A DNA stretch of 64,000 bases from Mesotoga sp. Brook.08.105.5.1 (lineage in GTDB: Bacteria > Thermotogota > Thermotogae > Petrotogales > Kosmotogaceae). Of this stretch, positions 1-64,000 are shown piece after piece. The notes beneath the pieces are model-generated. The model was not told where the DNA came from, did no database searches, and saw nothing but the letters and a program-made list of their open reading frames with translations. The position numbers were made by a program, and so were the translations under genes. The stretch lies in NCBI RefSeq assembly GCF_002752635.1, contig NZ_AYTW01000017.1:1-64000 (forward strand). The letters run 5' to 3'. How positions within the stretch are numbered: position 1 is the first letter of the stretch; every line of letters begins with the position of its first letter.

Positions 1-225
1 TCCAATCTAGTTGTACTTATTTGGCTTTCATGTAGTAACTTTGCTCACCATGGCTGAACTTCATCACTTTGAGTTAGTTTATCGCTCGTTGTATCTCCTG
101 GGTTGAAGTGTGTATTCCTTTCTTTCTCATTCTGAACTCAAGCTCTCTTTGCACCAAGAATGCAAGGAAACATACAACGAAATGACCCTTTATCCTTCTC
201 GGTGTCCAGTGGAACATCGGTCTCA
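1..225 (-). pseudogene. IS1634-type transposase C-terminal remnant
   Basis: Read on the minus strand, this stretch encodes the C-terminal tail of an IS1634-family transposase in one frame: it begins at the motif RPMFHW near 220, continues through KGHFVVCFLAFL, and has two in-frame stops (after QRAIN and after YYMKAK). The remnant at 51474-51802 has the matching motifs RPIFHW and RGHFVLCFLAFL, and the intact transposase at 60996 has RPIHHW. There is no catalytic D or E residue left. It abuts the truncated end of the ABC permease pseudogene and runs off the window at position 1. Confidence 0.8.
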
Positions 226-938
226 CTTCATTTCTGGCATGTCTCTACCTTCGAGTATTGATGCTCGCATTCCCCTGAGTGCATAAGTTGCAGGGGATAG
301 TTTACCAACCAGCTGCATCCACAACGGTAGTACATCTATTTCGTAATACACCCCCGAAAACATGAGGAGCAAAGCCTGAAAGATGTGCACTACCTGAACT
401 CCCTTCTCAGGTGAAATCAGGGGCAGTACTGCAGCAACTATTCCCAGTCCTACAAATGAGAAGCTCGATACTGCAAGAATCCCGGCTGCCGAAAAGAAGT
501 TAGCTCTACCCTGGTTCAGATCAAAGAATATCGAAACTACGATCAATATCAGTCCGCTTCTCAGTATTCCATAAAGAAAGGCATAGCCACAAGTACTCAG
601 CAGATGGGATGCCCTTCTAACAGGTGCCATGAATGTATCTCTATCGTCTCTTCCCACCTCTTTCAGGCAGCGGTTTCGGCCACTATCTCAAAGAGAATAG
701 AGAGATAGCCCCAGAGTATCGATCCGAGCAACATGTAGAGGATCAAGTAACTAGTATCAAGTTTTGCTCCGGAAAACGATTCGACACCCTTACCAATGAA
801 CCCCATAGTCACAGAGTTTGCGATAGTATAAGCGAAGAATACGACTTCCCATTTCCAGTACCTCTTTGTGAAGTTGAAGTTCCGTTCAATGAAGGCCCAA
901 GAGGCTCGGAGCTCTCGAGCAGTTGACTGCGAACTCAT
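223..938 (-). pseudogene. ABC-2 type exporter permease, frameshifted and truncated
   Basis: Two ORFs, 663-938 and 223-657, are the N- and C-terminal parts of one ABC-2 permease of the kind that pairs with the ATPase just upstream. The reading frame is lost twice within about 25 bases: a TGA stands at 663-665 where a Trp codon is expected (context AETAA-stop-KRWEETIE), and one base is missing just after that, before the conserved FMAPVRR segment. Hydrophobic segments match a small six-helix permease. The C-terminus stops at MPEMK and is directly joined to a transposase tail, so the last part of the gene is also gone. It overlaps the ATPase gene by four bases, as in a normal exporter operon. 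No product is expected. Confidence 0.82.
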
Positions 939-1728
939 GTCGACTCTACCTCCTGATACTCTGCTTCCTCCATGCTCACATCGGTGAACTCGAGAAGGGC
1001 ATCTTCGAAGCTCGGGTTCTCAATCCTTCCGAGCAACTGCTTCTTAAGCTCCAATGGTCTTCCGGAAGCTACAATTCTTCCGAGATGGATTATGGCCACA
1101 TAGTCGCAGAGCTTCTCTGCTTCGTCCATGTTGTGTGTTGTCAGAAGCATCGTCGTGTTCATAGTCTCTTTTACATCTTTTATTAGGCTCTGTACATCTC
1201 TTTTTGCTCTTGGATCGAGTTCTGTTTTTGGTTCGTCGAGCAAGAGCATTCTCGCTTCAGTCATGAGAGCTCTAACTATGGCTACCTTTTGCTGCATGCC
1301 TCTCGAAAAGTCTTCGAGAGGATCTTTCAGTCTCTTCAGATCCAGACCAAACCTCTCTGCGAGAGAGTTGATCTTCCTCAAGGCTTCTCGTTTTGGTATT
1401 CCATAAAGTCCTGCCGCGAAACAGAGGTTTTCGACAGCCGACAGTTTTCCGAAAAAACTGGCCTCGACGGATACCCTGTTTATCACTCTTTGAACCGCCG
1501 CAGAGTTATTCACTGAGTCATATCGAAAAATCGATATGCCCCCCTGTCAGGTATCAAGAGTGTGGAGGCAATCCTTATAAAGGTAGATTTTCCTGAGCCG
1601 TTTGGACCGAGAAGACCATAGATCTCTCCTTCCTTTATTCTTAAACTAACTCCTTTCAACGCTTTGACTTCCTTCTTGTTCTTCTTGAAAGTCTTTACGA
1701 TACTATTGGCAAGCAAAGCGTCTGCCAC
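935..1728 (-). pseudogene. ABC exporter ATPase, frameshift in a G run
   Basis: The gene encodes the ATP-binding subunit of a small ABC exporter. The N-terminal part has a Walker A motif GPNGSGKST. The C-terminal part has a degenerate signature (FSRGMQQK), Walker B (LLLDEP), and the switch His (LLTTHN). They lie in different frames. The break coincides with a run of six G on the coding strand (1539-1544); seven G would restore the frame ([14 protein letters not shown]). The start is GTG at 1728, seven bases after GAGGAGGTG. The D-loop region reads LDEPKTELDP where LDEPTTGLDP is usual, which is consistent with relaxed selection. A sequencing error or slippage at the G run cannot be excluded, but the partner permease is independently broken. 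Confidence 0.82.
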
Positions 1729-1741
1729 TTTTTTCACCTCC

Positions 1742-1843
1742 TCAAAGATAATGAGGTCTGCTGAATTTGCTTTCCATTTCAACTTTCTGCTTTTCAACCA
1801 AACCATCGATAAAAGCACTCTTTGAGCCTCGTATTCTCCTCAT
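1742..1843 (-). CDS. short ORF, 33 aa, in exporter leader region
   Basis: The 33-residue ORF starts at ATG 1843, ten bases after AGGAGG, and ends 13 bases before the GTG start of the exporter ATPase. The peptide is very basic at the N-terminus (MRRIRGSK) and has no hydrophobic core or signal peptide. I do not recognise it. It could be a real peptide in the exporter operon, a precursor of an exported peptide, or a remnant of a longer decayed gene. The ribosome-binding site and tight spacing to the ATPase are the only support. Confidence 0.4.
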
Positions 1844-1868
1844 AGTTGGGTTTCCTCCTGTTATCTGT

Positions 1869-2072
1869 TTACTTCGGAAGGTTATCAAGACTTTCCGTTT
1901 TGTGTATGAATGGCGGAAGGGCCCCGAAATCGTCACTTCTTTTCTTTCTTAGCGGAACGATTACTGTTGACATATTTACCCCCTTGGCCTTTCGGAGAAC
2001 CTGTTCTGTTTCCGGCGGGAGAGGCTGGCTGTAACTAATGACGGGCTCTCCTCTCTTCGTTCTTGCATCCAT
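1869..2072 (-). CDS. short ORF, 67 aa, with internal start
   Basis: The ORF opens at ATG 2072 with GGAG six bases upstream, inside the preceding 29-aa ORF. An internal ATG (context GVNMSTVIVPLRKK) lies about four bases after AGGGGG, so a 34-residue product is as likely as the 67-residue one. Neither has a signal peptide or a membrane helix. I do not recognise the sequence. It is listed because its ribosome-binding sites and position in the exporter transcript argue against a chance ORF. Confidence 0.35.
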   Translation of the reverse strand: MDARTKRGEPVISYSQPLPPETEQVLRKAKGVNMSTVIVPLRKKRSDDFGALPPFIHKTESLDNLPK

Positions 2073-2124
2073 TTGCTTCTCCGTAAAATCCTGCTAACTC
2101 AATGACCGCAATTTCCCATGACAT
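2035..2124 (-). CDS. short ORF, 29 aa
   Basis: ATG 2124 follows GGAGG by seven bases, and the ORF ends at TAG 2035-2037 after 29 residues. The N-terminal half is mildly hydrophobic (IAVIELAGFYG); the C-terminal half is charged and contains one Cys. It lies 23 bases downstream of the terminator that ends the 35-aa ORF transcript. It could be a leader or precursor peptide, or the start of a gene that later lost its frame. It is not recognised. Confidence 0.35.
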   Translation of the reverse strand: MSWEIAVIELAGFYGEANGCKNEERRARH

Positions 2125-2146
2125 TTGATTACCTCCGATAGTCAAG

Positions 2147-2179
2147 AAAAAAAGACCGTGGCTCTTACTCGCCACGGTC
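2147..2179 (-). terminator. strong intrinsic terminator
   Basis: On the minus strand a perfect 9-bp stem (GACCGTGGC / GCCACGGTC) with an 8-base loop is followed by seven T. It ends the transcript that carries the 35-aa ORF. Because three more short ORFs and the exporter genes follow in the same direction without an obvious new promoter, it could act as an attenuator. Confidence 0.9.
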
Positions 2180-2197
2180 CTTCATTATTCCTTCTCG

Positions 2198-2305
2198 TTA
2201 TACGATCTTATACCCCAAACGACGGAAGAAGGCGTGGCATAGCGCGGCATCACCGAAAATCCGGTTGAGGAAAACGGTTGCCTGAACTCTGAATCTAATT
2301 AACAT
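2198..2305 (-). CDS. 35-aa peptide with own promoter and terminator
   Basis: ATG 2305 lies nine bases after AAGGAGGT, an excellent ribosome-binding site. The 35-residue product is cationic and hydrophobic (six Arg, one Lys, four Phe, one Cys), with a mid-peptide stretch VFLNRIFGDAALCHAFF and the end YKIV. A sigma-70-like promoter lies 41 bases upstream of the start and a strong terminator 18 bases after the stop, so it forms a transcript of about 190 bases. It is not a family I recognise. Candidate roles are a secreted or antimicrobial peptide for the adjacent (now broken) exporter, or a leader peptide controlling that operon by attenuation. Both are inference. Confidence 0.5.
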   Translation of the reverse strand: MLIRFRVQATVFLNRIFGDAALCHAFFRRLGYKIV

Positions 2306-2345
2306 CAAAATATACCTCCTTCCATAAGCTATTTTTTGCTGGCAA

Positions 2346-2374
2346 GTTATAGCACAACAAGTAAGTATTCTCAA
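2346..2374 (-). promoter_or_regulatory. promoter of short-ORF/exporter locus
   Basis: Minus strand: TTGAGA (2374-2369), 17-base spacer, TATAAC (2351-2346). The 35-aa ORF starts 41 bases downstream of the -10 element. Two other TTGA-type hexamers lie just upstream. Confidence 0.6.
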
Positions 2375-2559
2375 CTTCAAAGTCAAAGATTCTCTAAAGC
2401 GTATTTTAACTTTAATGACCTTGTTTTGTCATGAGGTAAATAATTCTAGTTCTGCCTAAGATTTCTGAATTAGGAGGATAACGGAATAAGCGGTACGACC
2501 GAGAGCAAAGTGAGCCAAATAGCTCGCTGCAGCTGAGCATTAGACGTCCCGCCCTTCTG

Positions 2560-4407
2560 TTATTTGAACAGCAGATCAATCAGCTCTCCATTACTATCAA
2601 TAACATCGTCTGTAAAGGGGTCGCCAGGAAGTAAAATTACCTCGCCTCGACCCAGGGGGTATCTTCCTGATTCTCCGACCAACCGAGACAGCCCATCAAA
2701 GAAGACTCCATCAATCTCTCTTACTTCTTCGGTTATGCGTCCTTCATAGCTGCATGCAATACCCATATCTTCCAATAGCATGTTGTATGTGGACAAAACC
2801 TCCTCACTGATCTCTTCACCAGTTCCGGTAATTATTAGTGTCCCCCCATCTTCGACAAACTCTTTAATGATCAGTGCCTGTTGCGGCATGAGCATCTTCA
2901 GTCGCTCAAAACTTCCACCTGCACCTGGTAGAGGGAGGAGAAGAACGTTTATAGTATCGAGCTCTCCTGCCTTGAAAATCCTATCGGCAGCAAGAAGCTT
3001 ATGACCCATATCTTCGAGTGACGTCTGCAACTTGGTTCGTTCGTTACTGGCGAAGTTGACGTGACTCCTATCCAGTAGAATGTTCAATGAAGATGCGCTC
3101 CTGATATTGAGTTTCAAAACTGAATATAGAATTGAGTCGAGAAAGAATGATAACTCTCCATCGTATTCCTGTACTTCCCTTCTTAAGTTAATTATTTTGG
3201 ATTCAAATCCTTGGAGTGTGACGATTTCGCTGTGTATCTCTCCGCGGGAATTGGTAATCTGCAACAATGAAGAAGCCTCTCCTTGCTCAACATTGGAGAG
3301 CTGAAAGGAAAGCGTAACGCTCTCTCTCGGCTTCACGCTCTCAGGATAAGCGCTCGGGTTGTGAAGATGGATCGGGTGAGACCTCTGAATCCAGATTGGT
3401 GAAGATACCGCTTCCTCACCGTCTTTTCCCCTTGCGTATATGAAGAAGTACTGGAAACCCGTTCTTATATCAACGGCGAGCTCAAGAACACATTCATTGC
3501 CGTCAACCAGAAACTCTGCAAATAATCCTTCCAGAGAATAAATCCTAACTATTTCCAGCGGATCGTCTGCTGTATCCTTTATGGAGATACACAAATTAAC
3601 TTGATCTGTATCATACACGATATCTCCCATGAAGGCTTCTTCGGTCGAGAAGTGAATCAAGATGTCCTTGTCTTCAGTCGCGTAGGTCCTTCGATTGATG
3701 AATGCCTCTAAAATCGCTTCTTCCGTCAGCTCGCGTGCATATACGGCTGTTCTGGAATCGTTTGCTCCTCCCCAGTTAGGTTTGTGGTTGTCTTGACCAA
3801 GAGTTGCTCCGAGATGCCAACCCTTGCCAAGTGCCTGAAGGTAAGCTTCGAACATCTCGTCTACAATTGTATCGTTTTCCCACCAGTTTCCGTTTCCTAC
3901 TTCTATAAGGTTCATATAGAGATCTGCTTCCGGAGAGTACTGAAAATCTTTGAAGTTGTCTCCGAAGACTCTCACCGGGTGGTTGAACTGCCCAACTGCG
4001 TTACGTTCGATAATCCAGTCGTACAAATGCCATAGATCAGACTTGACTCTATCAGTCCAATCGCTGGTGCCGTAGACGTTGATGTGTCCGGTTCCAGTAG
4101 CCGTCCACTCGAATCCGGCAAGTGCCAGGAAATCGGCAGATGATGCTTGCCGGGCCGCCTCTATAGTCGCTGCCAGCTTATCTCTTCCGTCGGGGAGGTC
4201 CTGAACGAAGTAATAAGCATGATCAGTTATAGCAAGAAAGTCAAGATTGGGTACACCCTTTGCATACGAATACGCTTCTTCAGGGAATCCAGTGCCATCA
4301 GAATAAGAAGTGTGAGAATGAGGATTTCCAAAGAAAAGCGTTAACTCCCCGCCAACGAGAATTATAGAAGCAAAGACCAGGAGAAACACTAGGATAAAAT
4401 TCTTCAT
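2560..4407 (-). CDS. secreted CehA/McbA-type PHP metallohydrolase
   Basis: The 615-residue protein starts with a signal peptide (hydrophobic residues 3-20, ending at VGGE). Residues about 25-270 form a PHP metal-dependent phosphoesterase domain: GNPHSHTSYSDG supplies the first His pair and Asp, AITDHA the next, then GFEWT, FNHP and GQDNHK supply further metal ligands. Family members hydrolyse phosphoesters or related bonds with two or three metals; the substrate here is unknown. The middle is beta-rich, and residues about 430-615 resemble a glutamine-amidotransferase-like/DUF4350-type fold, without an evident catalytic Cys. ATG 4407 was chosen over TTG 4410 for its spacing to GGGTGA. It stands alone, with 94 bases to the next gene upstream. 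It probably acts outside the inner membrane. Confidence 0.82.
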   Translation of the reverse strand: MKNFILVFLLVFASIILVGGELTLFFGNPHSHTSYSDGTGFPEEAYSYAKGVPNLDFLAITDHAYYFVQDLPDGRDKLAATIEAARQASSADFLALAGFEWTATGTGHINVYGTSDWTDRVKSDLWHLYDWIIERNAVGQFNHPVRVFGDNFKDFQYSPEADLYMNLIEVGNGNWWENDTIVDEMFEAYLQALGKGWHLGATLGQDNHKPNWGGANDSRTAVYARELTEEAILEAFINRRTYATEDKDILIHFSTEEAFMGDIVYDTDQVNLCISIKDTADDPLEIVRIYSLEGLFAEFLVDGNECVLELAVDIRTGFQYFFIYARGKDGEEAVSSPIWIQRSHPIHLHNPSAYPESVKPRESVTLSFQLSNVEQGEASSLLQITNSRGEIHSEIVTLQGFESKIINLRREVQEYDGELSFFLDSILYSVLKLNIRSASSLNILLDRSHVNFASNERTKLQTSLEDMGHKLLAADRIFKAGELDTINVLLLPLPGAGGSFERLKMLMPQQALIIKEFVEDGGTLIITGTGEEISEEVLSTYNMLLEDMGIACSYEGRITEEVREIDGVFFDGLSRLVGESGRYPLGRGEVILLPGDPFTDDVIDSNGELIDLLFK

Positions 4408-4500
4408 CAAATCACCCTTTCGCAGTTTGATTGTATGTGGATACGGAAAAAGACAACGATCAGTTGTTAATACAATCTATCTAGGCTGAAGCCTGATTTA

Positions 4501-5538
4501 TCAGAATTCAGACTCCTTTTCGTTCTCTCGTTCACCTAAGTATAGTCTGCTTTGAAACATCTTTGAAAAAGCAGTCCATTTGCTTCCCTTTGAAGCTGTG
4601 GAAGCGTTAGTCTCGAAGCTATCAAGCTTCGAATCGAGATTGTCACAAAGCCATATGAGAATTGCTTCGCGGGTCTTTGGAGTAACGGGAGAACCGAACT
4701 GCAGTTCCCCATGATGACTCAGAACTATGTGGATCAGTGTCTTTCTTTTTTCTTCAGGAAAACCCTTGATCTTTGAAATCTCAATCTCAATGATTCTTGC
4801 GCCGATCGCTATGTGTTCCTCAAGGTAACCCTCATCTGAGTAGTCGAATTCGAATGATTCTGTGGTATATGATATTGTCTTTCCAATATCGTGGAAGAGT
4901 CCCCCGGTGATTATGAGGTCCCTGTCGATATTTGCTCTTGATCCAGAAACCTCAGTCAGAGCAAGTGCGTACTTGACTACCGAAAGGCTGTGTTCCGCAA
5001 GTCCTCCTATTCTGGCGTGATGATACATTTTGGCTGCCGGCGCTTCAAAGAAGTCTGGGCAAGGCCCGTCCTCTGAAATAAGCTTTTCTGCAAGGGCCTT
5101 CAGATAGTCGTCTTTGACAGATTCGATGAGTTCGCGTACTTCCGATACGATTCTCTCAGGATCTTCGACAACCGGAAGTAACTGTGAAATCGAACCGGAA
5201 CTGTAGTTTTCCATCTCATCTACCGAGAACAGCCTTCTTATTTTAATACTCAACCCGTATCTATCATCCATAAGATAGTCAGCAAGGCCCACATTACCTA
5301 TCACAGGTTCCAAACAGCCCTGTTCACTTATCCATGCCTTTGCATCGATTCTGTTTCTGGAGTCTCCGACAATGCAGTCGTAGTAAGGACCTCTACTTCC
5401 TTCGACCCTTTTTGAACTGAAAATGAAGAAAAAGCCCTGCTTCGAGTTGACGAAATTCTCTATTCTGTCGAAGGAAGTATCGTATTTTCTAAGGATTTCG
5501 GAAAGCACAGGGTAAGTGCCGTTTTTTCCATCAATCAT
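4501..5538 (-). CDS. YhaM-like HD-domain 3'-5' exoribonuclease
   Basis: The 345-residue protein has an N-terminal OB-like part (residues about 20-110, with FIFSSKR, YYDCIVGD and DAKAW) followed by an HD domain (about 165-320). The HD metal ligands are visible: HARIGGLAEHSL, GGLFHDIGKT, the His of HIAIGARI, and LSHHGE. YhaM/CBF1 proteins of this layout are 3'-5' exoribonucleases. I chose ATG 5538, seven bases after AAGGAGAG, instead of a longer ORF to 5622, because the longer form would overlap the 43-aa membrane gene that starts at 5743. It follows that gene and oadB in the same direction, though a functional link is not apparent. Confidence 0.8.
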   Translation of the reverse strand: MIDGKNGTYPVLSEILRKYDTSFDRIENFVNSKQGFFFIFSSKRVEGSRGPYYDCIVGDSRNRIDAKAWISEQGCLEPVIGNVGLADYLMDDRYGLSIKIRRLFSVDEMENYSSGSISQLLPVVEDPERIVSEVRELIESVKDDYLKALAEKLISEDGPCPDFFEAPAAKMYHHARIGGLAEHSLSVVKYALALTEVSGSRANIDRDLIITGGLFHDIGKTISYTTESFEFDYSDEGYLEEHIAIGARIIEIEISKIKGFPEEKRKTLIHIVLSHHGELQFGSPVTPKTREAILIWLCDNLDSKLDSFETNASTASKGSKWTAFSKMFQSRLYLGERENEKESEF

Positions 5539-5611
5539 GGCAACTCTCCTTTTCGTGCTTTTTGAAGTCTCCAGGCGAGGTCTATTGATAAAAGAAACGT
5601 GCAGCAGCGAC

Positions 5612-5743
5612 CTATTTCTCATTCCTTCTTGAGGTAGACTTCATTAGCAATTTTATCATTATGAAGAAGGCAATCGTAGCGACAAATATCGTAGGATAAC
5701 CTTCAAGAAAAATCGCGATGCTCCTAGAGACTGCTTCACTCAT
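5612..5743 (-). CDS. 43-aa single-helix membrane protein, OadG-like
   Basis: ATG 5743 lies seven bases after AAAGGAG and only 14 bases after the oadB stop codon. The 43-residue product has one membrane helix (about residues 17-34, PTIFVATIAFFIMIKLLM) and a basic tail (STSRRNEK). Size, topology and position fit a reduced gamma-type subunit of a sodium-pumping decarboxylase, which anchors the complex in other bacteria. There is no sequence motif that proves this. It ends 73 bases before the start chosen for the HD gene. Confidence 0.6.
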   Translation of the reverse strand: MSEAVSRSIAIFLEGYPTIFVATIAFFIMIKLLMKSTSRRNEK

Positions 5744-5757
5744 TGTCTATGCTCCTT

Positions 5758-6855
5758 TCATCTTAAAAAGATCGCCAAAACTATGCTGCCGGCTAGAACG
5801 GAGCCGATCTGCCCGGCTACGTTCGCGCCTGTTGCGTACATTATTAAGAAGTTGTTTGGGTCTTCTTCGAGTCCCATCTTATGCACAACCCTTGCCGACA
5901 TAGGAAAAGCCGATATTCCTGCTGCGCCAATCATAGGGTTAATCTTCTGTTTTCTAAATAGGTTGAAAACCTTTGCGAAAATGATTCCACCCATAGTGTC
6001 AAGTACGAAAGCAACTAATCCCATTAGAAGAATCAACAGTGTTCTGGAGTTCAGGAATGCGCTGGCCGTCATAGTAGAACCGATGGCGATTCCAAGAAAC
6101 AAAGTGATGATGTTTGAGAGCTCGTTCTGAGCAGCATTACTCAACTTGTTCAGAACTCCCGATTCTCTTATCAGATTCCCAAACATGAGCATTCCGATCA
6201 GAGCTACACTTACAGGGGCGATGATACCGGCAAGAAGCGTAACAAGAATCGGGAAGAGGATCTTAACGTACTTGGGGACTTTTTCGGTTCTATTATCCAT
6301 TCTTATTCTTCTCTCTTCCTTGGTAGTAAGCAGCTTAATAATGGGTGGTTGAACTACCGGAACAAGAGCCATATAGGAATACGCGGCGACTGAGATCGGC
6401 CCAAGCATGTGAATGGCCAATCTGCTTGCGACATAGATTGATGTCGGACCATCCGCGGTCCCGATTATCCCGATAGCGATCGCTTCTCTTATATCAAATC
6501 CAAGCAGAGCAGCCACAATTATCGTCAGAAAGATCCCCAATTGGGCAGCCGCTCCATAGAAAAACATGACCGGTTTTTGAAGAAGAGGTCCGAAATCGAT
6601 CATCGCTCCGATCCCGATGAAGATCAAGGCAGGAAAGAGCTCATTTGCAATTCCAGCTTCGTATAGGATAGTTAGCACTCCATGTTCTCCAATAGCCGAT
6701 GATCCCGGAATGTTTGTGAGTATTGCTCCGAAACCGATTGGAAGAAGCAACATCGGCTCGTATTCTTTCTTTATCGCTAGATAGATCAGAACTCCGCCAA
6801 TAGCAAACATTATCAAGTTTTGCGCGGGAATAACGAAATTCGACAGTAGATTCAT
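5758..6855 (-). CDS. oadB: sodium-pumping decarboxylase beta subunit
   Basis: The 365-residue integral membrane protein is full length for the OadB/GcdB/MmdB family, which couples decarboxylation of a biotin-bound carboxyl group to sodium export. Family motifs are visible: GIGAMIDFGP, GIIGTADGPT, SYMALVPVVQPP, NSRTLLILLMG, ISAFPMSARV and the C-terminal YATGANVAGQIGSV. Hydrophobic segments account for about ten helices. ATG 6855 (after TTG 6858) lies eight bases behind GGAGG. The biotin-carrier and carboxyltransferase (alpha) genes are not adjacent, so they must be elsewhere. It is followed by the 43-aa gamma-like gene. The 216-base gap to the divergent bglA holds its promoter, which I could not place. 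Confidence 0.9.
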   Translation of the reverse strand: MNLLSNFVIPAQNLIMFAIGGVLIYLAIKKEYEPMLLLPIGFGAILTNIPGSSAIGEHGVLTILYEAGIANELFPALIFIGIGAMIDFGPLLQKPVMFFYGAAAQLGIFLTIIVAALLGFDIREAIAIGIIGTADGPTSIYVASRLAIHMLGPISVAAYSYMALVPVVQPPIIKLLTTKEERRIRMDNRTEKVPKYVKILFPILVTLLAGIIAPVSVALIGMLMFGNLIRESGVLNKLSNAAQNELSNIITLFLGIAIGSTMTASAFLNSRTLLILLMGLVAFVLDTMGGIIFAKVFNLFRKQKINPMIGAAGISAFPMSARVVHKMGLEEDPNNFLIMYATGANVAGQIGSVLAGSIVLAIFLR

Positions 6856-7071
6856 CAATGCTGCCTCCCAGAAATGAATTCAACTCCTAGCATGGAGAAA
6901 TCAAGAACCGGCAAATTCGGAACTGCTTTCTTTATCAATACTAATACAAGCCGAAGGCTTTTGATCAGATGGGACAGATTTCCTGGTTCTTACCGACCTC
7001 TGATTCTACATGTTGGAATGAGTAATGTGGTAGGATTTGTAAAGTGAGAAGTTGGCTAGGAGGGGATCTCT

Positions 7072-8403
7072 TTGCGAGCAAGTTTTCCTGAGGACTTTCT
7101 TTGGGGTGTTGCAACGGCTTCTTATCAGATTGAGGGCGCAGACCTGCAAGAAGGTAAAGGGCCTTCGATATGGTCGGATTTCACCCATGAACCTGGACGA
7201 ATAGATTCCGGGGAAAATGGCGATATTGCCTGCGATCACTACCACAGGTACTTGGAAGACATTGAGCTTATGACTAGGCTCGGAGTGAACTCCTACCGAT
7301 TTTCCATATCCTGGCCAAGAGTGTTTCCTGAAGGCAGAGGACAGATAAACCAGATGGGAATCGATTTCTACGATAGACTGATTGATGAACTTCTTAAGAG
7401 GAGTATTCGGCCTGTTGTTACTCTATACCACTGGGATCTCCCTCTTAAACTGCAGAAAAGATTTAAGGGATGGGAGTCCCGAGAAATAAGGCATTACTTT
7501 GGCGATTATTCCAGCAGTATGTTCAGCAAATTCGGTGACAGGGTGAAGCTCTGGATAACTTTGAACGAACCGTATTGCTCATCCCACGTCAGTTACCTCT
7601 GGGGGGAACACGCACCCGGAAAGAGAGATTTGAGGATTTCACTTTCCGTTGCTCACAACCTTTTGCTTTCTCATGGTGAAGCGGTGAAGCGTTTTAGGGA
7701 GGAAGTAAGAGACGGCATGATTGGTCTAACCAATGTATCTGCTTTTGTTGAGCCTGCTAGCGATTCCGGAGCTGATCTTCGAGCGGCAAGACTCTATGAT
7801 CAATTCGTAAACGGGTGGTTCTTTGAAACCCCAATCACTGGCGAGTATCCTTCCGAACTCTTCTCAAGGTTCGAGATTGCAGGAGTGAGCCCAACTATCG
7901 AAGATGAAGATATGGAACTAATATCCACGCCGTTCGACTTTTGGGGTGTGAATTACTATACAAGAAACCTTGTTAGAAGCCAAGAATCAAGCGTGCTTGG
8001 CAGCGAAGTTGTTCAGGGAGACCTCCCGAAGACCGAGATGGGATGGGAGATCTACCCAGAAGGTCTAGAAGGTTTTCTATTCAAGGTCTTCAAAGAATAC
8101 GGAAGGAAACCGATCTATGTTACTGAGAACGGTATCGCAAGCAAAGATGCTTTGGTTGATGGCAACGTTGACGATGGCCCGAGAATTGATTACCTTAGAA
8201 AGCACTTTTCAGCTGCTCTTAACGCGATCAAGGGAGGAGTGGATCTTAGGGGCTTTTTTGTCTGGACTATGATGGACAATTTCGAATGGGCACGAGGTTA
8301 CTCCAAGAGGTTTGGTTTGGTATACGTGGACTTCAAAAACGATCTGAAACGAGTTCCAAAGAAGAGTTTCAACTATTACAGGGATTTCCTTCGGTCTTTG
8401 TGA
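7072..8403 (+). CDS. bglA: GH1 beta-glucosidase
   Basis: The 443-residue enzyme is a glycoside hydrolase family 1 protein that splits beta-glucosides or beta-galactosides, such as cellobiose, with retention. The acid/base Glu is E166 in TLNEP and the nucleophile is E352 in VTENG; the substrate-binding N-terminus FLWGVATASYQIEG and the C-terminal WTMMDNFEWARGY are both intact. There is no signal peptide, so it is cytoplasmic. The start is TTG 7072, six bases after AGGAGGGGA. It is divergent from oadB and is followed by degV in the same direction after 136 bases. Confidence 0.95.
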   Translation: MRASFPEDFLWGVATASYQIEGADLQEGKGPSIWSDFTHEPGRIDSGENGDIACDHYHRYLEDIELMTRLGVNSYRFSISWPRVFPEGRGQINQMGIDFYDRLIDELLKRSIRPVVTLYHWDLPLKLQKRFKGWESREIRHYFGDYSSSMFSKFGDRVKLWITLNEPYCSSHVSYLWGEHAPGKRDLRISLSVAHNLLLSHGEAVKRFREEVRDGMIGLTNVSAFVEPASDSGADLRAARLYDQFVNGWFFETPITGEYPSELFSRFEIAGVSPTIEDEDMELISTPFDFWGVNYYTRNLVRSQESSVLGSEVVQGDLPKTEMGWEIYPEGLEGFLFKVFKEYGRKPIYVTENGIASKDALVDGNVDDGPRIDYLRKHFSAALNAIKGGVDLRGFFVWTMMDNFEWARGYSKRFGLVYVDFKNDLKRVPKKSFNYYRDFLRSL

Positions 8404-8432
8404 ATCAGATTTTGGTAGACATAACTGACTTA

Positions 8433-8446
8433 GAAACGGTCGTTTC
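8433..8446. promoter_or_regulatory. short palindrome between bglA and degV
   Basis: GAAACG, two bases, CGTTTC: a perfect 6-bp inverted repeat in the gap between bglA and degV, reminiscent of a repressor site. No clear promoter accompanies it. Confidence 0.25.
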
Positions 8447-8539
8447 AACGTTTAACTCTTCGAACTGTGAACGCAGCAATCTAGACGCCGGTCTTAAAGA
8501 GAGGTATGTAATTAGCTTGTATGACAGGGGGTTTGCCAG

Positions 8540-9400
8540 ATGATTGGAGTTATTGTCGATTCAGGTTGTGATCTTCCTGAACAGATGAAAGCAAGAGATA
8601 ACGTTAGAGTTGTACCTTTGAAGATAATTCTGGATGGTAAGGAGTACAGAGACAACATCGACATATCCACACCCGATCTGCTTCACTATATGGAAGATAA
8701 GTTTCCCAAGACATCTCTTCCAAGACCGTCGGAAATCGGTGAGGCTTTTGACAGCCTTTATGAAAAGGGATTCAAGGAGATGCTTTATATTGGAATATCC
8801 AGCGGTCTGAGCGGAACGCTTGGTCAAGTGAAGACTTTTGTCAGAGACTTCTCCGAAAAGCACTCCGATGTGAAGGTCGAGGTAGTCGACTCAAAGAATA
8901 TTTCGATTGGCTCGGGGCTGCTCGCTATGAAGGGGATAGATATGATTAAGAGTGGTATTGCCTTTGAAAAGGTTGTGAGCGAAATTCACGCTTCTGTAAA
9001 GAAATCTAAGGTTTTTTTCTGCATACCTGTTCTGAAGTTTCTAAAGGCTGGAGGACGAATAGGAAAAGTTACTGCAACTATAGGTGATATTCTTGACCTG
9101 AAACCCGTAATAACCGTTGGAGAAGATGGAGTCTATCACAGTGTTTCAAAAGAGAGAGGCATGAAGAGAGCCGTCAGAGCTTCTGTGAAGAATCTCTTGA
9201 ACTTCATTGAAGGCAAGAGGCTTCTGAACATTGCCGCATATACTTCAGATAAGAGTGAAAAGACAATGGAATTCTTTCGAATGGTAATAGAAGAGATTAA
9301 GGCTGCAGGAATAGATGATGTGATAACAGGTCAAATTTCTCAGTCTCTTGTGTGTCATACAGGCCCTGGTCTCATAGGTGTTGCAGCGATTATTGAGTAG
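8540..9400 (+). CDS. DegV family fatty-acid-binding protein
   Basis: The 286-residue protein is full length for DegV/FakB, which bind a fatty acid and, in the FakAB system, present it to a kinase. The family start IGVIVDSGCDLP, the middle ISSGLSGT and the end HTGPGLIGVAA are present. The ATG lies seven bases after AGGGGG. No fakA-like kinase is next to it. It is the last gene before the minus-strand RNA at 9402-9576, whose terminator begins right after this stop codon. Confidence 0.9.
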   Translation: MIGVIVDSGCDLPEQMKARDNVRVVPLKIILDGKEYRDNIDISTPDLLHYMEDKFPKTSLPRPSEIGEAFDSLYEKGFKEMLYIGISSGLSGTLGQVKTFVRDFSEKHSDVKVEVVDSKNISIGSGLLAMKGIDMIKSGIAFEKVVSEIHASVKKSKVFFCIPVLKFLKAGGRIGKVTATIGDILDLKPVITVGEDGVYHSVSKERGMKRAVRASVKNLLNFIEGKRLLNIAAYTSDKSEKTMEFFRMVIEEIKAAGIDDVITGQISQSLVCHTGPGLIGVAAIIE

Positions 9401-9401
9401 T

Positions 9402-9576
9402 AAAAAAGAAAGCCGCCAATTGGCGGCTTAAAAGTCGGGATATTCCAGGGGGTTTCAACATGCACGTCCATTCAACAATATGGGGGGTAATGCGGACTTG
9501 CATATAACTTTTAGGTGCTTTGTCTTTTTTAATGACCGGTTGAGCTTTTGAGGTTGCAAGGGTTCTTATCTGTTTG
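9402..9576 (-). ncRNA. structured small RNA, about 175 nt, unassigned
   Basis: A consensus promoter (9582-9610) and an intrinsic terminator (AGCCGCC-AATT-GGCGGCT at 9411-9428 followed by TTCTTTTTT at 9410-9402) bound about 175 bases of minus-strand sequence without any plausible ORF. The RNA can fold: near the 5' end AUUC..CAG can pair with CUG..GAAU near the 3' end, CAAC with GUUG inside it, and a strong apical hairpin forms from GCAAGUCCGCAUU and AAUGGACGUGC. Length and this closed-stem, open-middle, apical-hairpin shape recall 6S RNA, but I did not match it to a consensus. The 3' end butts onto the degV stop codon on the other strand. Confidence 0.65.
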
Positions 9577-9581
9577 AATTA

Positions 9582-9610
9582 ATTGTACCCAAATTGATCG
9601 GGTTTGTCAA
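9582..9610 (-). promoter_or_regulatory. consensus sigma-70 promoter of the small RNA
   Basis: Minus strand: TTGACA (9610-9605), exactly 17 bases, TACAAT (9587-9582). Transcription would begin near 9575 and run toward degV. The next 390 bases upstream have no ORF in this direction. Confidence 0.85.
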
Positions 9611-9792
9611 GATAGTAGAGTGGAATTATCGGCTTTTAGTTTGTAAACATTTAGTTAATAGGCATCTTCGCGTGTCTTCCAAAGATTTTCTAGTAGACAA
9701 AGTGATCTCTCTTGTAGTTGTTTTGCCAGTAAATTGCGATAATAAGCAGTAGCACTGTTTGTATTACTCTACGTCGTCCGGAGATGTATTGA

Positions 9793-11034
9793 TTGGATAA
9801 GAATCGGCAGACTAGGATTCTCTCGGTTTTTGAGGGTGCAATATACAATGGGTTCTTCTTGATAACTCAGGGTTTTCTTGGTACAGGGCTTGCACTCGAA
9901 TTTGGGGCATCTGAACCGGCGATAGCCTTGATTGGCGTTCTTCCTTCGGTTTCCCAGTTCATTCAGCTGCTGGCTCCATCCTTCTTGAGAATTGTCAAGA
10001 GCCGAAAGCGGGCGATGATGATCTGCGCTTTCGCAAGCAGGCTGTCTACGGCTTTTATCCCTATCGCGCTTGCTCTTGGAATAAACAGGCAGTCACTTCT
10101 GCTGACTATTCTTGCCTTCTTCTCGCTTGCGGCGAGTCTTACCGGAAACTATTGGGTTTCGATTATAAGAGATGTGGCGCCGTTAAAAGGTGCTGCTAGA
10201 TTCTTGAGCATGAGAAACGTGATATTCACTTTCACGAATATGTTTATAACGTTGTTCTACGCCTTTATCCTTGATTCGGTGCCCGGAAGAATGGGTTTCA
10301 TTCTGATCACTGCTTTTGGAGTGGCAAGTGCATTAGTCAGCCTCGTGCTCTTGGGGTTTCATAACGATCCTCCCCACGAAATAAGTCATGGTCGAGGTTT
10401 GTTCAGGGCCGTCACTAAAGACATAAGGTTCAAGCCGTATTTGAGATTCTACTCCTTCTGGAGCTTCTCAATAGCTATTACCTCGCCCTTTTTCGCTTAT
10501 CATGAGCTAGTCAACATGAAACTGGATTACTCATTTCTTAGTATACTGAGTGTCTTCAGTTCACTCCTAACAATACTGTTTTACTTGTTGTGGGGAAAGA
10601 TCGCTGACAAAATCGGGAATCAGGAGGTCCTTGAGTTCGGGGTTCTTGGGGCTTTCCTCAGGACAATCCTGTGGTTGTTTATGGACAACGGGACGGTCTA
10701 TCTGTTGTATATTGACGCTTTTATCGGGACCGCTTCATGGAGCGCCATAAACCTCTGTTTATTCACCACAAGGCTCGACTTGCTTAGCGGGGTTGATGCC
10801 CAGTCTTACTATGCTTTGCTTTCATTCACCAACGGTGCCTCGGCTCTTGTTGGCTCCCTGGTGGGAGGATTTTTCGCTGCATATCTGAACAGGTTCACTT
10901 GGATGGTTGGCGGACACAGGTTTTTCGGCATCCAGATCCTGTTCTTCGTTACTTTTGTTCTGAAGCGTCTCTTTGATTTTCTTGAAGGGAGTCAAGACGA
11001 GAAAGGTGGTCTCTGTGTCGGGAATGGTTTTTAA
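9793..11034 (+). CDS. MFS transporter with displaced C-terminus
   Basis: The ORF encodes 413 residues with about twelve hydrophobic segments and a typical Major Facilitator layout; the loop after helix 2 carries a basic KSRKRAMM motif. The substrate is not predictable. The start is TTG 9793, following CCGGAGATG. The frame ends at 11034, but another frame continues a plausible cytoplasmic tail (KGVKTRKVVSVSG, then AAVLANRLAARPRELIEVL) to a stop at 11150-11152. One T too many in the T4 run near 10977-10980 would account for the shift. The intact protein would have about 452 residues and overlap the pepT start by 17 bases. The change removes only the tail, so the transporter may still work. Confidence 0.75.
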   Translation: MDKNRQTRILSVFEGAIYNGFFLITQGFLGTGLALEFGASEPAIALIGVLPSVSQFIQLLAPSFLRIVKSRKRAMMICAFASRLSTAFIPIALALGINRQSLLLTILAFFSLAASLTGNYWVSIIRDVAPLKGAARFLSMRNVIFTFTNMFITLFYAFILDSVPGRMGFILITAFGVASALVSLVLLGFHNDPPHEISHGRGLFRAVTKDIRFKPYLRFYSFWSFSIAITSPFFAYHELVNMKLDYSFLSILSVFSSLLTILFYLLWGKIADKIGNQEVLEFGVLGAFLRTILWLFMDNGTVYLLYIDAFIGTASWSAINLCLFTTRLDLLSGVDAQSYYALLSFTNGASALVGSLVGGFFAAYLNRFTWMVGGHRFFGIQILFFVTFVLKRLFDFLEGSQDEKGGLCVGNGF

Positions 11035-11152
11035 TTCGGCTGCAGTGTTAGCTAATCGACTTGCGGCAAGACCTAGAGAGCTTATCGAAGTACTAATACA
11101 TAAGAACAAGGCTAAACAACGGAAGGAGAGAAGAAATGGAAAGAGTGATTGA
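11015..11152 (+). other. out-of-frame MFS tail or separate small ORF
   Basis: Starting at GTG 11015 or ATG 11024, this frame gives 45 or 42 residues, helical and very basic at the end (KQRKERRNGKSD). Codon use resembles the neighbours. I favour the view that it is the original C-terminal tail of the MFS protein separated by a single-base frameshift; an independent small gene preceded by AAAGGTGG is the alternative. Confidence 0.5.
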
Positions 11153-12374
11153 ACGGTTCCTAAGGTATGTATCTGTAGAGACTACCTCAAGTTTTGAATC
11201 AGATTCGTTTCCATCAACTGCCAGTCAGCTTGATCTTGCTCATATTCTCAAAACGGAGATGGAGGAAATGGGTCTGAAAGGAGTGACATTGGATGACCAC
11301 GGATACGTGATGGCGACTTTGCCGTCAAATGCTGGTGATGGACTTCCGGTTTTGGGATTCATAGCCCATATGGACACGAGCCCAGATGTGAGCGGCAAAG
11401 ATATCAAGCCTTCAATTGTTGATTATGAAGGAGGCAAGATAGTCATTAACAAAGATAAGGATATTTTCATCGATCCCCGGCTCTTTCCTGAGCTCGAAGA
11501 GTATGTTGGTGAAAGGCTGATCGTGACAGACGGAACTACTCTGCTAGGAGCAGACGACAAAGCAGGAATTGCGGAGATTCTTTCCGCAATAGAGTACCTC
11601 ATTTCAAACCCAGAGATCAAGCATGGCGAAATCCGACTAGGATTTACTCCTGACGAGGAAGTGGGAAGGGGAACCGAGTACTTCAATGTAGAGAAATTCG
11701 GGGCAGACTATGCTTACACAATTGACGGAGGGGCTTTGGGCGAAATCCAGTACGAAACGTTCAACGCCGCAAATACCGAAGTTGTTGTAAAAGGCAGGAA
11801 CATTCATCCTGGAAGTGCAAAAGGTAAGATGAAGAACTCGATACTGATAGCATGCGAGTTCAACGATCTGCTGCCTTCAAGTGAAGTACCTGCGGCAACG
11901 GAAGGTAGAGAAGGCTTCTTCCATCTGCTCAGTATAAAAGGTTCAGTGGAAGAGACAATTCTGAAGTACATCATTAGGGAGCACAATATGGAGAAGTTCG
12001 AACGAAAGAAGAAAATGATTAAGGAAATCGCGGTCTTCTTGAATTCGAAATACGGCGATGATACGGTGACTTTGCAGACAAGAGACTCGTATTACAATAT
12101 GAAAGAGAAAATCGAAGAAAAGATGTTCCTTGTTGAAATTGCAGAAAGAGCTATGGAGAGTCTTTCAATTCGACCAAGGATTTCACCAGTGAGAGGGGGC
12201 ACCGATGGCGCGCGTCTCTCTTTCATGGGTCTCCCAACACCGAACATCTTCACCGGAGGTCATAATTTTCACGGAAGATACGAGTATATCCCGGTAAGCT
12301 CGATGGAAAAGGCCGTTATGGTAATTGTGAAGATTGCAGAGGTGTTTTCTAGAAGAGAAAATCTGGATAGTTGA
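11136..12374 (+). CDS. pepT: peptidase T (tripeptidase)
   Basis: The 412-residue protein is an M20B metallopeptidase that releases the N-terminal residue of tripeptides in the cytoplasm. The zinc-binding and catalytic motifs are all present: IAHMDTSPDVSG, GADDKAG, TPDEEVGRGTEYF, TIDGG and, at the end, GGTDGARLSFMGLPTPN with TGGHNFHGRYEY. Its length equals the family's usual length. ATG 11136 lies after GGAAGGAGAG. It follows the MFS gene closely, perhaps as a peptide uptake and use pair. No terminator is apparent after it. Confidence 0.95.
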   Translation: MERVIERFLRYVSVETTSSFESDSFPSTASQLDLAHILKTEMEEMGLKGVTLDDHGYVMATLPSNAGDGLPVLGFIAHMDTSPDVSGKDIKPSIVDYEGGKIVINKDKDIFIDPRLFPELEEYVGERLIVTDGTTLLGADDKAGIAEILSAIEYLISNPEIKHGEIRLGFTPDEEVGRGTEYFNVEKFGADYAYTIDGGALGEIQYETFNAANTEVVVKGRNIHPGSAKGKMKNSILIACEFNDLLPSSEVPAATEGREGFFHLLSIKGSVEETILKYIIREHNMEKFERKKKMIKEIAVFLNSKYGDDTVTLQTRDSYYNMKEKIEEKMFLVEIAERAMESLSIRPRISPVRGGTDGARLSFMGLPTPNIFTGGHNFHGRYEYIPVSSMEKAVMVIVKIAEVFSRRENLDS

Positions 12375-13185
12375 AGAAGTGTTCAGTATTTGATATTTCT
12401 AACAAACGAGCGATTGTTCCACAAGACAGTGAGAAGCGGCTTTGTTTTGGACGAAATGTCGTGGATAACTAAAGATGGGATTAAGTCATGCCTTTTTTTC
12501 TCTCAGGAAATAACAGGCCGCATGGTCTCTTCGAAAACTCTTTACCTGTCTTAGTAAAGTATTGGCAGGAACAATCTCCACTAATCGGTCTGTCAAGCTC
12601 TGTACTTCCTTATAGTCTTGACTCTAAGTCTCAAACTTGACTTCCTAAGTTGAGAACTGGCGCTAAAAGGATGGAAATGAATGTAAAATACTCTCTGGTA
12701 CCAGGGGCTCCTTCTGAAGATAGATTAGAATCGGAAACATAGGGTTCACCAATAACATTAAGAGGGGATCCCCTCGGATGTGAGAAGACAGATTCGCCGA
12801 TGTACCGGTGCGAATTATATGGAGAGACTACCGGAAAACGCTAGATAACATAGAGATGAATTCCACTGATCTGCTCAAGCGAGTGGCGACTAGAGCAAGA
12901 GCAACGAGTTTCTCATGAGCGATTCAGGAATTGTGTAATCTGTCTTCAAAGAGAAGCCGGTAGGTACGGAACTCGTGATCAATAATTGACTACCTTTTCC
13001 CATTATAACTGTACATCATTTTTGTGTTCGAGTCTTCCTCAATATACCCCATTCATGCACAATGATGCAAGATTAATCGTGATTCGCACAGTCAACCAGG
13101 ACTTTGCGAATCCTTCTAGTTGTTGCTAAGGAAATACCTTTGCCGAGGAATCGGCCGATTTTCTCATGGTCTATGGAGGTGAAAA
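12375..13185. other. 811-base gap with no recognised gene
   Basis: I see no ORF with a ribosome-binding site and no convincing hairpin terminator. A short open stretch near 12780-12910 (plus strand, with frames broken by stops) may be the last trace of a gene, but nothing in it is recognisable. The PEPCK promoter must lie in the last part; TTGACT near 12987 has no good -10 at the right distance. Confidence 0.5.
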
Positions 13186-14838
13186 ATGTCAACCAGTTCC
13201 AGATTCATCAGGGGTGAGATAGGAAAGAATAACCCCCTATTTTCAATGGCTAGAGTAACGATCGAAACTGCTTTCTACGGGAATAACGTGATTCCGGTTT
13301 CTTCCCCAAGTGAAGCCTATAAACTGGCTAAGGACTCTCCTGGTACAATTGTGACGGATCTTCATGTCTTCAAACCCGAGAAGGTCGGACTTGAGTGTGA
13401 CTCGCGAGTTCTGCTTTTCAACGATGGCGCCGTAACAGGCAGGTGTGCTACTGCCCGGAGAATCTTGGGGGAGCCAGGAGTAGATGAAGCGGAATACGGG
13501 GCAAAGATTCGGGAGGCAATCTACAATACAAGAAGTAGGAAAATGTATCATGCACAGGCCTATATAGGATTAGCTGAAAACTTCATGGTCAAGGCCCATC
13601 TTCTTGTTCCAGAAGCTCACGAGAATCTTATCTATAACTGGCTACTGAACTTCCAGCCAATAAACGAATTCTATAATGGGATGTACGAGACCTCTGAAGG
13701 ATTCGAAGGTGAGGGAGATATTTTCGTATTCTCCGACCCGGAATGGCAACATCCGGATCATCCGCTGGGACTATCGTTCTTTGATCCAGAACATAATTGC
13801 GCGGCAGTTCTTGGAATGAGGTACTTTGGCGAATTCAAGAAAGGTACTCTAACCCTTGCCTGGGGTTGTGCCAACAGGCGCGGATTTGCAGCTTGCCATG
13901 GCGGTCAGAAGAGATACAATCTTCAGGACAGAAAATTCGTGGTCGGGTTCTTCGGACTCTCAGGTTCGGGGAAATCGACATTAACGCATGCCAAGCATGG
14001 CGGTAAGTATGATGTAACTGTTCTTCATGACGATGCTTTTGTCATTTCCTCTTCAGACGGTTCCTCTGTGGCGCTAGAGCCTTCGTATTTCGATAAGACC
14101 TCTGATTATCCCTTGAGCAGTGAAGACAATAAGTATCTTCTATCTGTTCAAAATGTCGGAGCTACTCAAGATGATGAGGGGAGAATAGTCATCGTGACCG
14201 AGGATATAAGGAATGGAAATGGTCGTGCAATCAAGTCGAAGCTATGGTCACCCAACAGAGTAGACAGATTTGACGAGCCGGTAGATTCGATAGTATGGCT
14301 AATGAAGGATCCTTCGATTCCCCCTGTGGTTAGAGTTGTTGATCCCGTTCTTGCATCAACCATGGGAGCTACCCTTGCGACGAAGAGAACCTCTGCTGAA
14401 CGCCTTGCGCCAGGCGTGGATCCCAATGCATTGGTAATCGAACCATACGCTAATCCCTTCAGAACCTACCCCCTTTCTGCTGATTTTGACCGTTATCTCG
14501 AGCTGTTCACAAGTAGAAGCATCGATTGTTACATTTTCAACACAGGATACTTCCGTGATCTGAAAGTTCCAAAAGACCTTACTCTTCAGATTCTTGAGTT
14601 GATAGTGGAGAGGCGGGCCGAGTTTGTTCCCTGGGGTCCGTTCACTGAACTGGAGACGATGAAGATTAAAGGATTCATCCCCGATCTTACTGACGAGAGT
14701 TATAAGAAGCTGATAAGAGATAGATTGGTTGACAGACTGAACTTTCTTCGATCCAGAGAAATTGAAAGAGGAGGTTTTGACAAGCTGCCTGCTGAGGCAG
14801 CAGAATCGATTTATTCACTTGTTGAGAGATTAAAATAG
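13186..14838 (+). CDS. pckA: divergent ATP-type PEP carboxykinase
   Basis: The 550-residue protein is a member of the ATP-dependent phosphoenolpyruvate carboxykinase family, which interconverts oxaloacetate and PEP. The P-loop GLSGSGKST (residues 257-265) replaces the usual GLSGTGKTT; an HDDAF motif stands where the usual kinase-2 metal-binding motif is; and the adenine-binding end has ATLATKRTSAE, then IFNTGYF for the usual NTGW. These changes show a divergent branch, so the direction of the reaction or even the substrate may differ. ATG 13186 is preceded by TGGAGGTG. It is monocistronic and ends in a strong terminator. Confidence 0.82.
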   Translation: MSTSSRFIRGEIGKNNPLFSMARVTIETAFYGNNVIPVSSPSEAYKLAKDSPGTIVTDLHVFKPEKVGLECDSRVLLFNDGAVTGRCATARRILGEPGVDEAEYGAKIREAIYNTRSRKMYHAQAYIGLAENFMVKAHLLVPEAHENLIYNWLLNFQPINEFYNGMYETSEGFEGEGDIFVFSDPEWQHPDHPLGLSFFDPEHNCAAVLGMRYFGEFKKGTLTLAWGCANRRGFAACHGGQKRYNLQDRKFVVGFFGLSGSGKSTLTHAKHGGKYDVTVLHDDAFVISSSDGSSVALEPSYFDKTSDYPLSSEDNKYLLSVQNVGATQDDEGRIVIVTEDIRNGNGRAIKSKLWSPNRVDRFDEPVDSIVWLMKDPSIPPVVRVVDPVLASTMGATLATKRTSAERLAPGVDPNALVIEPYANPFRTYPLSADFDRYLELFTSRSIDCYIFNTGYFRDLKVPKDLTLQILELIVERRAEFVPWGPFTELETMKIKGFIPDLTDESYKKLIRDRLVDRLNFLRSREIERGGFDKLPAEAAESIYSLVERLK

Positions 14839-14853
14839 TCTTGTCTGTTAGTG

Positions 14854-14878
14854 GAGCCGCCAGAAGGCGGCTCTTTTT
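14854..14878 (+). terminator. terminator of pckA
   Basis: GAGCCGCC, loop AGAA, GGCGGCTC, then TTTTT: an 8-bp perfect stem 15 bases after the pckA stop codon. Confidence 0.92.
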
Positions 14879-14897
14879 ACCTTATTCGAATCATAGA

Positions 14898-14934
14898 GAT
14901 AAATAAAAAGGATTCCTGACTGGCGTCAGGAATC
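14898..14934 (-). terminator. minus-strand terminator hairpin without a gene
   Basis: A 10-bp perfect stem (GATTCCTGAC / GTCAGGAATC, loop of four) is followed on the minus strand by CCTTTTTATTTAT. No minus-strand gene precedes it. A weak promoter-like TTGACG with a TATGTA about 15 bases on (around 15010-15037) could start a transcript of about 100 bases that ends here. Confidence 0.55.
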
Positions 14935-15287
14935 GAAGGGGGAATTGCTACGAAACGAGGAGTTGTCCGGATTGCGGCTAACTTTGTTATGTGAACGAGT
15001 TCATTGTGAATACATAATAAATGAAGTTAACCGTCAACCACTCAAAGAGATTATACAACTTATTTTTAAAGAAATCAAACCGTCTTTATTATGTAAATGG
15101 ATGTGCAAATTTACATATTTAGGTCTCCGATAACTCCACAGTCTTTCATCAAATTGCCAGTACTGAGCCAGGAGAATTCAGGAAGCGTTATTAGTGAAAC
15201 ACCTTGAATAATGTAATTGTTACGTTCTTAGCATAGTATGATTGTAATTACCTTGTTTTGCTAATCGTCCACGGGAGGTTTCTTACT
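14935..15287. other. AT-rich gap, possible short RNA
   Basis: This 353-base stretch before the ATP-grasp gene is AT-rich. It contains the palindromic segment GTTAACCGTCAAC and the possible minus-strand promoter described for the hairpin at 14898-14934. An ORF at 14945-15133 has no usable ribosome-binding site. No other structure is evident. Confidence 0.4.
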
Positions 15288-16496
15288 TTGAGGGTGTTAA
15301 TTACTGGCGCGAGAATGTGGTATGCGATCAATGCTATCAGACTTCTGGCTAAAAATGGGCATGATGTTTTTGCTGCGGATAGCAGTAAGTTCAGTGGGGG
15401 CCTTTATTCGAGGTACTTAAAGGGGAAGTTCGTCTATCCATCGGTCAGCGATGATAGCGAAGGATTTATCAACGAGATTCTGGAAAAGACAGATAAAATG
15501 AAGATAGATGTGATATGCCCGACGTTTGAGGAGGGCTTTGTTATAAGCAAGTACCTGCATCTTTTTGAGGGTCGGGTCAAAGTTCTGGTGCCTTCATACG
15601 ATCACATCAAGCTTCTTCATGACAAATTCACTATGACAGATTACGCGAGGTCACTTGGAATATGTGTTCCTAGAACAGCATTGCTTGGGGAATTTGAGCC
15701 TAACGGCAGTTCGTTCCCGCTTATAGTGAAACCGCGTAATCAAAGGTCCGCCGAAGGAATAGTGAGAGTAAGTTCTTCCAAAGAGTTCGAGAAGATATCG
15801 AAAGCGCTAGATGGAAAGAGATTTCTTGTTCAGGAGTGGAAGCCGCCTCAACAAATATGTACTACTGGGTTCGCCTACAATGGTAAAATGATAGGAAATG
15901 TTATCTACAAGAATGTAAGAGAGTATCCGGAATCCGGAGGGATAGGAACTTGCAGGATCTCCATTGAATGTGATTCGGTCTTGAGAGACGTTGAGAAAAT
16001 CGTCGGCAACCTCAATTACTCGGGATTCATATCAACGGATTTTCTCTATGATAAGGAAAGAGACGAGTATTATCTGGTTGATGTTAATCCGAGGATGAGT
16101 CCCGGACTCTTGGTGGCATATTGTTCGGGAGTAGATATGGTAAAGGCATATATGGACTTGGTGACCGAGAACAGAGCCGAGCAGATTATGTCGCCAGAAG
16201 TGGGTAATGGCACTTATACAACTGCATTGGAAATAGGCTGGTTCTTCAGCGTGCTGTTCAAAGGAAAGTTTGGTAAAATGAAAGCCTTCTTCAAGAACAG
16301 AAAGAGACTGAGAGACGACTCATGGGACATCCGTGATCCGGCACCGTTCTTTGTGATGCTAATGTCAATGCTTTACACAGCGATTCTTGGGCCTCTTAAG
16401 GGTGGCCAGACTAAGAGTTTTTCTCTGGGAGCAACCTGTGATATAGAGAGCCTCTGTGAAGAGGCGGACTCGAATGAAGTGAGGAAAGCCGTTTGA
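15288..16496 (+). CDS. ATP-grasp domain ligase, carbamoyl-phosphate-synthase-like
   Basis: The 402-residue protein begins with a Rossmann-like pre-ATP-grasp domain (VLITGARMWYAINAIRLL) and continues with an ATP-grasp fold: the PLIVKPRNQRSAEGI segment binds ATP, and YLVDVNPRMSPGL supplies the metal ligands near the end of the domain. Family members join a carboxylate to an amine or thiol through an acyl phosphate; the substrate is unknown. A C-terminal part of about 90 residues has a possible membrane-associated helix (FFVMLMSMLYTAIL). The start is TTG 15288, nine bases after GGGAGG. It stands alone, with 200 bases to the next gene. Confidence 0.85.
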   Translation: MRVLITGARMWYAINAIRLLAKNGHDVFAADSSKFSGGLYSRYLKGKFVYPSVSDDSEGFINEILEKTDKMKIDVICPTFEEGFVISKYLHLFEGRVKVLVPSYDHIKLLHDKFTMTDYARSLGICVPRTALLGEFEPNGSSFPLIVKPRNQRSAEGIVRVSSSKEFEKISKALDGKRFLVQEWKPPQQICTTGFAYNGKMIGNVIYKNVREYPESGGIGTCRISIECDSVLRDVEKIVGNLNYSGFISTDFLYDKERDEYYLVDVNPRMSPGLLVAYCSGVDMVKAYMDLVTENRAEQIMSPEVGNGTYTTALEIGWFFSVLFKGKFGKMKAFFKNRKRLRDDSWDIRDPAPFFVMLMSMLYTAILGPLKGGQTKSFSLGATCDIESLCEEADSNEVRKAV

Positions 16497-16696
16497 CCTT
16501 TGATCGATGAAGAGAGCCCTTTGTCCAGTCCTTCTTCTCGATTTGCTGGTAGGAAGGAACCCTGGATCATCGTTATTCCAATATCTGCTATAATGATTTT
16601 TGTAGAACAGGCTTGAAAAGTATCCCTTTTCCAGATGCACTTGTTTGTTGTTTTCAGCAAGAAGATCCAGCTAGCAGGTTTTTTGGAGTGATAAGC

Positions 16697-17131
16697 ATGG
16701 GAGTGTTCGAAGGTTTTAACAAGACGGTGTTTGTGCTTTCTTATGTTCTCTTGGCGGGTGGTGGACTACTAGTCTCAATCTTCATGACACCTCTGCGAGA
16801 TCCTAGAACTGAAGCCAGAGTACAGGGTTATCTTTACTCTTTTTGGGAGACTATTAGAATACCGGCAGTGGCTACTTTGTTTGTGATTGTTGGCACTGCC
16901 TTATCTATCATACTGATCAGTTCACTGTCGATTATGTGGAGTTTGGTCTTCTTCGGTTCAATCGCCTCTGCCGCGCTCTTTTGGTACAAGGCAGATCGGT
17001 TGATAATAAAGGGGGCCAGTGATCCCAGGTCGATGGTAGAGGTCGACAAGAAGAGTTTTCATAGATATCTGATATACTCAGATCTTTGCATATTATTGTC
17101 AGCGGTTTCCATCGCGTTCTTGATGTTATGA
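16697..17131 (+). CDS. four-helix membrane protein, unknown
   Basis: The product from ATG 16697 (after GGAGTGATAAGC) has 144 residues and four predicted membrane helices: VFVLSYVLLAGGGLLVSIFM, VATLFVIVGTALSIILI, SLVFFGSIASAALF and LCILLSAVSIAFLML. I do not recognise the family. It converges on the ABC-F gene and overlaps its 3' end by six bases. Confidence 0.65.
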   Translation: MGVFEGFNKTVFVLSYVLLAGGGLLVSIFMTPLRDPRTEARVQGYLYSFWETIRIPAVATLFVIVGTALSIILISSLSIMWSLVFFGSIASAALFWYKADRLIIKGASDPRSMVEVDKKSFHRYLIYSDLCILLSAVSIAFLML

Positions 17132-18943
17132 GGTCTCATCAAGAGTTTCAGAGAGCCTGTCAAGTTCATCATCCAGCATTTCTCTTTCCTGGAGTATTTC
17201 TAGAAGTCTTGATTCAATTCTCTCTATGCCAGTATAAAGGTCTTGAAGTTTTTCGTAATCTGTTGAGAAAAGGCCCATCTTTAGCTGTGCCGTTTCCAAC
17301 TTCCTTGATAGTTCGTTCTCTTCAACTTCCAACTGCTGAAGTCTTTCAAGGACTGACTTTTTCTTGTTGGATAGTCTGCGCCGCTCCTGAAAGGTTAGCC
17401 TCGCATATTCGTTGCCCGTAGAATCGATGTTTCTCTGGTTCCTTCTAAGGTATTCTTCAACAGAAGATACCGCCTTTAACTTCTTCCCATCTATCATCAG
17501 GAAGTGATCACATACGTTCTGTACGAATTCTCTGTCATGTGACACTAGGATTATGCAACCCTCATACTCTTTCAGAACCTCTTCAAGGCTCTCAATAGAC
17601 CAGATATCTAGGTTGTTTGTAGGCTCGTCCATCACTAGAACGTTTGGTTTCGATAGAATAAGTTTTGCCAGTGCTAGCTTTGTTCTCTCTCCTCCACTCA
17701 AAGATGGAACTGGTTTGAACACATCATCGCCCGGGAAACCGAATCTTCCAATGTACTTCCGCACTTCGTAATCCGGCTGCCCCCGCATCAATTGCCAAAT
17801 CTCGCTTATCACATCATTAGATGGGTTCAGATCTTCAGTAAGCTGCGACAGGTAGCCCCAGCGAACATTATGACCCCAAGTTATTTGCCCAACGTGCTCC
17901 TCAAGATTCTCAGTTATTATCCTCAGCAAGGTTGTCTTCCCACTTCCATTGGGGCCCAAAAGTCCAATCTTGTCCCTCCTGTGCACTTCTGCAGAGGCGC
18001 CGTTGAAAAGTTTCTTGCTTCCAAATCCGAACGACAGTCCTTCGATCTTCAAAACTGAGTAGCCGGTTCTGTCTGGCTGAGGGAGTCTGAACTTAGTTGG
18101 CCTGATTTCCTCGTCTGGAAGATCTATAGTTTCAAGCTGATCCTTGAGTCTATCTCTTTGCCTCTCCTTATTAACTGCTTGTTTTATGAACTTCTCTTGA
18201 CCCCAAAGTCTGTATCTTTTTGCAACTGCATCCAGCCTATCAATTTCTCTTGAAAGGTTCTCTCGTGTCCTCAATCCACTCTTAACCATGATCTCTCTGT
18301 CAGACTGATATTTGTCATATGTTCCGGCGAAATCCCAGAGAGATCCTCCATTCAGCTCCCAGAATCTGTTTCCAACATTCCTTATCAGATACCTATCGTG
18401 AGTGACAACCAGGAGCGCACCTTTATAGCTCTTCAGGAAATCAACCAACCACTCCGTTGATTCAAGATCCAGATGATTAGTTGGCTCGTCTAGCAAGAGA
18501 ATATCGTGGTCGACAAGAAAGAGCTTTCCAAGTGATATTCTTGTGAGTTCTCCTCCGCTGAAGGTTTCCAAATGTCTTTCCCAATCTTCTTCGTAGAATT
18601 CCAAACCTACCAAAATGCTTCTCACTCTTCTATCATAAGAATAAAACTCTTCCGTATCCAGAGGAACATTTGATTTGTCTTGCAGGTAGTACTCCATAAG
18701 CGTCATTTTCTCATCGGGAATTCTGCTCTGAATCTGATAACCAATCTTTACGTTTGACGAATGGAAAACCTCTCCTTCAGTTGGAGAAAGCTCTCCTGCT
18801 ATGATTCTCATTAGGGTGGATTTTCCGCTTCCGTTCTTACCGAGAAGGATAATCTTGTCTCTCTTGTCTATTGAGGTTGAGACTTCATCAAACAGGAAGT
18901 CCTGACCATAATCATGTCCCACTTTGCTAAGAGTTAACAGCAT
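17126..18943 (-). CDS. ABC-F family ATPase
   Basis: The 605-residue protein has two ABC domains in one chain and no membrane segments, the mark of ABC-F proteins that act on the ribosome. Domain 1 has [17 protein letters not shown] and LLLDEPTNHLD; domain 2 has GPNGSGKTT, LSGGERTK and LVMDEPTNNLD. The linker (residues about 215-275) is rich in Arg/Lys. The last 70 residues form a coiled coil (ERLQQLEVEENELSRKLE and following), as in Uup and some resistance or translation factors. Its exact subfamily and whether it confers antibiotic resistance cannot be told. ATG 18943 has weak upstream complementarity (AAGGGAAG). Confidence 0.92.
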   Translation of the reverse strand: MLLTLSKVGHDYGQDFLFDEVSTSIDKRDKIILLGKNGSGKSTLMRIIAGELSPTEGEVFHSSNVKIGYQIQSRIPDEKMTLMEYYLQDKSNVPLDTEEFYSYDRRVRSILVGLEFYEEDWERHLETFSGGELTRISLGKLFLVDHDILLLDEPTNHLDLESTEWLVDFLKSYKGALLVVTHDRYLIRNVGNRFWELNGGSLWDFAGTYDKYQSDREIMVKSGLRTRENLSREIDRLDAVAKRYRLWGQEKFIKQAVNKERQRDRLKDQLETIDLPDEEIRPTKFRLPQPDRTGYSVLKIEGLSFGFGSKKLFNGASAEVHRRDKIGLLGPNGSGKTTLLRIITENLEEHVGQITWGHNVRWGYLSQLTEDLNPSNDVISEIWQLMRGQPDYEVRKYIGRFGFPGDDVFKPVPSLSGGERTKLALAKLILSKPNVLVMDEPTNNLDIWSIESLEEVLKEYEGCIILVSHDREFVQNVCDHFLMIDGKKLKAVSSVEEYLRRNQRNIDSTGNEYARLTFQERRRLSNKKKSVLERLQQLEVEENELSRKLETAQLKMGLFSTDYEKLQDLYTGIERIESRLLEILQEREMLDDELDRLSETLDETS

Positions 18944-19084
18944 ATAGCTTCCCTTCTTGTTCTTTGTCAGTCATAATGATACAACATCTCCGGCTGTTTT
19001 GAAGTTTGAGCTGTTTCTGGGCGATTATGCTACAGAGACTTGTGTTATCTTTGAATATGCGGTGAAACCGGGTGGTGTATTGAT

Positions 19085-19669
19085 TTGAAACTCTGGTTAC
19101 CTTTTCTCGTTGTCGTAACGGCTTTTCTGGCAATATCGTATATTTGGGGCTTCAATTTCTTCAGAAGTCCCAGCCAAGTTTTTATTCAGTATGAAAGGGC
19201 TATGCTTGATTACACCGCTCAAATTCGTCAGCAGCAGGAAGCCGGTTCTAAGGCAGGTCTCAATGAGAGGGAAATCGCGTTCCTGAGAGAGCTGGCGATA
19301 GTTGAGCTTGAGGGTGACATGAAGAGTCTGGTGTTTGATTTCCAAAAAGATTGGCCTTTGATGCAGCGTCACTACATCCAGTACGCGCATCGATCCGGCG
19401 ACTGGTTCATAGAAGGATTGTCCGGATCGCTATATACTCAAGATGATCCTGAGTACAGTAGTTTTCTTGAACTGTACGAGTTGCAGGACGATCCAGATAG
19501 TTATTGCCTCATATTCATCCCTGGATCCTCCGAGAAAAACGTTTTCACGGAGTTCAGCGGTGCGAGGGTTTACTATCTGCAAAGAACGATCTGGGGTTAC
19601 AGAATTGAATGGAGTAGATCTTTGATTGATCTGATTCTCGATGTGGCTATTTCGTCTGCTTCCGTGTAG
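19085..19669 (+). CDS. membrane-anchored protein of unknown function
   Basis: The 194-residue product from TTG 19085 starts with one hydrophobic segment (LPFLVVVTAFLAISYIWGF), so it is anchored in the membrane or exported. The rest is soluble and acidic with a helical N-terminal half (QIRQQQEAG to IVELEGDM) and a beta-rich end. No family is recognised. It lies divergently from the ABC-F gene across a 141-base gap. Confidence 0.65.
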   Translation: MKLWLPFLVVVTAFLAISYIWGFNFFRSPSQVFIQYERAMLDYTAQIRQQQEAGSKAGLNEREIAFLRELAIVELEGDMKSLVFDFQKDWPLMQRHYIQYAHRSGDWFIEGLSGSLYTQDDPEYSSFLELYELQDDPDSYCLIFIPGSSEKNVFTEFSGARVYYLQRTIWGYRIEWSRSLIDLILDVAISSASV

Positions 19670-19811
19670 CATAGGTAACCCATCGTAAAGAATTCGTTAG
19701 CGGAATACCCATAATGAGGAGCCTTTGTGAGAATCTTTCATGTTATCAGGATCTCATTTTCTGGTATCCTTTTATAGAAGCGATTTTATTCAGTTATTGT
19801 TGGAGGATATG

Positions 19812-21101
19812 ATGTTCTTGAAGAAGATCAGTCGAAGAATAAAAGATAGGAAGATGTCAAAGATAGAGAGAAGAATAGAGAGATCACAAGGGGACGAAGA
19901 GAGGAACAGACTTCTCGCTGAACTGATGAACATGAAAGTAGAAATCGGAGATATAGAAGGTGCTTTTGAAGCTGCGGTTGAGAGACTAAGACTTATCACA
20001 AGCGATGAGTCGTTTGAAGACTTCTCGGCCATCTTCAAAAAGTTTGATAGACCTATGAGAACAGCTGCAACCAGATCTTTGATCAGACTTGCCGGAGAAT
20101 TCGATGAGAAACTATGGGAAAGAGTTATGAGATTCTTCTTCAGCAAGGAGCCTGATCTAGCCATAGATTTGGCAACTGCTTGCTACAGGATTTCTCGAAG
20201 AGTCTTTTTTGTGGAGGTTGCTCTCCAGAATATTGAAATGACCGTTGCTTCTGCAAGTCGAGAGAGGCTTTCCAAGATTAAGGAGATGTACATGAACACG
20301 ATTGCAGAAGTGGGAGAGATTTCGAGAGAGGATCAGCTAGCTATTCTCAAGCGCATCGTAGTCTCCAGTGAACTGACTATAAGAGATGAGCTTCTGTATC
20401 TGGAACTTTCTATAATGTATGGTCTCGTCACGTCTTCAGAGGAGGATTTGCGTGAAATCGCTGAGAGAATAGTCGAAAGGTTTGATGGCTGTGGGTATTC
20501 TTTTAAAGGAAACGAAGCGTCGTTTCTTATCAGGCTTGATCAAATCCTATCAAGGATAGATCGATTTGAAGACAAGAAAGCTCTGCTTGAAAAGATTAGG
20601 CTTCTGGATAAATCTGTTCCAGAAAGTGTTAACGAGATTTGCTCAGATGAATCAAATGATATTGAATTGATCAAGAAAAGAATTTCGGTCTCTGAATCAA
20701 GATCCAAAAACAGAAATGCGAGCAGAGAAGACCTTGAGGAGCTCGCCAGGGATTACGAAAGACTTATAGAGATTCTCCAACTACCGGAAGATAAGCTTGT
20801 TTATATAAGGAAACTGGGGGTTTTGCTCCGAGACCGTCTTGAAGAACATCATAAGGCTCTTGAAATCTTTGAAAAGGGCTTAAGGTTGAGAGGCGATGAT
20901 GTGTCTCTCTGGCTTGTTAAGGGAATGACTCTCGAAAAGATCGCAAAAACCGAACGTGAACCCGACAGGGCTTCACTATACTGGAAAATGGCTTACAACC
21001 ATTATCATGCTATTGCAGAGGCTTTTGAAGAACAAGAGATAAAGCTTGCAGCAATCGAAAAGTGTGCAATGATACAGTCTGAAAGGCTAACCAAGATCTA
21101 G
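19812..21101 (+). CDS. TPR-like helical repeat protein
   Basis: The 429-residue product is almost all alpha-helical and highly charged. Helix pairs near residues 290-420 (for example LEEHHKALEIFEKGLRLRGDD and ASLYWKMAYNHYHAIAEAF) look like tetratricopeptide repeats, which usually mediate protein contacts. There is no signal peptide. ATG 19812 was preferred to the ATG at 19809 because it lies six bases after GGAGG. No function can be assigned. It is followed by the SDR pseudogene after 39 bases. Confidence 0.7.
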   Translation: MFLKKISRRIKDRKMSKIERRIERSQGDEERNRLLAELMNMKVEIGDIEGAFEAAVERLRLITSDESFEDFSAIFKKFDRPMRTAATRSLIRLAGEFDEKLWERVMRFFFSKEPDLAIDLATACYRISRRVFFVEVALQNIEMTVASASRERLSKIKEMYMNTIAEVGEISREDQLAILKRIVVSSELTIRDELLYLELSIMYGLVTSSEEDLREIAERIVERFDGCGYSFKGNEASFLIRLDQILSRIDRFEDKKALLEKIRLLDKSVPESVNEICSDESNDIELIKKRISVSESRSKNRNASREDLEELARDYERLIEILQLPEDKLVYIRKLGVLLRDRLEEHHKALEIFEKGLRLRGDDVSLWLVKGMTLEKIAKTEREPDRASLYWKMAYNHYHAIAEAFEEQEIKLAAIEKCAMIQSERLTKI

Positions 21102-21140
21102 CCGGCTATGGGATAAAAAGTGAGCGTCAGGAGGTGCTCT

Positions 21141-21906
21141 TTGAGGTTCTCGGACAAGGCGGTCTTGATTACCGGCGGTGCTAAAGGGATCGGGAAGGCA
21201 ATAGCACTTGGCTTTACAGAATCTGGAGCGCTTGTAGTCCTGATGGATATTGACGAATTGGCCGGTAACGACACAGTGCAGACTATTAAAGGGCTTGGAG
21301 GTCAGCATTTGTCATTCAAGGAGATGTCTCTTCGGGAAGAGATGTTAGGAGAGCTGTTGATTATGCCGCAGCGCCAACAAGATCGATCAATACGCTAATA
21401 AACAATGCAAGTATCGCTTGGACTGGAACGATTCTAGACAGGTCGATAGAAGACTGGAAAAAGGTTCTTGAAGTCAATCTCACTGGCCCTTATATGATGA
21501 CTAAGTACTGTGTTCCTTATCTGATGAATTCTGAAGCTCCCAGTTTAGTTAACATTGTCTCAACCAGAGCACTAATGTCTGAACAAGACTCAGAACCTTA
21601 CTAAGCTTCAAAAGGTGGATTACTGGCTCTTACACATTCACTGGCTATTAGTCTTGGACCAAAGATAAGGTAAACGCTATCAGCCCTGGAATGATTGACG
21701 TTACAGACAGGGGAGCCAATAGTAGTTCCAGTCTGAGTGAGACCGCTCATAAAAAACATCCTGTGGGTAGAGTAGGCAGACCAAAGGACATAGGGAAAGC
21801 GTGCCTTTTCCTGGCAAGTGATGAGTCCTCTTTCATTACGGGTGCCAATCTGATTATTGATGGCGGCATGACTCGGAAGATGGTTTATGTCGAAAAGAGG
21901 TGGTGA
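21141..21906 (+). pseudogene. SDR oxidoreductase, broken in three places
   Basis: Fragments in different frames together give a full short-chain dehydrogenase of about 250 residues: the NAD(P)-binding VLITGGAKGIGKAIA, then NTLINNASIAW, KVLEVNLTGPYMM, LVNIVSTRA, the ASKGG of the catalytic Lys region, and NAISPGMIDV with the C-terminal FITGANLIIDGGM. A base is missing near 21312-21320 (QHLSFKE where the other frame gives IQGDVSSGRD). A TAA at 21602-21604 replaces the Ser codon of Y-S-A-S-K; it lies right after the catalytic Tyr. A base is missing near 21668-21671 (before VNAISPG). The start was TTG 21141 after AGGAGGTG. The substrate is unknown. Confidence 0.9.
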
Positions 21907-21909
21907 AAG

Positions 21910-23607
21910 TTGAACCGAAGACTCGAAGGAGCTAGAGTTAAGTCACTTATTGAGATGCTTTCTGGATATCATAGAGTAAGAGGAAGCAGGGATTACACCA
22001 AATCAATGCATGCCGTTATTGATTACCTTCTTCGTGGGGGACTTCCGGAGGAAAGATTCAAGATATTCAGTTACCCGGCAGACGGAGTTACGAGAACGGG
22101 AAATACTCTGTCTACTCTTGCATGGGAACCGATATATGGAGAACTGTGGCTGGAAGATCCCGAAAGGGTTTTCATAACTTCGACAGCAGTCACGAAGGTT
22201 TCCCTTGTCTCGGGGAGTGGGAGCACAGAAGGCTGGGAAACACTTCCTCTGGTTATCTATGATGGTAAAGGAGACTATTCGAAAAAGGCGGTTTTGGCAA
22301 ATGATGATCCGGCAAAGGTCTTTCAAAACGCAGTAGTTGAGGGTGGAGCGAGGTGTCTTATCTTATGCCACATGAGGAAGGCTTTTGAGGAAATAGGCCG
22401 TAGCCTGGATAGTTTACCTGAAATGACCAACTTTCTGACTATTCCACACGATAGAGAATCCGCAAACAGGAATACAGTTGCGTTTTCTGTGTCGAAGGAG
22501 AAATTCGATCTTCTGTCTGAACGCGTAAAAAGGAGCTCTTCACTTGTAAGATTCAGGGCCGAAACGAGACTTACAGAGGGCGAATTAGAGATTCTGCAGA
22601 TAGACGCTACAGGCTTTAACGAAGGTCCTGAGGTTCTTCTGACTGCTCATCTATGTCACCCCTCTCCTGGGGCCGATGACAATGCGAGCGGTGCGGCTCT
22701 CGCTGCAGAGATTGCAAAGGTTCTTAATGACAGCGGATTCCCGTATTCCGTAAAGGTTGCTCTGGTTCCCGAGTATCTAGGTAGTGTTCCGTATGCTCTT
22801 CAACTCAAGAATGAGAGCCGTCTCCCTGTTTGCACTATAAACTTCGATATGGTTGGTGCCGATCAGGATAAGACAGGTTCAACCTTCATTCTTTCGAAAG
22901 TGCCACCATATCTTCCTCAGAGATGGGGAAGGACTCTTGCTTACAACATAGAAAGGAATATGCCGTCTAGTTCCGGTTATCCATTGAAGAGATTTGGCGA
23001 AATCCCATTTATGGCCGGATCTGATCACTGCGTATTCACGACTCTAGGAATTCCTTCTCCGTTTATGGGCCATCTGCCAGATAGATACTACCACTCTGAT
23101 TTCGACACACCTCGCATGATGGACGAAATGGAGCTGGAATGGGTGGGGTTATCAGCTTTAGAAACTCTCGATCAGCTTGTCCAGCCTGATCCTAATGTGC
23201 TTCTAAGTGTTAGGGGCAGAATGATTGGCGAGCTATATCAGATTCTAAACAGAATAGCTGGAAGGGAGGGAAGTGACGATATCTATGATCTTCTCATCTC
23301 TAATTTCGAGGGAGATTTACTCAGAAAGATCTTCAGCAATTCAGGCAATCTCCCCTCGTTAAGCCCTCTAGAACCAACATTTGAGAGTTCTCTGGGCCTA
23401 GAATGGATTAAGACATTTCCTCAAGAGCTAAAGGAGGAGCTGGCTATAGATTTCGCCAGCATCGCGGATTTTGTGGTAGGGGGAGCTGCCTTGATCGGAG
23501 GTAGGGAATCCGTAGAGCTTCTTGCCAGCATTCACTATGATGTGGAAATTGAAAAAGTCAGAGTAATTACCGGCTGGATGATAGATAAGGGGTTGCTTAG
23601 ATCATGA
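21910..23607 (+). CDS. M28-like aminopeptidase (DUF4910-type)
   Basis: The 565-residue protein resembles aminopeptidases of the DUF4910/M28 group. Metal ligands are visible in LLTAHLCHPSPGADDNASG (His and Asp), LVPEYLGS (Glu), FDMVGAD (Asp) and YHSDFDTP (His). The N-terminal 200 residues contain an inserted PA-like beta domain, and the C-terminal 100 residues look like a winged-helix segment (VEIEKVRVITGWMIDKGLL). No signal peptide is present. The start is TTG 21910, four bases after the SDR pseudogene stop. The next gene overlaps it by four bases (ATGA), so they are co-transcribed. Confidence 0.85.
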   Translation: MNRRLEGARVKSLIEMLSGYHRVRGSRDYTKSMHAVIDYLLRGGLPEERFKIFSYPADGVTRTGNTLSTLAWEPIYGELWLEDPERVFITSTAVTKVSLVSGSGSTEGWETLPLVIYDGKGDYSKKAVLANDDPAKVFQNAVVEGGARCLILCHMRKAFEEIGRSLDSLPEMTNFLTIPHDRESANRNTVAFSVSKEKFDLLSERVKRSSSLVRFRAETRLTEGELEILQIDATGFNEGPEVLLTAHLCHPSPGADDNASGAALAAEIAKVLNDSGFPYSVKVALVPEYLGSVPYALQLKNESRLPVCTINFDMVGADQDKTGSTFILSKVPPYLPQRWGRTLAYNIERNMPSSSGYPLKRFGEIPFMAGSDHCVFTTLGIPSPFMGHLPDRYYHSDFDTPRMMDEMELEWVGLSALETLDQLVQPDPNVLLSVRGRMIGELYQILNRIAGREGSDDIYDLLISNFEGDLLRKIFSNSGNLPSLSPLEPTFESSLGLEWIKTFPQELKEELAIDFASIADFVVGGAALIGGRESVELLASIHYDVEIEKVRVITGWMIDKGLLRS

Positions 23608-24299
23608 TATCAAGAAGACTCTGTCTTTTCGCCTTCATGGGGCTTATTGCAGTTCTCGGTTGTGCGAAATTTGAACTGAAGGCAGAAAGTGGTTTTGCGA
23701 TGCCTTGGAATGGATTTCTTGAACAAGCTGGTTCGGGGAAAACGGATCTTCTCGACAGAAGCAACTTTCGCGCGTATTTCATTCCGACTGCAGGATATGA
23801 GTTTTTCCAGGATCACCTGATCGAAGTGAGTATTGTGCACTTCTCCGTGAACAGCTCACTCGAAGCAACAGGAACAGAATCACTAATTACTTACGAATCA
23901 ATGTTTAGGCAAGATGTGCTCTCAGTAACTTACGGATATGCTCTCCCCGTTCTGGATCGTTTTTCTCTTCAACTTGGAGTTCAAGGACGTCTGTTATTCA
24001 AGCAGATTGATCTTACGGGTTCAGAGCAATACAGCCGCAAAATGACTGATTTTGGTTTTGGCCCGGCAGCAGATATAAAGTTAAAGATGAATGATCAGGT
24101 TTTCGTTGCCTTAGAGGTAGCAACAGGGCTCGGCAAAGGGAACGGCTTTATCGATTTTTATACAGGACTCCACTTTGAAGGCCCGTTTTATTACGTGAGA
24201 GCCGGTTCAAGATACTGGTCTTTGACCAATTCTTTCGATGGAGACAGGTTGTTCCTTTCGTTTGTAAGTCTTGGCGCTCAGTTTTGCGCATATTTCTAG
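23604..24299 (+). CDS. exported beta-barrel-like protein
   Basis: The 231-residue protein has a signal sequence (CLFAFMGLIAVLG) ending in a Cys that may be lipidated (VLGC). The remainder alternates polar and hydrophobic residues with many aromatic residues, as in outer-membrane beta barrels, and ends with FVSLGAQFCAYF. In a Thermotogota host it may sit in the outer toga. The start overlaps the aminopeptidase gene by four bases. The 3' end overlaps the convergent xanthine phosphoribosyltransferase gene by four bases. No named family. Confidence 0.65.
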   Translation: MISRRLCLFAFMGLIAVLGCAKFELKAESGFAMPWNGFLEQAGSGKTDLLDRSNFRAYFIPTAGYEFFQDHLIEVSIVHFSVNSSLEATGTESLITYESMFRQDVLSVTYGYALPVLDRFSLQLGVQGRLLFKQIDLTGSEQYSRKMTDFGFGPAADIKLKMNDQVFVALEVATGLGKGNGFIDFYTGLHFEGPFYYVRAGSRYWSLTNSFDGDRLFLSFVSLGAQFCAYF

Positions 24300-24901
24300 G
24301 GTTGATTCACAGCAAAAGAAAGTGGATTGAGAGAGGAAATTCTCACAATTCCAAGTACAGGAACGCTGAATTTCTCGAGTAGAGAGCGCCCCTCTTCAAA
24401 AGTTTTCTCTATTACTGCCGCGAAGCCTACTAAGGATGCACCAGTTCTTAGAGTAAGCGTTGCAAGAGCCTCAATAGTCTTGCCGCTTGCCAAGAAGTCG
24501 TCAACGATTATTACTCTGTCTTCTTTGCCAAGATAATCAAGGGAAACATTTAGTTCCACTACTCCCCCTTTTGTATGAGAAGGAGCCGATTCGCTAAGAT
24601 AATGTTGCATAGTAATGGGCCTCCTCTTCCGTGCGAAAACAAGCTGAGCTCCCAAATCACAAGCAGCCATTAGAGAGGGAGCTATTCCGGAACTCTCGGC
24701 AGTCAATACTTTTGTGACTTCGTAATCTCTGAAAAAGTCAGCTATCAGTTCTCCAGCACTTTTCATAAGTAAAGGGTCAATCTGATGGTTCAGAAAGGAG
24801 TCCACTCTCAGTATACCGTTTCCCATAACAGATCCTCTACTTCTTACTGCTTCTTCTAGGGAGGAGACTATCTCTTTTCTGGAAAGATTGGATTTGTTCA
24901 T
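24296..24901 (-). CDS. xpt: xanthine phosphoribosyltransferase
   Basis: The 201-residue enzyme joins xanthine and PRPP to form XMP in purine salvage. The PRPP loop RVIIVDDFLASGKT is intact, and ILRVDSFLNHQIDP with ARKRRPITM and SAPSHTKG match the Xpt subfamily. ATG 24901 lies seven bases after GGAGG. The leader to the nearest candidate -10 (TATAGT) is short, and I see no purine riboswitch. It is a single gene, convergent with the exported barrel protein. Confidence 0.92.
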   Translation of the reverse strand: MNKSNLSRKEIVSSLEEAVRSRGSVMGNGILRVDSFLNHQIDPLLMKSAGELIADFFRDYEVTKVLTAESSGIAPSLMAACDLGAQLVFARKRRPITMQHYLSESAPSHTKGGVVELNVSLDYLGKEDRVIIVDDFLASGKTIEALATLTLRTGASLVGFAAVIEKTFEEGRSLLEKFSVPVLGIVRISSLNPLSFAVNQP

Positions 24902-24986
24902 CGATCAACCTCCAGCAAGTTTATGGTACTATAATCAACTATTTCTGTATCTGTTTCTTGAAGGAGAAATTCCTTTTGTGTAAGGT

Positions 24987-25151
24987 ATGTTTGGCATGGA
25001 ACCTTTGCCGGAAAGAAATCGAAGGAGAGTCCTCAAGGAGGTCAAAGAAACCTATGTGTTCAGAGTGTCTTCTATGAGAATTGGGGAGACAAAGATCACT
25101 TCAATTTTGCTTAAGTCATTTCTTCCAAGAGTGGACGCAATGTATGATTAA
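24987..25151 (+). CDS. possible 54-aa protein
   Basis: ATG 24987 (or ATG 24996 with AAGG ten bases before it) opens 54 residues, basic in the first half (PERNRRRVLKEVKETYVFRV), ending 29 bases before the next gene. The ribosome-binding site is weak and no family is recognised. It could also be a leader region. Confidence 0.3.
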   Translation: MFGMEPLPERNRRRVLKEVKETYVFRVSSMRIGETKITSILLKSFLPRVDAMYD

Positions 25152-25180
25152 TAGTGCAAAACTTTTATGGAGGTGGTGTA

Positions 25181-25702
25181 GTGAAGCTGAGAATAACCGT
25201 ACTTTTCATAATCGTGATGATTGTTGCGTCAGTTTCATTTGGGAGCTATTTCAACGCGAACAATATTGGAGGTTCAGTTGTCTATTTTCCATTGCTTCTA
25301 GGGATTTTCTCTGTAAATGGCTACTACAGGTTGGGTCTTGAAGTCTTCGGCGGTTCTCAAACCGGCAGTCTTCGATTTACTCCAACAATGCTTTACGCAG
25401 GACCTGCCTTGTCATATTCGGGTGCGCTCGGGAAAATCTCAGGTCTCGAAGCGGGTATTGATGGTCGTTTAGTAACTGGGATTGAAAGCCTTTCTTTCAA
25501 CTTGTTTGGCAGAAGGTACATGGTTTCCATGGGCCTTAGAGGACAGTTTATGTTCTCTTTCTATGAGTCGACAGATAGATTCAAAACAAGACTCTCTCCA
25601 GAAACAGGTTTTGTTGATGTGACCAAGATGACAGATAGGTTCAAGTTCTCACTTTTCCTCTGGCCTCTTCCCGTCCTCTTGGGATTCGACATGTATTTTT
25701 AG
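25181..25702 (+). CDS. exported beta-rich membrane protein
   Basis: The 173-residue product from GTG 25181 (GGAGG eight bases upstream) has a cleavable signal (ITVLFIIVMIVASVSFG) and then Gly- and aromatic-rich beta strands (RRYMVSMGLRGQFMFSFYE) with a final FDMYF, the aromatic C-terminus typical of outer-membrane barrels. It resembles in style the protein at 23604 but is not clearly homologous. The gene ends at a bidirectional terminator. Confidence 0.65.
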   Translation: MKLRITVLFIIVMIVASVSFGSYFNANNIGGSVVYFPLLLGIFSVNGYYRLGLEVFGGSQTGSLRFTPTMLYAGPALSYSGALGKISGLEAGIDGRLVTGIESLSFNLFGRRYMVSMGLRGQFMFSFYESTDRFKTRLSPETGFVDVTKMTDRFKFSLFLWPLPVLLGFDMYF

Positions 25703-25703
25703 G

Positions 25704-25729
25704 AGAAGAGCCCCTTATGGGGCTCTTCT
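25704..25729. terminator. terminator between converging genes
   Basis: AGAAGAGCCCC, loop TTAT, GGGGCTCTTCT: an 11-bp stem followed by TATTTC on the plus strand. It lies between the converging barrel-protein and desulforedoxin genes and probably serves both. Confidence 0.75.
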
Positions 25730-25854
25730 TATTTCTGAACAAGCTTCATCGGTTCTCCGCAACAGACGAGTTCTCCTCCGCCGGCTTCTTTCACTTCAAC
25801 CACGTTTCCGCATATCTCGCATCTGTAAACTTCTCCAACGTTTTTTACTTTCAT
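25729..25854 (-). CDS. standalone desulforedoxin, 41 aa
   Basis: The 41-residue protein is a desulforedoxin-type rubredoxin fold that binds one Fe through four Cys. C12 and C15 form the CxxC pair (YRCEICGN) and C31 and C32 the adjacent Cys pair (LVCCGEPM), the hallmark that separates desulforedoxin from rubredoxin. It has no superoxide reductase domain fused to it, unlike desulfoferrodoxin. In anaerobes such proteins pass electrons in oxidative-stress defence. ATG 25854 lies after GGGAGAGTG. It runs opposite to both neighbours. Confidence 0.9.
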
Positions 25855-25926
25855 GATCTCACTCTCCCTTCTGATTAATAAACTTTGCAGACCGATCCAC
25901 AGTCTGATGAATTGGAGGTGCGGACT

Positions 25927-26361
25927 ATGGAAAGAGTCTTCTTTGCTGTTCTAATGACGATATTTATCATCGCTGCTGCAAGTGCTACGTATCAGGAACC
26001 GCAAACTGTTTTTAACACTTATTTGCAAGACGGAACCTTTGTCTATGGCGGTAGTGTGGTGTTGAGCTGGGACGTTGTTGTCAGGAACAGCTCCGTTGTG
26101 TTGAGCAATCTAGATCTCTGGATATCAAACAGGGATTCCGGAGCAAGAGTTAGTCTTAAGTCATCACCGTTTATCGATGTCGTCAGTTACAATCTTTACC
26201 TTGGAACATCTCCGACTCCGCAGCTTTATGCGACAACGAACTCAAGTACTTACTTCGTAGACAGACTATCTCCAAACACTATATATTACTGGCAAATAGT
26301 AGCAGTCGATGCAGCTGGCAACAGATATCATGGTCCGATATGGTACTTCTTGACCAAGTGA
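25927..26361 (+). CDS. secreted fibronectin-III-like protein
   Basis: The 144-residue product from ATG 25927 (after GGAGGTGCGG) has a signal peptide ([16 protein letters not shown]). The rest resembles a single fibronectin type III/Ig-like beta sandwich; the ends [10 protein letters not shown] and [19 protein letters not shown] are typical Fn3 strands. It is likely exported and binds something at the cell surface. Its stop codon abuts the convergent dehydrogenase gene at 26362. Confidence 0.7.
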
Positions 26362-27315
26362 TCAAACCACAGGGTTAGGTGGCTCCTTTCCTTCAAGAAC
26401 GGCTGCAACGTTGCGTCCTACAATAATTGCCATCTCTTTTCTTGCTTCACTGGTGGCAGATCCAATATGGGGAAGAAGAACCACGTTGTTCAGTTCTATC
26501 AACTCTTGAGGCACATAAGGTTCTTCTTCATATACATCTAGGCCAGCTGCGGCTAGTCTTCCGGTCTTAAGCGCCTTTATCAGTGCGCTTTCATCGATGA
26601 TCTCACCTCTGGCAGTATTAACTAGAATGGCTCCTGGTTTCATCAATGAGAGCCTCTTCTCGTTCAGCAAGTGATAGGTTTCCTTAGTTAGAGGAGCATG
26701 AAGCGACAGAAAATCAGAACTCTTCAGTAACTCTTCAAGACTCATATGCCTTACATTCAATCTCTCTTCTTCTTGAGAAAGAAGTGGTTTTCTGTTGAAA
26801 TAAAAGACGTTCATTCCGAACACTCTAGCCCTTTTCGCTACAGCTTTTCCAATTCTGCCAAGTCCGATTATGCCCAGATTCTTCCCGGAGAGAGAAGGGC
26901 CGGTTAGCAAATCTGGCTTCCATCCAACGAATTTGCGCTCTCTAATGAAACTGTCTCCCTCTACGATTCTTCTGCTGGTTGCCAGAATGAGTGCCATTGT
27001 CAAATCTGCAGTGGCATCGGTAAGAACTTCCGGCGTATTGGTGACTCGTACTCCTCTCTTTCTTGCCTCCTCAATATCTATGTTGTTGTACCCGACTGCG
27101 TAGTTTGCGATAACCTTTAACTTTGGCAGTGAAGATATGACTTCTGAATCAATCTTGTCCGAGAGAAGAGTTATCAGTGCTGACGCGTCTTTGCCTTCAC
27201 GAATTATCTCTTCTTTCTTAAGAAATCTGTCTTCAGTGTTTCCATAGATATCATAGCCCTTCAGAAGAAGCATACCTTCATCGGGGATCTTGTAAGTGAA
27301 GAAGACTTTGTCCAT
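26362..27315 (-). CDS. D-2-hydroxyacid dehydrogenase (glyoxylate reductase-like)
   Basis: The 317-residue enzyme belongs to the NAD(P)-dependent D-isomer 2-hydroxyacid dehydrogenases. It has the nucleotide-binding motif GLGRIGKAVAKRA, the catalytic Arg in NTARGEIID, the Glu in DVYEEEP and the His in PHIGSAT. The first segment YAVGYNNIDIEEA is typical of glyoxylate/hydroxypyruvate reductases; the exact substrate is open. ATG 27315 lies behind AGGAGGTG. It is 60 bases from the clpC stop codon upstream in the same direction. Confidence 0.92.
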   Translation of the reverse strand: MDKVFFTYKIPDEGMLLLKGYDIYGNTEDRFLKKEEIIREGKDASALITLLSDKIDSEVISSLPKLKVIANYAVGYNNIDIEEARKRGVRVTNTPEVLTDATADLTMALILATSRRIVEGDSFIRERKFVGWKPDLLTGPSLSGKNLGIIGLGRIGKAVAKRARVFGMNVFYFNRKPLLSQEEERLNVRHMSLEELLKSSDFLSLHAPLTKETYHLLNEKRLSLMKPGAILVNTARGEIIDESALIKALKTGRLAAAGLDVYEEEPYVPQELIELNNVVLLPHIGSATSEARKEMAIIVGRNVAAVLEGKEPPNPVV

Positions 27316-27375
27316 TGAGCACCTCCTAAGAAGATGATATCATTATTAGTTATTCTCAAAACCCGATAAGTTCAC

Positions 27376-29763
27376 TTACAATGCTTTTTCCGGTCTTATG
27401 ACAACTTCAGAGGCTCTCAAATCAATTATCACTTTCATTCCTTCAACCAGAGATCCATCGATTATCATATCGGCAATCGGCCCCTCCACAGATTTCTCAA
27501 TCAACCTTCGAACTGGCCTAGCACCGTATTCTCTGTCATAACCTTCTTTTGCTAGATACCCAAGTGCTTCCTTGCTGATCTCAACAGAAATCTTCTGTTC
27601 AGCGAGTCTTTTCTCCATTTCTGCTATCCTCATCTTGACTATGCCTTCCATTGCTTTTTCGTCTAGGGGTCTGAATAGCACTATTGAGTCCAATCTGTTA
27701 ATGAATTCGGGTCTGAAAGCTCTTCGTAAGATCTCCCCCACAACTGATTTCATTTGGTTCTCATCACTCATTTCAGTTAGTTCCTTAGAGGCCAAGTTAC
27801 TTGTCATGATTAAGATCGTATTCGAGAATGAGACGGTCTTTCCCTTTCCGTCTGTTAGCCGACCGTCATCCATTATCTGTAGCAGCACGTTGTGAACTTC
27901 CTTGTGAGCCTTCTCAACCTCATCAAGAAGCACAACAGAATAAGGTCTCCTTCTTACCGCTTCAGTTAGTTGACCACCTTCTTCGTAGCCTACATAGCCG
28001 GGAGGAGCGCCTATAAGTCTGGAAACAGTGTGCTTTTCCATGTATTCGGACATGTCAATCCTGACGATTGCATCTTCGCTACCGAATAGGATGAAGGCAA
28101 GTGCCTTTGCAAGTTCCGTCTTTCCTACTCCGGTTGGACCCAGGAACATGAAAGAACCCCATGGCCTATGAGGAGCATTGAGGCCTGCTCTGGCTCGTCT
28201 GATTGTTTGAGAGACGACGTTCACTGCTTCTTCCTGATCCATGAACCTTTCATGGATTATTGACTCTAGGTCGCGAAGCTTTTCGCGCTCGGACTGAAGC
28301 ATCTTTCCAGCCGGAATTCCCGTCCACTGTTCAACTACAGAAGCTACCACAGTTGGTGTTACGGCCTTTCCAAATGACTCATCTGACTCCCATTTCTTTT
28401 TCTCTTCGCGAAATTCTCTGCTTTTTCTCTCGGCCTCCGTTTTCAACTCTGCAGCAGCCTGATACTCTCCCTTTTCTGCAAGTGAGGTTATCTGAGAGTC
28501 GAGGTCCTTGAGCTGACGGTCAAGAAGTCTTAGTCTTTCCGGCATGTAACCCGTTTGAAGTCTCACAAATGAAGCCGCTTCGTCAACAAGATCTATTGCT
28601 TTGTCTGGAAGATAACGGTCAGTTATGTACTTCACGCTAAGGTCGACGGCTGTTTTTAAAGCATCATCTTCGATTTTTATCTCGTGGTGCTTCTCGTAAG
28701 TAGATTTCAGTCCTTCAAGAATTCTATAGGTTTCCTCAGGGGTCGGCTGATCGACCATAACAGGCTGAAAACGTCTTTCGAGGGCTCTGTCTTTTTCAAT
28801 GTACTTTCTGTATTCATCAAGAGTTGTTGCACCGATGCATTGTAGTTCGCCTCTGGCAAGAGCTGGCTTCAAGAGATTTGCAGCATCCATAGATCCCTCG
28901 GCTGAGCCAGCTCCTACAACGCTATGTATCTCATCTATGAACAGGATTACTTCACCAGAGAGTTTTCTCACTGAATCGATGATGTCCTTCATTCTCTCTT
29001 CGAATTCTCCTCTGAATTTCGTTCCGGCGACCAATCTACCCATATCCAGAGCCAAGACGCTCTTGTTATTCAAGTATTCGGGGACATCGCCACTCACAAT
29101 ACGTTGAGCCAAACCTTCTACAATTGCGGTTTTTCCAACTCCCGGTTCTCCGACGAGCGCGGGATTGTTCTTGGTTTTCCTTCCAACAATCTGTATTACC
29201 CTTCTGACTTCATCTTCTCTACCAATAACTGGCATAAGCTTGCCTTCCTTTGCAAGCTGAGTAAGATCGATTGTGAACTTCTTCAAGGAAGAAAGATTCT
29301 CATCCTCTTCTGCGCCGCTTTTTGTTCGGCCCTTGAGAATCAATGTGTATATATTATCGAGATTGATCCCGTATTTTGACAGGAGTCTGCTTGCAACAGC
29401 AGAGGTCTCCCGCACCATCGCCAGAAGTATATGTTCGGTTCCAGTTTTCGAATCATGCATTCTTCTCGCTTCACTTCGGGCATTCTCGAGGATGTGCCTG
29501 GCCTCCGGAGTGATATATATCTGGTTTGTTGACTCTCGGCTACTTCCATAACGGCCGATGACTTCTTCAACATCTTTCTTCAGAGAATCTATGCTGATGT
29601 TCTTCCCGTTCAGTATCTCGATGGCGATATTATCCCCGTCTTCGAGCATGGAAAGAAGTATATGTTCCGATGCGAGCTGATTCTGCCTGTATCTCATCAG
29701 GATGTCTTGAACATCCATGAGGATTTTTTTTGCCTTCTCGGTGTACTCTTCATAGTTGATCAT
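27376..29763 (-). CDS. clpC: ClpC-type AAA+ unfoldase
   Basis: The protein has an N-terminal double Clp repeat (residues 1-145), a first AAA+ domain ([17 protein letters not shown]), a short middle domain with a UVR-like stretch ([17 protein letters not shown]), and a second AAA+ domain ([18 protein letters not shown]). The short middle domain points to ClpC, a partner of ClpP, and not ClpB. ATG 29763 (after GTG 29766) lies seven bases from the GGAGGTG. It is the last gene of the dnaK-hsp20-clpC run. A terminator-like hairpin ends only 12 bases before its start. Confidence 0.92.
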
Positions 29764-29775
29764 CACTGCACCTCC

Positions 29776-29800
29776 AAAAAAAGGGCGCCCGAAAGCGCCC
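29776..29800 (-). terminator. hairpin between hsp20 and clpC
   Basis: On the minus strand GGGCGC, loop TTTCGG, GCGCCC, then seven T. The T run joins the GGAGG of clpC directly, so there is no room for a promoter between this hairpin and clpC. It must be a partial terminator, an attenuator or an RNA-processing stem. Confidence 0.85.
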
Positions 29801-29819
29801 TCTTAGTTTTTCTCTAACG

Positions 29820-30269
29820 TTAATCGATCTTTACTTGGATAGCTTCTTTCTTGACTTCTTCTTTTTTGGGAAGCTCGAGTTTTAGGACACCGTCTTCGTA
29901 TTTCGCCTTGACATCATCACTCTTAACGTACTCAGGAAGCCTGAATATTCTCTGGAATGCTCCGCTATATCTCTCGTAGCGGTGGTAGTCTCTTTCTTTT
30001 TCCTCTCTTTCAAGCTTCTTCTCGCCTTTGATTGAGAGAACATCATCTTCTACCTTGATTTCGAGTTCATCCTTCTTGATTCCAGGGATGTCCATTTCGA
30101 TAAAAACTGAGTTATCCTTTTCGTAGATGTCAACTTCCGGACTGAACATCCCAGCTTCTTTCGACTGATCATTCAGACCTCTGAAGGCTTCATTAAAGAG
30201 TCTGTCCATCTCTCTTTGAATCTCCTCGAAAGGTCTGAAAACATCACTTCCTCTTCTGATAGCCAACAT
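29820..30269 (-). CDS. Hsp20 small heat-shock protein
   Basis: The 149-residue protein is an alpha-crystallin-type chaperone that binds unfolding proteins without ATP. The crystallin core spans about residues 43-145 (VDIYEKDNSVFIEMDIPG to DGVLKLELPKK), with the family's GVL motif and the GAFQRIFRLP segment. ATG 30269 was chosen because GGAGGTG lies seven bases before it; a longer frame into the dnaK end has no signal. It follows dnaK by 37 bases and is co-transcribed with it. Confidence 0.93.
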   Translation of the reverse strand: MLAIRRGSDVFRPFEEIQREMDRLFNEAFRGLNDQSKEAGMFSPEVDIYEKDNSVFIEMDIPGIKKDELEIKVEDDVLSIKGEKKLEREEKERDYHRYERYSGAFQRIFRLPEYVKSDDVKAKYEDGVLKLELPKKEEVKKEAIQVKID

Positions 30270-30306
30270 ATTAACACCTCCATTCTTAGGATCTCTATGA
30301 TTTCTG

Positions 30307-32151
30307 CTATTTACTGTCTTCCGGCGGTATATACTCGGTACCACTGTCACTATCATTATTATCACCTTCTTGTGGGACTCCGTCTGCAGGAGTTTGAGCC
30401 TGGGCTTTCTGGTAAACACTCTGTCCAACTCTCATACTTTCCTTCTGAAGCTGGTCAAATAGCAGCTTTATTCTCTGAATGTTGTCTTCGTTGATCGCGT
30501 CCCTCAGGTCCTTCACGAGACCTTCGAGCTTGCCACGATCCTCAGAGGATATCTTGTCGCCGCTCTCACTAAGGAGTTTGTCTATACTATATGCAAGCTG
30601 ATCGGCTTGATTCTTCAACTCAATTTCCTGTTTCTTTTGTTTGTCCTGTTCTTCGTATTTCTTTGCTTCCTCTACCACTCTCTTTATTTCTTCTTCTGAC
30701 ATCTTCTGTCTTCCACTTACCACCATGGATTGTTCTCTATTGGTTCCCAGGTCTTTTGCGGAGACGTGAACTATTCCATCGCTGTCAATATCGAAAGTCA
30801 CTTCAATCTGAGGAACTCCTCTAGGAGCGGGAGCGATTCCGGTAAGCTTGAAGCTTCCAAGAGACATGTTGTCTCTTGCCATAGTTCTTTCTCCCTGGTA
30901 GACCGCTACCTCCACTTCCGTCTGCCCGTCGGCCGCTGTAGTGAAAACTTTCGATCTCTTGACTGGAACGGTAGAGTTTCTCTCGATGATCGGTTCCATC
31001 AAACCGCCCATTACTTCTACTCCTAAAGTCAAAGGAGTGACATCTACGAGCACAAGATCACTTTCTACACTGCCGGACAGTATTCCGCTTTGCAGAGCTG
31101 CTCCGATAGCAACGGCCTCATCTGGATTTATGTTCTTGTTCGGGTCTTTGCCGAAGATCGATTTGATGAAACTTTGAACCATTGGAATCCTTGTTGAACC
31201 TCCTACAAGAAGCACTTCATCTATCTCTTTCGGAGAGAGTTTTGCATCGCTCATTGCTCTCTCTATCTGCTCTCTGGTGCCTTCCACAAGATCCTTTATC
31301 AGAGACTCTAGTGTAGATCTAGTTATCTTCATTTCAAGATGCAATGGTCCATCGGCAGTTGCAGTTATGAAAGGCAAGGAAATCTCCGTTTCAAACTTTG
31401 AAGAAAGCTCTATCTTTGCTCTTTCTGCGGCATCCTTAAGCCTCTGGAACGCCTGTTTGTCTTTTCGAAGATCAACGTTGTTCTTCTTTCTGAAGTCTTC
31501 CGCTATATGGTCAATCAACCTCTGGTCGAAGTCATCTCCACCGAGGTGGTTGTTGCCCGACGTTGACAAGACTTCGACTACACCGTCACCTATATCCAAT
31601 ACGGAGACGTCGAAGGTTCCTCCACCCAAATCATATACTATGATCTTCTTATCCCCGCGTTTCTTGTCGATTCCGTAAGCTACGGCAGCTGCTGTTGGTT
31701 CGTTAATGATCCTCTGGACTTCCAGTCCAGCAATAATACCAGCCTCTTTTGTGGCCTGCCTCTGAGCATCGTTGAAGTATGCGGGACAAGTAATTACCGC
31801 CTGTGTTATCTTTCCTCCGAGGTAAGCCTCGGCGTCGGCCTTCATCTTCTTCAGAATGTAAGCGCTTATCTCCTGAGGCGTGTATTCCTTATCATCAATC
31901 TTCACCTTGTAGTCGGAACCCATTTTTCGCTTCACAGATCTTACTGTTCTGTCTGCATTTAGTATCGTTTGTCTCTTGGCGGGTTCGCCGACAATGATCT
32001 CTCCCGTTTTGCTGAAAGAAACTATCGATGGGGTGGTTCGATTCCCCTCAGCATTGGGAATGACCTCAACGTTACCGTCCGGCTTCACCCACGAAATAAC
32101 TGAATTTGTAGTTCCAAGGTCAATACCAACTGTGTATTCCTTATTTGCCAT
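30307..32151 (-). CDS. dnaK: Hsp70 chaperone DnaK
   Basis: The 614-residue protein is a full-length Hsp70: the ATPase domain begins [13 protein letters not shown] and has the phosphate-2 motif [14 protein letters not shown] and the adenosine motif [12 protein letters not shown]; the linker [14 protein letters not shown] is followed by the substrate domain and a disordered, acidic end ([12 protein letters not shown]). ATG 32151 lies after GGAGGG. No grpE, dnaJ or hrcA is next to it, unlike in many bacteria. It leads the stress operon with hsp20 and clpC. Confidence 0.97.
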
Positions 32152-32192
32152 CTGATTTCCCTCCTTGCCACCAACTCAACATCTACAAATCT

Positions 32193-32221
32193 ATTATAGG
32201 TAAGTGGAGTGCACCTGTCAA
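32193..32221 (-). promoter_or_regulatory. consensus promoter of dnaK operon
   Basis: Minus strand: TTGACA (32221-32216), 17 bases, TATAAT (32198-32193), both perfect matches to the sigma-70 consensus. GCACTC lies in the spacer, like one half of a CIRCE element, but the second half is missing. Confidence 0.92.
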
Positions 32222-32392
32222 GAAGAGATAATCATAATTAAGACATAATATAAGTCTTTGCTAGAGAGGATAGTTTAGATCTAAATAATTACATAATTAA
32301 ATCGTATAGCGTTCTTAGTATAAGACTGACAATAATCACTGGTTTTTTGGTTGAACTCTGTCCGGGACAAAGCCGGTTGCTAGCCGATCTCC

Positions 32393-33595
32393 TTACTGGA
32401 TACAGTTAGGATTCCGTTCTAGGGTTTCTCCAAGAGAGATAAGATCAGTTATTTCTATCTTCGAAGGATGCTTCTCAAGAATTGTGGGGTACTTCAGCCC
32501 TGACCCTGTGAGAACTGCAACAACAACAGCTCTCTTCATATTCACTTCTTTTTGCAGTTTGTTCAAAGCTGCGAAAGGCACAGCACTGGCTGGTTGGGCG
32601 AAGAGCCCCTTTTCAGCCAGATCTCTTTGAGCTTTAAGGATACTCGCTTCATCTACTGCGACAGTTATTCCATCAGTTTCTCTCAAAATCTTCAGTACTG
32701 CGTTCCCGCTTGGAGGGAAAGGATTTTCGATAGCATGAGCGACAGTACAAGGATCGATAAATCGCGAGACGGTTTCAGCCCCTTGTGAAAAGGCCAGATG
32801 TATGGGGCAGCATCCCATCGCCTGCGCTACAACAATTCTCGGGAGGGTATTCGAGAATCCAAATTTCTTTAGTTCGCGAAAGCCTTTTTCGATGCCCCTC
32901 AAATTGCCTCCAGAACTTGTTGGAACAACAACAAAGTCAGGAACCTTTTCACCTAACTGAAGAAATATCTCGAACGCAATCGTCTTCGAGCCTTCAACCC
33001 TCATTGGAACATCTGAATTTGCCATGTAAATCCCGGCTTTCGCGCCAATTTCTACAGACTTGTGGTACAGGTCACCGTAGTCTCCCGTAACCTTGAGGAC
33101 TCTTGGTCCATATATTGCGATTGGAGCTATTTTCTCTTCTGGAATGGAATCTGAAATCAGGATCGTTGTTCTCAGATTTGCTCTCTTTCCATAGGCGGCG
33201 ACGGAAGCCCCCATGTTGCCCGTAGAGACTGTGCCGATTTGTCTGTATCCTTGATTTATAGCGTCAAGCGTTGCCAGATAGCTTCCCCGATCCTTAAATG
33301 ACCAGGTGGGGTTTATCGACTCGTTCTTAACGAACAGTTCCAGTCCATCAAGAGTGGTATTCTCCAGTCTTGTTAGTGGAGTCAATCCTTCTCCCATCGA
33401 AAGAAAGTTGTTATCCTTCAGTTCTGGTAAAAGATGAGAAAAGCTCTCCAACATTTCTGATCTTCTGAATTGAAGCTTAATGAGCTTCTGGTTTTCGATT
33501 ACGATTTCCAGTGGTTCTCCGCACGTGCAGCGGAAGTATTCTTGAGAATACTCTTTTCCGCAAGCAGTGCAGATTAGTGTCGAATGTTTCATCAT
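32393..33595 (-). CDS. thrC: threonine synthase
   Basis: The 400-residue PLP enzyme converts O-phosphohomoserine to threonine. It begins with a zinc ribbon (CTACGKEY and CTCGEPL), and the PLP Lys lies in NPTWSFKDRG. The motif VPTSSGGNLRGIEKG binds the cofactor phosphate. The length fits the thermophile ThrC branch. ATG at 33595 follows AGAGGCGAT. No other threonine gene is adjacent, and downstream genes read the same way only after a gap of 170 bases. The GNAT pseudogene lies immediately upstream. Confidence 0.93.
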   Translation of the reverse strand: MMKHSTLICTACGKEYSQEYFRCTCGEPLEIVIENQKLIKLQFRRSEMLESFSHLLPELKDNNFLSMGEGLTPLTRLENTTLDGLELFVKNESINPTWSFKDRGSYLATLDAINQGYRQIGTVSTGNMGASVAAYGKRANLRTTILISDSIPEEKIAPIAIYGPRVLKVTGDYGDLYHKSVEIGAKAGIYMANSDVPMRVEGSKTIAFEIFLQLGEKVPDFVVVPTSSGGNLRGIEKGFRELKKFGFSNTLPRIVVAQAMGCCPIHLAFSQGAETVSRFIDPCTVAHAIENPFPPSGNAVLKILRETDGITVAVDEASILKAQRDLAEKGLFAQPASAVPFAALNKLQKEVNMKRAVVVAVLTGSGLKYPTILEKHPSKIEITDLISLGETLERNPNCIQ

Positions 33596-33613
33596 ATCGC
33601 CTCTTTCAGAGCC

Positions 33614-34414
33614 TTATTTCATAGACTGAATACTCTGCCTTTTCTTCGAATCTAGATCCTTAGCAATTGAAATTGATGGCAAGTTTTCGTAGTTGCAGTG
33701 CCAGTCAATTATCAGCCCCCTGGACAAGAATTCATTTGTGTATGCCCGTGATACGGCCAAACCAAATCCCCTCTTCCTATACTCTGCGACCATCTCCAAA
33801 CCAACTTCAACTCTATCATCGGATCTGTAAACACCTATGCACCAGCTTAGTATTACACCAACCCTGACTATCATGTAGCCATCGCTCTTATCAATGAAGG
33901 AATCGAGATCTTCTTAGAGTGAATATATCCATCCCTCAACAGCGAGGGAGTTGACCAGTCCTGTCTCAAACGTTCTTTTCGTAATCCTCTGTAGGGAATG
34001 ATCCATCATGAAACCTGATACATCTCGAGTGTCTAGTTGACGCAACTGAAAGAGCTATCTTTTTATCTTTTTTCTGGGATTCATTAACCCAAGAAGATCT
34101 CCAAGTCTCTCAAAAAAATCAGTAGCTGAATAGACGTTCAGTGAAGGTATCCCTCTCGCTTTTGCTTCGGGGATTAGCGTTTCAGAGAAGAACTCAAGAA
34201 GTATCGAATCTGCAGCCCCGACAATATACCCTCCAATTAGTACAGTATCACAGCAGTTCCATACAACAGCCAATTGTGGCTAGTCGGGGTTATCAGTGTA
34301 GACCGCTCCCCGCGTGTTTTGATGGAGGATCGAAAGATATGCGAGGTTTTGAGCGAGCTCTCCGAAAAGGTAATCAAGACTCTGAAATCTTCCTGGTTCG
34401 GTCTGAAAAAGCAA
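33614..34414 (-). pseudogene. GNAT acetyltransferase with three in-frame stops
   Basis: One continuous frame from TTG 34414 (after AAAGGAGAAGG) to 33614 spans 267 codons, the usual length of the GNAT_acetyltran family. It is cut by TAG at 34280-34282 (codon 45, NPD-stop-PQLAVVW), TAG at 34055-34057 (codon 120, KKIKR-stop-LFQL) and TAA at 33914-33916 (codon 167, WIYSL-stop-EDLD). Before, between and after these stops the sequence reads as family-like protein: LFGELAQNLAYLSIL, LLEFFSETLIPEAKARG and VEVGLEMVAEYRKRGFG, which is the acetyl-CoA loop. There is no frameshift. It is a pseudogene by point mutation, unless stop codons are read through, which is unlikely. Confidence 0.85.
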
Positions 34415-34533
34415 TTCCTTCTCCTTTCATTCACGGCTTTTCTATTCTACTCCGTATCTTTCCTGCAACGCAAGAGAGCACAGTTCTTTGTTTTGCGAAT
34501 CATAAATGATAGATTATCTCAGGAGGTGTTATA

Positions 34534-34761
34534 TTGGAGGTCAAGGGATTTGTCGAAGTCAACGGTATTACTTACAAACTCATTAGCCGACAGAAAAGCG
34601 CACACAAGAAACTGAGGATAAGAAGCAAAGGACCAATGGGCATCCGTCTAGTTACTGAAGAGAGTTTTCTAAAGGAGAATGATGAGTTTCTCAAAAAGCT
34701 TCTTAAGAACTCAGAGATAGATATCCCGATAGGCAAAGATGATGGAGATATTGATGAATAG
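34534..34761 (+). CDS. 75-aa protein of unknown function
   Basis: The 75-residue charged protein starts at TTG 34534, seven bases after CAGGAGGTG. It has no membrane segment; the middle is basic (SRQKSAHKKLRIRSKG) and the end acidic (GKDDGDIDE). I do not recognise it. Its end overlaps the start of the M24 peptidase gene by eight bases, so the two are translationally coupled and may act together. Confidence 0.7.
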   Translation: MEVKGFVEVNGITYKLISRQKSAHKKLRIRSKGPMGIRLVTEESFLKENDEFLKKLLKNSEIDIPIGKDDGDIDE

Positions 34762-36004
34762 TTCTGCAGATCAATATAAAGAGATTTGCGAGAATATGCC
34801 CTCGGAAGAACAACGGATTGTTGAGTACAACGAAATCCTGCAATATAGATTGAACAGTGTTTTGCCAGGACTTCTCGAAGAAGAGGAATTTGATGCCTGG
34901 ATGGTAATAGGAAGGGAGAATAATGAAGACCCGATAATCAAGACACTCCTTCCCGGTTCGTTCAATGGGGCAAGCAGAGTAACCGCGTTCCTGTTCACGA
35001 AGGAAGAGAGATTCGTGCTGTCTCCTTACGGAAGTCGAATGGAGGAGTTCTATCAATGCGCTTGGACAATTGAGGAAGGAGATGTCTTCAAATCAATAGC
35101 TAAGCTTCTGAGAGATTTGAAGATAAGAACACTCGGTCTGAACTTTTCAGAGGATTTCGCGTTGGCCGACGGAATTACTCATTCGCTTTTCGAGTCTCTA
35201 AGACAGAAGTTTGACGATCATATACATCTCGTGAGCGCCGAGAGAATCGCTGTAAATTGGTTGCAAACAAGGAGTGAGAGGGAGATTGAAGTCTACAGAA
35301 AGCTCGACAGGATTGCACACACAATAATTGGTAACGCCTTCTCTAGAGAGAATATCATTCCGGGGGTTACAACTACCAGAGATATCGAAATTCGACTGAA
35401 AAAACTCGCATCGAATCTCGGTTTGAGAACCTGGTTTGGCCCGGATGTAGACCTTCAAAGGCGTGGCGCAGAAGATCCCAGAAAGATCGGAGTGATTGAG
35501 GGGGGAGATCTCCTTCACTGTGACTTCGGTTTTATTTACAGTGGTCTCGCGACGGATACCCAGCAGATGTTTTATCTGAAGAGCGATGAAGAGAACGATC
35601 TGCCGGAAGGGCTAGATGATGTGATAAGGAAGACAAACGAAGTTCAGGATATTCTGGCACGGAATTTCATAGAAGGTATAAGCGGAAACGAGTTGCTAAG
35701 CATCTCCTTAAGAGATGCAAAGGAAAGGGGTTTGGACGCGACAATCTACTCTCACCCTGTAGGGTATCACGGCCATGGGGCCGGACCGACCATCGGTCTA
35801 TGGAATAATCAGGAGAAGATCCCGGGTACAGGAGATCTCAAGATCAGGAATTCGACTTGTTTTGCTATGGAGCTGAACTGCCGGTCTCCTTTGCTCTCTT
35901 GGGATGACCAGCCGGTCTACGGATTCCTTGAAGAAACGGTCGCTTTCAGGAACAACAAGATCGACTATCTAGATGGAAGGCAGGAAGAACTATTCATTTT
36001 ATAG
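34754..36004 (+). CDS. M24 family metallopeptidase
   Basis: The 416-residue protein resembles M24 (aminopeptidase P/creatinase-fold) enzymes. The pita-bread domain covers about residues 170-410: HCDFGFIYSGLATDTQQ gives the two Asp metal ligands, SHPVGYHGHGAGP the His, and FAMELNCRSP a Glu; the last Glu is in FLEETVAF. The N-terminal domain is diverged. ATG 34754 fits the upstream TGGAGAT; an ATG at 34739 is an alternative. It is co-transcribed with the 75-aa gene and followed closely by the chagasin-like inhibitor gene (13 bases). Confidence 0.88.
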   Translation: MNSSADQYKEICENMPSEEQRIVEYNEILQYRLNSVLPGLLEEEEFDAWMVIGRENNEDPIIKTLLPGSFNGASRVTAFLFTKEERFVLSPYGSRMEEFYQCAWTIEEGDVFKSIAKLLRDLKIRTLGLNFSEDFALADGITHSLFESLRQKFDDHIHLVSAERIAVNWLQTRSEREIEVYRKLDRIAHTIIGNAFSRENIIPGVTTTRDIEIRLKKLASNLGLRTWFGPDVDLQRRGAEDPRKIGVIEGGDLLHCDFGFIYSGLATDTQQMFYLKSDEENDLPEGLDDVIRKTNEVQDILARNFIEGISGNELLSISLRDAKERGLDATIYSHPVGYHGHGAGPTIGLWNNQEKIPGTGDLKIRNSTCFAMELNCRSPLLSWDDQPVYGFLEETVAFRNNKIDYLDGRQEELFIL

Positions 36005-36017
36005 GAGGTGAGAATTC

Positions 36018-36698
36018 GTGAAAAGAATTCTTGTTATTATCTGTATTGTTGCCTTGACTACTGTGCTGGGGTTGTCGAATGAGCTGGTGAAGTCTTCAAA
36101 CACAATGATGGTATCTCAACTGGCCGCTCTTGAGATCCAGGAGAACCCGTCAACGGGTTATCTCTGGCATATTTCCGCGGAACCGTCAGGTGTGCTTAGA
36201 AACTTTCTTGAAGAGCATAACGCACCGAGTCTTATGCCCGGGGCTCCTTCTGTAAAAGGTTGGATAATGACCGCGGCAAAGGAAGGAAAGACGCTGATCA
36301 CGCTAAAACTCTTCAGAGAGTGGGAAGGAGAAAAGCAATCGGTAGACTTCAGGGCGTTAACCGTCGATGTCTCTGGGGAAGGAAAAGGGCAAGTTGATCT
36401 GAAGCTTCTCATGAACGAAGTGAATATCGGCTCAACCTTCACCATCACTCTAGAAGAGAATGCGAGCACAGGGTACACATGGCATTATGAGATACTCGGA
36501 GATGGAGTTAGGGAAGTCGCAAAAGATGTAGTGACAGACACTAGCGGAAAGGTCGGGGCTCCCTCGAGAGTTACCTGGACCTTCCAGGCGGTTGATGAGG
36601 GTAACACCTCGATCGTTTTTCGATACTTCCGTGAGTGGGAAGGTGCGAAGTCTTCGATAGACTTTGAAGCGTATAATGTCGCCGTGCAGCAGAATTGA
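36018..36698 (+). CDS. exported tandem chagasin-type (I42) protease inhibitor
   Basis: The 226-residue protein has a signal peptide (ILVIICIVALTTVLG) and two chagasin-like domains in tandem. Each carries the loops that plug cysteine-protease active sites: NPSTGYLWH and GAPSVKGW in the first, NASTGYTWH and GAPSRVTW in the second, each followed by REWEG for the usual RPW. Family members inhibit papain-like proteases. No papain-like protease gene is in the window. The start is GTG 36018, eight bases after AGGAGGTG. It sits directly after the M24 peptidase gene. Confidence 0.88.
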   Translation: MKRILVIICIVALTTVLGLSNELVKSSNTMMVSQLAALEIQENPSTGYLWHISAEPSGVLRNFLEEHNAPSLMPGAPSVKGWIMTAAKEGKTLITLKLFREWEGEKQSVDFRALTVDVSGEGKGQVDLKLLMNEVNIGSTFTITLEENASTGYTWHYEILGDGVREVAKDVVTDTSGKVGAPSRVTWTFQAVDEGNTSIVFRYFREWEGAKSSIDFEAYNVAVQQN

Positions 36699-36757
36699 GC
36701 TTTCTTGACTGATAGGGTTATTTAATGAATGTATAATGCTAATGAGGTGATAGCGAA

Positions 36758-38524
36758 TTGAACATTTCGGGAAGCAAGCTGCAGGTATATCTTACTTCAG
36801 CGGCGATTCTTGTCATATCTGTAATTGTCTTTTCCCTGCATTCGATTGAGCCGGTTAAGTTACTGGCGATATTGAGTGAGATGGTTGTAATCGGAGCTTT
36901 ACTTGTCGCAGCCTACCTTCTTGGAAGCAAGGAGCTTCATCGGGGGATTCCTGTCGGCCTTATCCTGTTATCGTTGTCAACGTATTTCGATCTAGTTGAA
37001 GCACTAACCGGGATGGCAGCCTACGAATTCATTTCATTGGGACTGCTGGCTGCGGGCTTCCCAATCCTTCTAGTTAACGTTATCTACCACTTAAGGGAGC
37101 GTAAGAAGAGAATCTCCGAATTCACCGCCGTTGTAAACAATTCGCTTGATGGAATACTTATTCTCGATCTATCAGATAGGATTCTGCTTACTAATAGAAC
37201 CGCATGTGCTCTACTGGGATACAAGGAAGAAGATCTTGTGAACCGGGCTTTTTTCGGTTTTCTCTCTGAGAGAAGTGAGAAAGCTTACAAAGAAGCGAAA
37301 ACATCTCTGTTTGCTGGTCAAAACGCTGCTTCGTTTTCAGGTGAATTGATTACTTCCGATACGTCTAGATTAAATGCGGAAATCAATCTAGTGATAGGAA
37401 GAGATTCAAAGGAGGATCCTGATTCGATAGTTCTTACCTTTAAGGACGTTACTCATCTTAGAAAGATTGAGTCCGCTCTGAGTGAGCAAAGCAAGTTCCA
37501 AAGAGTTCTTAATGAGTTAATCACAGAGGTACTTGAAAGCGATTTCGACGAAAAGACCTACAAGTACTTTCTTATGAAGTGTGTGAAAGCCTTTCCAAGA
37601 GCAGATGCAGCTGCCTTTCTTCTCAAGCAAGATGACGGACGTTTTCACTTTGTTGCCACATACAACTATGACTTTGAAGAATTGAAGTCAGTTTCCTTCA
37701 GTACAGAAGAACTAATCCAGAAAGGAAGTGATAAGGTAGTTGTTATAAAGGACTACAGTGTTGACTACCGAATGGAAAATGAACGGCTCAAAAGGATAAT
37801 TAATGGAGGAAGGCTGCGAGAAATAATGAGTACTCTATCTATCCCGATAAAGATCGATGACGAAGTGAAAATGTATTTCAACCTCGACAGTTTTAATTCG
37901 CCGACTGCTTTTGACGACGAGGAGATAATTAGCACTGCAATAGGGTTCGGAAAGGCGATCTCGGTTCTTCTGTTGAGAATTCAGACTGTCAATGAACTCA
38001 GAAGGCAAAGGGAGCTAATGGAAAGACTATCAATGGAAGATCACCTAACAGGCCTTCCGAATCGCAGAGCCTTCTTTGACTGTGCAATGAGGCAAATAGA
38101 GCTCTCAAAAAGGAATGGGGAAGAAATGGCTATCCTGTATCTCGATCTCAATGACTTCAAAGGAGTTAACGATACTCTTGGCCATGACTTCGGTGACGCT
38201 CTTCTTAAAAGCATTGGGAAACGTCTAAGTTCGATCTGCCGTAAAAGTGACTTAACTGCAAGAATGGGTGGCGATGAATTCGTGTACATTCTGCCTTCAA
38301 CGGGAACAGAAGGGGCCATAAAGGCTGAAGCAAAAGTGCATGAAGCCTTTGATGAGCCCTTTTCTGTAAAGGGAAGACGTGTAAAGCTAACTGCCAGTGT
38401 GGGTATCGCAGTATATCCAGAAAACGGCAAGACAATAAGAGAACTGCTGATTGTTGCCGATGAAAAGATGTACAAAAAAAAAGAGAGCCTGTCTAAAGAA
38501 ATAAAGAAAGCAACGATAGTTTGA
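36758..38524 (+). CDS. membrane PAS-GAF-GGDEF diguanylate cyclase
   Basis: The 588-residue protein has four to five N-terminal membrane helices (residues 10-112), a PAS domain (about 118-235, NNSLDGILILDLSDRILLTN), a GAF-like domain (about 250-410) and a GGDEF domain (420-585). The active-site motif GGDEF is at 504-508, and an inhibitory RxxD site (RKSD) lies five residues before it, so the cyclase is expected to be active and feedback-regulated by c-di-GMP. The start is TTG 36758 after GAGGTGATA, with a TATAAT at 36732-36737. It lies between the inhibitor and the subtilisin-like protease. Confidence 0.93.
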   Translation: MNISGSKLQVYLTSAAILVISVIVFSLHSIEPVKLLAILSEMVVIGALLVAAYLLGSKELHRGIPVGLILLSLSTYFDLVEALTGMAAYEFISLGLLAAGFPILLVNVIYHLRERKKRISEFTAVVNNSLDGILILDLSDRILLTNRTACALLGYKEEDLVNRAFFGFLSERSEKAYKEAKTSLFAGQNAASFSGELITSDTSRLNAEINLVIGRDSKEDPDSIVLTFKDVTHLRKIESALSEQSKFQRVLNELITEVLESDFDEKTYKYFLMKCVKAFPRADAAAFLLKQDDGRFHFVATYNYDFEELKSVSFSTEELIQKGSDKVVVIKDYSVDYRMENERLKRIINGGRLREIMSTLSIPIKIDDEVKMYFNLDSFNSPTAFDDEEIISTAIGFGKAISVLLLRIQTVNELRRQRELMERLSMEDHLTGLPNRRAFFDCAMRQIELSKRNGEEMAILYLDLNDFKGVNDTLGHDFGDALLKSIGKRLSSICRKSDLTARMGGDEFVYILPSTGTEGAIKAEAKVHEAFDEPFSVKGRRVKLTASVGIAVYPENGKTIRELLIVADEKMYKKKESLSKEIKKATIV

Positions 38525-38628
38525 TAAACCATGCTCTGTCAGTTAAACGCAGCTTTCAATCGCTTTCATAACGACTTCCGGTTGGCAATACTCTGCTTCG
38601 TCCTAAGAGTGGAATTGGCTGCTATATA

Positions 38629-38645
38629 TAGCATGATTCATGCTA
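38629..38645. promoter_or_regulatory. 17-bp palindrome at protease promoter
   Basis: TAGCATGA-T-TCATGCTA, an 8-bp perfect inverted repeat around one base, overlaps the likely start site set by an extended -10 element TGCTATATA just upstream. It is a candidate operator about 105 bases before the protease gene. Confidence 0.5.
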
Positions 38646-38749
38646 GGATTGTTTGTCGGAGCTAACACATTGTCAAGCAATTCCTAACCTGAAGCCCTCA
38701 TATACACTTGATTATGCGAAATGTTTCCTTCCATCGCGAGGAGGTATCT

Positions 38750-41700
38750 ATGAAGATCAAGTTTTTTGCTCTTATAACCTTATCCGCAACACTGATCATT
38801 ATGCTTGCGGGGTGTCCGACCCCTACCAAATTCACATTGACTGTCACGACTGCGCCGGAAACCGGACTGAGCATCAGCATAGCTGGCATAAGTTATGACT
38901 CACCTAAGACGGTTACTCTCAATGGCGGCACTTCAACGGATATTGGCGTTACCGCTCTTCAAGAGAAAGATAGATCGGGTCAGGTAGCAGGAACGGATAC
39001 TAGTTTCACTTTTGTTCAGTGGAGCGATACGGTCACCAGCAACCCGAGAACTATAACCCTCAATTCCGATATGACTTACACGGCAGAGATGAAGGTCGAT
39101 TACAAAGTGACAACATCGACCAGTCCAGCAGGCGGAGACGTTGCTGGCGCAGGATGGTACACTGCGGGGACGGTTAAGAATTTCACCGCACCAATAAGAG
39201 CAGGTTATACATTCAGCCATTGGCTTGTAAATGGGACAAACTCGGGTTCCTCGATGACTCTTGGCGTTACAATTAACGAGCCTAAGAACGTTGTTGCCGT
39301 TTACACTGCAAATCAAGTTCCGTGTAATTTGACTGTCACCACCTCTCCAGATCTGGCACTTGACATAAGAATCGACGGGACGCTTTTTACTTCACCCAAA
39401 GGAATGATTGTGAACAGTGGAACAACGAAGCAGATCTCGGCAGTGACTCCACAGCAGAAGGACATATCACCCTGGCTTACGGGAATAGACTCGAGATACG
39501 TATTCAGTAGCTGGAATGATGGCAATGCTTCGAATCCCAGAAATGTGACGGTCAACTCTGATATTACATATACTGCAGAAATGGACACCGAGTATCGCAT
39601 CACCGTTGATTCCTCACCATCAGAAGTCGCTGAAGTTGCCGATTTCTGGACAGAAAGAGGCACTGAATGGCTGTTCGACTTCAGCGGCGATGTCGGCCCT
39701 TACAACTTCAGCCATTGGTATGTCAATGGCCAAGATGTAGGAAGTGCACGTCCTCTAGAGTTATATTTGGACAAACCGTATCATGTTACTGCAGTTTTTG
39801 CGGAGCAGCAGCTGCAATACACTCTTACGGTTACTACATCTCCGGAAACCGGATTGAACATCAGCATTGGTGGTACTAACTACACTTCGCCGAAGACAGT
39901 GACTCTCAACAGCGGAACTTCAAGAGCCATCGAAGTTACTTCCCCTCAAGAGAAAGATAAATCAGCTCAAGTGACAGGAACTGATACCCGCTTCACCTTC
40001 ATACAGTGGAGCGACACGAATACTAACAACCCAAGAACGATTACCTTGAACTCAGATATGACCTATACCGCAGAGATGAAAGTAGAGTACAAAGTCACAA
40101 CGGATACAAACCCGGCAGGCGGAACCATAGAAGGTGCAGGGTGGTATATCGCGGGCACAGTGAAGAACTTCACCGCACCAACAAGAGCTGGTTACACCTT
40201 CTCTCACTGGGTAATAAACGGAGCGAACATGGGAGATGCGAACCCCATAACTGTTAACGTCAATTCTCCCAAGAACGTTATTGCACACTACAATGCAGAA
40301 ACCACGACGAAGAATATCTTTGGAACCGTTACCCCGTATACGGGAAACATAAAGACAGCGGACCTGAATGAGATGGAGATACTCTCCAATACGGAAATAA
40401 GAACGACGAACGACAAACCGGAATACATCGAGAATGAATATCTATTGAAGGTAGAATCATTCAAGGAAGCTGAGGGATCATTCTCCGCCGCCTCTCTTCC
40501 CGAGATACAGTTAATTGACAGAATAGAAGACTACTACAGTGAACTGAAATACTTGCACGTAAGAACGACTGCTAGCGAAGAGGAGCTGAGAGGATTGCAA
40601 GGGGTTGTCCAGGTTTCTAGAAACAGCACTTTCTATGCGCTTGAGACAACACCGAATGATACTTACTACTCGCTACAGTGGAACTACCCGCTGATCAATT
40701 TACCTCGAGCTTGGGACTACACGGTTGGCTCCAGGAGTGTGGTTGTTGCGGTAATCGATTCGGGATTCAGCACGAGTCATCCCGATCTTGCAGGAATTTT
40801 TGAGTCCGGTTATAACTTTATAGACAACAACACTAATGTCTCGGAACCGAACACTTCCGAAGACAGCCATGGAACTCACGTCGTTGGAACGATAGCCGCT
40901 CTTACAAACAATGGTAAAGGCGTATCTGGAGTTACCTGGGGAGGATTTGGAATCACCTTGATCCCGATCAGGGGAATCAAAGATGCAGCAGCTCTTATGA
41001 ACAGCATAATCTACGCAGTCGATCATGGGGCGAAGGTCATTAATATGAGTCTTGGAGGAGCTTCAGACAGCCCGGCCGTATATGATGCTGTGAAATACGC
41101 GGCCAGAAATGGAGTAGTTATGGTCGCAGCTTCTGGAAACAATGGAGACGGTAATATACTTTATCCTGCCCGCTATCCAGAAACTATTGCTGTTGGAGCG
41201 ATATGGGAAGACGAAGGCACAATCAAGATATCTCCTTACTCATGTTATGGGTCTGAGCTTGACGTTGTGGCACCGGGAGGATATATGAGATCAGGCACCG
41301 ATCCAAACGGAATATACAGCACCGGATGGACTCCTTTGGGCAACACCTATATGTATATGCAGGGAACATCGATGGCCACACCACATGTAACTGGCTTAGT
41401 TGCTCTTCTTATGGGAGCCGGGTTGACCGATCCCGATGATATCAGAAGTGTGTTGCGCAATACTGCAGTTGATCTTGGAACACCGGGCAGAGACTACTAC
41501 TACGGCTGGGGACTAATAGACGCGGAAGCGGCTCTCGATGCCATTACCTCGCCGCAGGAGTTCAAAGTCTTCTTGAGAAATCCGTCAACTGGCACCAATA
41601 TTACCAGCACCAACCTATCTGACTCAGGTGCATACCATTTCAGTGACGTAAGCAATTCTCAGGTCGAAATCTTCGCCTGGAGGGATATGGACGAAAGCGG

Positions 41701-41839
41701 AACGATTGACACTGGAGATCTTCTTGGATATTACAACTATTCAGGCGGCAAACCCAATCTAAACAACGCTCAGACGATAACTCTCTCCGGTGGCGACAAC
41801 TGGATTGACTTCCAGTTCGCCCCGATAATTGGAGATTGA
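38750..41839 (+). CDS. subtilisin-like lipoprotein with InlB-type repeats
   Basis: The 1,029-residue protein has a lipoprotein signal (lipobox LAGC, lipidated C22). Residues about 27-495 hold three repeats of divergent InlB B-repeat type, each with a TVTTSPETGL part and a GTVKNFTAP..GYTFSHW part. Then comes a propeptide-like region (EYLLKVESFKEAEG) and an S8 subtilase domain with the full triad: D670 in AVIDSGFS, H707 in DSHGTHVVGT, S874 in GTSMATPH. A C-terminal beta domain of about 100 residues (VFLRNPSTGTN) completes it. It is probably a surface-anchored protease. The ATG lies seven bases after GAGGAGG. A terminator follows. Confidence 0.92.
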   Translation: MKIKFFALITLSATLIIMLAGCPTPTKFTLTVTTAPETGLSISIAGISYDSPKTVTLNGGTSTDIGVTALQEKDRSGQVAGTDTSFTFVQWSDTVTSNPRTITLNSDMTYTAEMKVDYKVTTSTSPAGGDVAGAGWYTAGTVKNFTAPIRAGYTFSHWLVNGTNSGSSMTLGVTINEPKNVVAVYTANQVPCNLTVTTSPDLALDIRIDGTLFTSPKGMIVNSGTTKQISAVTPQQKDISPWLTGIDSRYVFSSWNDGNASNPRNVTVNSDITYTAEMDTEYRITVDSSPSEVAEVADFWTERGTEWLFDFSGDVGPYNFSHWYVNGQDVGSARPLELYLDKPYHVTAVFAEQQLQYTLTVTTSPETGLNISIGGTNYTSPKTVTLNSGTSRAIEVTSPQEKDKSAQVTGTDTRFTFIQWSDTNTNNPRTITLNSDMTYTAEMKVEYKVTTDTNPAGGTIEGAGWYIAGTVKNFTAPTRAGYTFSHWVINGANMGDANPITVNVNSPKNVIAHYNAETTTKNIFGTVTPYTGNIKTADLNEMEILSNTEIRTTNDKPEYIENEYLLKVESFKEAEGSFSAASLPEIQLIDRIEDYYSELKYLHVRTTASEEELRGLQGVVQVSRNSTFYALETTPNDTYYSLQWNYPLINLPRAWDYTVGSRSVVVAVIDSGFSTSHPDLAGIFESGYNFIDNNTNVSEPNTSEDSHGTHVVGTIAALTNNGKGVSGVTWGGFGITLIPIRGIKDAAALMNSIIYAVDHGAKVINMSLGGASDSPAVYDAVKYAARNGVVMVAASGNNGDGNILYPARYPETIAVGAIWEDEGTIKISPYSCYGSELDVVAPGGYMRSGTDPNGIYSTGWTPLGNTYMYMQGTSMATPHVTGLVALLMGAGLTDPDDIRSVLRNTAVDLGTPGRDYYYGWGLIDAEAALDAITSPQEFKVFLRNPSTGTNITSTNLSDSGAYHFSDVSNSQVEIFAWRDMDESGTIDTGDLLGYYNYSGGKPNLNNAQTITLSGGDNWIDFQFAPIIGD
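38831..40290 (+). repeat. threefold tandem repeat in the protease gene
   Basis: Three units of about 470-500 bases encode the InlB-like modules: about 38831-39310, 39311-39810 and 39811-40290. Units 1 and 3 are highly alike in protein and DNA (for example shared EMKVxYKVTT and GTVKNFTAP), while unit 2 is clearly diverged, which suggests recent duplication or gene conversion between 1 and 3. Confidence 0.75.
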
Positions 41840-41918
41840 TCCGGTAGAAACGATGAATCTTGCAGGCATCTGATTCAAGGGCCTCACAGTTAAAATAACT
41901 GAATGAACGAAGCAAATT

Positions 41919-41957
41919 GAAAAGGAACGCAACCTCTGCGTTCCTTTTCTCTTTTAT
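41919..41957 (+). terminator. terminator after protease gene
   Basis: GAAAAGGAACGCA, loop of five, TGCGTTCCTTTTC, then TCTTTTAT: a 13-bp stem about 80 bases after the stop codon. Confidence 0.88.
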
Positions 41958-42272
41958 AAATCTTTCTATCTATTTTTCGTGACAGGCTCGGTTTCTTGAA
42001 CTCTTTTAACCGCAAAACCTACAGATGCTAAACTTCAAAAGCCGATGATAGAAGTACGGAGACCGTGAGAATTTATTTGATAAAGAAAGTGAGGCTTAGT
42101 AGCTGAGGACGAAGGCCGTTCGCCCTCCCTAAAAAGAGAAAATCTCGACATAATACTTTCTCATCCTCTCGTTTAATACTTCGTCTAAACAGTGTTCAGA
42201 TGACATTGTGTAAGCAACGGCTCTGATCCGAACAAAAAAACTTATGGGTAATAATAACTAAAACCCGGTCAA
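41958..42272. other. gap between twin terminators
   Basis: This stretch of 315 bases has no ORF with a ribosome-binding site on either strand and no clear promoter. It is bounded by two hairpins with the same stem sequence. Confidence 0.5.
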
Positions 42273-42299
42273 AAGGAACGCAGTTGTCTTGCGTTCCTT
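42273..42299 (-). terminator. terminator of VIT/VWA gene
   Basis: AAGGAACGCA, loop of seven, TGCGTTCCTT, followed on the minus strand by TTGACC. The stem is the same ten bases as in the hairpin at 41919, with a different loop. It ends the gene at 42345. Confidence 0.7.
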
Positions 42300-42344
42300 C
42301 TAACTAACACGGTCTTTTTGAGGGTTTCTATTAGAAAACAATGC

Positions 42345-44453
42345 CTAATTCAGGATTTCGTCCAGCTCTTCAACGCTCTCTATTCCTTTGTCTGAGATCT
42401 CAAAAAGCATTCCATTGAAGATGAACTTGACTCTTTCTCCAAGGGCGAAGACCTTTGCAACCCATTCGCTTCTATCAGCCAATTCAAAATAAGCTTTGCT
42501 GTAAGCAACAAGGCTTATCGGTTCAAGTGTCTTGACCTCTTCGTCGTCCTGAACCCATATTCCTTTTTCGAGAGCAAATCCGACACTGTCTACAAATTTG
42601 TAGTCAGAGGCTCCGCTTCCGACAAACTGGTCTTGCTCCATCTCGGCAACAGACTTTGCAGCCATTACGGCATCTACAGCGGGGGAGGCGCTGAACCCGC
42701 CCCTGTCTCCCAGGGTAGAGGTCTGTACTCTTTCAGGGGCAATCAGGTAGGAGGTGAACTCGTTAATTATGTTGAATTTCTTTGAAAGAGCGATAATCTC
42801 TTGTTTCACTTCTTCTTTTGCCGCTATAGAGAGAGAGGAATCATACCTGTAGATATTTGCAAGATGAGCAATTCTCTTCTGTGCCCAGATCTTTGCAATA
42901 AATGGGTTGTCAGGATTCTTTGAAACTCTGAATAGATACTCGTATCTGTATCTCTCTAATCCTCTTGTTCCTTCTACGATTACTTTCAGATCGCCCTCTT
43001 CAAAGTAAATGCCGGAGAGTCTTAGAGCCTGTCCGGAGAATAGAGAATGCGGGCCGGTCGGAAGAACCTTCGCAACCTCCGATCCTTCGATAGATATAGT
43101 CACATTCTCTAGAGCCGGCGTCTCGATCGTCCTGTAAAGATCGGTAACCTTTCCTTCAATGTTTTCACCTTCAACAATGTAACTTACCCTTCCAGCGTTT
43201 TCCTGAACCAGTCTGTCCAAAAGTTCAGCGACAACGCCCGTTCCTACTCCAAAAGAAAACAGGTGTACATTTCTGGCTCTTGCCTCGGGAGTTGCATCGT
43301 TGATTATCTTCCCCGTGTCCGTAATTCCTTCGGTGGGAGCTCCATCTGTGAGAAAGAGGAGCACTTTGAACCTTCCCTGGTCGTCTTTGCTAAACATGTC
43401 TATGCTCGTTTGAAGAGCGTCATAGATATTTGTCATGCCATCTGCCTGAATGCGCCTTACATTCTCTATCCAGACAGCCCTTTCCGATGCATCGAGCAAT
43501 CCTCCCGTGAGATTGTGGACATGGCCATCGAAAGTCACAATCGCAAAGCGGTCGCCAGAGCGAAGCATCTGAAGGACCTGCTCCAGAGCTCTTTTTGCCT
43601 GCTCCATCTTCTCGCCGTACATCGAGCCGGAAATGTCGAGAACGAAGACAACATCCTTGGGAATGATTGTTTCTTCTTTCAGTCTAGGAATAATTGTAAG
43701 AAGGAAGTATCCTTCATTCATGGCATCATCCCAGTGGGTGGCAAGGGATGAAGGTATCTCGTCTTCCGATGATGTGAGAACCAAAGCTACGTCTGAACCT
43801 GGCACGAAATCGGTTGCGCTAAAGATATAATCCCTGCCCGACGCACTTTCCATCTCTCTGAACGGGTGAGTCGGCGAATAGACCTCTGCAATCTCAAACG
43901 GGACCGAAACTCTGATGTTGACAGCTCCTATCGGAGCAGAGAGAAAGCTATCAATCTTTAAAGGATAGATCATCGAATAAGAATTAGAAGAAATCTCGAG
44001 AGGCTGACTGTATTGGATCAGGAACTGGCGTTTCTCTCCCGGTTCAAAGGGATATATGCTCATTCGGATCAGTTGAGTTCCAACGTACTCGAGCAATGCA
44101 GGGTCTTTCATTTTTGCGACAATTTCCTGATAGATTTCTCGGGCCTGATCTGCCGGCAGTACTTCTCCCTTAAGAACTTGATCCCCTATCTTCATAGTGA
44201 AGTCGCTAATCACGGCCGAAGATGGTATTGGGAAGAGATACACCGCTTCAAGCAATCTCATGGATTTGTTCTCAAATTCCTCCTCGATAATCACAGTTGC
44301 AATTCCGTCTTCGACTTTTATATGAACATTGTGAGAGTTCATAACAAACCCGCCTAGACCCCTTTCAATTGGATACGGTGGAACCACTACTCCGTTTGAA
44401 AAGACAGTTGCACCAGCCAAAACGAAAAGAACCATTGCCCCAAAACCCTTCAT
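42345..44453 (-). CDS. exported VIT and VWA domain protein
   Basis: The 702-residue protein has a signal peptide (MVLFVLAGATVFSNG). Residues about 35-165 are a VIT domain (the vault/inter-alpha-trypsin domain, VYLFPIPSSAVISDF), followed by a VWA domain from about 267 to 440 with a complete metal-ion adhesion site: D273 in VLDISGSM, the Thr of GMTN and the Asp of LTDGAPTEG. The C-terminal 250 residues are unassigned. Such proteins mediate adhesion or protein contacts at the cell surface. ATG 44453 follows GGGGGCGATAG. It is a single gene with its own promoter and terminator. Confidence 0.92.
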   Translation of the reverse strand: MKGFGAMVLFVLAGATVFSNGVVVPPYPIERGLGGFVMNSHNVHIKVEDGIATVIIEEEFENKSMRLLEAVYLFPIPSSAVISDFTMKIGDQVLKGEVLPADQAREIYQEIVAKMKDPALLEYVGTQLIRMSIYPFEPGEKRQFLIQYSQPLEISSNSYSMIYPLKIDSFLSAPIGAVNIRVSVPFEIAEVYSPTHPFREMESASGRDYIFSATDFVPGSDVALVLTSSEDEIPSSLATHWDDAMNEGYFLLTIIPRLKEETIIPKDVVFVLDISGSMYGEKMEQAKRALEQVLQMLRSGDRFAIVTFDGHVHNLTGGLLDASERAVWIENVRRIQADGMTNIYDALQTSIDMFSKDDQGRFKVLLFLTDGAPTEGITDTGKIINDATPEARARNVHLFSFGVGTGVVAELLDRLVQENAGRVSYIVEGENIEGKVTDLYRTIETPALENVTISIEGSEVAKVLPTGPHSLFSGQALRLSGIYFEEGDLKVIVEGTRGLERYRYEYLFRVSKNPDNPFIAKIWAQKRIAHLANIYRYDSSLSIAAKEEVKQEIIALSKKFNIINEFTSYLIAPERVQTSTLGDRGGFSASPAVDAVMAAKSVAEMEQDQFVGSGASDYKFVDSVGFALEKGIWVQDDEEVKTLEPISLVAYSKAYFELADRSEWVAKVFALGERVKFIFNGMLFEISDKGIESVEELDEILN

Positions 44454-44552
44454 TCTATCGCCCCCTCTTTCTCCTTACTACATATGACATGAGAGAGGGC
44501 TACAAAGTTTGCTACATCAATGCGATTCAATATATGAGAATTCATAAATAGC

Positions 44553-44581
44553 TTATTATTGGCTCAAAAGAGATTTGACAA
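44553..44581 (-). promoter_or_regulatory. promoter of VIT/VWA gene
   Basis: Minus strand: TTGTCA (44581-44576), 17 bases, TAATAA (44558-44553). The implied 5' leader is about 95 bases. Confidence 0.55.
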
Positions 44582-44601
44582 TGCCTTTTGTCTTTACCAA
44601 C

Positions 44602-44630
44602 AAAAAACCCGGAGATCAAAGATCTCCGGG
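44602..44630 (-). terminator. terminator of first sugar operon
   Basis: Minus strand: CCCGGAGATC, loop TTT, GATCTCCGGG, six T. It ends the operon 24 bases after the binding-protein gene. Confidence 0.93.
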
Positions 44631-44653
44631 AATATCTTGCTGACCCAAAAAAT

Positions 44654-45625
44654 CTAGAATATCGAATCAGGTTCGTAGTAGAGTTCAGCGTTTTCAGCTG
44701 TAATAAGCTCTGCGGCGAGAATTATCTTAGAAGGAATCTGCTGCTGGTAGAATCCTTCCAGTGGATGGCCCCTCATTGCGAATACAGCCATCGAAATACC
44801 GGTAGCGATCATTGACGGCGGATATGTAACATCTGCTTTCACGAGAGGGTCATTGTCGATGATCTTCTTTATCATTTCCTTTGATCCGGCGCCACCGAGG
44901 AAGAGCTTGATATCATTTCTTCCTGACTCCCTGTAGGCTTGAAGAACTCCAACGAGAACGTCGTCATCCTGTGCCCAAACGGCGTCGATCTTTGGGTATT
45001 TCTGGAGATAGTTTTCCATGATTTCCAGTCCGCGGGCTGTATCCCAGTAAGCGGGCTGGGAATCGAGAATTCTTATGTCTGGATACTTAGCCATTACTTC
45101 ATTAAATGCGTCGACTCTTTCGCTGTTTATTACACATGGAATGCCTTCAAGAACCACTATATCGCCTTTGTAATCAAGAGCTTCTGCCATCCACTCGGCG
45201 GAGACCCTTCCAAGTCCCGGGTTATCGCCGGCAACGTACACGTTTTCGACAGGCTTGGTGAGACCTCTGTCGACGGAGACAATAAATACCCCGCTGTTGT
45301 ACGCTTTCTCAACTATCGGCGTGAGTGGTTCGGAGTCATGAGCAAGAATTACAAGAGCATCGATGCCCTTTACCATGAGGTCTTCAACATCTCCAACCTG
45401 TTTCGCGGGTGAATCGGCAGTGACTAGGAAGAACTCAACATCGGGATCCTTTTCGTTCCAGTCCTTTATTGCCCTCTGTGCCCACCATACTATTCCACCT
45501 GTCCAGCCGTGATCTGCACTCGGGATGGCGACACCAATCTTAATCTTCTCGGCAGCCATTGCAAAAGCCGAGAGTACAAACACTACAAGGATCATGAGAA
45601 CTAATGCCTTTTTCACAAAAAACAC
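44654..45625 (-). CDS. sugar ABC transporter substrate-binding protein
   Basis: The 323-residue protein has a signal peptide (LVLMILVVFVLSAFAMA) and the two-lobed fold of RbsB-type (peripla_BP_4) binding proteins: IGVAIPSADHGWTGG, VEDLMVKGIDALVILAHD, and AVWAQDDDVLVGVLQA. The ligand cannot be read from sequence, but the operon's oxidoreductase and isomerase suggest a polyol or modified sugar such as an inositol. It is the last gene, 27 bases after the permease gene, and the most strongly isolated by a following terminator. Confidence 0.9.
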   Translation of the reverse strand: MFFVKKALVLMILVVFVLSAFAMAAEKIKIGVAIPSADHGWTGGIVWWAQRAIKDWNEKDPDVEFFLVTADSPAKQVGDVEDLMVKGIDALVILAHDSEPLTPIVEKAYNSGVFIVSVDRGLTKPVENVYVAGDNPGLGRVSAEWMAEALDYKGDIVVLEGIPCVINSERVDAFNEVMAKYPDIRILDSQPAYWDTARGLEIMENYLQKYPKIDAVWAQDDDVLVGVLQAYRESGRNDIKLFLGGAGSKEMIKKIIDNDPLVKADVTYPPSMIATGISMAVFAMRGHPLEGFYQQQIPSKIILAAELITAENAELYYEPDSIF

Positions 45626-45652
45626 CTCCTATTTCCTTTGGCCCCAACGGGG

Positions 45653-46627
45653 TTATTGAGCTCTCTTTCTCTGTATCAAGACCGCGCCAATTATTACTAC
45701 TCCCTTGACCGTTCCTTGCAGATACGGTGAGACTCCCAGCATGTTCAGCATGTTGTTTATTATTCCGAGAGTGATCGCTCCGATTACGGTTCCAAAAATC
45801 GAACCCGAACCACCTGTCATAGGTGTTCCGCCGATTATGACTGCTGCAATGGCATCAAGTTCATAATTGAGACCGCCGTTAGTGGAACTCATAGAATTCA
45901 ATCTGGCCGAGAGAAAGACAGCGGAGAATCCTACGGTTATTCCGACTGCTACGTATGACATGAATCTCGTTAGATTTACCTTTATTGCAGAATACTTTGC
46001 GACTTTCGGATTGGAGCCTACAGCACAAAGGTACCTACCATAACGTGTCTTATTGAGTATTATGGCAAAGACCACCGCAAGACTTATGAAAACGATAACC
46101 GGGTTCGGAATTCCTAGAATTCTCCCCATTCCAAGATCCGGGAAGAGCCTACTCTGCGATCTGAATACACCGGCACTTCCTATATACAACGCCATCGATC
46201 TGAATATGGCCATGGTACCTAGAGTAGCAATGAAAGGTGCTATCTTGCCAAGGGTGACCATCAATCCGTTAAGAGCTCCAAGTCCAGCACCGAAACCCAG
46301 CCCGATGAGAAGGGCAAAGAATATGGCCCATGGTTCCCCGCTTGCACCAAACACTCCCAGAAGCCAGTTCAGTGCAAGGATAACAATTCCACCGACCAGT
46401 GCAACCATCGAGCCGACCGAAAGATCGATTCCTCCCGAAATTATAACAAAGGTCATACCTAGCGCTATGATTCCAGTATAAGAAACCTGCCTCAAAATAT
46501 TTAGAAGATTCTGAGTCTGAAGAAAATACGGGCTGGCGAAAGCGGATATCACGAACAGAATCGCAAGAGCTATTAACGGACCAAACTTCTCGTATTCGAA
46601 TCGTCTACGGACATTCTCTCTTGCCAT
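45653..46627 (-). CDS. sugar ABC transporter permease, RbsC type
   Basis: The 324-residue membrane protein matches the BPD_transp_2 permeases of ribose-type importers: VIISGGIDLSVGSMVAL, NGLMVTLGKIAPFIATLGTMAI and ELDAIAAVIIGGTPMTGGSGS are present, along with about eight to ten helices. It would form a homodimer with the ATPase encoded directly upstream, whose stop codon it touches (46627/46628). The ligand is unknown. Confidence 0.92.
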   Translation of the reverse strand: MARENVRRRFEYEKFGPLIALAILFVISAFASPYFLQTQNLLNILRQVSYTGIIALGMTFVIISGGIDLSVGSMVALVGGIVILALNWLLGVFGASGEPWAIFFALLIGLGFGAGLGALNGLMVTLGKIAPFIATLGTMAIFRSMALYIGSAGVFRSQSRLFPDLGMGRILGIPNPVIVFISLAVVFAIILNKTRYGRYLCAVGSNPKVAKYSAIKVNLTRFMSYVAVGITVGFSAVFLSARLNSMSSTNGGLNYELDAIAAVIIGGTPMTGGSGSIFGTVIGAITLGIINNMLNMLGVSPYLQGTVKGVVIIGAVLIQRKRAQ

Positions 46628-48121
46628 CTAAGCAACCCCCTTGAGTCCAGTGGCGTGAAGCATTATCTCCTCTTCATTGATATGTTCTCCTTCAAGGATT
46701 CCCATAATCCTCCCTTCTCTCATAACGATCACGCGATTACACATGCCCATGATTTCTTCAAGTTCAGAGGAGATCAGAATACAGGATACACCTTCCCTAA
46801 CTAGCTCGTTTATGAATCTGTATATTTCTCTCTTCGCGTTAACGTCAATTCCTCTTGTGGGTTCGTCAAAGATGAATATTTCGGGCTCCGGATCGAGGGA
46901 TTTGGCGAGAGACACTTTCTGCTGATTACCACCGCTGAAGAACTCCAGCCTCGTCTTCAGAGATGCTGCCCTGATGTTGAACTTGTCAACGTACTTCTTT
47001 GTCTTTTCCTTCTCCAACTTGTTGTTGATAAGTATCTTAGAGTAGGAAGGCAGTGAAATGAGGGTGGTGTTCTTTATCATGTCGAACGAAGTGAGGATTC
47101 CGCTTCCCTGGCGGTCTTCAGACAAGTAAGCTATTTTGTTCTTCACGGCATCGATAGGAGATCTAATCTCGACTGATTTTCCGTTGATGCTGATCTTGCC
47201 GGAGTCTTTCTTTCTGATGCCAATGATCGTCTCGGCAAGCTCAGTCCTTCCGGCGCCCACCAGACCAGCAAAGCCGAGAATCTCACCTTTGCGAAGGCCG
47301 AAGGAAATGTCTTCCAGAAGGCCATGCAAAGATAGACCCTCAACTTCAAAGACAATCTCTTCAGAGGGTGAAACCTTCTCGGGAAAGACCTGGCTCAGTT
47401 CACGACCAACCATCCTCCTCGCCATTTCTTCTTCATCTGCCTCGTCAGCTTGACTGATGCTAATCGTCTTTCCATCTCTCAGAACCATAACCCTATCGCA
47501 GATCTCTTTGACTTCCTTAAGTTTGTGAGATATGTAGATGATCGTGACACCGCTTTCTTTAAGATTTCTCATTAGGTCAAAGAGGGTCTCGATCTCATTT
47601 AGAGTTAAGACTGTTGTCGGTTCATCCATTATCAATAGCTTAGAATTAAAAGCAATTGCCTTTGCTATTTCAACCATCTGCTTTTGGGCTACGCTTAGCC
47701 TTTCAATCTTTTCCTCGGGATGTATTGATTTCTTGAGTTCCTCCAGAAGCGAGACAGTCCTCTTCTTCATCTCTCTCTTGTTAAGAAAGCCCTTACGAGT
47801 AATTTCGCTGCCTAGAAAGATATTTTCGTAGACGTTGAGTTCGTTGATCAGATTGAATTCCTGTGGAATCATGGAGATGCCTATCGCTTTTGCATGCAAG
47901 GGGTCCTTGATATCTACTTCATTATCCTCAAAGAAGACCTTTCCCTCTGTGGGTGTGTAGATTCCACTGAGAATCTTGACAAGCGTAGACTTACCGGCGC
48001 CATTTTCTCCGATTATCCCAAAGATTTCTCCCTTGTTTATCTCGATGTCTATATTGTCGAGAACTCTGACTCCTGAGAATTCCTTTGAAATTCCTTGGGT
48101 CTTTATTAGGGCATCACCCAT
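46628..48121 (-). CDS. sugar ABC transporter ATPase, RbsA type
   Basis: The 497-residue protein has two fused ABC domains as in RbsA/MglA. Domain 1 has GENGAGKST, LSVAQKQM (a normal variant) and LLIMDEPT; domain 2 has GLVGAGRTE in place of a standard Walker A, SGGNQQK and IFDEPTRGID. ATG 48121 lies eight bases after GAGGAGTG; a longer frame to 48136 would overlap the isomerase gene. Its length equals that of the ribose ATPase at 53881. Confidence 0.93.
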   Translation of the reverse strand: MGDALIKTQGISKEFSGVRVLDNIDIEINKGEIFGIIGENGAGKSTLVKILSGIYTPTEGKVFFEDNEVDIKDPLHAKAIGISMIPQEFNLINELNVYENIFLGSEITRKGFLNKREMKKRTVSLLEELKKSIHPEEKIERLSVAQKQMVEIAKAIAFNSKLLIMDEPTTVLTLNEIETLFDLMRNLKESGVTIIYISHKLKEVKEICDRVMVLRDGKTISISQADEADEEEMARRMVGRELSQVFPEKVSPSEEIVFEVEGLSLHGLLEDISFGLRKGEILGFAGLVGAGRTELAETIIGIRKKDSGKISINGKSVEIRSPIDAVKNKIAYLSEDRQGSGILTSFDMIKNTTLISLPSYSKILINNKLEKEKTKKYVDKFNIRAASLKTRLEFFSGGNQQKVSLAKSLDPEPEIFIFDEPTRGIDVNAKREIYRFINELVREGVSCILISSELEEIMGMCNRVIVMREGRIMGILEGEHINEEEIMLHATGLKGVA

Positions 48122-48132
48122 TAGGTCACTCC

Positions 48133-49125
48133 TCAACTTCTCATTGCATCGTCAAAAGCGACGTTTGAAGGCTCAAAGTCAACTTTTCTCACAAAATCGG
48201 CTGCTTCTTTCGCTCCGAACTCTCTTTCCATTCCGCTGTCTTCCCATTCTACTGATAAGGGGCCGCTATAACCTATGTTATTCAGTTCTCTAATTATCTC
48301 TTCAAAATCAACGTCACCGTGACCGAGCGACCTGAAGTTCCATCCGCGTCTAGTGTCACCGAAGGTCATCATTGATCCTAAAATTCCGGCTTTGCCGTCG
48401 AGGGTCACTGCGGCGTCCTTCATGTGTACATGATAGATTCTTTCAGCGAAGTCCCTTACGAAAAGGTGGGGTTTGACTCCCTGCCAGATGAGGTGGCTTG
48501 GATCGAAATTGAACCCGAGCGTTTTTCTGTAATTGAATACTTCCAGCAACCTCTTGGCAGTGTAATAATCGAATGCAATCTCAGTGGGATGAACTTCGAG
48601 AGCGAAGGTAATTCCTTCGGCGTCAAACTTATCGAAAATCGGCGTCCAGAGATCAACTATCTCTTGATAAGCATCTTCCACCATTTTCTCCGTTGTCTGG
48701 GGGAATGAATACCAGAACTTCCATACGGGAGAACCCGTAAAGCCGGTCACTGTGTAACAGCCCATGTTCTTCGCGGCCGTTGGTGCGTACATCATTTGCT
48801 CGATACCCCATGCTCGAATCTTTTCCGGACTTCCTCCACAGCTTGCCGGTGCGAAGCCGTCGAGTCTGACATCGTACAGATCACCTACACATTGCCCCAT
48901 TAGGTGTGCTCCGATGGCCCAGCACTTCAGATTGTGTCTTTCGAGGATTCGCCTTCTTTCATCGACGTACTTTGGGTCCTTCGCAGCCATTTCGAGATTC
49001 ATATGATCGCCCCAACATGCTATCTCCAAACCATCATATCCCCATGAACTGGCCTTTTCACAGATTTCTTCGAAAGTGAGATCGGCCCACTGGCCTGTAA
49101 ATAATGTAACTGGTCTTTTTCCCAT
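48133..49125 (-). CDS. sugar phosphate isomerase/epimerase (TIM barrel)
   Basis: The 330-residue protein is an AP-endonuclease-2/xylose-isomerase-type TIM barrel. Metal ligands are seen in ALEVHPTEIAFD (Glu), NFDPSHLIWQG (Asp and His), VHMKDA and SVEWED (last Glu). Together with a Gfo/Idh oxidoreductase such enzymes act on oxidised inositols, keto-glycosides or similar sugars. It lies 15 bases after the oxidoreductase gene. Its ATG is preceded by TCAGGAGG. Confidence 0.9.
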   Translation of the reverse strand: MGKRPVTLFTGQWADLTFEEICEKASSWGYDGLEIACWGDHMNLEMAAKDPKYVDERRRILERHNLKCWAIGAHLMGQCVGDLYDVRLDGFAPASCGGSPEKIRAWGIEQMMYAPTAAKNMGCYTVTGFTGSPVWKFWYSFPQTTEKMVEDAYQEIVDLWTPIFDKFDAEGITFALEVHPTEIAFDYYTAKRLLEVFNYRKTLGFNFDPSHLIWQGVKPHLFVRDFAERIYHVHMKDAAVTLDGKAGILGSMMTFGDTRRGWNFRSLGHGDVDFEEIIRELNNIGYSGPLSVEWEDSGMEREFGAKEAADFVRKVDFEPSNVAFDDAMRS

Positions 49126-49140
49126 GTCAAAACCTCCTGA

Positions 49141-50304
49141 CTACAGATCTACCCAGACGCTTCCCTTCTGGGAGCTCTCGACTGCTTTTCCAATGAATCT
49201 AACTCCTGCCAGACCGTCCTCTACTGTGGGGAAGTCGGCGTCAGACAGATCTTCCCCATTTTTCTTTTTTATAAGAGTCGTTGCGAAATTCCTGTATATG
49301 TTCGCAAAAGCTTCGTAGTAACCTTCTGGATGTCCCGCAGGTATTCTGGAGACGTTTGCCGCAGACGGGAGCATGTAACCTCCGCCTCTTGAGAGTATCT
49401 GAACCGGCCCTCCTACATATGCCACCTTCAGGTAGTTTGGATTCTCCTGTTCCCATTCGATTGAACCTTTGCTTCCGAATATCCTTATCTTCAGGCCGTT
49501 GTCATGTCCTACTGCAACCTGTGATGCCCAGAAGACTCCTCTAGCCCCGTTGTCGAACCTGACGAGAATCTCTGCGTTGTCATCCAAAGTTCTTCCGGGA
49601 ACAAATGAGTCCAGACTGGCACAGATGGACTTGAGCTTCAACCCCGTAATATAAGAAACAGTGTTTTCAATGTGACTGCCAATATCACCGACACAGTTCG
49701 ACTTTCCCGTCTGAGAAGGATCTGTTCTCCAGGAAGCCTGCATATTACCAGTATCTTCCAACCTTGTTGCCAGCCAGTCCTGAGCATATTCTCCCATAAC
49801 GACTCTAATCTCGCCGATTTCCCCTCTCTGTATCATCTCTCTTGCGTGTTTGACCATAGCGTTTCCCGAGTAGGCATATGCTACAGCAAAGAGAAGCTTC
49901 TTCTCTTGAGCTAATCTTGAGAGTTCCTCAGCTTCCGACTCATCCACAGTAAGAGGTTTCTCGCAAACAACATTTATATTTGCTTCAAGAAACCTCTTTG
50001 CAATAGGATAATGAGTGACGTTTGGAGTGCATATGCTTACGAAATCTATACAGTCTTCTCTGGAGGACTCCCTTTCGGCCATTTCTTCGTAGTCTTTGTA
50101 TACTCTGTCGTCAGTAACTCCAAGCTTTTTCGCAGTCCTGATGGTGTCTTCGTAATCAATCGAGAAGCAGCCAGCTACAAGTTGTGCGAGACCGTCCATC
50201 GCTATTGCCTTTCTGTGAACGTCGCCAATGAAAGATCCCTCGCCACCGCCTACCATGCCATATCTTAACTGACCCGCTGAGGAGACTTCTTTGCCTTCAA
50301 TCAT
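49141..50304 (-). CDS. Gfo/Idh/MocA family oxidoreductase
   Basis: The 387-residue enzyme has an NAD(P)-binding N-terminus (YGMVGGGEGSFIGDVHRKA) and the family motif CEKPLT with the catalytic Lys, then a C-terminal beta-sheet domain with DIGSHIENTV supplying the second catalytic His. Members oxidise sugars or inositols. ATG 50304 was chosen (GAGAGGTGAG upstream); a longer ORF to 50412 would cover the TATAAT at 50386-50381 that probably belongs to the operon promoter. It is the first gene of the operon. Confidence 0.9.
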   Translation of the reverse strand: MIEGKEVSSAGQLRYGMVGGGEGSFIGDVHRKAIAMDGLAQLVAGCFSIDYEDTIRTAKKLGVTDDRVYKDYEEMAERESSREDCIDFVSICTPNVTHYPIAKRFLEANINVVCEKPLTVDESEAEELSRLAQEKKLLFAVAYAYSGNAMVKHAREMIQRGEIGEIRVVMGEYAQDWLATRLEDTGNMQASWRTDPSQTGKSNCVGDIGSHIENTVSYITGLKLKSICASLDSFVPGRTLDDNAEILVRFDNGARGVFWASQVAVGHDNGLKIRIFGSKGSIEWEQENPNYLKVAYVGGPVQILSRGGGYMLPSAANVSRIPAGHPEGYYEAFANIYRNFATTLIKKKNGEDLSDADFPTVEDGLAGVRFIGKAVESSQKGSVWVDL

Positions 50305-50625
50305 TTTACTCACCTCTCGTCTATATTGAATCTCACCGATGTAGTACGAAGAAAAGGGCGAATTTCCCCTATTCTCTAAAATTATAGCTAAAATGGAACT
50401 CAATTCTTGCATGATAATTTGGCAAAGTAACGGGAGGAAAACGGAAGGATTTTGTGAGAAACAGCATTGGATTCCACTATTTTCACTATACGGAGGATAA
50501 TCATCCCAGATCGTTACTGGAGCGCTTACAAGAGTGTCGTAACAATAACCGATAGTTGCCTTTAATTTTTTGCCCCATAAAAATATTTATCTGATGGAAA
50601 TAGGGAGGCGTGGAAATGCCCCGCC
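50305..50625. other. upstream region of first sugar operon
   Basis: A TATAAT on the minus strand (50386-50381) is the likely -10 of the operon; its -35 is poor. The rest up to the permease pseudogene contains no ORF I can support. An imperfect hairpin (GAGGCG / CGCCTC, about 50604-50627) follows the pseudogene stop without a T run. Confidence 0.4.
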
Positions 50626-51470
50626 TCAGTTTTGATAAGTCTGGAGCCCCCCTTTTATCTTGCTCTTTATTAAAAGGAATAATATAGCTGTCGTTAGACA
50701 GGTCCACAAAATCTGGAAAGCAAAACCGCTCCATTTTGAGCTCAGGTTCAGAATATCCCGTAACGCCACGAATGACCAGCAAGTAGGAGACCAGAAGAAA
50801 CCCATTGCGCTCCCTCTGGAAGTATGAAAACTAGCATCACAGGCATAAGCAATAGCCAGCCACTGATCTTCAACTTTTCAATGCCGCTCATCTGAGAGGA
50901 TGAAACTACACCGATGAGAAAGCCGACAACTACTCCGATTATCGAGCTCACAGCGCTAACTATTATCAGCTTCAGATAGTCGATGCCGGGGATATCGAAT
51001 ATCAAAGTCGCAACGAGCGCATGGAATAGAGGTATCACAATTCCCATGACACTTCTGCCAAAAATTAGTTCGTTCTTTGTGATAGGAGTTACCATGAGAG
51101 CCCTCATAGCTCCGGACTCTTTCTCTTCTATTATGTTGAATCCGATAACCATACCACCAAGAACAAAAGAAATAATGACTACAAAGCTGAAACCGAATAC
51201 CGTAATCAGAGGAACGAGTCTTACTCTATCGCTCTCCTCCACTTCGAGTGATTTCCATACATCGAATTGAATTCCCGACAAAATAAGTTTCGCAGCTTCT
51301 TCGATTTCCTTCGATTTGTTTCCTTGAAGAACGAGGTTATATGATTTTCCGTCATGATATAGGCCGATAACATCGCTCTTGCCTCCGACTCTTTCTTTCA
51401 ATTCAGCTTCAGATACAGCGAATTTAATATCTCCGAACTTCTTTAAGGTCTCTGCAGCCTCCTGACTTTG
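50626..51470 (-). pseudogene. ABC-2 permease, N-terminus lost and frameshifted
   Basis: The stretch encodes the C-terminal two thirds of an ABC-2 exporter permease: an extracellular part (KKFGDIKFAVSEAELKERVG), then VFGFSFVVIISFVLGGMVIG, the conserved EKESGAMRALMVTPIT, and further helices. One base is missing near 50798, so the original end (WSFVALRDILNLSSKWSG and ILFLLIKSKIKGG) continues in another frame to TGA at 50626-50628. At the 5' side another break near 51462 is followed by foreign sequence: the transposase tail that begins at 51474 on the other strand. The first helix and most of the extracellular domain are missing. Confidence 0.85.
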
Positions 51471-51473
51471 TCA

Positions 51474-51802
51474 CCAAAAATGACGAAAGAGTAACAACGG
51501 TCTTTGAAACTCGCCCGATATTTCATTGGACTGAAAAAAGAATCCGGGGACATTTTGTGTTGTGCTTTCTGGCTTTTCTAATGGAACGCTCATTGGAGAT
51601 TAAAGCAAAAAAGAATGGGATTGATGCATCTCCTCAAAAACTGAAGGAATCTCTCAAATCACTACAGGTGATGGGTTTTTCTACAAATCATAAGGACTAT
51701 TTTTTGAAGACAAGGGGGGATCCGCTTGGGAATAGGTTGGTGAGGCTCTTTAGAATTAAGCCTCCCAACAATGTGACGGAACAATCTGAACTCGTTCTTT
51801 GA
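51474..51802 (+). pseudogene. IS1634-type transposase C-terminal remnant
   Basis: One open frame of about 109 codons encodes the tail of an IS1634-family transposase (VFETRPIFHWTEKRIRGHF, then LCFLAFLMERSLE). It lacks the whole catalytic part and any start signal. It differs strongly from the intact element at 60861, so it came from another family member, and it is closer to the remnant at 1-225. It runs toward the ribose operon and points away from the broken permease. Confidence 0.85.
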
Positions 51803-51947
51803 TTTAGATAAGATTCAAGTCGCTTCTGTTCGTGGTGGCAATTTGGCATTTTTTTGTTGTAACTTTTGCGCTATGACTGATTTTGCACTCCCTGTCGTGA
51901 CAAAGTCAAGTTACTTGTCAATCGCAATATATGAATAATCACTGGGG

Positions 51948-51976
51948 AAAAAAGAGAGCGGCATCTCACCGCTCTC
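51948..51976 (-). terminator. terminator of ribose operon
   Basis: Minus strand: GAGAGCGG, loop of seven, CCGCTCTC, TTTTTT. It lies 16 bases after the rbsB stop codon. Confidence 0.95.
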
Positions 51977-51991
51977 CAAGGAAATTGCAGC

Positions 51992-52882
51992 TTACTCAAG
52001 AACGTCAATAGTTATTAATTTCAATGGAATGATAACCTTTGGTTCGACGCTTGCACCGTTGATGATTCTCTGAGCCGCAATCACTGCCATTTCCATCTGC
52101 AGGTAGGGCTGCTGCTGAACTGTTGCAATCATTTCTCCAGCCTTAATTGCAGCAATTGCATCGTCAGTCGCATCGATTCCGACGATCTTGATTTCATTCA
52201 GCCTTCCTGCGGCAATCGCCGATCTTACAGCACCCAGAGCCATTTCGTCATTGTGGGCGTAAATTCCATCCAGAACAGGGTTCCCCTGTAGAATGTCGTC
52301 AGCGACTCTCGCGCCTTCTTCCCTTGAGTAATTTGCTGTCAGTGATGCGACGACTTCAATACCGGGGTACTTCTTCATCTCGTCCATGAAACCGGCTTGC
52401 CTGTCTACTGACGAGGGCGCACCGGGAATTCCCTCAAGAATCGCAACTCTGCCTTTTCCGTCAAGAGCCTCTGCCATGGCGACTGCGGCCAGCATTCCGG
52501 CTTCTTTATTATCAATATCAAGATGCTGCGCCACAACTCCTCCATTCGAAGGTCTTGTAACTGTAATTACCGGGATTCCGGCTGCATTTGCTTCAAGAAC
52601 TGCCGAGACTATTGCATCTGAATCAACTGGATTGATGATAAGTACATCAACCTTTCTCGTTATTAGATCCTGAATCTGAGCGAATTGAGTTTCCGGTTTG
52701 TCCTGTGCGTCTAGAACGATCAGTTTCAACCCAAGTTCACTTGCCTTTGCCTCTCCACCCTCTTTCATGGTTACGAAAAAGGGATTCGCCAGCGTGGAAA
52801 CTGAGAATCCAATGGTCTTGGCCGCAAGGCCAGTTAGTGCCAGCAATCCAACCATCAAAATTACCAAAAGCATTCGTTTCAT
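51992..52882 (-). CDS. rbsB: ribose ABC transporter binding protein
   Basis: The 296-residue protein has a signal peptide (LLVILMVGLLALTGLA) and is a full-length RbsB: IGFSVSTLANPFFVTMKEGG, INPVDSDAIVSAVLEANA, HNDEMALGAVRSA and TVQQQPYLQMEMAV are hallmark ribose-binding segments. It captures D-ribose outside the membrane for RbsAC. It is the last gene of the operon, 27 bases after rbsC; the ATG follows GGAGGGG. Confidence 0.95.
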   Translation of the reverse strand: MKRMLLVILMVGLLALTGLAAKTIGFSVSTLANPFFVTMKEGGEAKASELGLKLIVLDAQDKPETQFAQIQDLITRKVDVLIINPVDSDAIVSAVLEANAAGIPVITVTRPSNGGVVAQHLDIDNKEAGMLAAVAMAEALDGKGRVAILEGIPGAPSSVDRQAGFMDEMKKYPGIEVVASLTANYSREEGARVADDILQGNPVLDGIYAHNDEMALGAVRSAIAAGRLNEIKIVGIDATDDAIAAIKAGEMIATVQQQPYLQMEMAVIAAQRIINGASVEPKVIIPLKLITIDVLE

Positions 52883-52909
52883 GTTACCCCTCCTTTTTGA
52901 TAGGTAATC

Positions 52910-53875
52910 TTAATCACTACGTTTTGCCAGTACGGCAACGAGTATTATGACTCCTTTAACGATTTGCTGAAAGAACGATGAAACTCCAACTAGATTCATT
53001 CCATTATCAATAACACCTATTACCATGGCTCCCAGGAGTGTGCCCAACACGGTTCCCACTCCTCCTGAAAGGGAGGCTCCGCCAAGTATCACCGCAGCGA
53101 TGACATTCATCTCAAGCCCTTCTGCAGCGTTCGGTTGCGCCGATAGCAATCTGGAAGTTATGAGAATGCCACCAAGGGCGCTCGTGAGGCCGGAAATTGC
53201 GAAAGCAAGCACCCTGTACTTCTTGACAGGAATTGCTGATAACCTGGCAGCTTCTTTGTTAGCTCCGATCGATTTAACATATATACCATGTTTGGTTTTG
53301 TTCAGTACAAAGAAGGCAAGAGCGAAGACCCCGGCGGCAATAATCGTTGATACCGGCACTGGACCGAGATAACCAGCGCCCATTATACCGAAATTAACCG
53401 GCAATCTAGATATTGGTTTTCCTCCCGTCCACACTAGCGCTACTCCTCGCGCAATTCCCATCATTGCAAGCGTTACTATGAAGGATTGAACTCTTCCGTA
53501 GACGGTGAGAACGCCATTTGTAAGCCCTATACCGATTCCCATAGCCAATCCCGCAATCATAGCAATAAATATTGAGCCCGTAGCGGTCAGAACTGCTGCG
53601 GTTGCAACTCCTACCAATGCTGCGGAAGAACCTACAGAAAGATCTATCTCTCCAGTTAGGATGACGAAGGTCATTCCGATGGCGACTATTAAGGTTATCG
53701 ACACCTGCCTGGTTATATTGAGCAGATTTCTGGAATTGAAGAAGAAGGGAGATATCACTGAGAAGACTACCATCAGGATCACAAGAATTAGAATCAGTCC
53801 CAACTCTCCTTTGAGCAACTTCAGAAATTTTGCCCAAAACGCAGATCTATCCGTTTTCTCGATATTCTTTTCCAT
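52910..53875 (-). CDS. rbsC: ribose ABC transporter permease
   Basis: The 321-residue membrane protein matches RbsC: VILTGEIDLSVGSSAAL, NGVLTVYGRVQSFIVTLAMM, SIGANKEAARLSAIPVKKYR and MNVIAAVILGGASLSGG. It has about eight to ten helices. It lies five bases after rbsA. It is a paralogue of the permease at 45653 but clearly distinct. Confidence 0.95.
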   Translation of the reverse strand: MEKNIEKTDRSAFWAKFLKLLKGELGLILILVILMVVFSVISPFFFNSRNLLNITRQVSITLIVAIGMTFVILTGEIDLSVGSSAALVGVATAAVLTATGSIFIAMIAGLAMGIGIGLTNGVLTVYGRVQSFIVTLAMMGIARGVALVWTGGKPISRLPVNFGIMGAGYLGPVPVSTIIAAGVFALAFFVLNKTKHGIYVKSIGANKEAARLSAIPVKKYRVLAFAISGLTSALGGILITSRLLSAQPNAAEGLEMNVIAAVILGGASLSGGVGTVLGTLLGAMVIGVIDNGMNLVGVSSFFQQIVKGVIILVAVLAKRSD

Positions 53876-53880
53876 CTGCC

Positions 53881-55374
53881 CTAACCTCCAAGTGCCAGTG
53901 TCAATAACTGCTCTGTTGACGATTCTTTACCGACTAACTCACCTACTATTTCACCCTTTCTTATAACAAGTATTCGATCACAGATCGCACTCATCTCCCT
54001 GAACTCAGAAGACATTATTAGAATTCCCGTGCCGCGGTCGGCAAGATAATTTATCAGAGAATAGATCTCAGTCTTTGCGCCAATATCGATTCCGCGGGTC
54101 GGTTCATCTAGAATCAGGATATCGGGTTCACCGCATAGCCACTTCCCAATAACTACTTTCTGTTGATTACCGCCGGAAAGATTTTGGACTGCCATCTTTA
54201 TGTCTAGCGGACGCACTCTCAACTTTTCACATGTATCCTTTGCGAGCTGCGATTTCTTCTTGTTGGAAACTACCCCTTTGGTAATGGCAAGATCGATATT
54301 TGCAACACAGATATTGTGCTCTACGTTAAGCCTTAGAAAAAGGCCTTGGCCCTTTCGATCCTCAGGGATGAAGGAAATGCCGTGTTTCTTTGCATCATCA
54401 GGCGACTTCAGACTTACTGCCTTGCCACCGATCGAAATATCGCCCTGCACAGAACTGTCGGCTCCGAAGAGTCCAAGTGCTAGCTCACTCTTTCCAGAGC
54501 CAATTATTCCAGTAATTCCCAGTATCTCGCCCTTTCTTAGAGAGAAATTGATTGGCGCAAACATCTTTTCTGTTCTGAACTCTCTCACTTCAAAGAGCTT
54601 CTCTTCTGATGAAGTCCCTTCTCGAACGGGGAACTCCTCTTTGAGCGTTCTTCCCAGCATTGATTTTACAAGCGTTTTCAGATCTACCGAACGAATGTCG
54701 AATGTTCCAGCGTTCTGGCCGTCTCTTAATACAGTCGCCCTATCACAAACGCGAAAAACCTCATCTAGGTGGTGAGATATGTAGATCATGTTTACTTCTT
54801 TCTTCTTCAGGTCATCCATGATTTTGAAGAGTGTGTCAATTTCCGCTCTGCTCATACCGGTTGTGGGTTCATCCAAAAGAAGAATATTCGCATTGATAGA
54901 GAGAGCTTTGATGATTTCTATTATCCTTTTCTGGCCAAGTCCCAAATCGCCCACAAAAGCACTCGGATCCACAGCAATTGCAAAGGAGGAAAGATACTTT
55001 GCCGCTTTATCCAGAAGCTCTCTCTTTTTGATGGAGCCAAAGAAAGACTTTGTTGGCTCGTGGCCAAGGAAAATGTTTTCAGCAACCGTAAGAGAGTCCA
55101 CCAGACTAAGCTCCTGATATATTGCGCCGATTCCTTTGTGCCTAGCATCGACAGGGTCTTCGATCGTCACACTTTTCCCTCTCACTTGAATCGATCCGGA
55201 ATCCATTTTGTGGACACCGGTAAGGATTTTGATTAACGTTGATTTTCCGGCGCCGTTCTCCCCAAGAAGCGCGTGAACTTCGCCCTCGGCAAGTTCGAAA
55301 CTTACATCTTTCAGTGCGTGTATACCTCCAAAAGATTTATGGATTCCTTCGAGCTTCAGCACAGTTTCAGGCAC
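53881..55374 (-). CDS. rbsA: ribose ABC transporter ATPase
   Basis: The 497-residue protein contains two ABC domains: GENGAGKST, LGLGQKRI and LLLDEPTTGM in the first, GIIGSGKSE, SGGNQQK and ILDEPTRGID in the second. It energises ribose import with RbsC. It begins three bases after the ribokinase stop codon. Confidence 0.95.
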   Translation of the reverse strand: MPETVLKLEGIHKSFGGIHALKDVSFELAEGEVHALLGENGAGKSTLIKILTGVHKMDSGSIQVRGKSVTIEDPVDARHKGIGAIYQELSLVDSLTVAENIFLGHEPTKSFFGSIKKRELLDKAAKYLSSFAIAVDPSAFVGDLGLGQKRIIEIIKALSINANILLLDEPTTGMSRAEIDTLFKIMDDLKKKEVNMIYISHHLDEVFRVCDRATVLRDGQNAGTFDIRSVDLKTLVKSMLGRTLKEEFPVREGTSSEEKLFEVREFRTEKMFAPINFSLRKGEILGITGIIGSGKSELALGLFGADSSVQGDISIGGKAVSLKSPDDAKKHGISFIPEDRKGQGLFLRLNVEHNICVANIDLAITKGVVSNKKKSQLAKDTCEKLRVRPLDIKMAVQNLSGGNQQKVVIGKWLCGEPDILILDEPTRGIDIGAKTEIYSLINYLADRGTGILIMSSEFREMSAICDRILVIRKGEIVGELVGKESSTEQLLTLALGG

Positions 55375-55377
55375 TTC

Positions 55378-56322
55378 TTACACCCGCTTTCCTAGCAAAT
55401 CCCGTACGCTCTCTGACGAAGGGATAGAAGTCTGAGCACCGGAAATTGTTGTACTTAACGCTCCAGCTGCATTTGCCCATGCTAGAGACTGTCTCAGGCT
55501 TTCACCTTTTGAAAGGGCTGCCGCCAGCGCTCCGGAAAAAACATCTCCTGCAGCAGTAGTATCAACGCAGTTAACTTTGAAGGGATCGAGCTCTATAAAG
55601 CAGTCTTCATCGAGGCCCACGATGCCCTTTTCGCCCAGAGTAACTATCGGTAATCTGAAACCCAGCAGCCTAAGTTTCTCAAGAGCATCACGTGCCGACT
55701 CTTTATCACGTACTTCTATACCGGTGAGTATCCTCGCCTCCGTTTCGTTTGGTTTTATGAGATGAACCAAAGATGCAATGGAATCGGGAAATCCCTGTCT
55801 TGGGGCAGGCGCAGGATCGACAATGGTAAACATGCCTTTCTCGTGAGCCATTTCTATTGCCCTGTAGATAGTCTCTTCTGCTATCTCCATGGTTAGCAAA
55901 AGAATTCTTCCCGATTGGAAGAGATCCGAGTTCCTCTCTACATCAGCGGGAGAGAGTAATGCGTTGCTGCCTGGAGTGAATGAAATCGAGTTCTGGCCCT
56001 TCTTATCAACTCGTATCATTGCTATTCCGGCTGTTCTTTCGGGATCTCTGAGAATTCTGGAAGTGTCGACTCCCTTTTCACTCATCAAATTAACCAACTC
56101 TACGCTGAATCTGTCACCGCCGAGTTTAGTGAACATCTGAACCTTGGCGCCATTCATTGCAGCCGCGACCGCCTGATTGCCACCTTTACCGCCCGGATAG
56201 GTACTGAAGTTGTCCGTAAGAACTGTCTCACCTGGCTCTGGAAGGCTGTCCATTACCATAACAAGATCCATATTCATACTTCCCATGCACAGAATCTCTC
56301 CGTTGAAGTCGAAATCAACCAT
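55378..56322 (-). CDS. rbsK: ribokinase
   Basis: The 314-residue PfkB-family kinase phosphorylates ribose to ribose 5-phosphate. It has the first PfkB signature (YPGGKGGNQAVAAA) and the second with the catalytic Asp (VDTTAAGDVFSGALAA), both as in ribokinases. ATG 56322 was chosen, eight bases after GGGAGG; it overlaps the end of the BtpA gene by eight bases, which suggests translational coupling. Confidence 0.95.
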   Translation of the reverse strand: MVDFDFNGEILCMGSMNMDLVMVMDSLPEPGETVLTDNFSTYPGGKGGNQAVAAAMNGAKVQMFTKLGGDRFSVELVNLMSEKGVDTSRILRDPERTAGIAMIRVDKKGQNSISFTPGSNALLSPADVERNSDLFQSGRILLLTMEIAEETIYRAIEMAHEKGMFTIVDPAPAPRQGFPDSIASLVHLIKPNETEARILTGIEVRDKESARDALEKLRLLGFRLPIVTLGEKGIVGLDEDCFIELDPFKVNCVDTTAAGDVFSGALAAALSKGESLRQSLAWANAAGALSTTISGAQTSIPSSESVRDLLGKRV

Positions 56323-57163
56323 CTTTAGCCTCCCTTCGAAGAGGCTCGACACTTTTCATGAACTTCTTCACTCTGTCGGGATCCACAGGATTCTTCCAGT
56401 TGTTGTCTTTCTTGAAGTAACTGCCAACAATCGCTCCATCAGAAAATTTCAGCAACTCACTCGCATTATCTTCCGTTAGGCCGCTACCGATTATTACGGG
56501 GACGCGAACGGTATCGCTGAATCTCCTTACTTTCCCAGCATCGGGTGCTTGTCCTGTTTCAAATCCAGTAACTATTAGTACTTCTGCGCCTTCAGACTCT
56601 GCATCGTGGGCCTGTTCCTCCACACTTCTGTCCGAAATGATGAAATGGCTTCCATGCTTGACATTGACGTCGCACATGAACTTGACGTCTTCTGCGCCGA
56701 GGAGTTTTCTGTATCTAGCGAGTTCTGCCCCGATACCTTCTGTCAAACCGGCGTGAGAAACATATGCATTCACCCATTCGAAGACTCTTATCCATCTGGC
56801 TCCTGCTGCAACAGCCGCTGCAAGCGAAACCTTCCCTCCATTGAGATGGCAGTTCACTCCCACTGGAATTCTGACGGCTTCCCGAACCTTCTGAGTCGCC
56901 ACTGCCAGGGCTGCCGAGGTTTCATGACCGATCTTCTCACCCTTGAGATAAGGGAAGTCCCAGATATTCTCTATTTGAAGTCCGTCGACACCGCAATCCT
57001 CCATGGTTCTTGCCTCTTCAACGGCGATCTTGAGTATCTCCTTCATTCCAAACCTGGCAGAATCATATCTTGGCGAACCTGGGAGGGGACGCAGGTGTAT
57101 CATTCCTATAATGGGTTTATCGATTTCGAATATTTCTTCAAGAACTTCCTTGTTTCTTTTCAC
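56315..57163 (-). CDS. BtpA/SgcQ family protein in ribose operon
   Basis: The 282-residue protein belongs to the BtpA family, a TIM-barrel group named after a photosystem I assembly protein and including E. coli SgcQ. Visible features are IGMIHLRPLPGSP near the N-terminus, VDGLQIENIWDFPY, RWIRVFEWVNAYVSHAG, and near the end VPVIIGSGLTEDNASEL with DGAIVGSYFKKD, a phosphate-binding motif of the kind seen in sugar-phosphate barrels. Its place between rbsD and rbsK suggests a role on ribose or a nucleoside-derived sugar, but the reaction is unknown. GTG 57163 has AGAGGTGG upstream. Confidence 0.88.
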   Translation of the reverse strand: MKRNKEVLEEIFEIDKPIIGMIHLRPLPGSPRYDSARFGMKEILKIAVEEARTMEDCGVDGLQIENIWDFPYLKGEKIGHETSAALAVATQKVREAVRIPVGVNCHLNGGKVSLAAAVAAGARWIRVFEWVNAYVSHAGLTEGIGAELARYRKLLGAEDVKFMCDVNVKHGSHFIISDRSVEEQAHDAESEGAEVLIVTGFETGQAPDAGKVRRFSDTVRVPVIIGSGLTEDNASELLKFSDGAIVGSYFKKDNNWKNPVDPDRVKKFMKSVEPLRREAKDG

Positions 57164-57238
57164 AATTACCACCTCTTTGTCTTTCGGCGCAACTGCAGAA
57201 CAGTATCCTTGATCGATGAATAGAGAAAATATCGATAT

Positions 57239-57682
57239 CTAGAAATCTACTCCGGAAACGAGTATGATGTTCGCGTAGGGAGTGAACTCTCCTGTCTTCA
57301 CAAATACTTTGACTTCTTTGCCTTGGAGACTGCCATTTAGAACTAGATCCTTAAATTCTGGATGAGGTATATTCTCCTCTACAATGTCGTTCCCCTTGTT
57401 CTTGATTTGCGAAACAATTTCCTTCAGTTGTGAATAGATTTCGGGGCTTACCGATTTAGTTTCGTCAGCGATAATTACCTTCTCGATTTCAAGTTCCTCG
57501 AGTACGACCTTAACGACATCTACGAACCTGGGGAGATCCCTTCCTACCGATACATCGATGCAGATTGTGTTTTCGTGCCTTGGGAATGGAAACCCTCTGT
57601 CTGTAATAACTAACATGTCGCCGTGGCCAAGTCTTGCCACTTCTCTTGCAAGATCGTTGTGAAGAATACCCTTTGTCTTCAT
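57239..57682 (-). CDS. rbsD: D-ribose pyranase
   Basis: The 147-residue protein is a full-length RbsD, which converts beta-pyranose to beta-furanose ribose for ribokinase. The signature start GILHNDLAREVARLGHGD with the catalytic His and the end TGEFTPYANIILVSGVDF are present, and DRGFPFP is typical. ATG 57682 lies behind GGAGGTG. It is the second gene of the operon, after rbsR. Confidence 0.95.
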   Translation of the reverse strand: MKTKGILHNDLAREVARLGHGDMLVITDRGFPFPRHENTICIDVSVGRDLPRFVDVVKVVLEELEIEKVIIADETKSVSPEIYSQLKEIVSQIKNKGNDIVEENIPHPEFKDLVLNGSLQGKEVKVFVKTGEFTPYANIILVSGVDF

Positions 57683-57703
57683 TCCTTCACCTCCATTGAT
57701 TTG

Positions 57704-58717
57704 TCATATTTCAGTTGATTCCCTCACTATAAGCTGTGAATCCAGCTCTATCTTTCTCGTGTGGACATCTTCACCACTCTGCTTCTTCATTATCTTCTCA
57801 AGAAGCAACTTCATTGCTGCCCTTCCGGCTTCATACTTCGGCTGATTCACAGTCGTCATCGCCGGGATTACTAGTGACGAGTAAAGAACATTGTCAAACC
57901 CCGCGATGGAGATATCTATCGGAATCTTTAAACCATGCTGTTTTGCTGCCTCGATTGCCCCCCACGCCATCATGTCATTCCCGGCAAAAATAGCAGTAGG
58001 TCTGTTCTTAAGTTTCAATATTTTCTGCTTCATTATCTTGAATCCGTCTTCATATTTGAAGCTACCGTAATAGATTCTTATATCTCCTTTGCGTATTCCA
58101 TCTCTCTCGAGCTCGCTGCAGAATCCCTGAAGCCTTCTTACTGCGCTGGGCACATCACTTGGCCCTGCTATGCAGGCGAATCTATTGTGGCCTTTGTTTA
58201 GTAAGTGTCTGGCTAATTGAGCAGAACCTTTGAAATTATTCGTGTAGATTACGTCAATTAGTGGATTCTCGATTGTGAGATGCCTGTCAAGAATCACCAT
58301 GGGCATTCCATCTGAGAGATCTGCTAGAAGCCCCTCTTCCATTCTGGGTGCAACATTGATCACACCATCAACTCCGTGGCCAAGGAAGGAAATCAACGTC
58401 TCTTCTTCTCTGTAACTCTTTCCGTCGCTGTTGCAAAGAAACATCTGATAATCGTGATCGAGGGCAATGCTTTCCACGCCTCTCGCAATTTCTGCGAAGT
58501 ACGGATTAGTTATATCTGGAACCAGAAGTCCAACCAGGAATGACTTTCGAATTTTCAGACTTCTGGCAATTTTACTTGGTCTGTACTGAAGGGCGTTTAT
58601 GGATTCAAGGACAGCGCTTTTCAGTTCAGGACTCACGAACTTCTTCCCAGATATTACATTTGATACTGTCGCGACCGATACTCCAGCATGTTTGGCAACA
58701 TCTTTCATATTAGCCAT
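57704..58717 (-). CDS. rbsR: LacI-family ribose operon repressor
   Basis: The 337-residue protein has the N-terminal LacI helix-turn-helix and hinge (MKDVAKHAGVSVATVSNVISG, then RPSKIARSLK) and a periplasmic-binding-protein-like effector domain (VGLLVPDITNPYFAEIARGV, FAGNDMMAWGAIEAA). It probably represses this operon and releases it on binding ribose. ATG 58717 fits GAGGG eight bases upstream; a GTG at 58732 is an alternative. It is the first gene, just downstream of a double LacI-type operator, so it controls itself too. Confidence 0.93.
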   Translation of the reverse strand: MANMKDVAKHAGVSVATVSNVISGKKFVSPELKSAVLESINALQYRPSKIARSLKIRKSFLVGLLVPDITNPYFAEIARGVESIALDHDYQMFLCNSDGKSYREEETLISFLGHGVDGVINVAPRMEEGLLADLSDGMPMVILDRHLTIENPLIDVIYTNNFKGSAQLARHLLNKGHNRFACIAGPSDVPSAVRRLQGFCSELERDGIRKGDIRIYYGSFKYEDGFKIMKQKILKLKNRPTAIFAGNDMMAWGAIEAAKQHGLKIPIDISIAGFDNVLYSSLVIPAMTTVNQPKYEAGRAAMKLLLEKIMKKQSGEDVHTRKIELDSQLIVRESTEI

Positions 58718-58740
58718 TTCATGGACCCTCACTCGATTTC

Positions 58741-58770
58741 TAGTTAAACGTTTAGTTAATCGTTTAACTA
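58741..58770. promoter_or_regulatory. double LacI-type operator
   Basis: The 30 bases form a large inverted repeat, TAGTTAAACG-(10 bases)-CGTTTAACTA, and also contain two half-overlapping 12-14 bp sites of LacI type centred on CG: TTAAACGTTTAG and TTAATCGTTTAA. They cover the predicted start of transcription, where repressor would block RNA polymerase. Confidence 0.85.
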
Positions 58771-58771
58771 G

Positions 58772-58799
58772 AGTGTATCATCCATGAACTTGTATTCAA
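58772..58799 (-). promoter_or_regulatory. promoter of ribose operon
   Basis: Minus strand: TTGAAT (58799-58794), 16 bases, TACACT (58777-58772). The operator follows immediately. Confidence 0.65.
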
Positions 58800-59098
58800 A
58801 ACCCAGCTATGTTTGAATGAAAGCAGTTATCTTTGAAGGAGGGTGATTAAAATAGTTTTGCTAAGAAAATCGCAAGTATTCAAAGTGAAGCCTGCTTATT
58901 TCTGACCAGTGGGAGCTGGCGCCATGACTGGATAATCTGAATGTTTGTCTTTCCAGAAGCGAAAAACTATTCACACGAAAACTGTTCGAAATCGCATTGG
59001 CTTAGTGTTTGTTGTTTGTGGAAATTGATCAGATTGTATTATGATGTATGAGTTTTTTGTAGTATTATTGCACAGAAGTCATCGTGGGAGGTGGTTAT
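58800..59098. other. gap between rbsR and pspC
   Basis: These 299 bases contain no supported ORF; an opening near 58846 (GGAGGG, then GTG) closes after 20 codons. The PspC gene promoter must lie here; I could not place it with confidence. Confidence 0.4.
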
Positions 59099-59542
59099 GT
59101 GAGCTTAGAGAAGAGGCTTTACAAGTCGAGAAAGGACAAAGTGATAGACGGTCTAGCTGCAGGAATAGGGGAGTATTTAGGAATCGATCCGGTGATTGTA
59201 AGATTGGTCTTTGTTGCACTTGTTTTTGCAGGTGGAGCCGGTTTGCTGATTTATATCATCGGCATGTTCATAGTGCCGAGGGCTCCAATCAACAAAGAGA
59301 ACAATGTTGTGATAATGGATGAGGAGGGTAAGCCGATAGAAGAGGGAGAGAAAGAGGCGCTTTCGGATGACAAAAGCAAGCTGATTATTGCTGGGCTTCT
59401 CATTGTTTTTGGCATAGCACTCTTGTTAGGGTCATTCACTCCCTGGAACATTTTCAGCGGGATATTCTGGAAGTTTGTTATTGGAATAGTATTGATAGCA
59501 GGTGGAGGGTTCGTAATCTATAAGTCCGTAAGCAGGAGCTGA
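59099..59542 (+). CDS. PspC domain membrane protein
   Basis: The 147-residue protein from GTG 59099 (eight bases after GGGAGG) begins with a PspC domain (LYKSRKDKVIDGLAAGIGEYLGID) and a helix (VALVFAGGAGLLIYIIGMFIVP). Two more helices follow at the C-terminus (IIAGLLIVFGIALLLG and FVIGIVLIAGGGFVI). PspC proteins sense or respond to membrane stress. The next gene starts four bases after its stop, and the pair resembles PspC/LiaF stress modules of Firmicutes. Confidence 0.88.
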   Translation: MSLEKRLYKSRKDKVIDGLAAGIGEYLGIDPVIVRLVFVALVFAGGAGLLIYIIGMFIVPRAPINKENNVVIMDEEGKPIEEGEKEALSDDKSKLIIAGLLIVFGIALLLGSFTPWNIFSGIFWKFVIGIVLIAGGGFVIYKSVSRS

Positions 59543-59546
59543 TTAT

Positions 59547-60419
59547 ATGAGAATTGCAATGGGATTGATTTTCGTCTTGGTTGGTGTCTTGCTGATCTTT
59601 GGATTGTTCACTGGAGACACACTTCTCAATGCCCTGGTCAATCTCGCAAATTACTGGCCGATTATTCTTGTCCTGGTCGGGTTAAGCATTCTTTCAAGCG
59701 TAAAGGCCCTTCGCTGGATCAGATACGTTAATGTCCTGCTTATTGTCGCTTTTGTGCTGTTCATATTCTTTTGGCCCTCGCCATTTCTCTCGGGCGAGAA
59801 AGCCGTTAGGAATTCTGTGACACTTGAGGCTTCTGAGTCTTCCAGAAGCATTGAGATTTTACTCAACCTTGCGATGGCTAACATTACTGTTGAATCATTG
59901 ATGGAAGATGTAGCGTCTTCAACGTTTGCGGTAGTCGAATATTCAGTTCGAGGCACCGATCTCAGGATTGAAGAGGATAGTACGCAGCTATCTCAAAGGT
60001 TTGTGATAAGACCTGATTCAAACGTCTCTTGGCTTGGAACAAGTACCGTAGTGATTAAGCTGAACCCAGATTATAACTATGTGCTCAAGTTTGACAGCGC
60101 GGTAATGAATGGCAGGTTCAATCTGGCTGAGCTGAAAGTTGACGAACTGAAGTTGAGCGGGGCTGTTATTAAGACAAAATTGATTATACCTGAAGTGGGC
60201 CCCTCAAATACTAAAGTCAATGCTGCCATTATCAACTCAGAGATTATTATCCCAGACGGTATTAGGTCTATTCTGAAAGCTAATGCTGCCATACGGAATA
60301 TTAGAACAGATCTGTCATATACCGGAGACAAAGAGTATGTGTTTGAGGGTTCAACATTTGATTTCAGCTCATATCTTACTTTTGACAGTGCAATAATGAA
60401 TCTGAGAGTCCTACGCTGA
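59547..60419 (+). CDS. LiaF-like membrane stress protein
   Basis: The 290-residue protein has three to four N-terminal helices (LIFVLVGVLLIFGLF, IILVLVGLSILSS, VNVLLIVAFVLFIFFW), as in LiaI/LiaF-like proteins, and an extracytoplasmic beta-helix-like domain with repeated short strands (FDSAVMNGRFNLAELKVDELKLSGAV, and FDSAIMNLRVL at the end) that resembles the 'toastrack' fold of such proteins. It likely works with PspC in envelope stress. Its 3' end overlaps the disrupted kinase gene by nine bases. Confidence 0.75.
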   Translation: MRIAMGLIFVLVGVLLIFGLFTGDTLLNALVNLANYWPIILVLVGLSILSSVKALRWIRYVNVLLIVAFVLFIFFWPSPFLSGEKAVRNSVTLEASESSRSIEILLNLAMANITVESLMEDVASSTFAVVEYSVRGTDLRIEEDSTQLSQRFVIRPDSNVSWLGTSTVVIKLNPDYNYVLKFDSAVMNGRFNLAELKVDELKLSGAVIKTKLIIPEVGPSNTKVNAAIINSEIIIPDGIRSILKANAAIRNIRTDLSYTGDKEYVFEGSTFDFSSYLTFDSAIMNLRVLR

Positions 60420-60854
60420 AGCCAGTTTTAGAGCTTTGTCGCAAATGGAGATTTCCATGGGCAGGGTTCCGACAACCTCCCCATCCATCTGAATAATTAC
60501 ATCTCTGTCGCTTATGACAGAAATAGATCTGGCGTTTCTGTAGCTTACTGTATCCACGACTAGATGTTCGCCGCGATAGATCTTCGGGAAGTGGTACAGA
60601 AGACGGAGCTTTGACATCTTTGAGACACCAACTATGTCCATGAGCCCATCATCTACAAGCGCTTTGGGGGCGATTCTCATTCCTCCTCCAAAGTAGTTTC
60701 CGTTTGCCATAGTAAGAAAAAAGAATCTGTCCGAGAACTTTTCTCCGTCAATGGTGAAACTTAGCGGATAAGTTCTCGAAGTGATGAATTCGATCAGAAA
60801 GGAAAGCAGGTATGCCATCTTTCCACTGGTCTTGAATCTCGATTTGTTCATTCT
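60411..60854 (-). pseudogene. diacylglycerol/lipid kinase, C-terminal half
   Basis: This is the C-terminal half of a DagK/YegS-type lipid kinase (MNKSRFKTSGKMAYLLSFL, NGNYFGGGMRIAPKALVDDG, IQMDGEVVGTLPMEIS). It is separated from its N-terminal half (62801-63259) by an inserted IS element. Removing 60855-62800, the element and one target copy, joins the halves in frame (FDAAITNRMNKS) into 300 residues, the family's usual length. This half has its own ATG near the junction but no ribosome-binding site from its native context. Confidence 0.92.
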
Positions 60855-60860
60855 GTTAGT
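60855..60860. repeat. target site duplication, left copy
   Basis: GTTAGT directly before the left end of the element. The same six bases follow the right end at 62801-62806. Confidence 0.9.
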
Positions 60861-60959
60861 CTGAAGTTCCCCGACAGGAAATTAATGAGACTCTTTCCCA
60901 GAGAGAAAAAAGGCACAAGAATGTTGTGAAAGTGTAGACAGTAAATGGTCAATTTACAA

Positions 60960-60989
60960 TTGACTTCGCTCGTTTCTTTGTGCTATGAT
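60960..60989 (+). promoter_or_regulatory. promoter of transposase gene
   Basis: TTGACT (60960-60965), 18 bases, TATGAT (60984-60989). The ATG at 60996 is only six bases after the -10, so the mRNA is probably leaderless. Confidence 0.75.
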
Positions 60990-60995
60990 TCTGTT

Positions 60996-62735
60996 ATGAA
61001 TTACAAACCTAAAGGCCTTTATTTAGCTAAGATTGTGAGTAAGTACAAGGACAGAGAATACTTCACTTATCTTCTGAGAAGAAGCTATCGAGAAGATGGT
61101 AAGGTGAAACAGCAAACCATTGCCAACCTTACTGAATTGCCAGAAGTTACTAGAGAGTTAGTCAAAGAGAGTCTCCAGGGGAGAGTCTTTCTTCCATCCG
61201 AAGAGGCAATTGAGATTACTCGGTCGAGAGCTCATGGTAATGTTGCGGTTATAAGTAAGGTAATGGAGGATCTAGGTATTTCCGAATTGCTTTCTTCTCG
61301 AAGGAGTAGAGAAAGCGATCTAATAGAGGCGATGATAGTTGCAAGGATAATAAACCCTCAGACGAAGCTTTCCACAATACGCTGGTGGGATAATACCACT
61401 ATTCCCGAAGAGTTCTCAGTGGAAGATGCGGACGAAGATGAGTTATATACTGCTCTGGACTGGTTGCTCCAGAGGCAAGAGACGATAGAAAGGAAACTTG
61501 CGCAGAGACACTTAAGAGAAGGAAGTCTTGTTCTTTACGATGTCTCTTCGAGTTACTATGAAGGGAGTCATTGTAAGCTTGCGAGTTATGGTTATAACAG
61601 AGACAAGAAGAAGGGAAAGAAACAGATAGTCTATGGACTCATGACGGATTCTAAAGGTATACCAATATCCATACAGGTATATCCGGGATGTACGAGTGAC
61701 ACTAAAACGATAGGGGAACAGGTAGACAAGGTAAAGGAAGAGTTCAAAGTAGAAAGGTTCGTCGTGGTCGGAGACAGAGGGATGTTAACGCAGGGGCAGA
61801 TAGACAGATTGAAGGCTCTCGGTGGAGTTGACTGGATTAGTGCCTTTAGAGGGCCTACAATTAAGAGTCTCTTTGAAAATGGGTATTTACAGCTGAGCTT
61901 ATTTGACGAGAGAGACCTTCTTGAGATAGACTCACCCGATTATCCTGGGGAGAGGTTAATAGTCTGCAGGAATCCCTTTCTTGCAGAAGAGAGAAGGAGA
62001 ACGAGAGAAGACTTACTCAGGGTGACTGAAGAAAACCTGAACAAACTCTTGAGAAGGATCGCTTCAGGAAGGTTGAGAGAGGCGGGGAAGATAGGGCAGG
62101 CACTGGGAAGGATAGAGAACAGGTACAAGATGGCCAAGCATTTCATTTTCAAGATAGAGGATGGGAAGTTCGATTACAGGAGAAATGAAGAAAGTATAGC
62201 CTTTGAAGCTTCTCTTGATGGATTTTATATAATCCGAACCAGTGTAGAGAAAGAGAAGTTGACTGCAGAAGAAGTGGTGTACAGCTACAAGAGTCTATCC
62301 AGAGTTGAGAGGGCATTCAGGACGCTAAAGGGAGTGGATCTGAAGATACGGCCAATACACCACTGGCTTGAGAAGAGAGTGAGGGCTCACATATTTCTCT
62401 GCATGCTAGCGTATTATGTTGAATGGCATTTGAGGGAGTTATGGAAGAGCCTGATCTTCACTGACGAATATACCGATAGAGAACATGTACTACAGGCTAT
62501 TAGATCCAAAAGCGCACTTGAGAAGACGAGGAAGAAGAAGCTGAGTGACGGGACACCGGTACACAGCTTTCAGACTCTTCTATCTGAAATGAGTACGATT
62601 GTCTGTAACGATGCCAGGGTACCTGCGGTACCGGAGATACCTTCATTCACGATAATAACAACTCCCAACGAGGTACAGAGAAAAGCTCTTGAACTTGTCG
62701 GATTGAAACAACTCAGCAAACGTAGACAGAAATAA
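60996..62735 (+). CDS. IS1634-family DDE transposase
   Basis: The 579-residue product from ATG 60996 is a full-length DDE transposase of the IS1634 family. Catalytic residues are the Asp of LYDVSSSYYEG, the Asp of VVVGDRGM and the Glu of SLSRVERAFRTLKG (the Y-R-E-K type signature). The end RPIHHWLEKRVRAHIFLCML matches the two remnants elsewhere in the window. The start was set at 60996 because an upstream frame to 60945 covers the promoter. There is no Shine-Dalgarno sequence. Confidence 0.95.
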   Translation: MNYKPKGLYLAKIVSKYKDREYFTYLLRRSYREDGKVKQQTIANLTELPEVTRELVKESLQGRVFLPSEEAIEITRSRAHGNVAVISKVMEDLGISELLSSRRSRESDLIEAMIVARIINPQTKLSTIRWWDNTTIPEEFSVEDADEDELYTALDWLLQRQETIERKLAQRHLREGSLVLYDVSSSYYEGSHCKLASYGYNRDKKKGKKQIVYGLMTDSKGIPISIQVYPGCTSDTKTIGEQVDKVKEEFKVERFVVVGDRGMLTQGQIDRLKALGGVDWISAFRGPTIKSLFENGYLQLSLFDERDLLEIDSPDYPGERLIVCRNPFLAEERRRTREDLLRVTEENLNKLLRRIASGRLREAGKIGQALGRIENRYKMAKHFIFKIEDGKFDYRRNEESIAFEASLDGFYIIRTSVEKEKLTAEEVVYSYKSLSRVERAFRTLKGVDLKIRPIHHWLEKRVRAHIFLCMLAYYVEWHLRELWKSLIFTDEYTDREHVLQAIRSKSALEKTRKKKLSDGTPVHSFQTLLSEMSTIVCNDARVPAVPEIPSFTIITTPNEVQRKALELVGLKQLSKRRQK

Positions 62736-62800
62736 TCACTTCATTTCTCTGAAATCCTTTCAGATAGCTATTTCTTGCTTGCTCAGTTCGGGAACTTCAG

Positions 62801-62806
62801 GTTAGT
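62801..62806. repeat. target site duplication, right copy
   Basis: GTTAGT directly after the right end of the element, identical to 60855-60860. Six bases is the expected length for this IS family. Confidence 0.9.
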
Positions 62807-63259
62807 GATTGCCGCATCGAAACCTGCTCCAACAACGTTTACTGCATATCTAGTTGAATTAGTGCCGTTGAAATCTTTGAAGTTTACCCTTAGCAGGTCG
62901 ATCTCGCGAATTCTCTTTCCAGATGCTATTTTCACCATTTCTCTGTAGTCTTGTTCAAGGTTTATGGCTCTCGCGAGATCATTCCCTGAGCCAACGGCGA
63001 CTATGCCGATAGAAGCTCCCGAATTGCCAGCTTTCATTCCGTTTATGACCTCATTCAGAGTCCCGTCTCCGCCAACACTTATTATTCTCTCGTAGCCGCT
63101 GTTAAGAGCCACAAACTGCAGAGCATCACCTATACCCGTCGTTATGTGTAGGTCATAATCACCAAGTTTTTCGCGAATCAGTTCGGAGATGTAGCTTTCA
63201 AACTCACGGCCTGCTTGACCATGACTGGCATTTGGATTAACTACTACGAGCGTATTCAA
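62801..63259 (-). pseudogene. diacylglycerol/lipid kinase, N-terminal half
   Basis: The first 153 codons of the kinase carry the ATP- and substrate-binding part: VVVNPNASHGQAG, SVGGDGTLNEVINGM and VGSGNDLARA are diagnostic of DagK/YegS lipid kinases, which phosphorylate diacylglycerol or related lipids. The frame now runs six codons into the IS (ending KFPN-stop). The truncated product lacks the C-terminal domain and should be inactive. ATG 63259 lies 49 bases from the kamE stop codon upstream. Confidence 0.93.
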
Positions 63260-63308
63260 AACACCTTACCTCCGCTTAAGCTACGATGGTAGATTCTATC
63301 ACAAGTTA

Positions 63309-64000
63309 TCAGACCACAGACTCGAGTTTGTGGACAATGAAACTTGCTACATCTTCAGCAAAAGTGCCTGGCCCGAATCCCGCATCGTATCCCAATTCCT
63401 TTGCCAGTTCATGAGTTATTCTTGCTCCACCTGCCACCAAAACGATCTTCTTCCTAATGTTTTCCGCTTCAAGAAGCTCCACAAGGGCAGTCATATTCTT
63501 CAGATGAACGTTCTTGGCAGTTACAGTTTGAGATACCAGAATAGCATCGGCATTTAGTTCAATTGCCCTTGCTACCAACTCCTCGTTTTGGACCTGGCTA
63601 CCTAGATTGTGAGCATCTATGTTCCTGTATCGTTCCAACCCATAGTGACCTGCAAAGCCTTTCATATTCATTATTGCGTCAATGCCAACAGTGTGAGCGT
63701 CCGTTCCTGTGCTAGCTCCAACCACAACTACCTTTCTCCCTATCCGCTCTTCAATGAACCTGTCGATCTCCTCCATAGACAGTTTCTCCATTGCTATCTT
63801 GGGAACTCTAATAGAAGTGTAGTCAACTGAATGGGAGGATTCTCCGTATGCTACAAAAAAAGTGAATCCGGTCGTCATCTCTCTTGAAAATGAGATCTGA
63901 GGATTTTTTAGGCCCATCTTTCGCATCAATAATCTGGCAGCCTCATCGGCCTCGGGACCTCCAGGTAGAGGAAGAGTAAAGCTGAGCTGAACTTTGCCGT
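63309..64000 (-). CDS. kamE: lysine 5,6-aminomutase beta subunit, 5' end outside window
   Basis: At least 230 residues of the C-terminal part are present; the start is beyond 64000. The cobalamin-binding DxHxxG motif is in GTDAHTVGIDAI, and VVVVGASTG and ILVSQTVTAKN, GYDAGFGPGTFAED complete the B12-binding Rossmann domain. The enzyme uses adenosylcobalamin and PLP to move the terminal amino group of lysine in lysine fermentation. The close relative OraE (ornithine aminomutase) is the alternative, but the separate short subunit layout favours KamE. Its partner kamD should lie upstream, outside the window. Confidence 0.88.
   Translation of the reverse strand, partial: GKVQLSFTLPLPGGPEADEAARLLMRKMGLKNPQISFSREMTTGFTFFVAYGESSHSVDYTSIRVPKIAMEKLSMEEIDRFIEERIGRKVVVVGASTGTDAHTVGIDAIMNMKGFAGHYGLERYRNIDAHNLGSQVQNEELVARAIELNADAILVSQTVTAKNVHLKNMTALVELLEAENIRKKIVLVAGGARITHELAKELGYDAGFGPGTFAEDVASFIVHKLESVV

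Follow-up and report, generated by a model that had tools for sequence, protein, structure and literature searches.

A small RNA (sRNA) gene of Mesotoga appears to be a free-standing unit whose product probably acts in trans as a C-rich regulator masking G-rich Shine-Dalgarno (SD) sequences, with Hfq as its probable helper and degV as a likely target. The gene lies within the 64,000-nucleotide stretch of Mesotoga sp. Brook.08.105.5.1 DNA analysed here (the window). In the mechanism that we propose from its sequence and from comparison with relatives, the promoter would drive synthesis of an RNA that folds into a stable hairpin at its centre and ends, U-rich, at the intrinsic terminator, and three C-rich stretches, one at the 5' end, one in the hairpin loop and above all one in the linker GAAACCCCCUGGAAUAUCCCGA, would serve as seeds. 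These would pair with the G-rich SD regions of mRNAs, block ribosome binding and so turn the target genes off; Hfq would probably assist the pairing, and candidate targets are degV (SD CAGGGGGUUU), which is likely, and the solute-binding protein genes DctP and DUF3798, which are possible. We regard this mode of action as probable and the list of targets as tentative.

The gene is read from right to left on the minus strand, from a start placed at about 9575 to an end at about 9402, which gives an RNA of about 174 nt (Table 1). Its promoter, TTGACA-17-TACAAT at 9610-9582, matches the consensus at 11 of 12 positions and would be a strong, housekeeping-type promoter, and its terminator consists of the stem AAGCCGCC-AATT-GGCGGCTT at 9429-9410 followed by TTTCTTTTTT. 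Upstream lies a divergent MFS transporter gene; downstream, degV (PF02645) is encoded on the plus strand and converges on the sRNA gene, its stop codon ending at 9400. On the degV strand (9401-9430), the hairpin is followed by TTAAAAG and not by a T-run; degV thus seems to have no terminator of its own at this place, and degV transcripts may extend into the sRNA gene in antisense.

Table 1. Features of the sRNA gene, its predicted degV target site and its second copies (positions refer to the window unless another genome is named).
Feature	Position	Strand	Basis or remark
sRNA transcript	9402..9575	-	lies between promoter and terminator, start placed by the -10 element; kept in 10/10 Mesotoga genomes
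Upstream box TTTACA-N9/10-CCGAYAA	9626..9647	-	kept in all copies, those at other loci included
-35 element TTGACA	9605..9610	-	TTGACAAA invariant across all copies
-10 element TACAAT, 17-nt spacer	9582..9587	-	TAGAAT in relatives
5' single-stranded C-rich stretch AACCCUUGCAACCUC	9550..9564	-	AACCC..AACCCC in relatives
Hairpin 5' arm AUAUGCAAGUCC	9494..9505	-	fold and alignment
C-rich apical loop stretch ACCCCCC	9482..9488	-	alignment; entire apical part missing in the G007 paralogue L012
Hairpin 3' arm GGACGUGCAUGU	9458..9469	-	fold and alignment
3' single-stranded C-rich linker GAAACCCCCUGGAAUAUCCCGA, proposed seed	9435..9456	-	most conserved part
Intrinsic terminator, 8-bp stem then U-rich tail	9402..9429	-	conserved in alignment
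degV Shine-Dalgarno region CAGGGGGUUU, predicted target site	8525..8534	+	10-nt perfect complement to the 3' linker
Second copy L012	G007, 1399-1571		
Second copy L011	G003, 1504-1709		

The element is a possession of the genus as a whole. Searches of whole genomes with blastn recovered it from all 10 Mesotoga genomes (the copy in G006 ends within the promoter, at a contig end) and from none of 51 other relatives, and full-length matches to a covariance model built from the sRNA are likewise confined to Mesotoga and absent elsewhere in the class. In other Thermotogota the model gives only weak matches, the best with E 1.1e-5, whose alignment rests chiefly on the widespread GCCGCC/GGCGGC terminator or on short A-rich stretches, and we do not count them as homologues; matches to the linker pattern in Prevotella, Desulfomicrobium, Bradyrhizobium and others fail the model over its length, and a search for the linker on viral contigs found none. 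Among the seven genomes with conserved synteny, identity is 85.6% in the RNA, as against 55.7% in the neighbouring spacer and 59.3% at third codon positions of degV, and it peaks in the 3' linker at 94.9%. An identity so far above that of spacer and third positions indicates that purifying selection acts on this non-coding gene throughout the genus. In the aligned copies the -35 element, the spacer, the -10 element, the upstream box, several segments of the RNA and the terminator are all conserved, which bears out the promoter and terminator described in the initial annotation and shows that they frame a real gene. Its further description of about 175 non-coding bases adjoining degV in antisense orientation also agrees with a convergent RNA of this length that holds no conserved open reading frame.

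What is it that selection preserves: the gene, or its position beside degV? A cis-acting antisense partnership, in which convergent transcription or overlap of the 3' ends controls degV, would fit the arrangement in seven genomes, where the sRNA gene converges on degV and ends at its stop codon, and would gain from degV mRNA entering the sRNA gene past a hairpin that has no T-run. However, in G003 and G007 the sRNA gene has different neighbours, and a further copy is present elsewhere in each of the two genomes, so that what is conserved is not the position beside degV, and an overlap of ends would leave the conserved linker and promoter unexplained; we therefore hold a cis-antisense role to be improbable. 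These relocated and duplicated copies show instead that the conserved unit is promoter, RNA and terminator and not the neighbourhood. The upstream box belongs with this unit: it is found some 20-45 bases before the -35 element, is 87% identical as against 56% in the adjacent spacer, and is retained at the other loci despite their different neighbours. Its presence in every copy suggests a site for a dedicated regulator or an UP-like element of the sRNA promoter; as a marker of a wider regulon it yielded nothing, its other matches in the genome having the look of chance.

Within the RNA, conservation peaks outside the paired regions. Folding of the minus strand gives the central hairpin and the terminator, with a z score of -1.56 (14 of 200 shuffles were as stable), so the predicted folding energy of the window copy on its own is only mildly unusual; in relatives two copies reach z values near -2.9 and one only -1.70. 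RNAalifold and the model alignment recover the same two elements, the terminator and the hairpin AUAUGC..GUCC/GGAC..GCAUGU, and 97.6% of cells are paired. The shortened G007 paralogue is the one copy that does not retain the GCAAGUCC/GGACGUGC hairpin. Of the long closing stem and strong apical hairpin that had been described from the window, only the hairpin survives comparison: the closing stem (AAAAGU/ACUUUU) occurs in the window copy and in no other. Compensatory changes had been proposed as a check; the conserved hairpin contains a single double change, a number equalled by 121 of 500 shuffles and not significant. Because its pairs are mostly invariant, covariation is uninformative and neither proves nor refutes the hairpin. 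The linker GAAACCCCCUGGAAUAUCCCGA is invariant at 23 of 25 alignment columns, the longest uninterrupted conservation in the RNA and one that falls in an unpaired region; its AACCCCC has a predicted unpaired probability of 0.80-0.98 in all 11 copies. The hairpin apex varies among copies. L012 has lost it altogether but retains the C-rich linker, and so hints by natural variation at which part matters.

These features bear directly on the suggestion, made in the initial annotation, that the RNA could be the 6S RNA of the lineage. In 6S RNA the 5' and 3' ends pair in a closing stem that encloses a central bubble, and the molecule binds RNA polymerase and templates pRNA synthesis; a version diverged beyond the Rfam model would mimic an open promoter and sequester the sigma70 polymerase. 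The Mesotoga RNA resembles 6S in its length, in having its own promoter and in its conservation across the genus, and there is no other recognisable 6S in the class. Against this, RF00013 has no match in the genome itself or in any of 103 class genomes (controls that included E. coli and B. subtilis were positive), nor does it appear in a scan of the sRNA region at permissive thresholds. Predicted pairing between the 3' region and the first 35 nt is low, about 0.07-0.17 per nt across 11 copies, so the defining closing stem is missing, in fact from every one of the 11. The variable apex, deletable as in L012, speaks against 6S too, as do a conservation peak that lies in a single-stranded C-rich linker and not in paired regions, and the absence of the sRNA from other Thermotogota, where a 6S would be expected to reach more broadly. 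The 6S assignment is therefore abandoned as very unlikely. As an observation apart from this gene, all 103 class genomes are without an Rfam-recognisable 6S; either the class has none, or its 6S has diverged beyond the reach of the model.

Other catalogued families fare no better. The Rfam comparison that had been recommended returned neither 6S nor any other family at gathering score, with zero matches at that threshold anywhere in the window, and the permissive matches are weak and lean on the terminator. The best of them, to the alphaproteobacterial suhB/mmgR family (RF00519), reaches 24.9 bits against a gathering score of 41 (E 0.0059 in a search of 551 bases); it spans the linker and terminator, but the alignment lacks part of the family's C-rich core and owes its score largely to the terminator, and we reject membership. 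Together with the conservation of the whole unit, from promoter through body to terminator, across the genus, this supports the other proposal made for the locus, a new small RNA. We also considered an mRNA for a small protein, or a decayed element that is not transcribed. Short frames do occur, and several copies have one, M(K/D)xxHVETPWNIP, that covers the linker, yet that frame has no ATG in L005, L007, L008 and L009 and no proper stop in the window copy, and the linker is invariant at would-be third positions too, unlike those of degV (59%); no conserved frame was found across the aligned copies, and the strong purifying selection excludes decay. Either version of this reading has, in our estimate, a very slim chance of being correct.

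An SD-masking sRNA has close functional parallels. RoxS and FsrA mask SD sequences with C-rich regions, and RoxS/RsaE, FsrA and CsfG of Bacillus and Staphylococcus are stand-alone RNAs with several unpaired C-rich regions directed against G-rich SDs (PMC8216469). They combine seeds placed outside a hairpin with an intrinsic terminator, the same layout as in the Mesotoga RNA, which nevertheless belongs to a different phylum, has no detectable relationship to them by sequence or covariance model, and differs in its longer C-run and distinct conserved linker; its targets are predicted ones. At the level of sequence the Mesotoga gene shares two marks of the C-rich anti-SD class, being an independent unit with promoter and intrinsic terminator and carrying a conserved, predicted unpaired C-rich seed, and by analogy an open C-run near the U-tail of a terminator is the layout of SD-masking sRNAs. 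A looser parallel is GcvB, the transporter-regulating RNA of enterobacteria, which uses a G/U-rich seed against C/A-rich leaders. Like GcvB-type RNAs, of about 200 nt, the Mesotoga sRNA is proposed to regulate genes for solute-binding proteins, perhaps together with Hfq; its seed, by contrast, is C-rich, its proposed targets are SDs and its sequence is unrelated.

The genome encodes Hfq. A conserved single-stranded sequence beside a hairpin could also be read as a protein-binding site, the RNA acting through linker or hairpin as a sponge for an RNA-binding protein and not by pairing with mRNAs, and GGA triplets in the hairpin 3' arm and in the linker might be taken to favour this. CsrA is the classical GGA-binding target of sponge RNAs. 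As CsrA (PF02599) is absent from the genome (a T. maritima control was positive), a CsrA sponge is rejected and the protein would have to be another; the RNA also has no evident tandem repeated protein site. We consider a sponge of this kind unlikely.

To return to the masking of SDs by C-rich seeds, degV is the best-supported candidate target, and a likely one on sequence grounds. Targets were ranked over a 464-kb genome sample of 368 called starts plus DUF3798, 369 start regions in total, with target opening accounted for. With the linker as the pairing partner, the start region of degV takes rank 3 of 369, compared with 39 for the 16S anti-SD tail and 7-187 for control linkers whose flanks were shuffled around the retained CCCCC core. 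The CAGGGGGU core is kept at degV in G003 and G007, where the sRNA lies elsewhere, and is lost in G001, which has AGGAGG at this place.

Beyond degV, DctP and DUF3798 solute-binding protein genes are possible targets: AGGGGGUUU leaders recur upstream of both in many relatives. In the window's own genome DctP ranks 25 of 369, and the DUF3798 leader is AAAGGAGG, does not contain AGGGGGUUU and ranks 176 of 369, so that DUF3798 fails there as a fixed target. GGGGG occurs in about 8% of sampled leaders, and AGGGGGTTT leaders make up only about 4% of AGGGGG-ATG sites, by our estimate not far above composition. Candidates other than degV are inconsistent across species as predicted targets, and GGGGG SDs are common; C-rich RNAs in general can pair with many SDs, and conservation of SDs alone could explain conserved target sites. 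Separately, the leader AGGGGGTATTCAGATG is identical at at least five sites in the complete genome G007 (G007:C1:736131, 739482, 818833, 1235946 and 2111984), and the gene that bears it there is probably a repeated (mobile) one.

We found no description of the Mesotoga C-rich sRNA in the literature searched or in Rfam; as an RNA family it is new, and its functional kind is one already known. For the Thermotogota, a survey from 2022 gives just one sRNA (PMC9029176). The T. maritima transcriptome yielded 13 putative ncRNAs, and no secondary structure could be assigned to any of them (PMC3636130), and a K. olearia transcriptome study selected against RNAs shorter than 200 nt (PMC5674127), so that RNAs such as this one would be hidden there. 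Regulatory RNAs are thus almost uncharted in this deep-branching phylum, and the gene offers an entry point to its Hfq-dependent regulation. It also suggests that sRNAs of the C-rich, SD-masking kind may have originated in lineages other than Firmicutes and Proteobacteria. To our knowledge, Mesotoga is the only described mesophilic lineage of the Thermotogota. More speculatively, and as a tentative suggestion only, the sRNA could be a Mesotoga-specific global regulator that arose in this mesophilic lineage and controls solute and amino acid uptake by SD masking with multiple C-rich seeds; if true, it would define the first trans-acting sRNA regulon in the Thermotogota.
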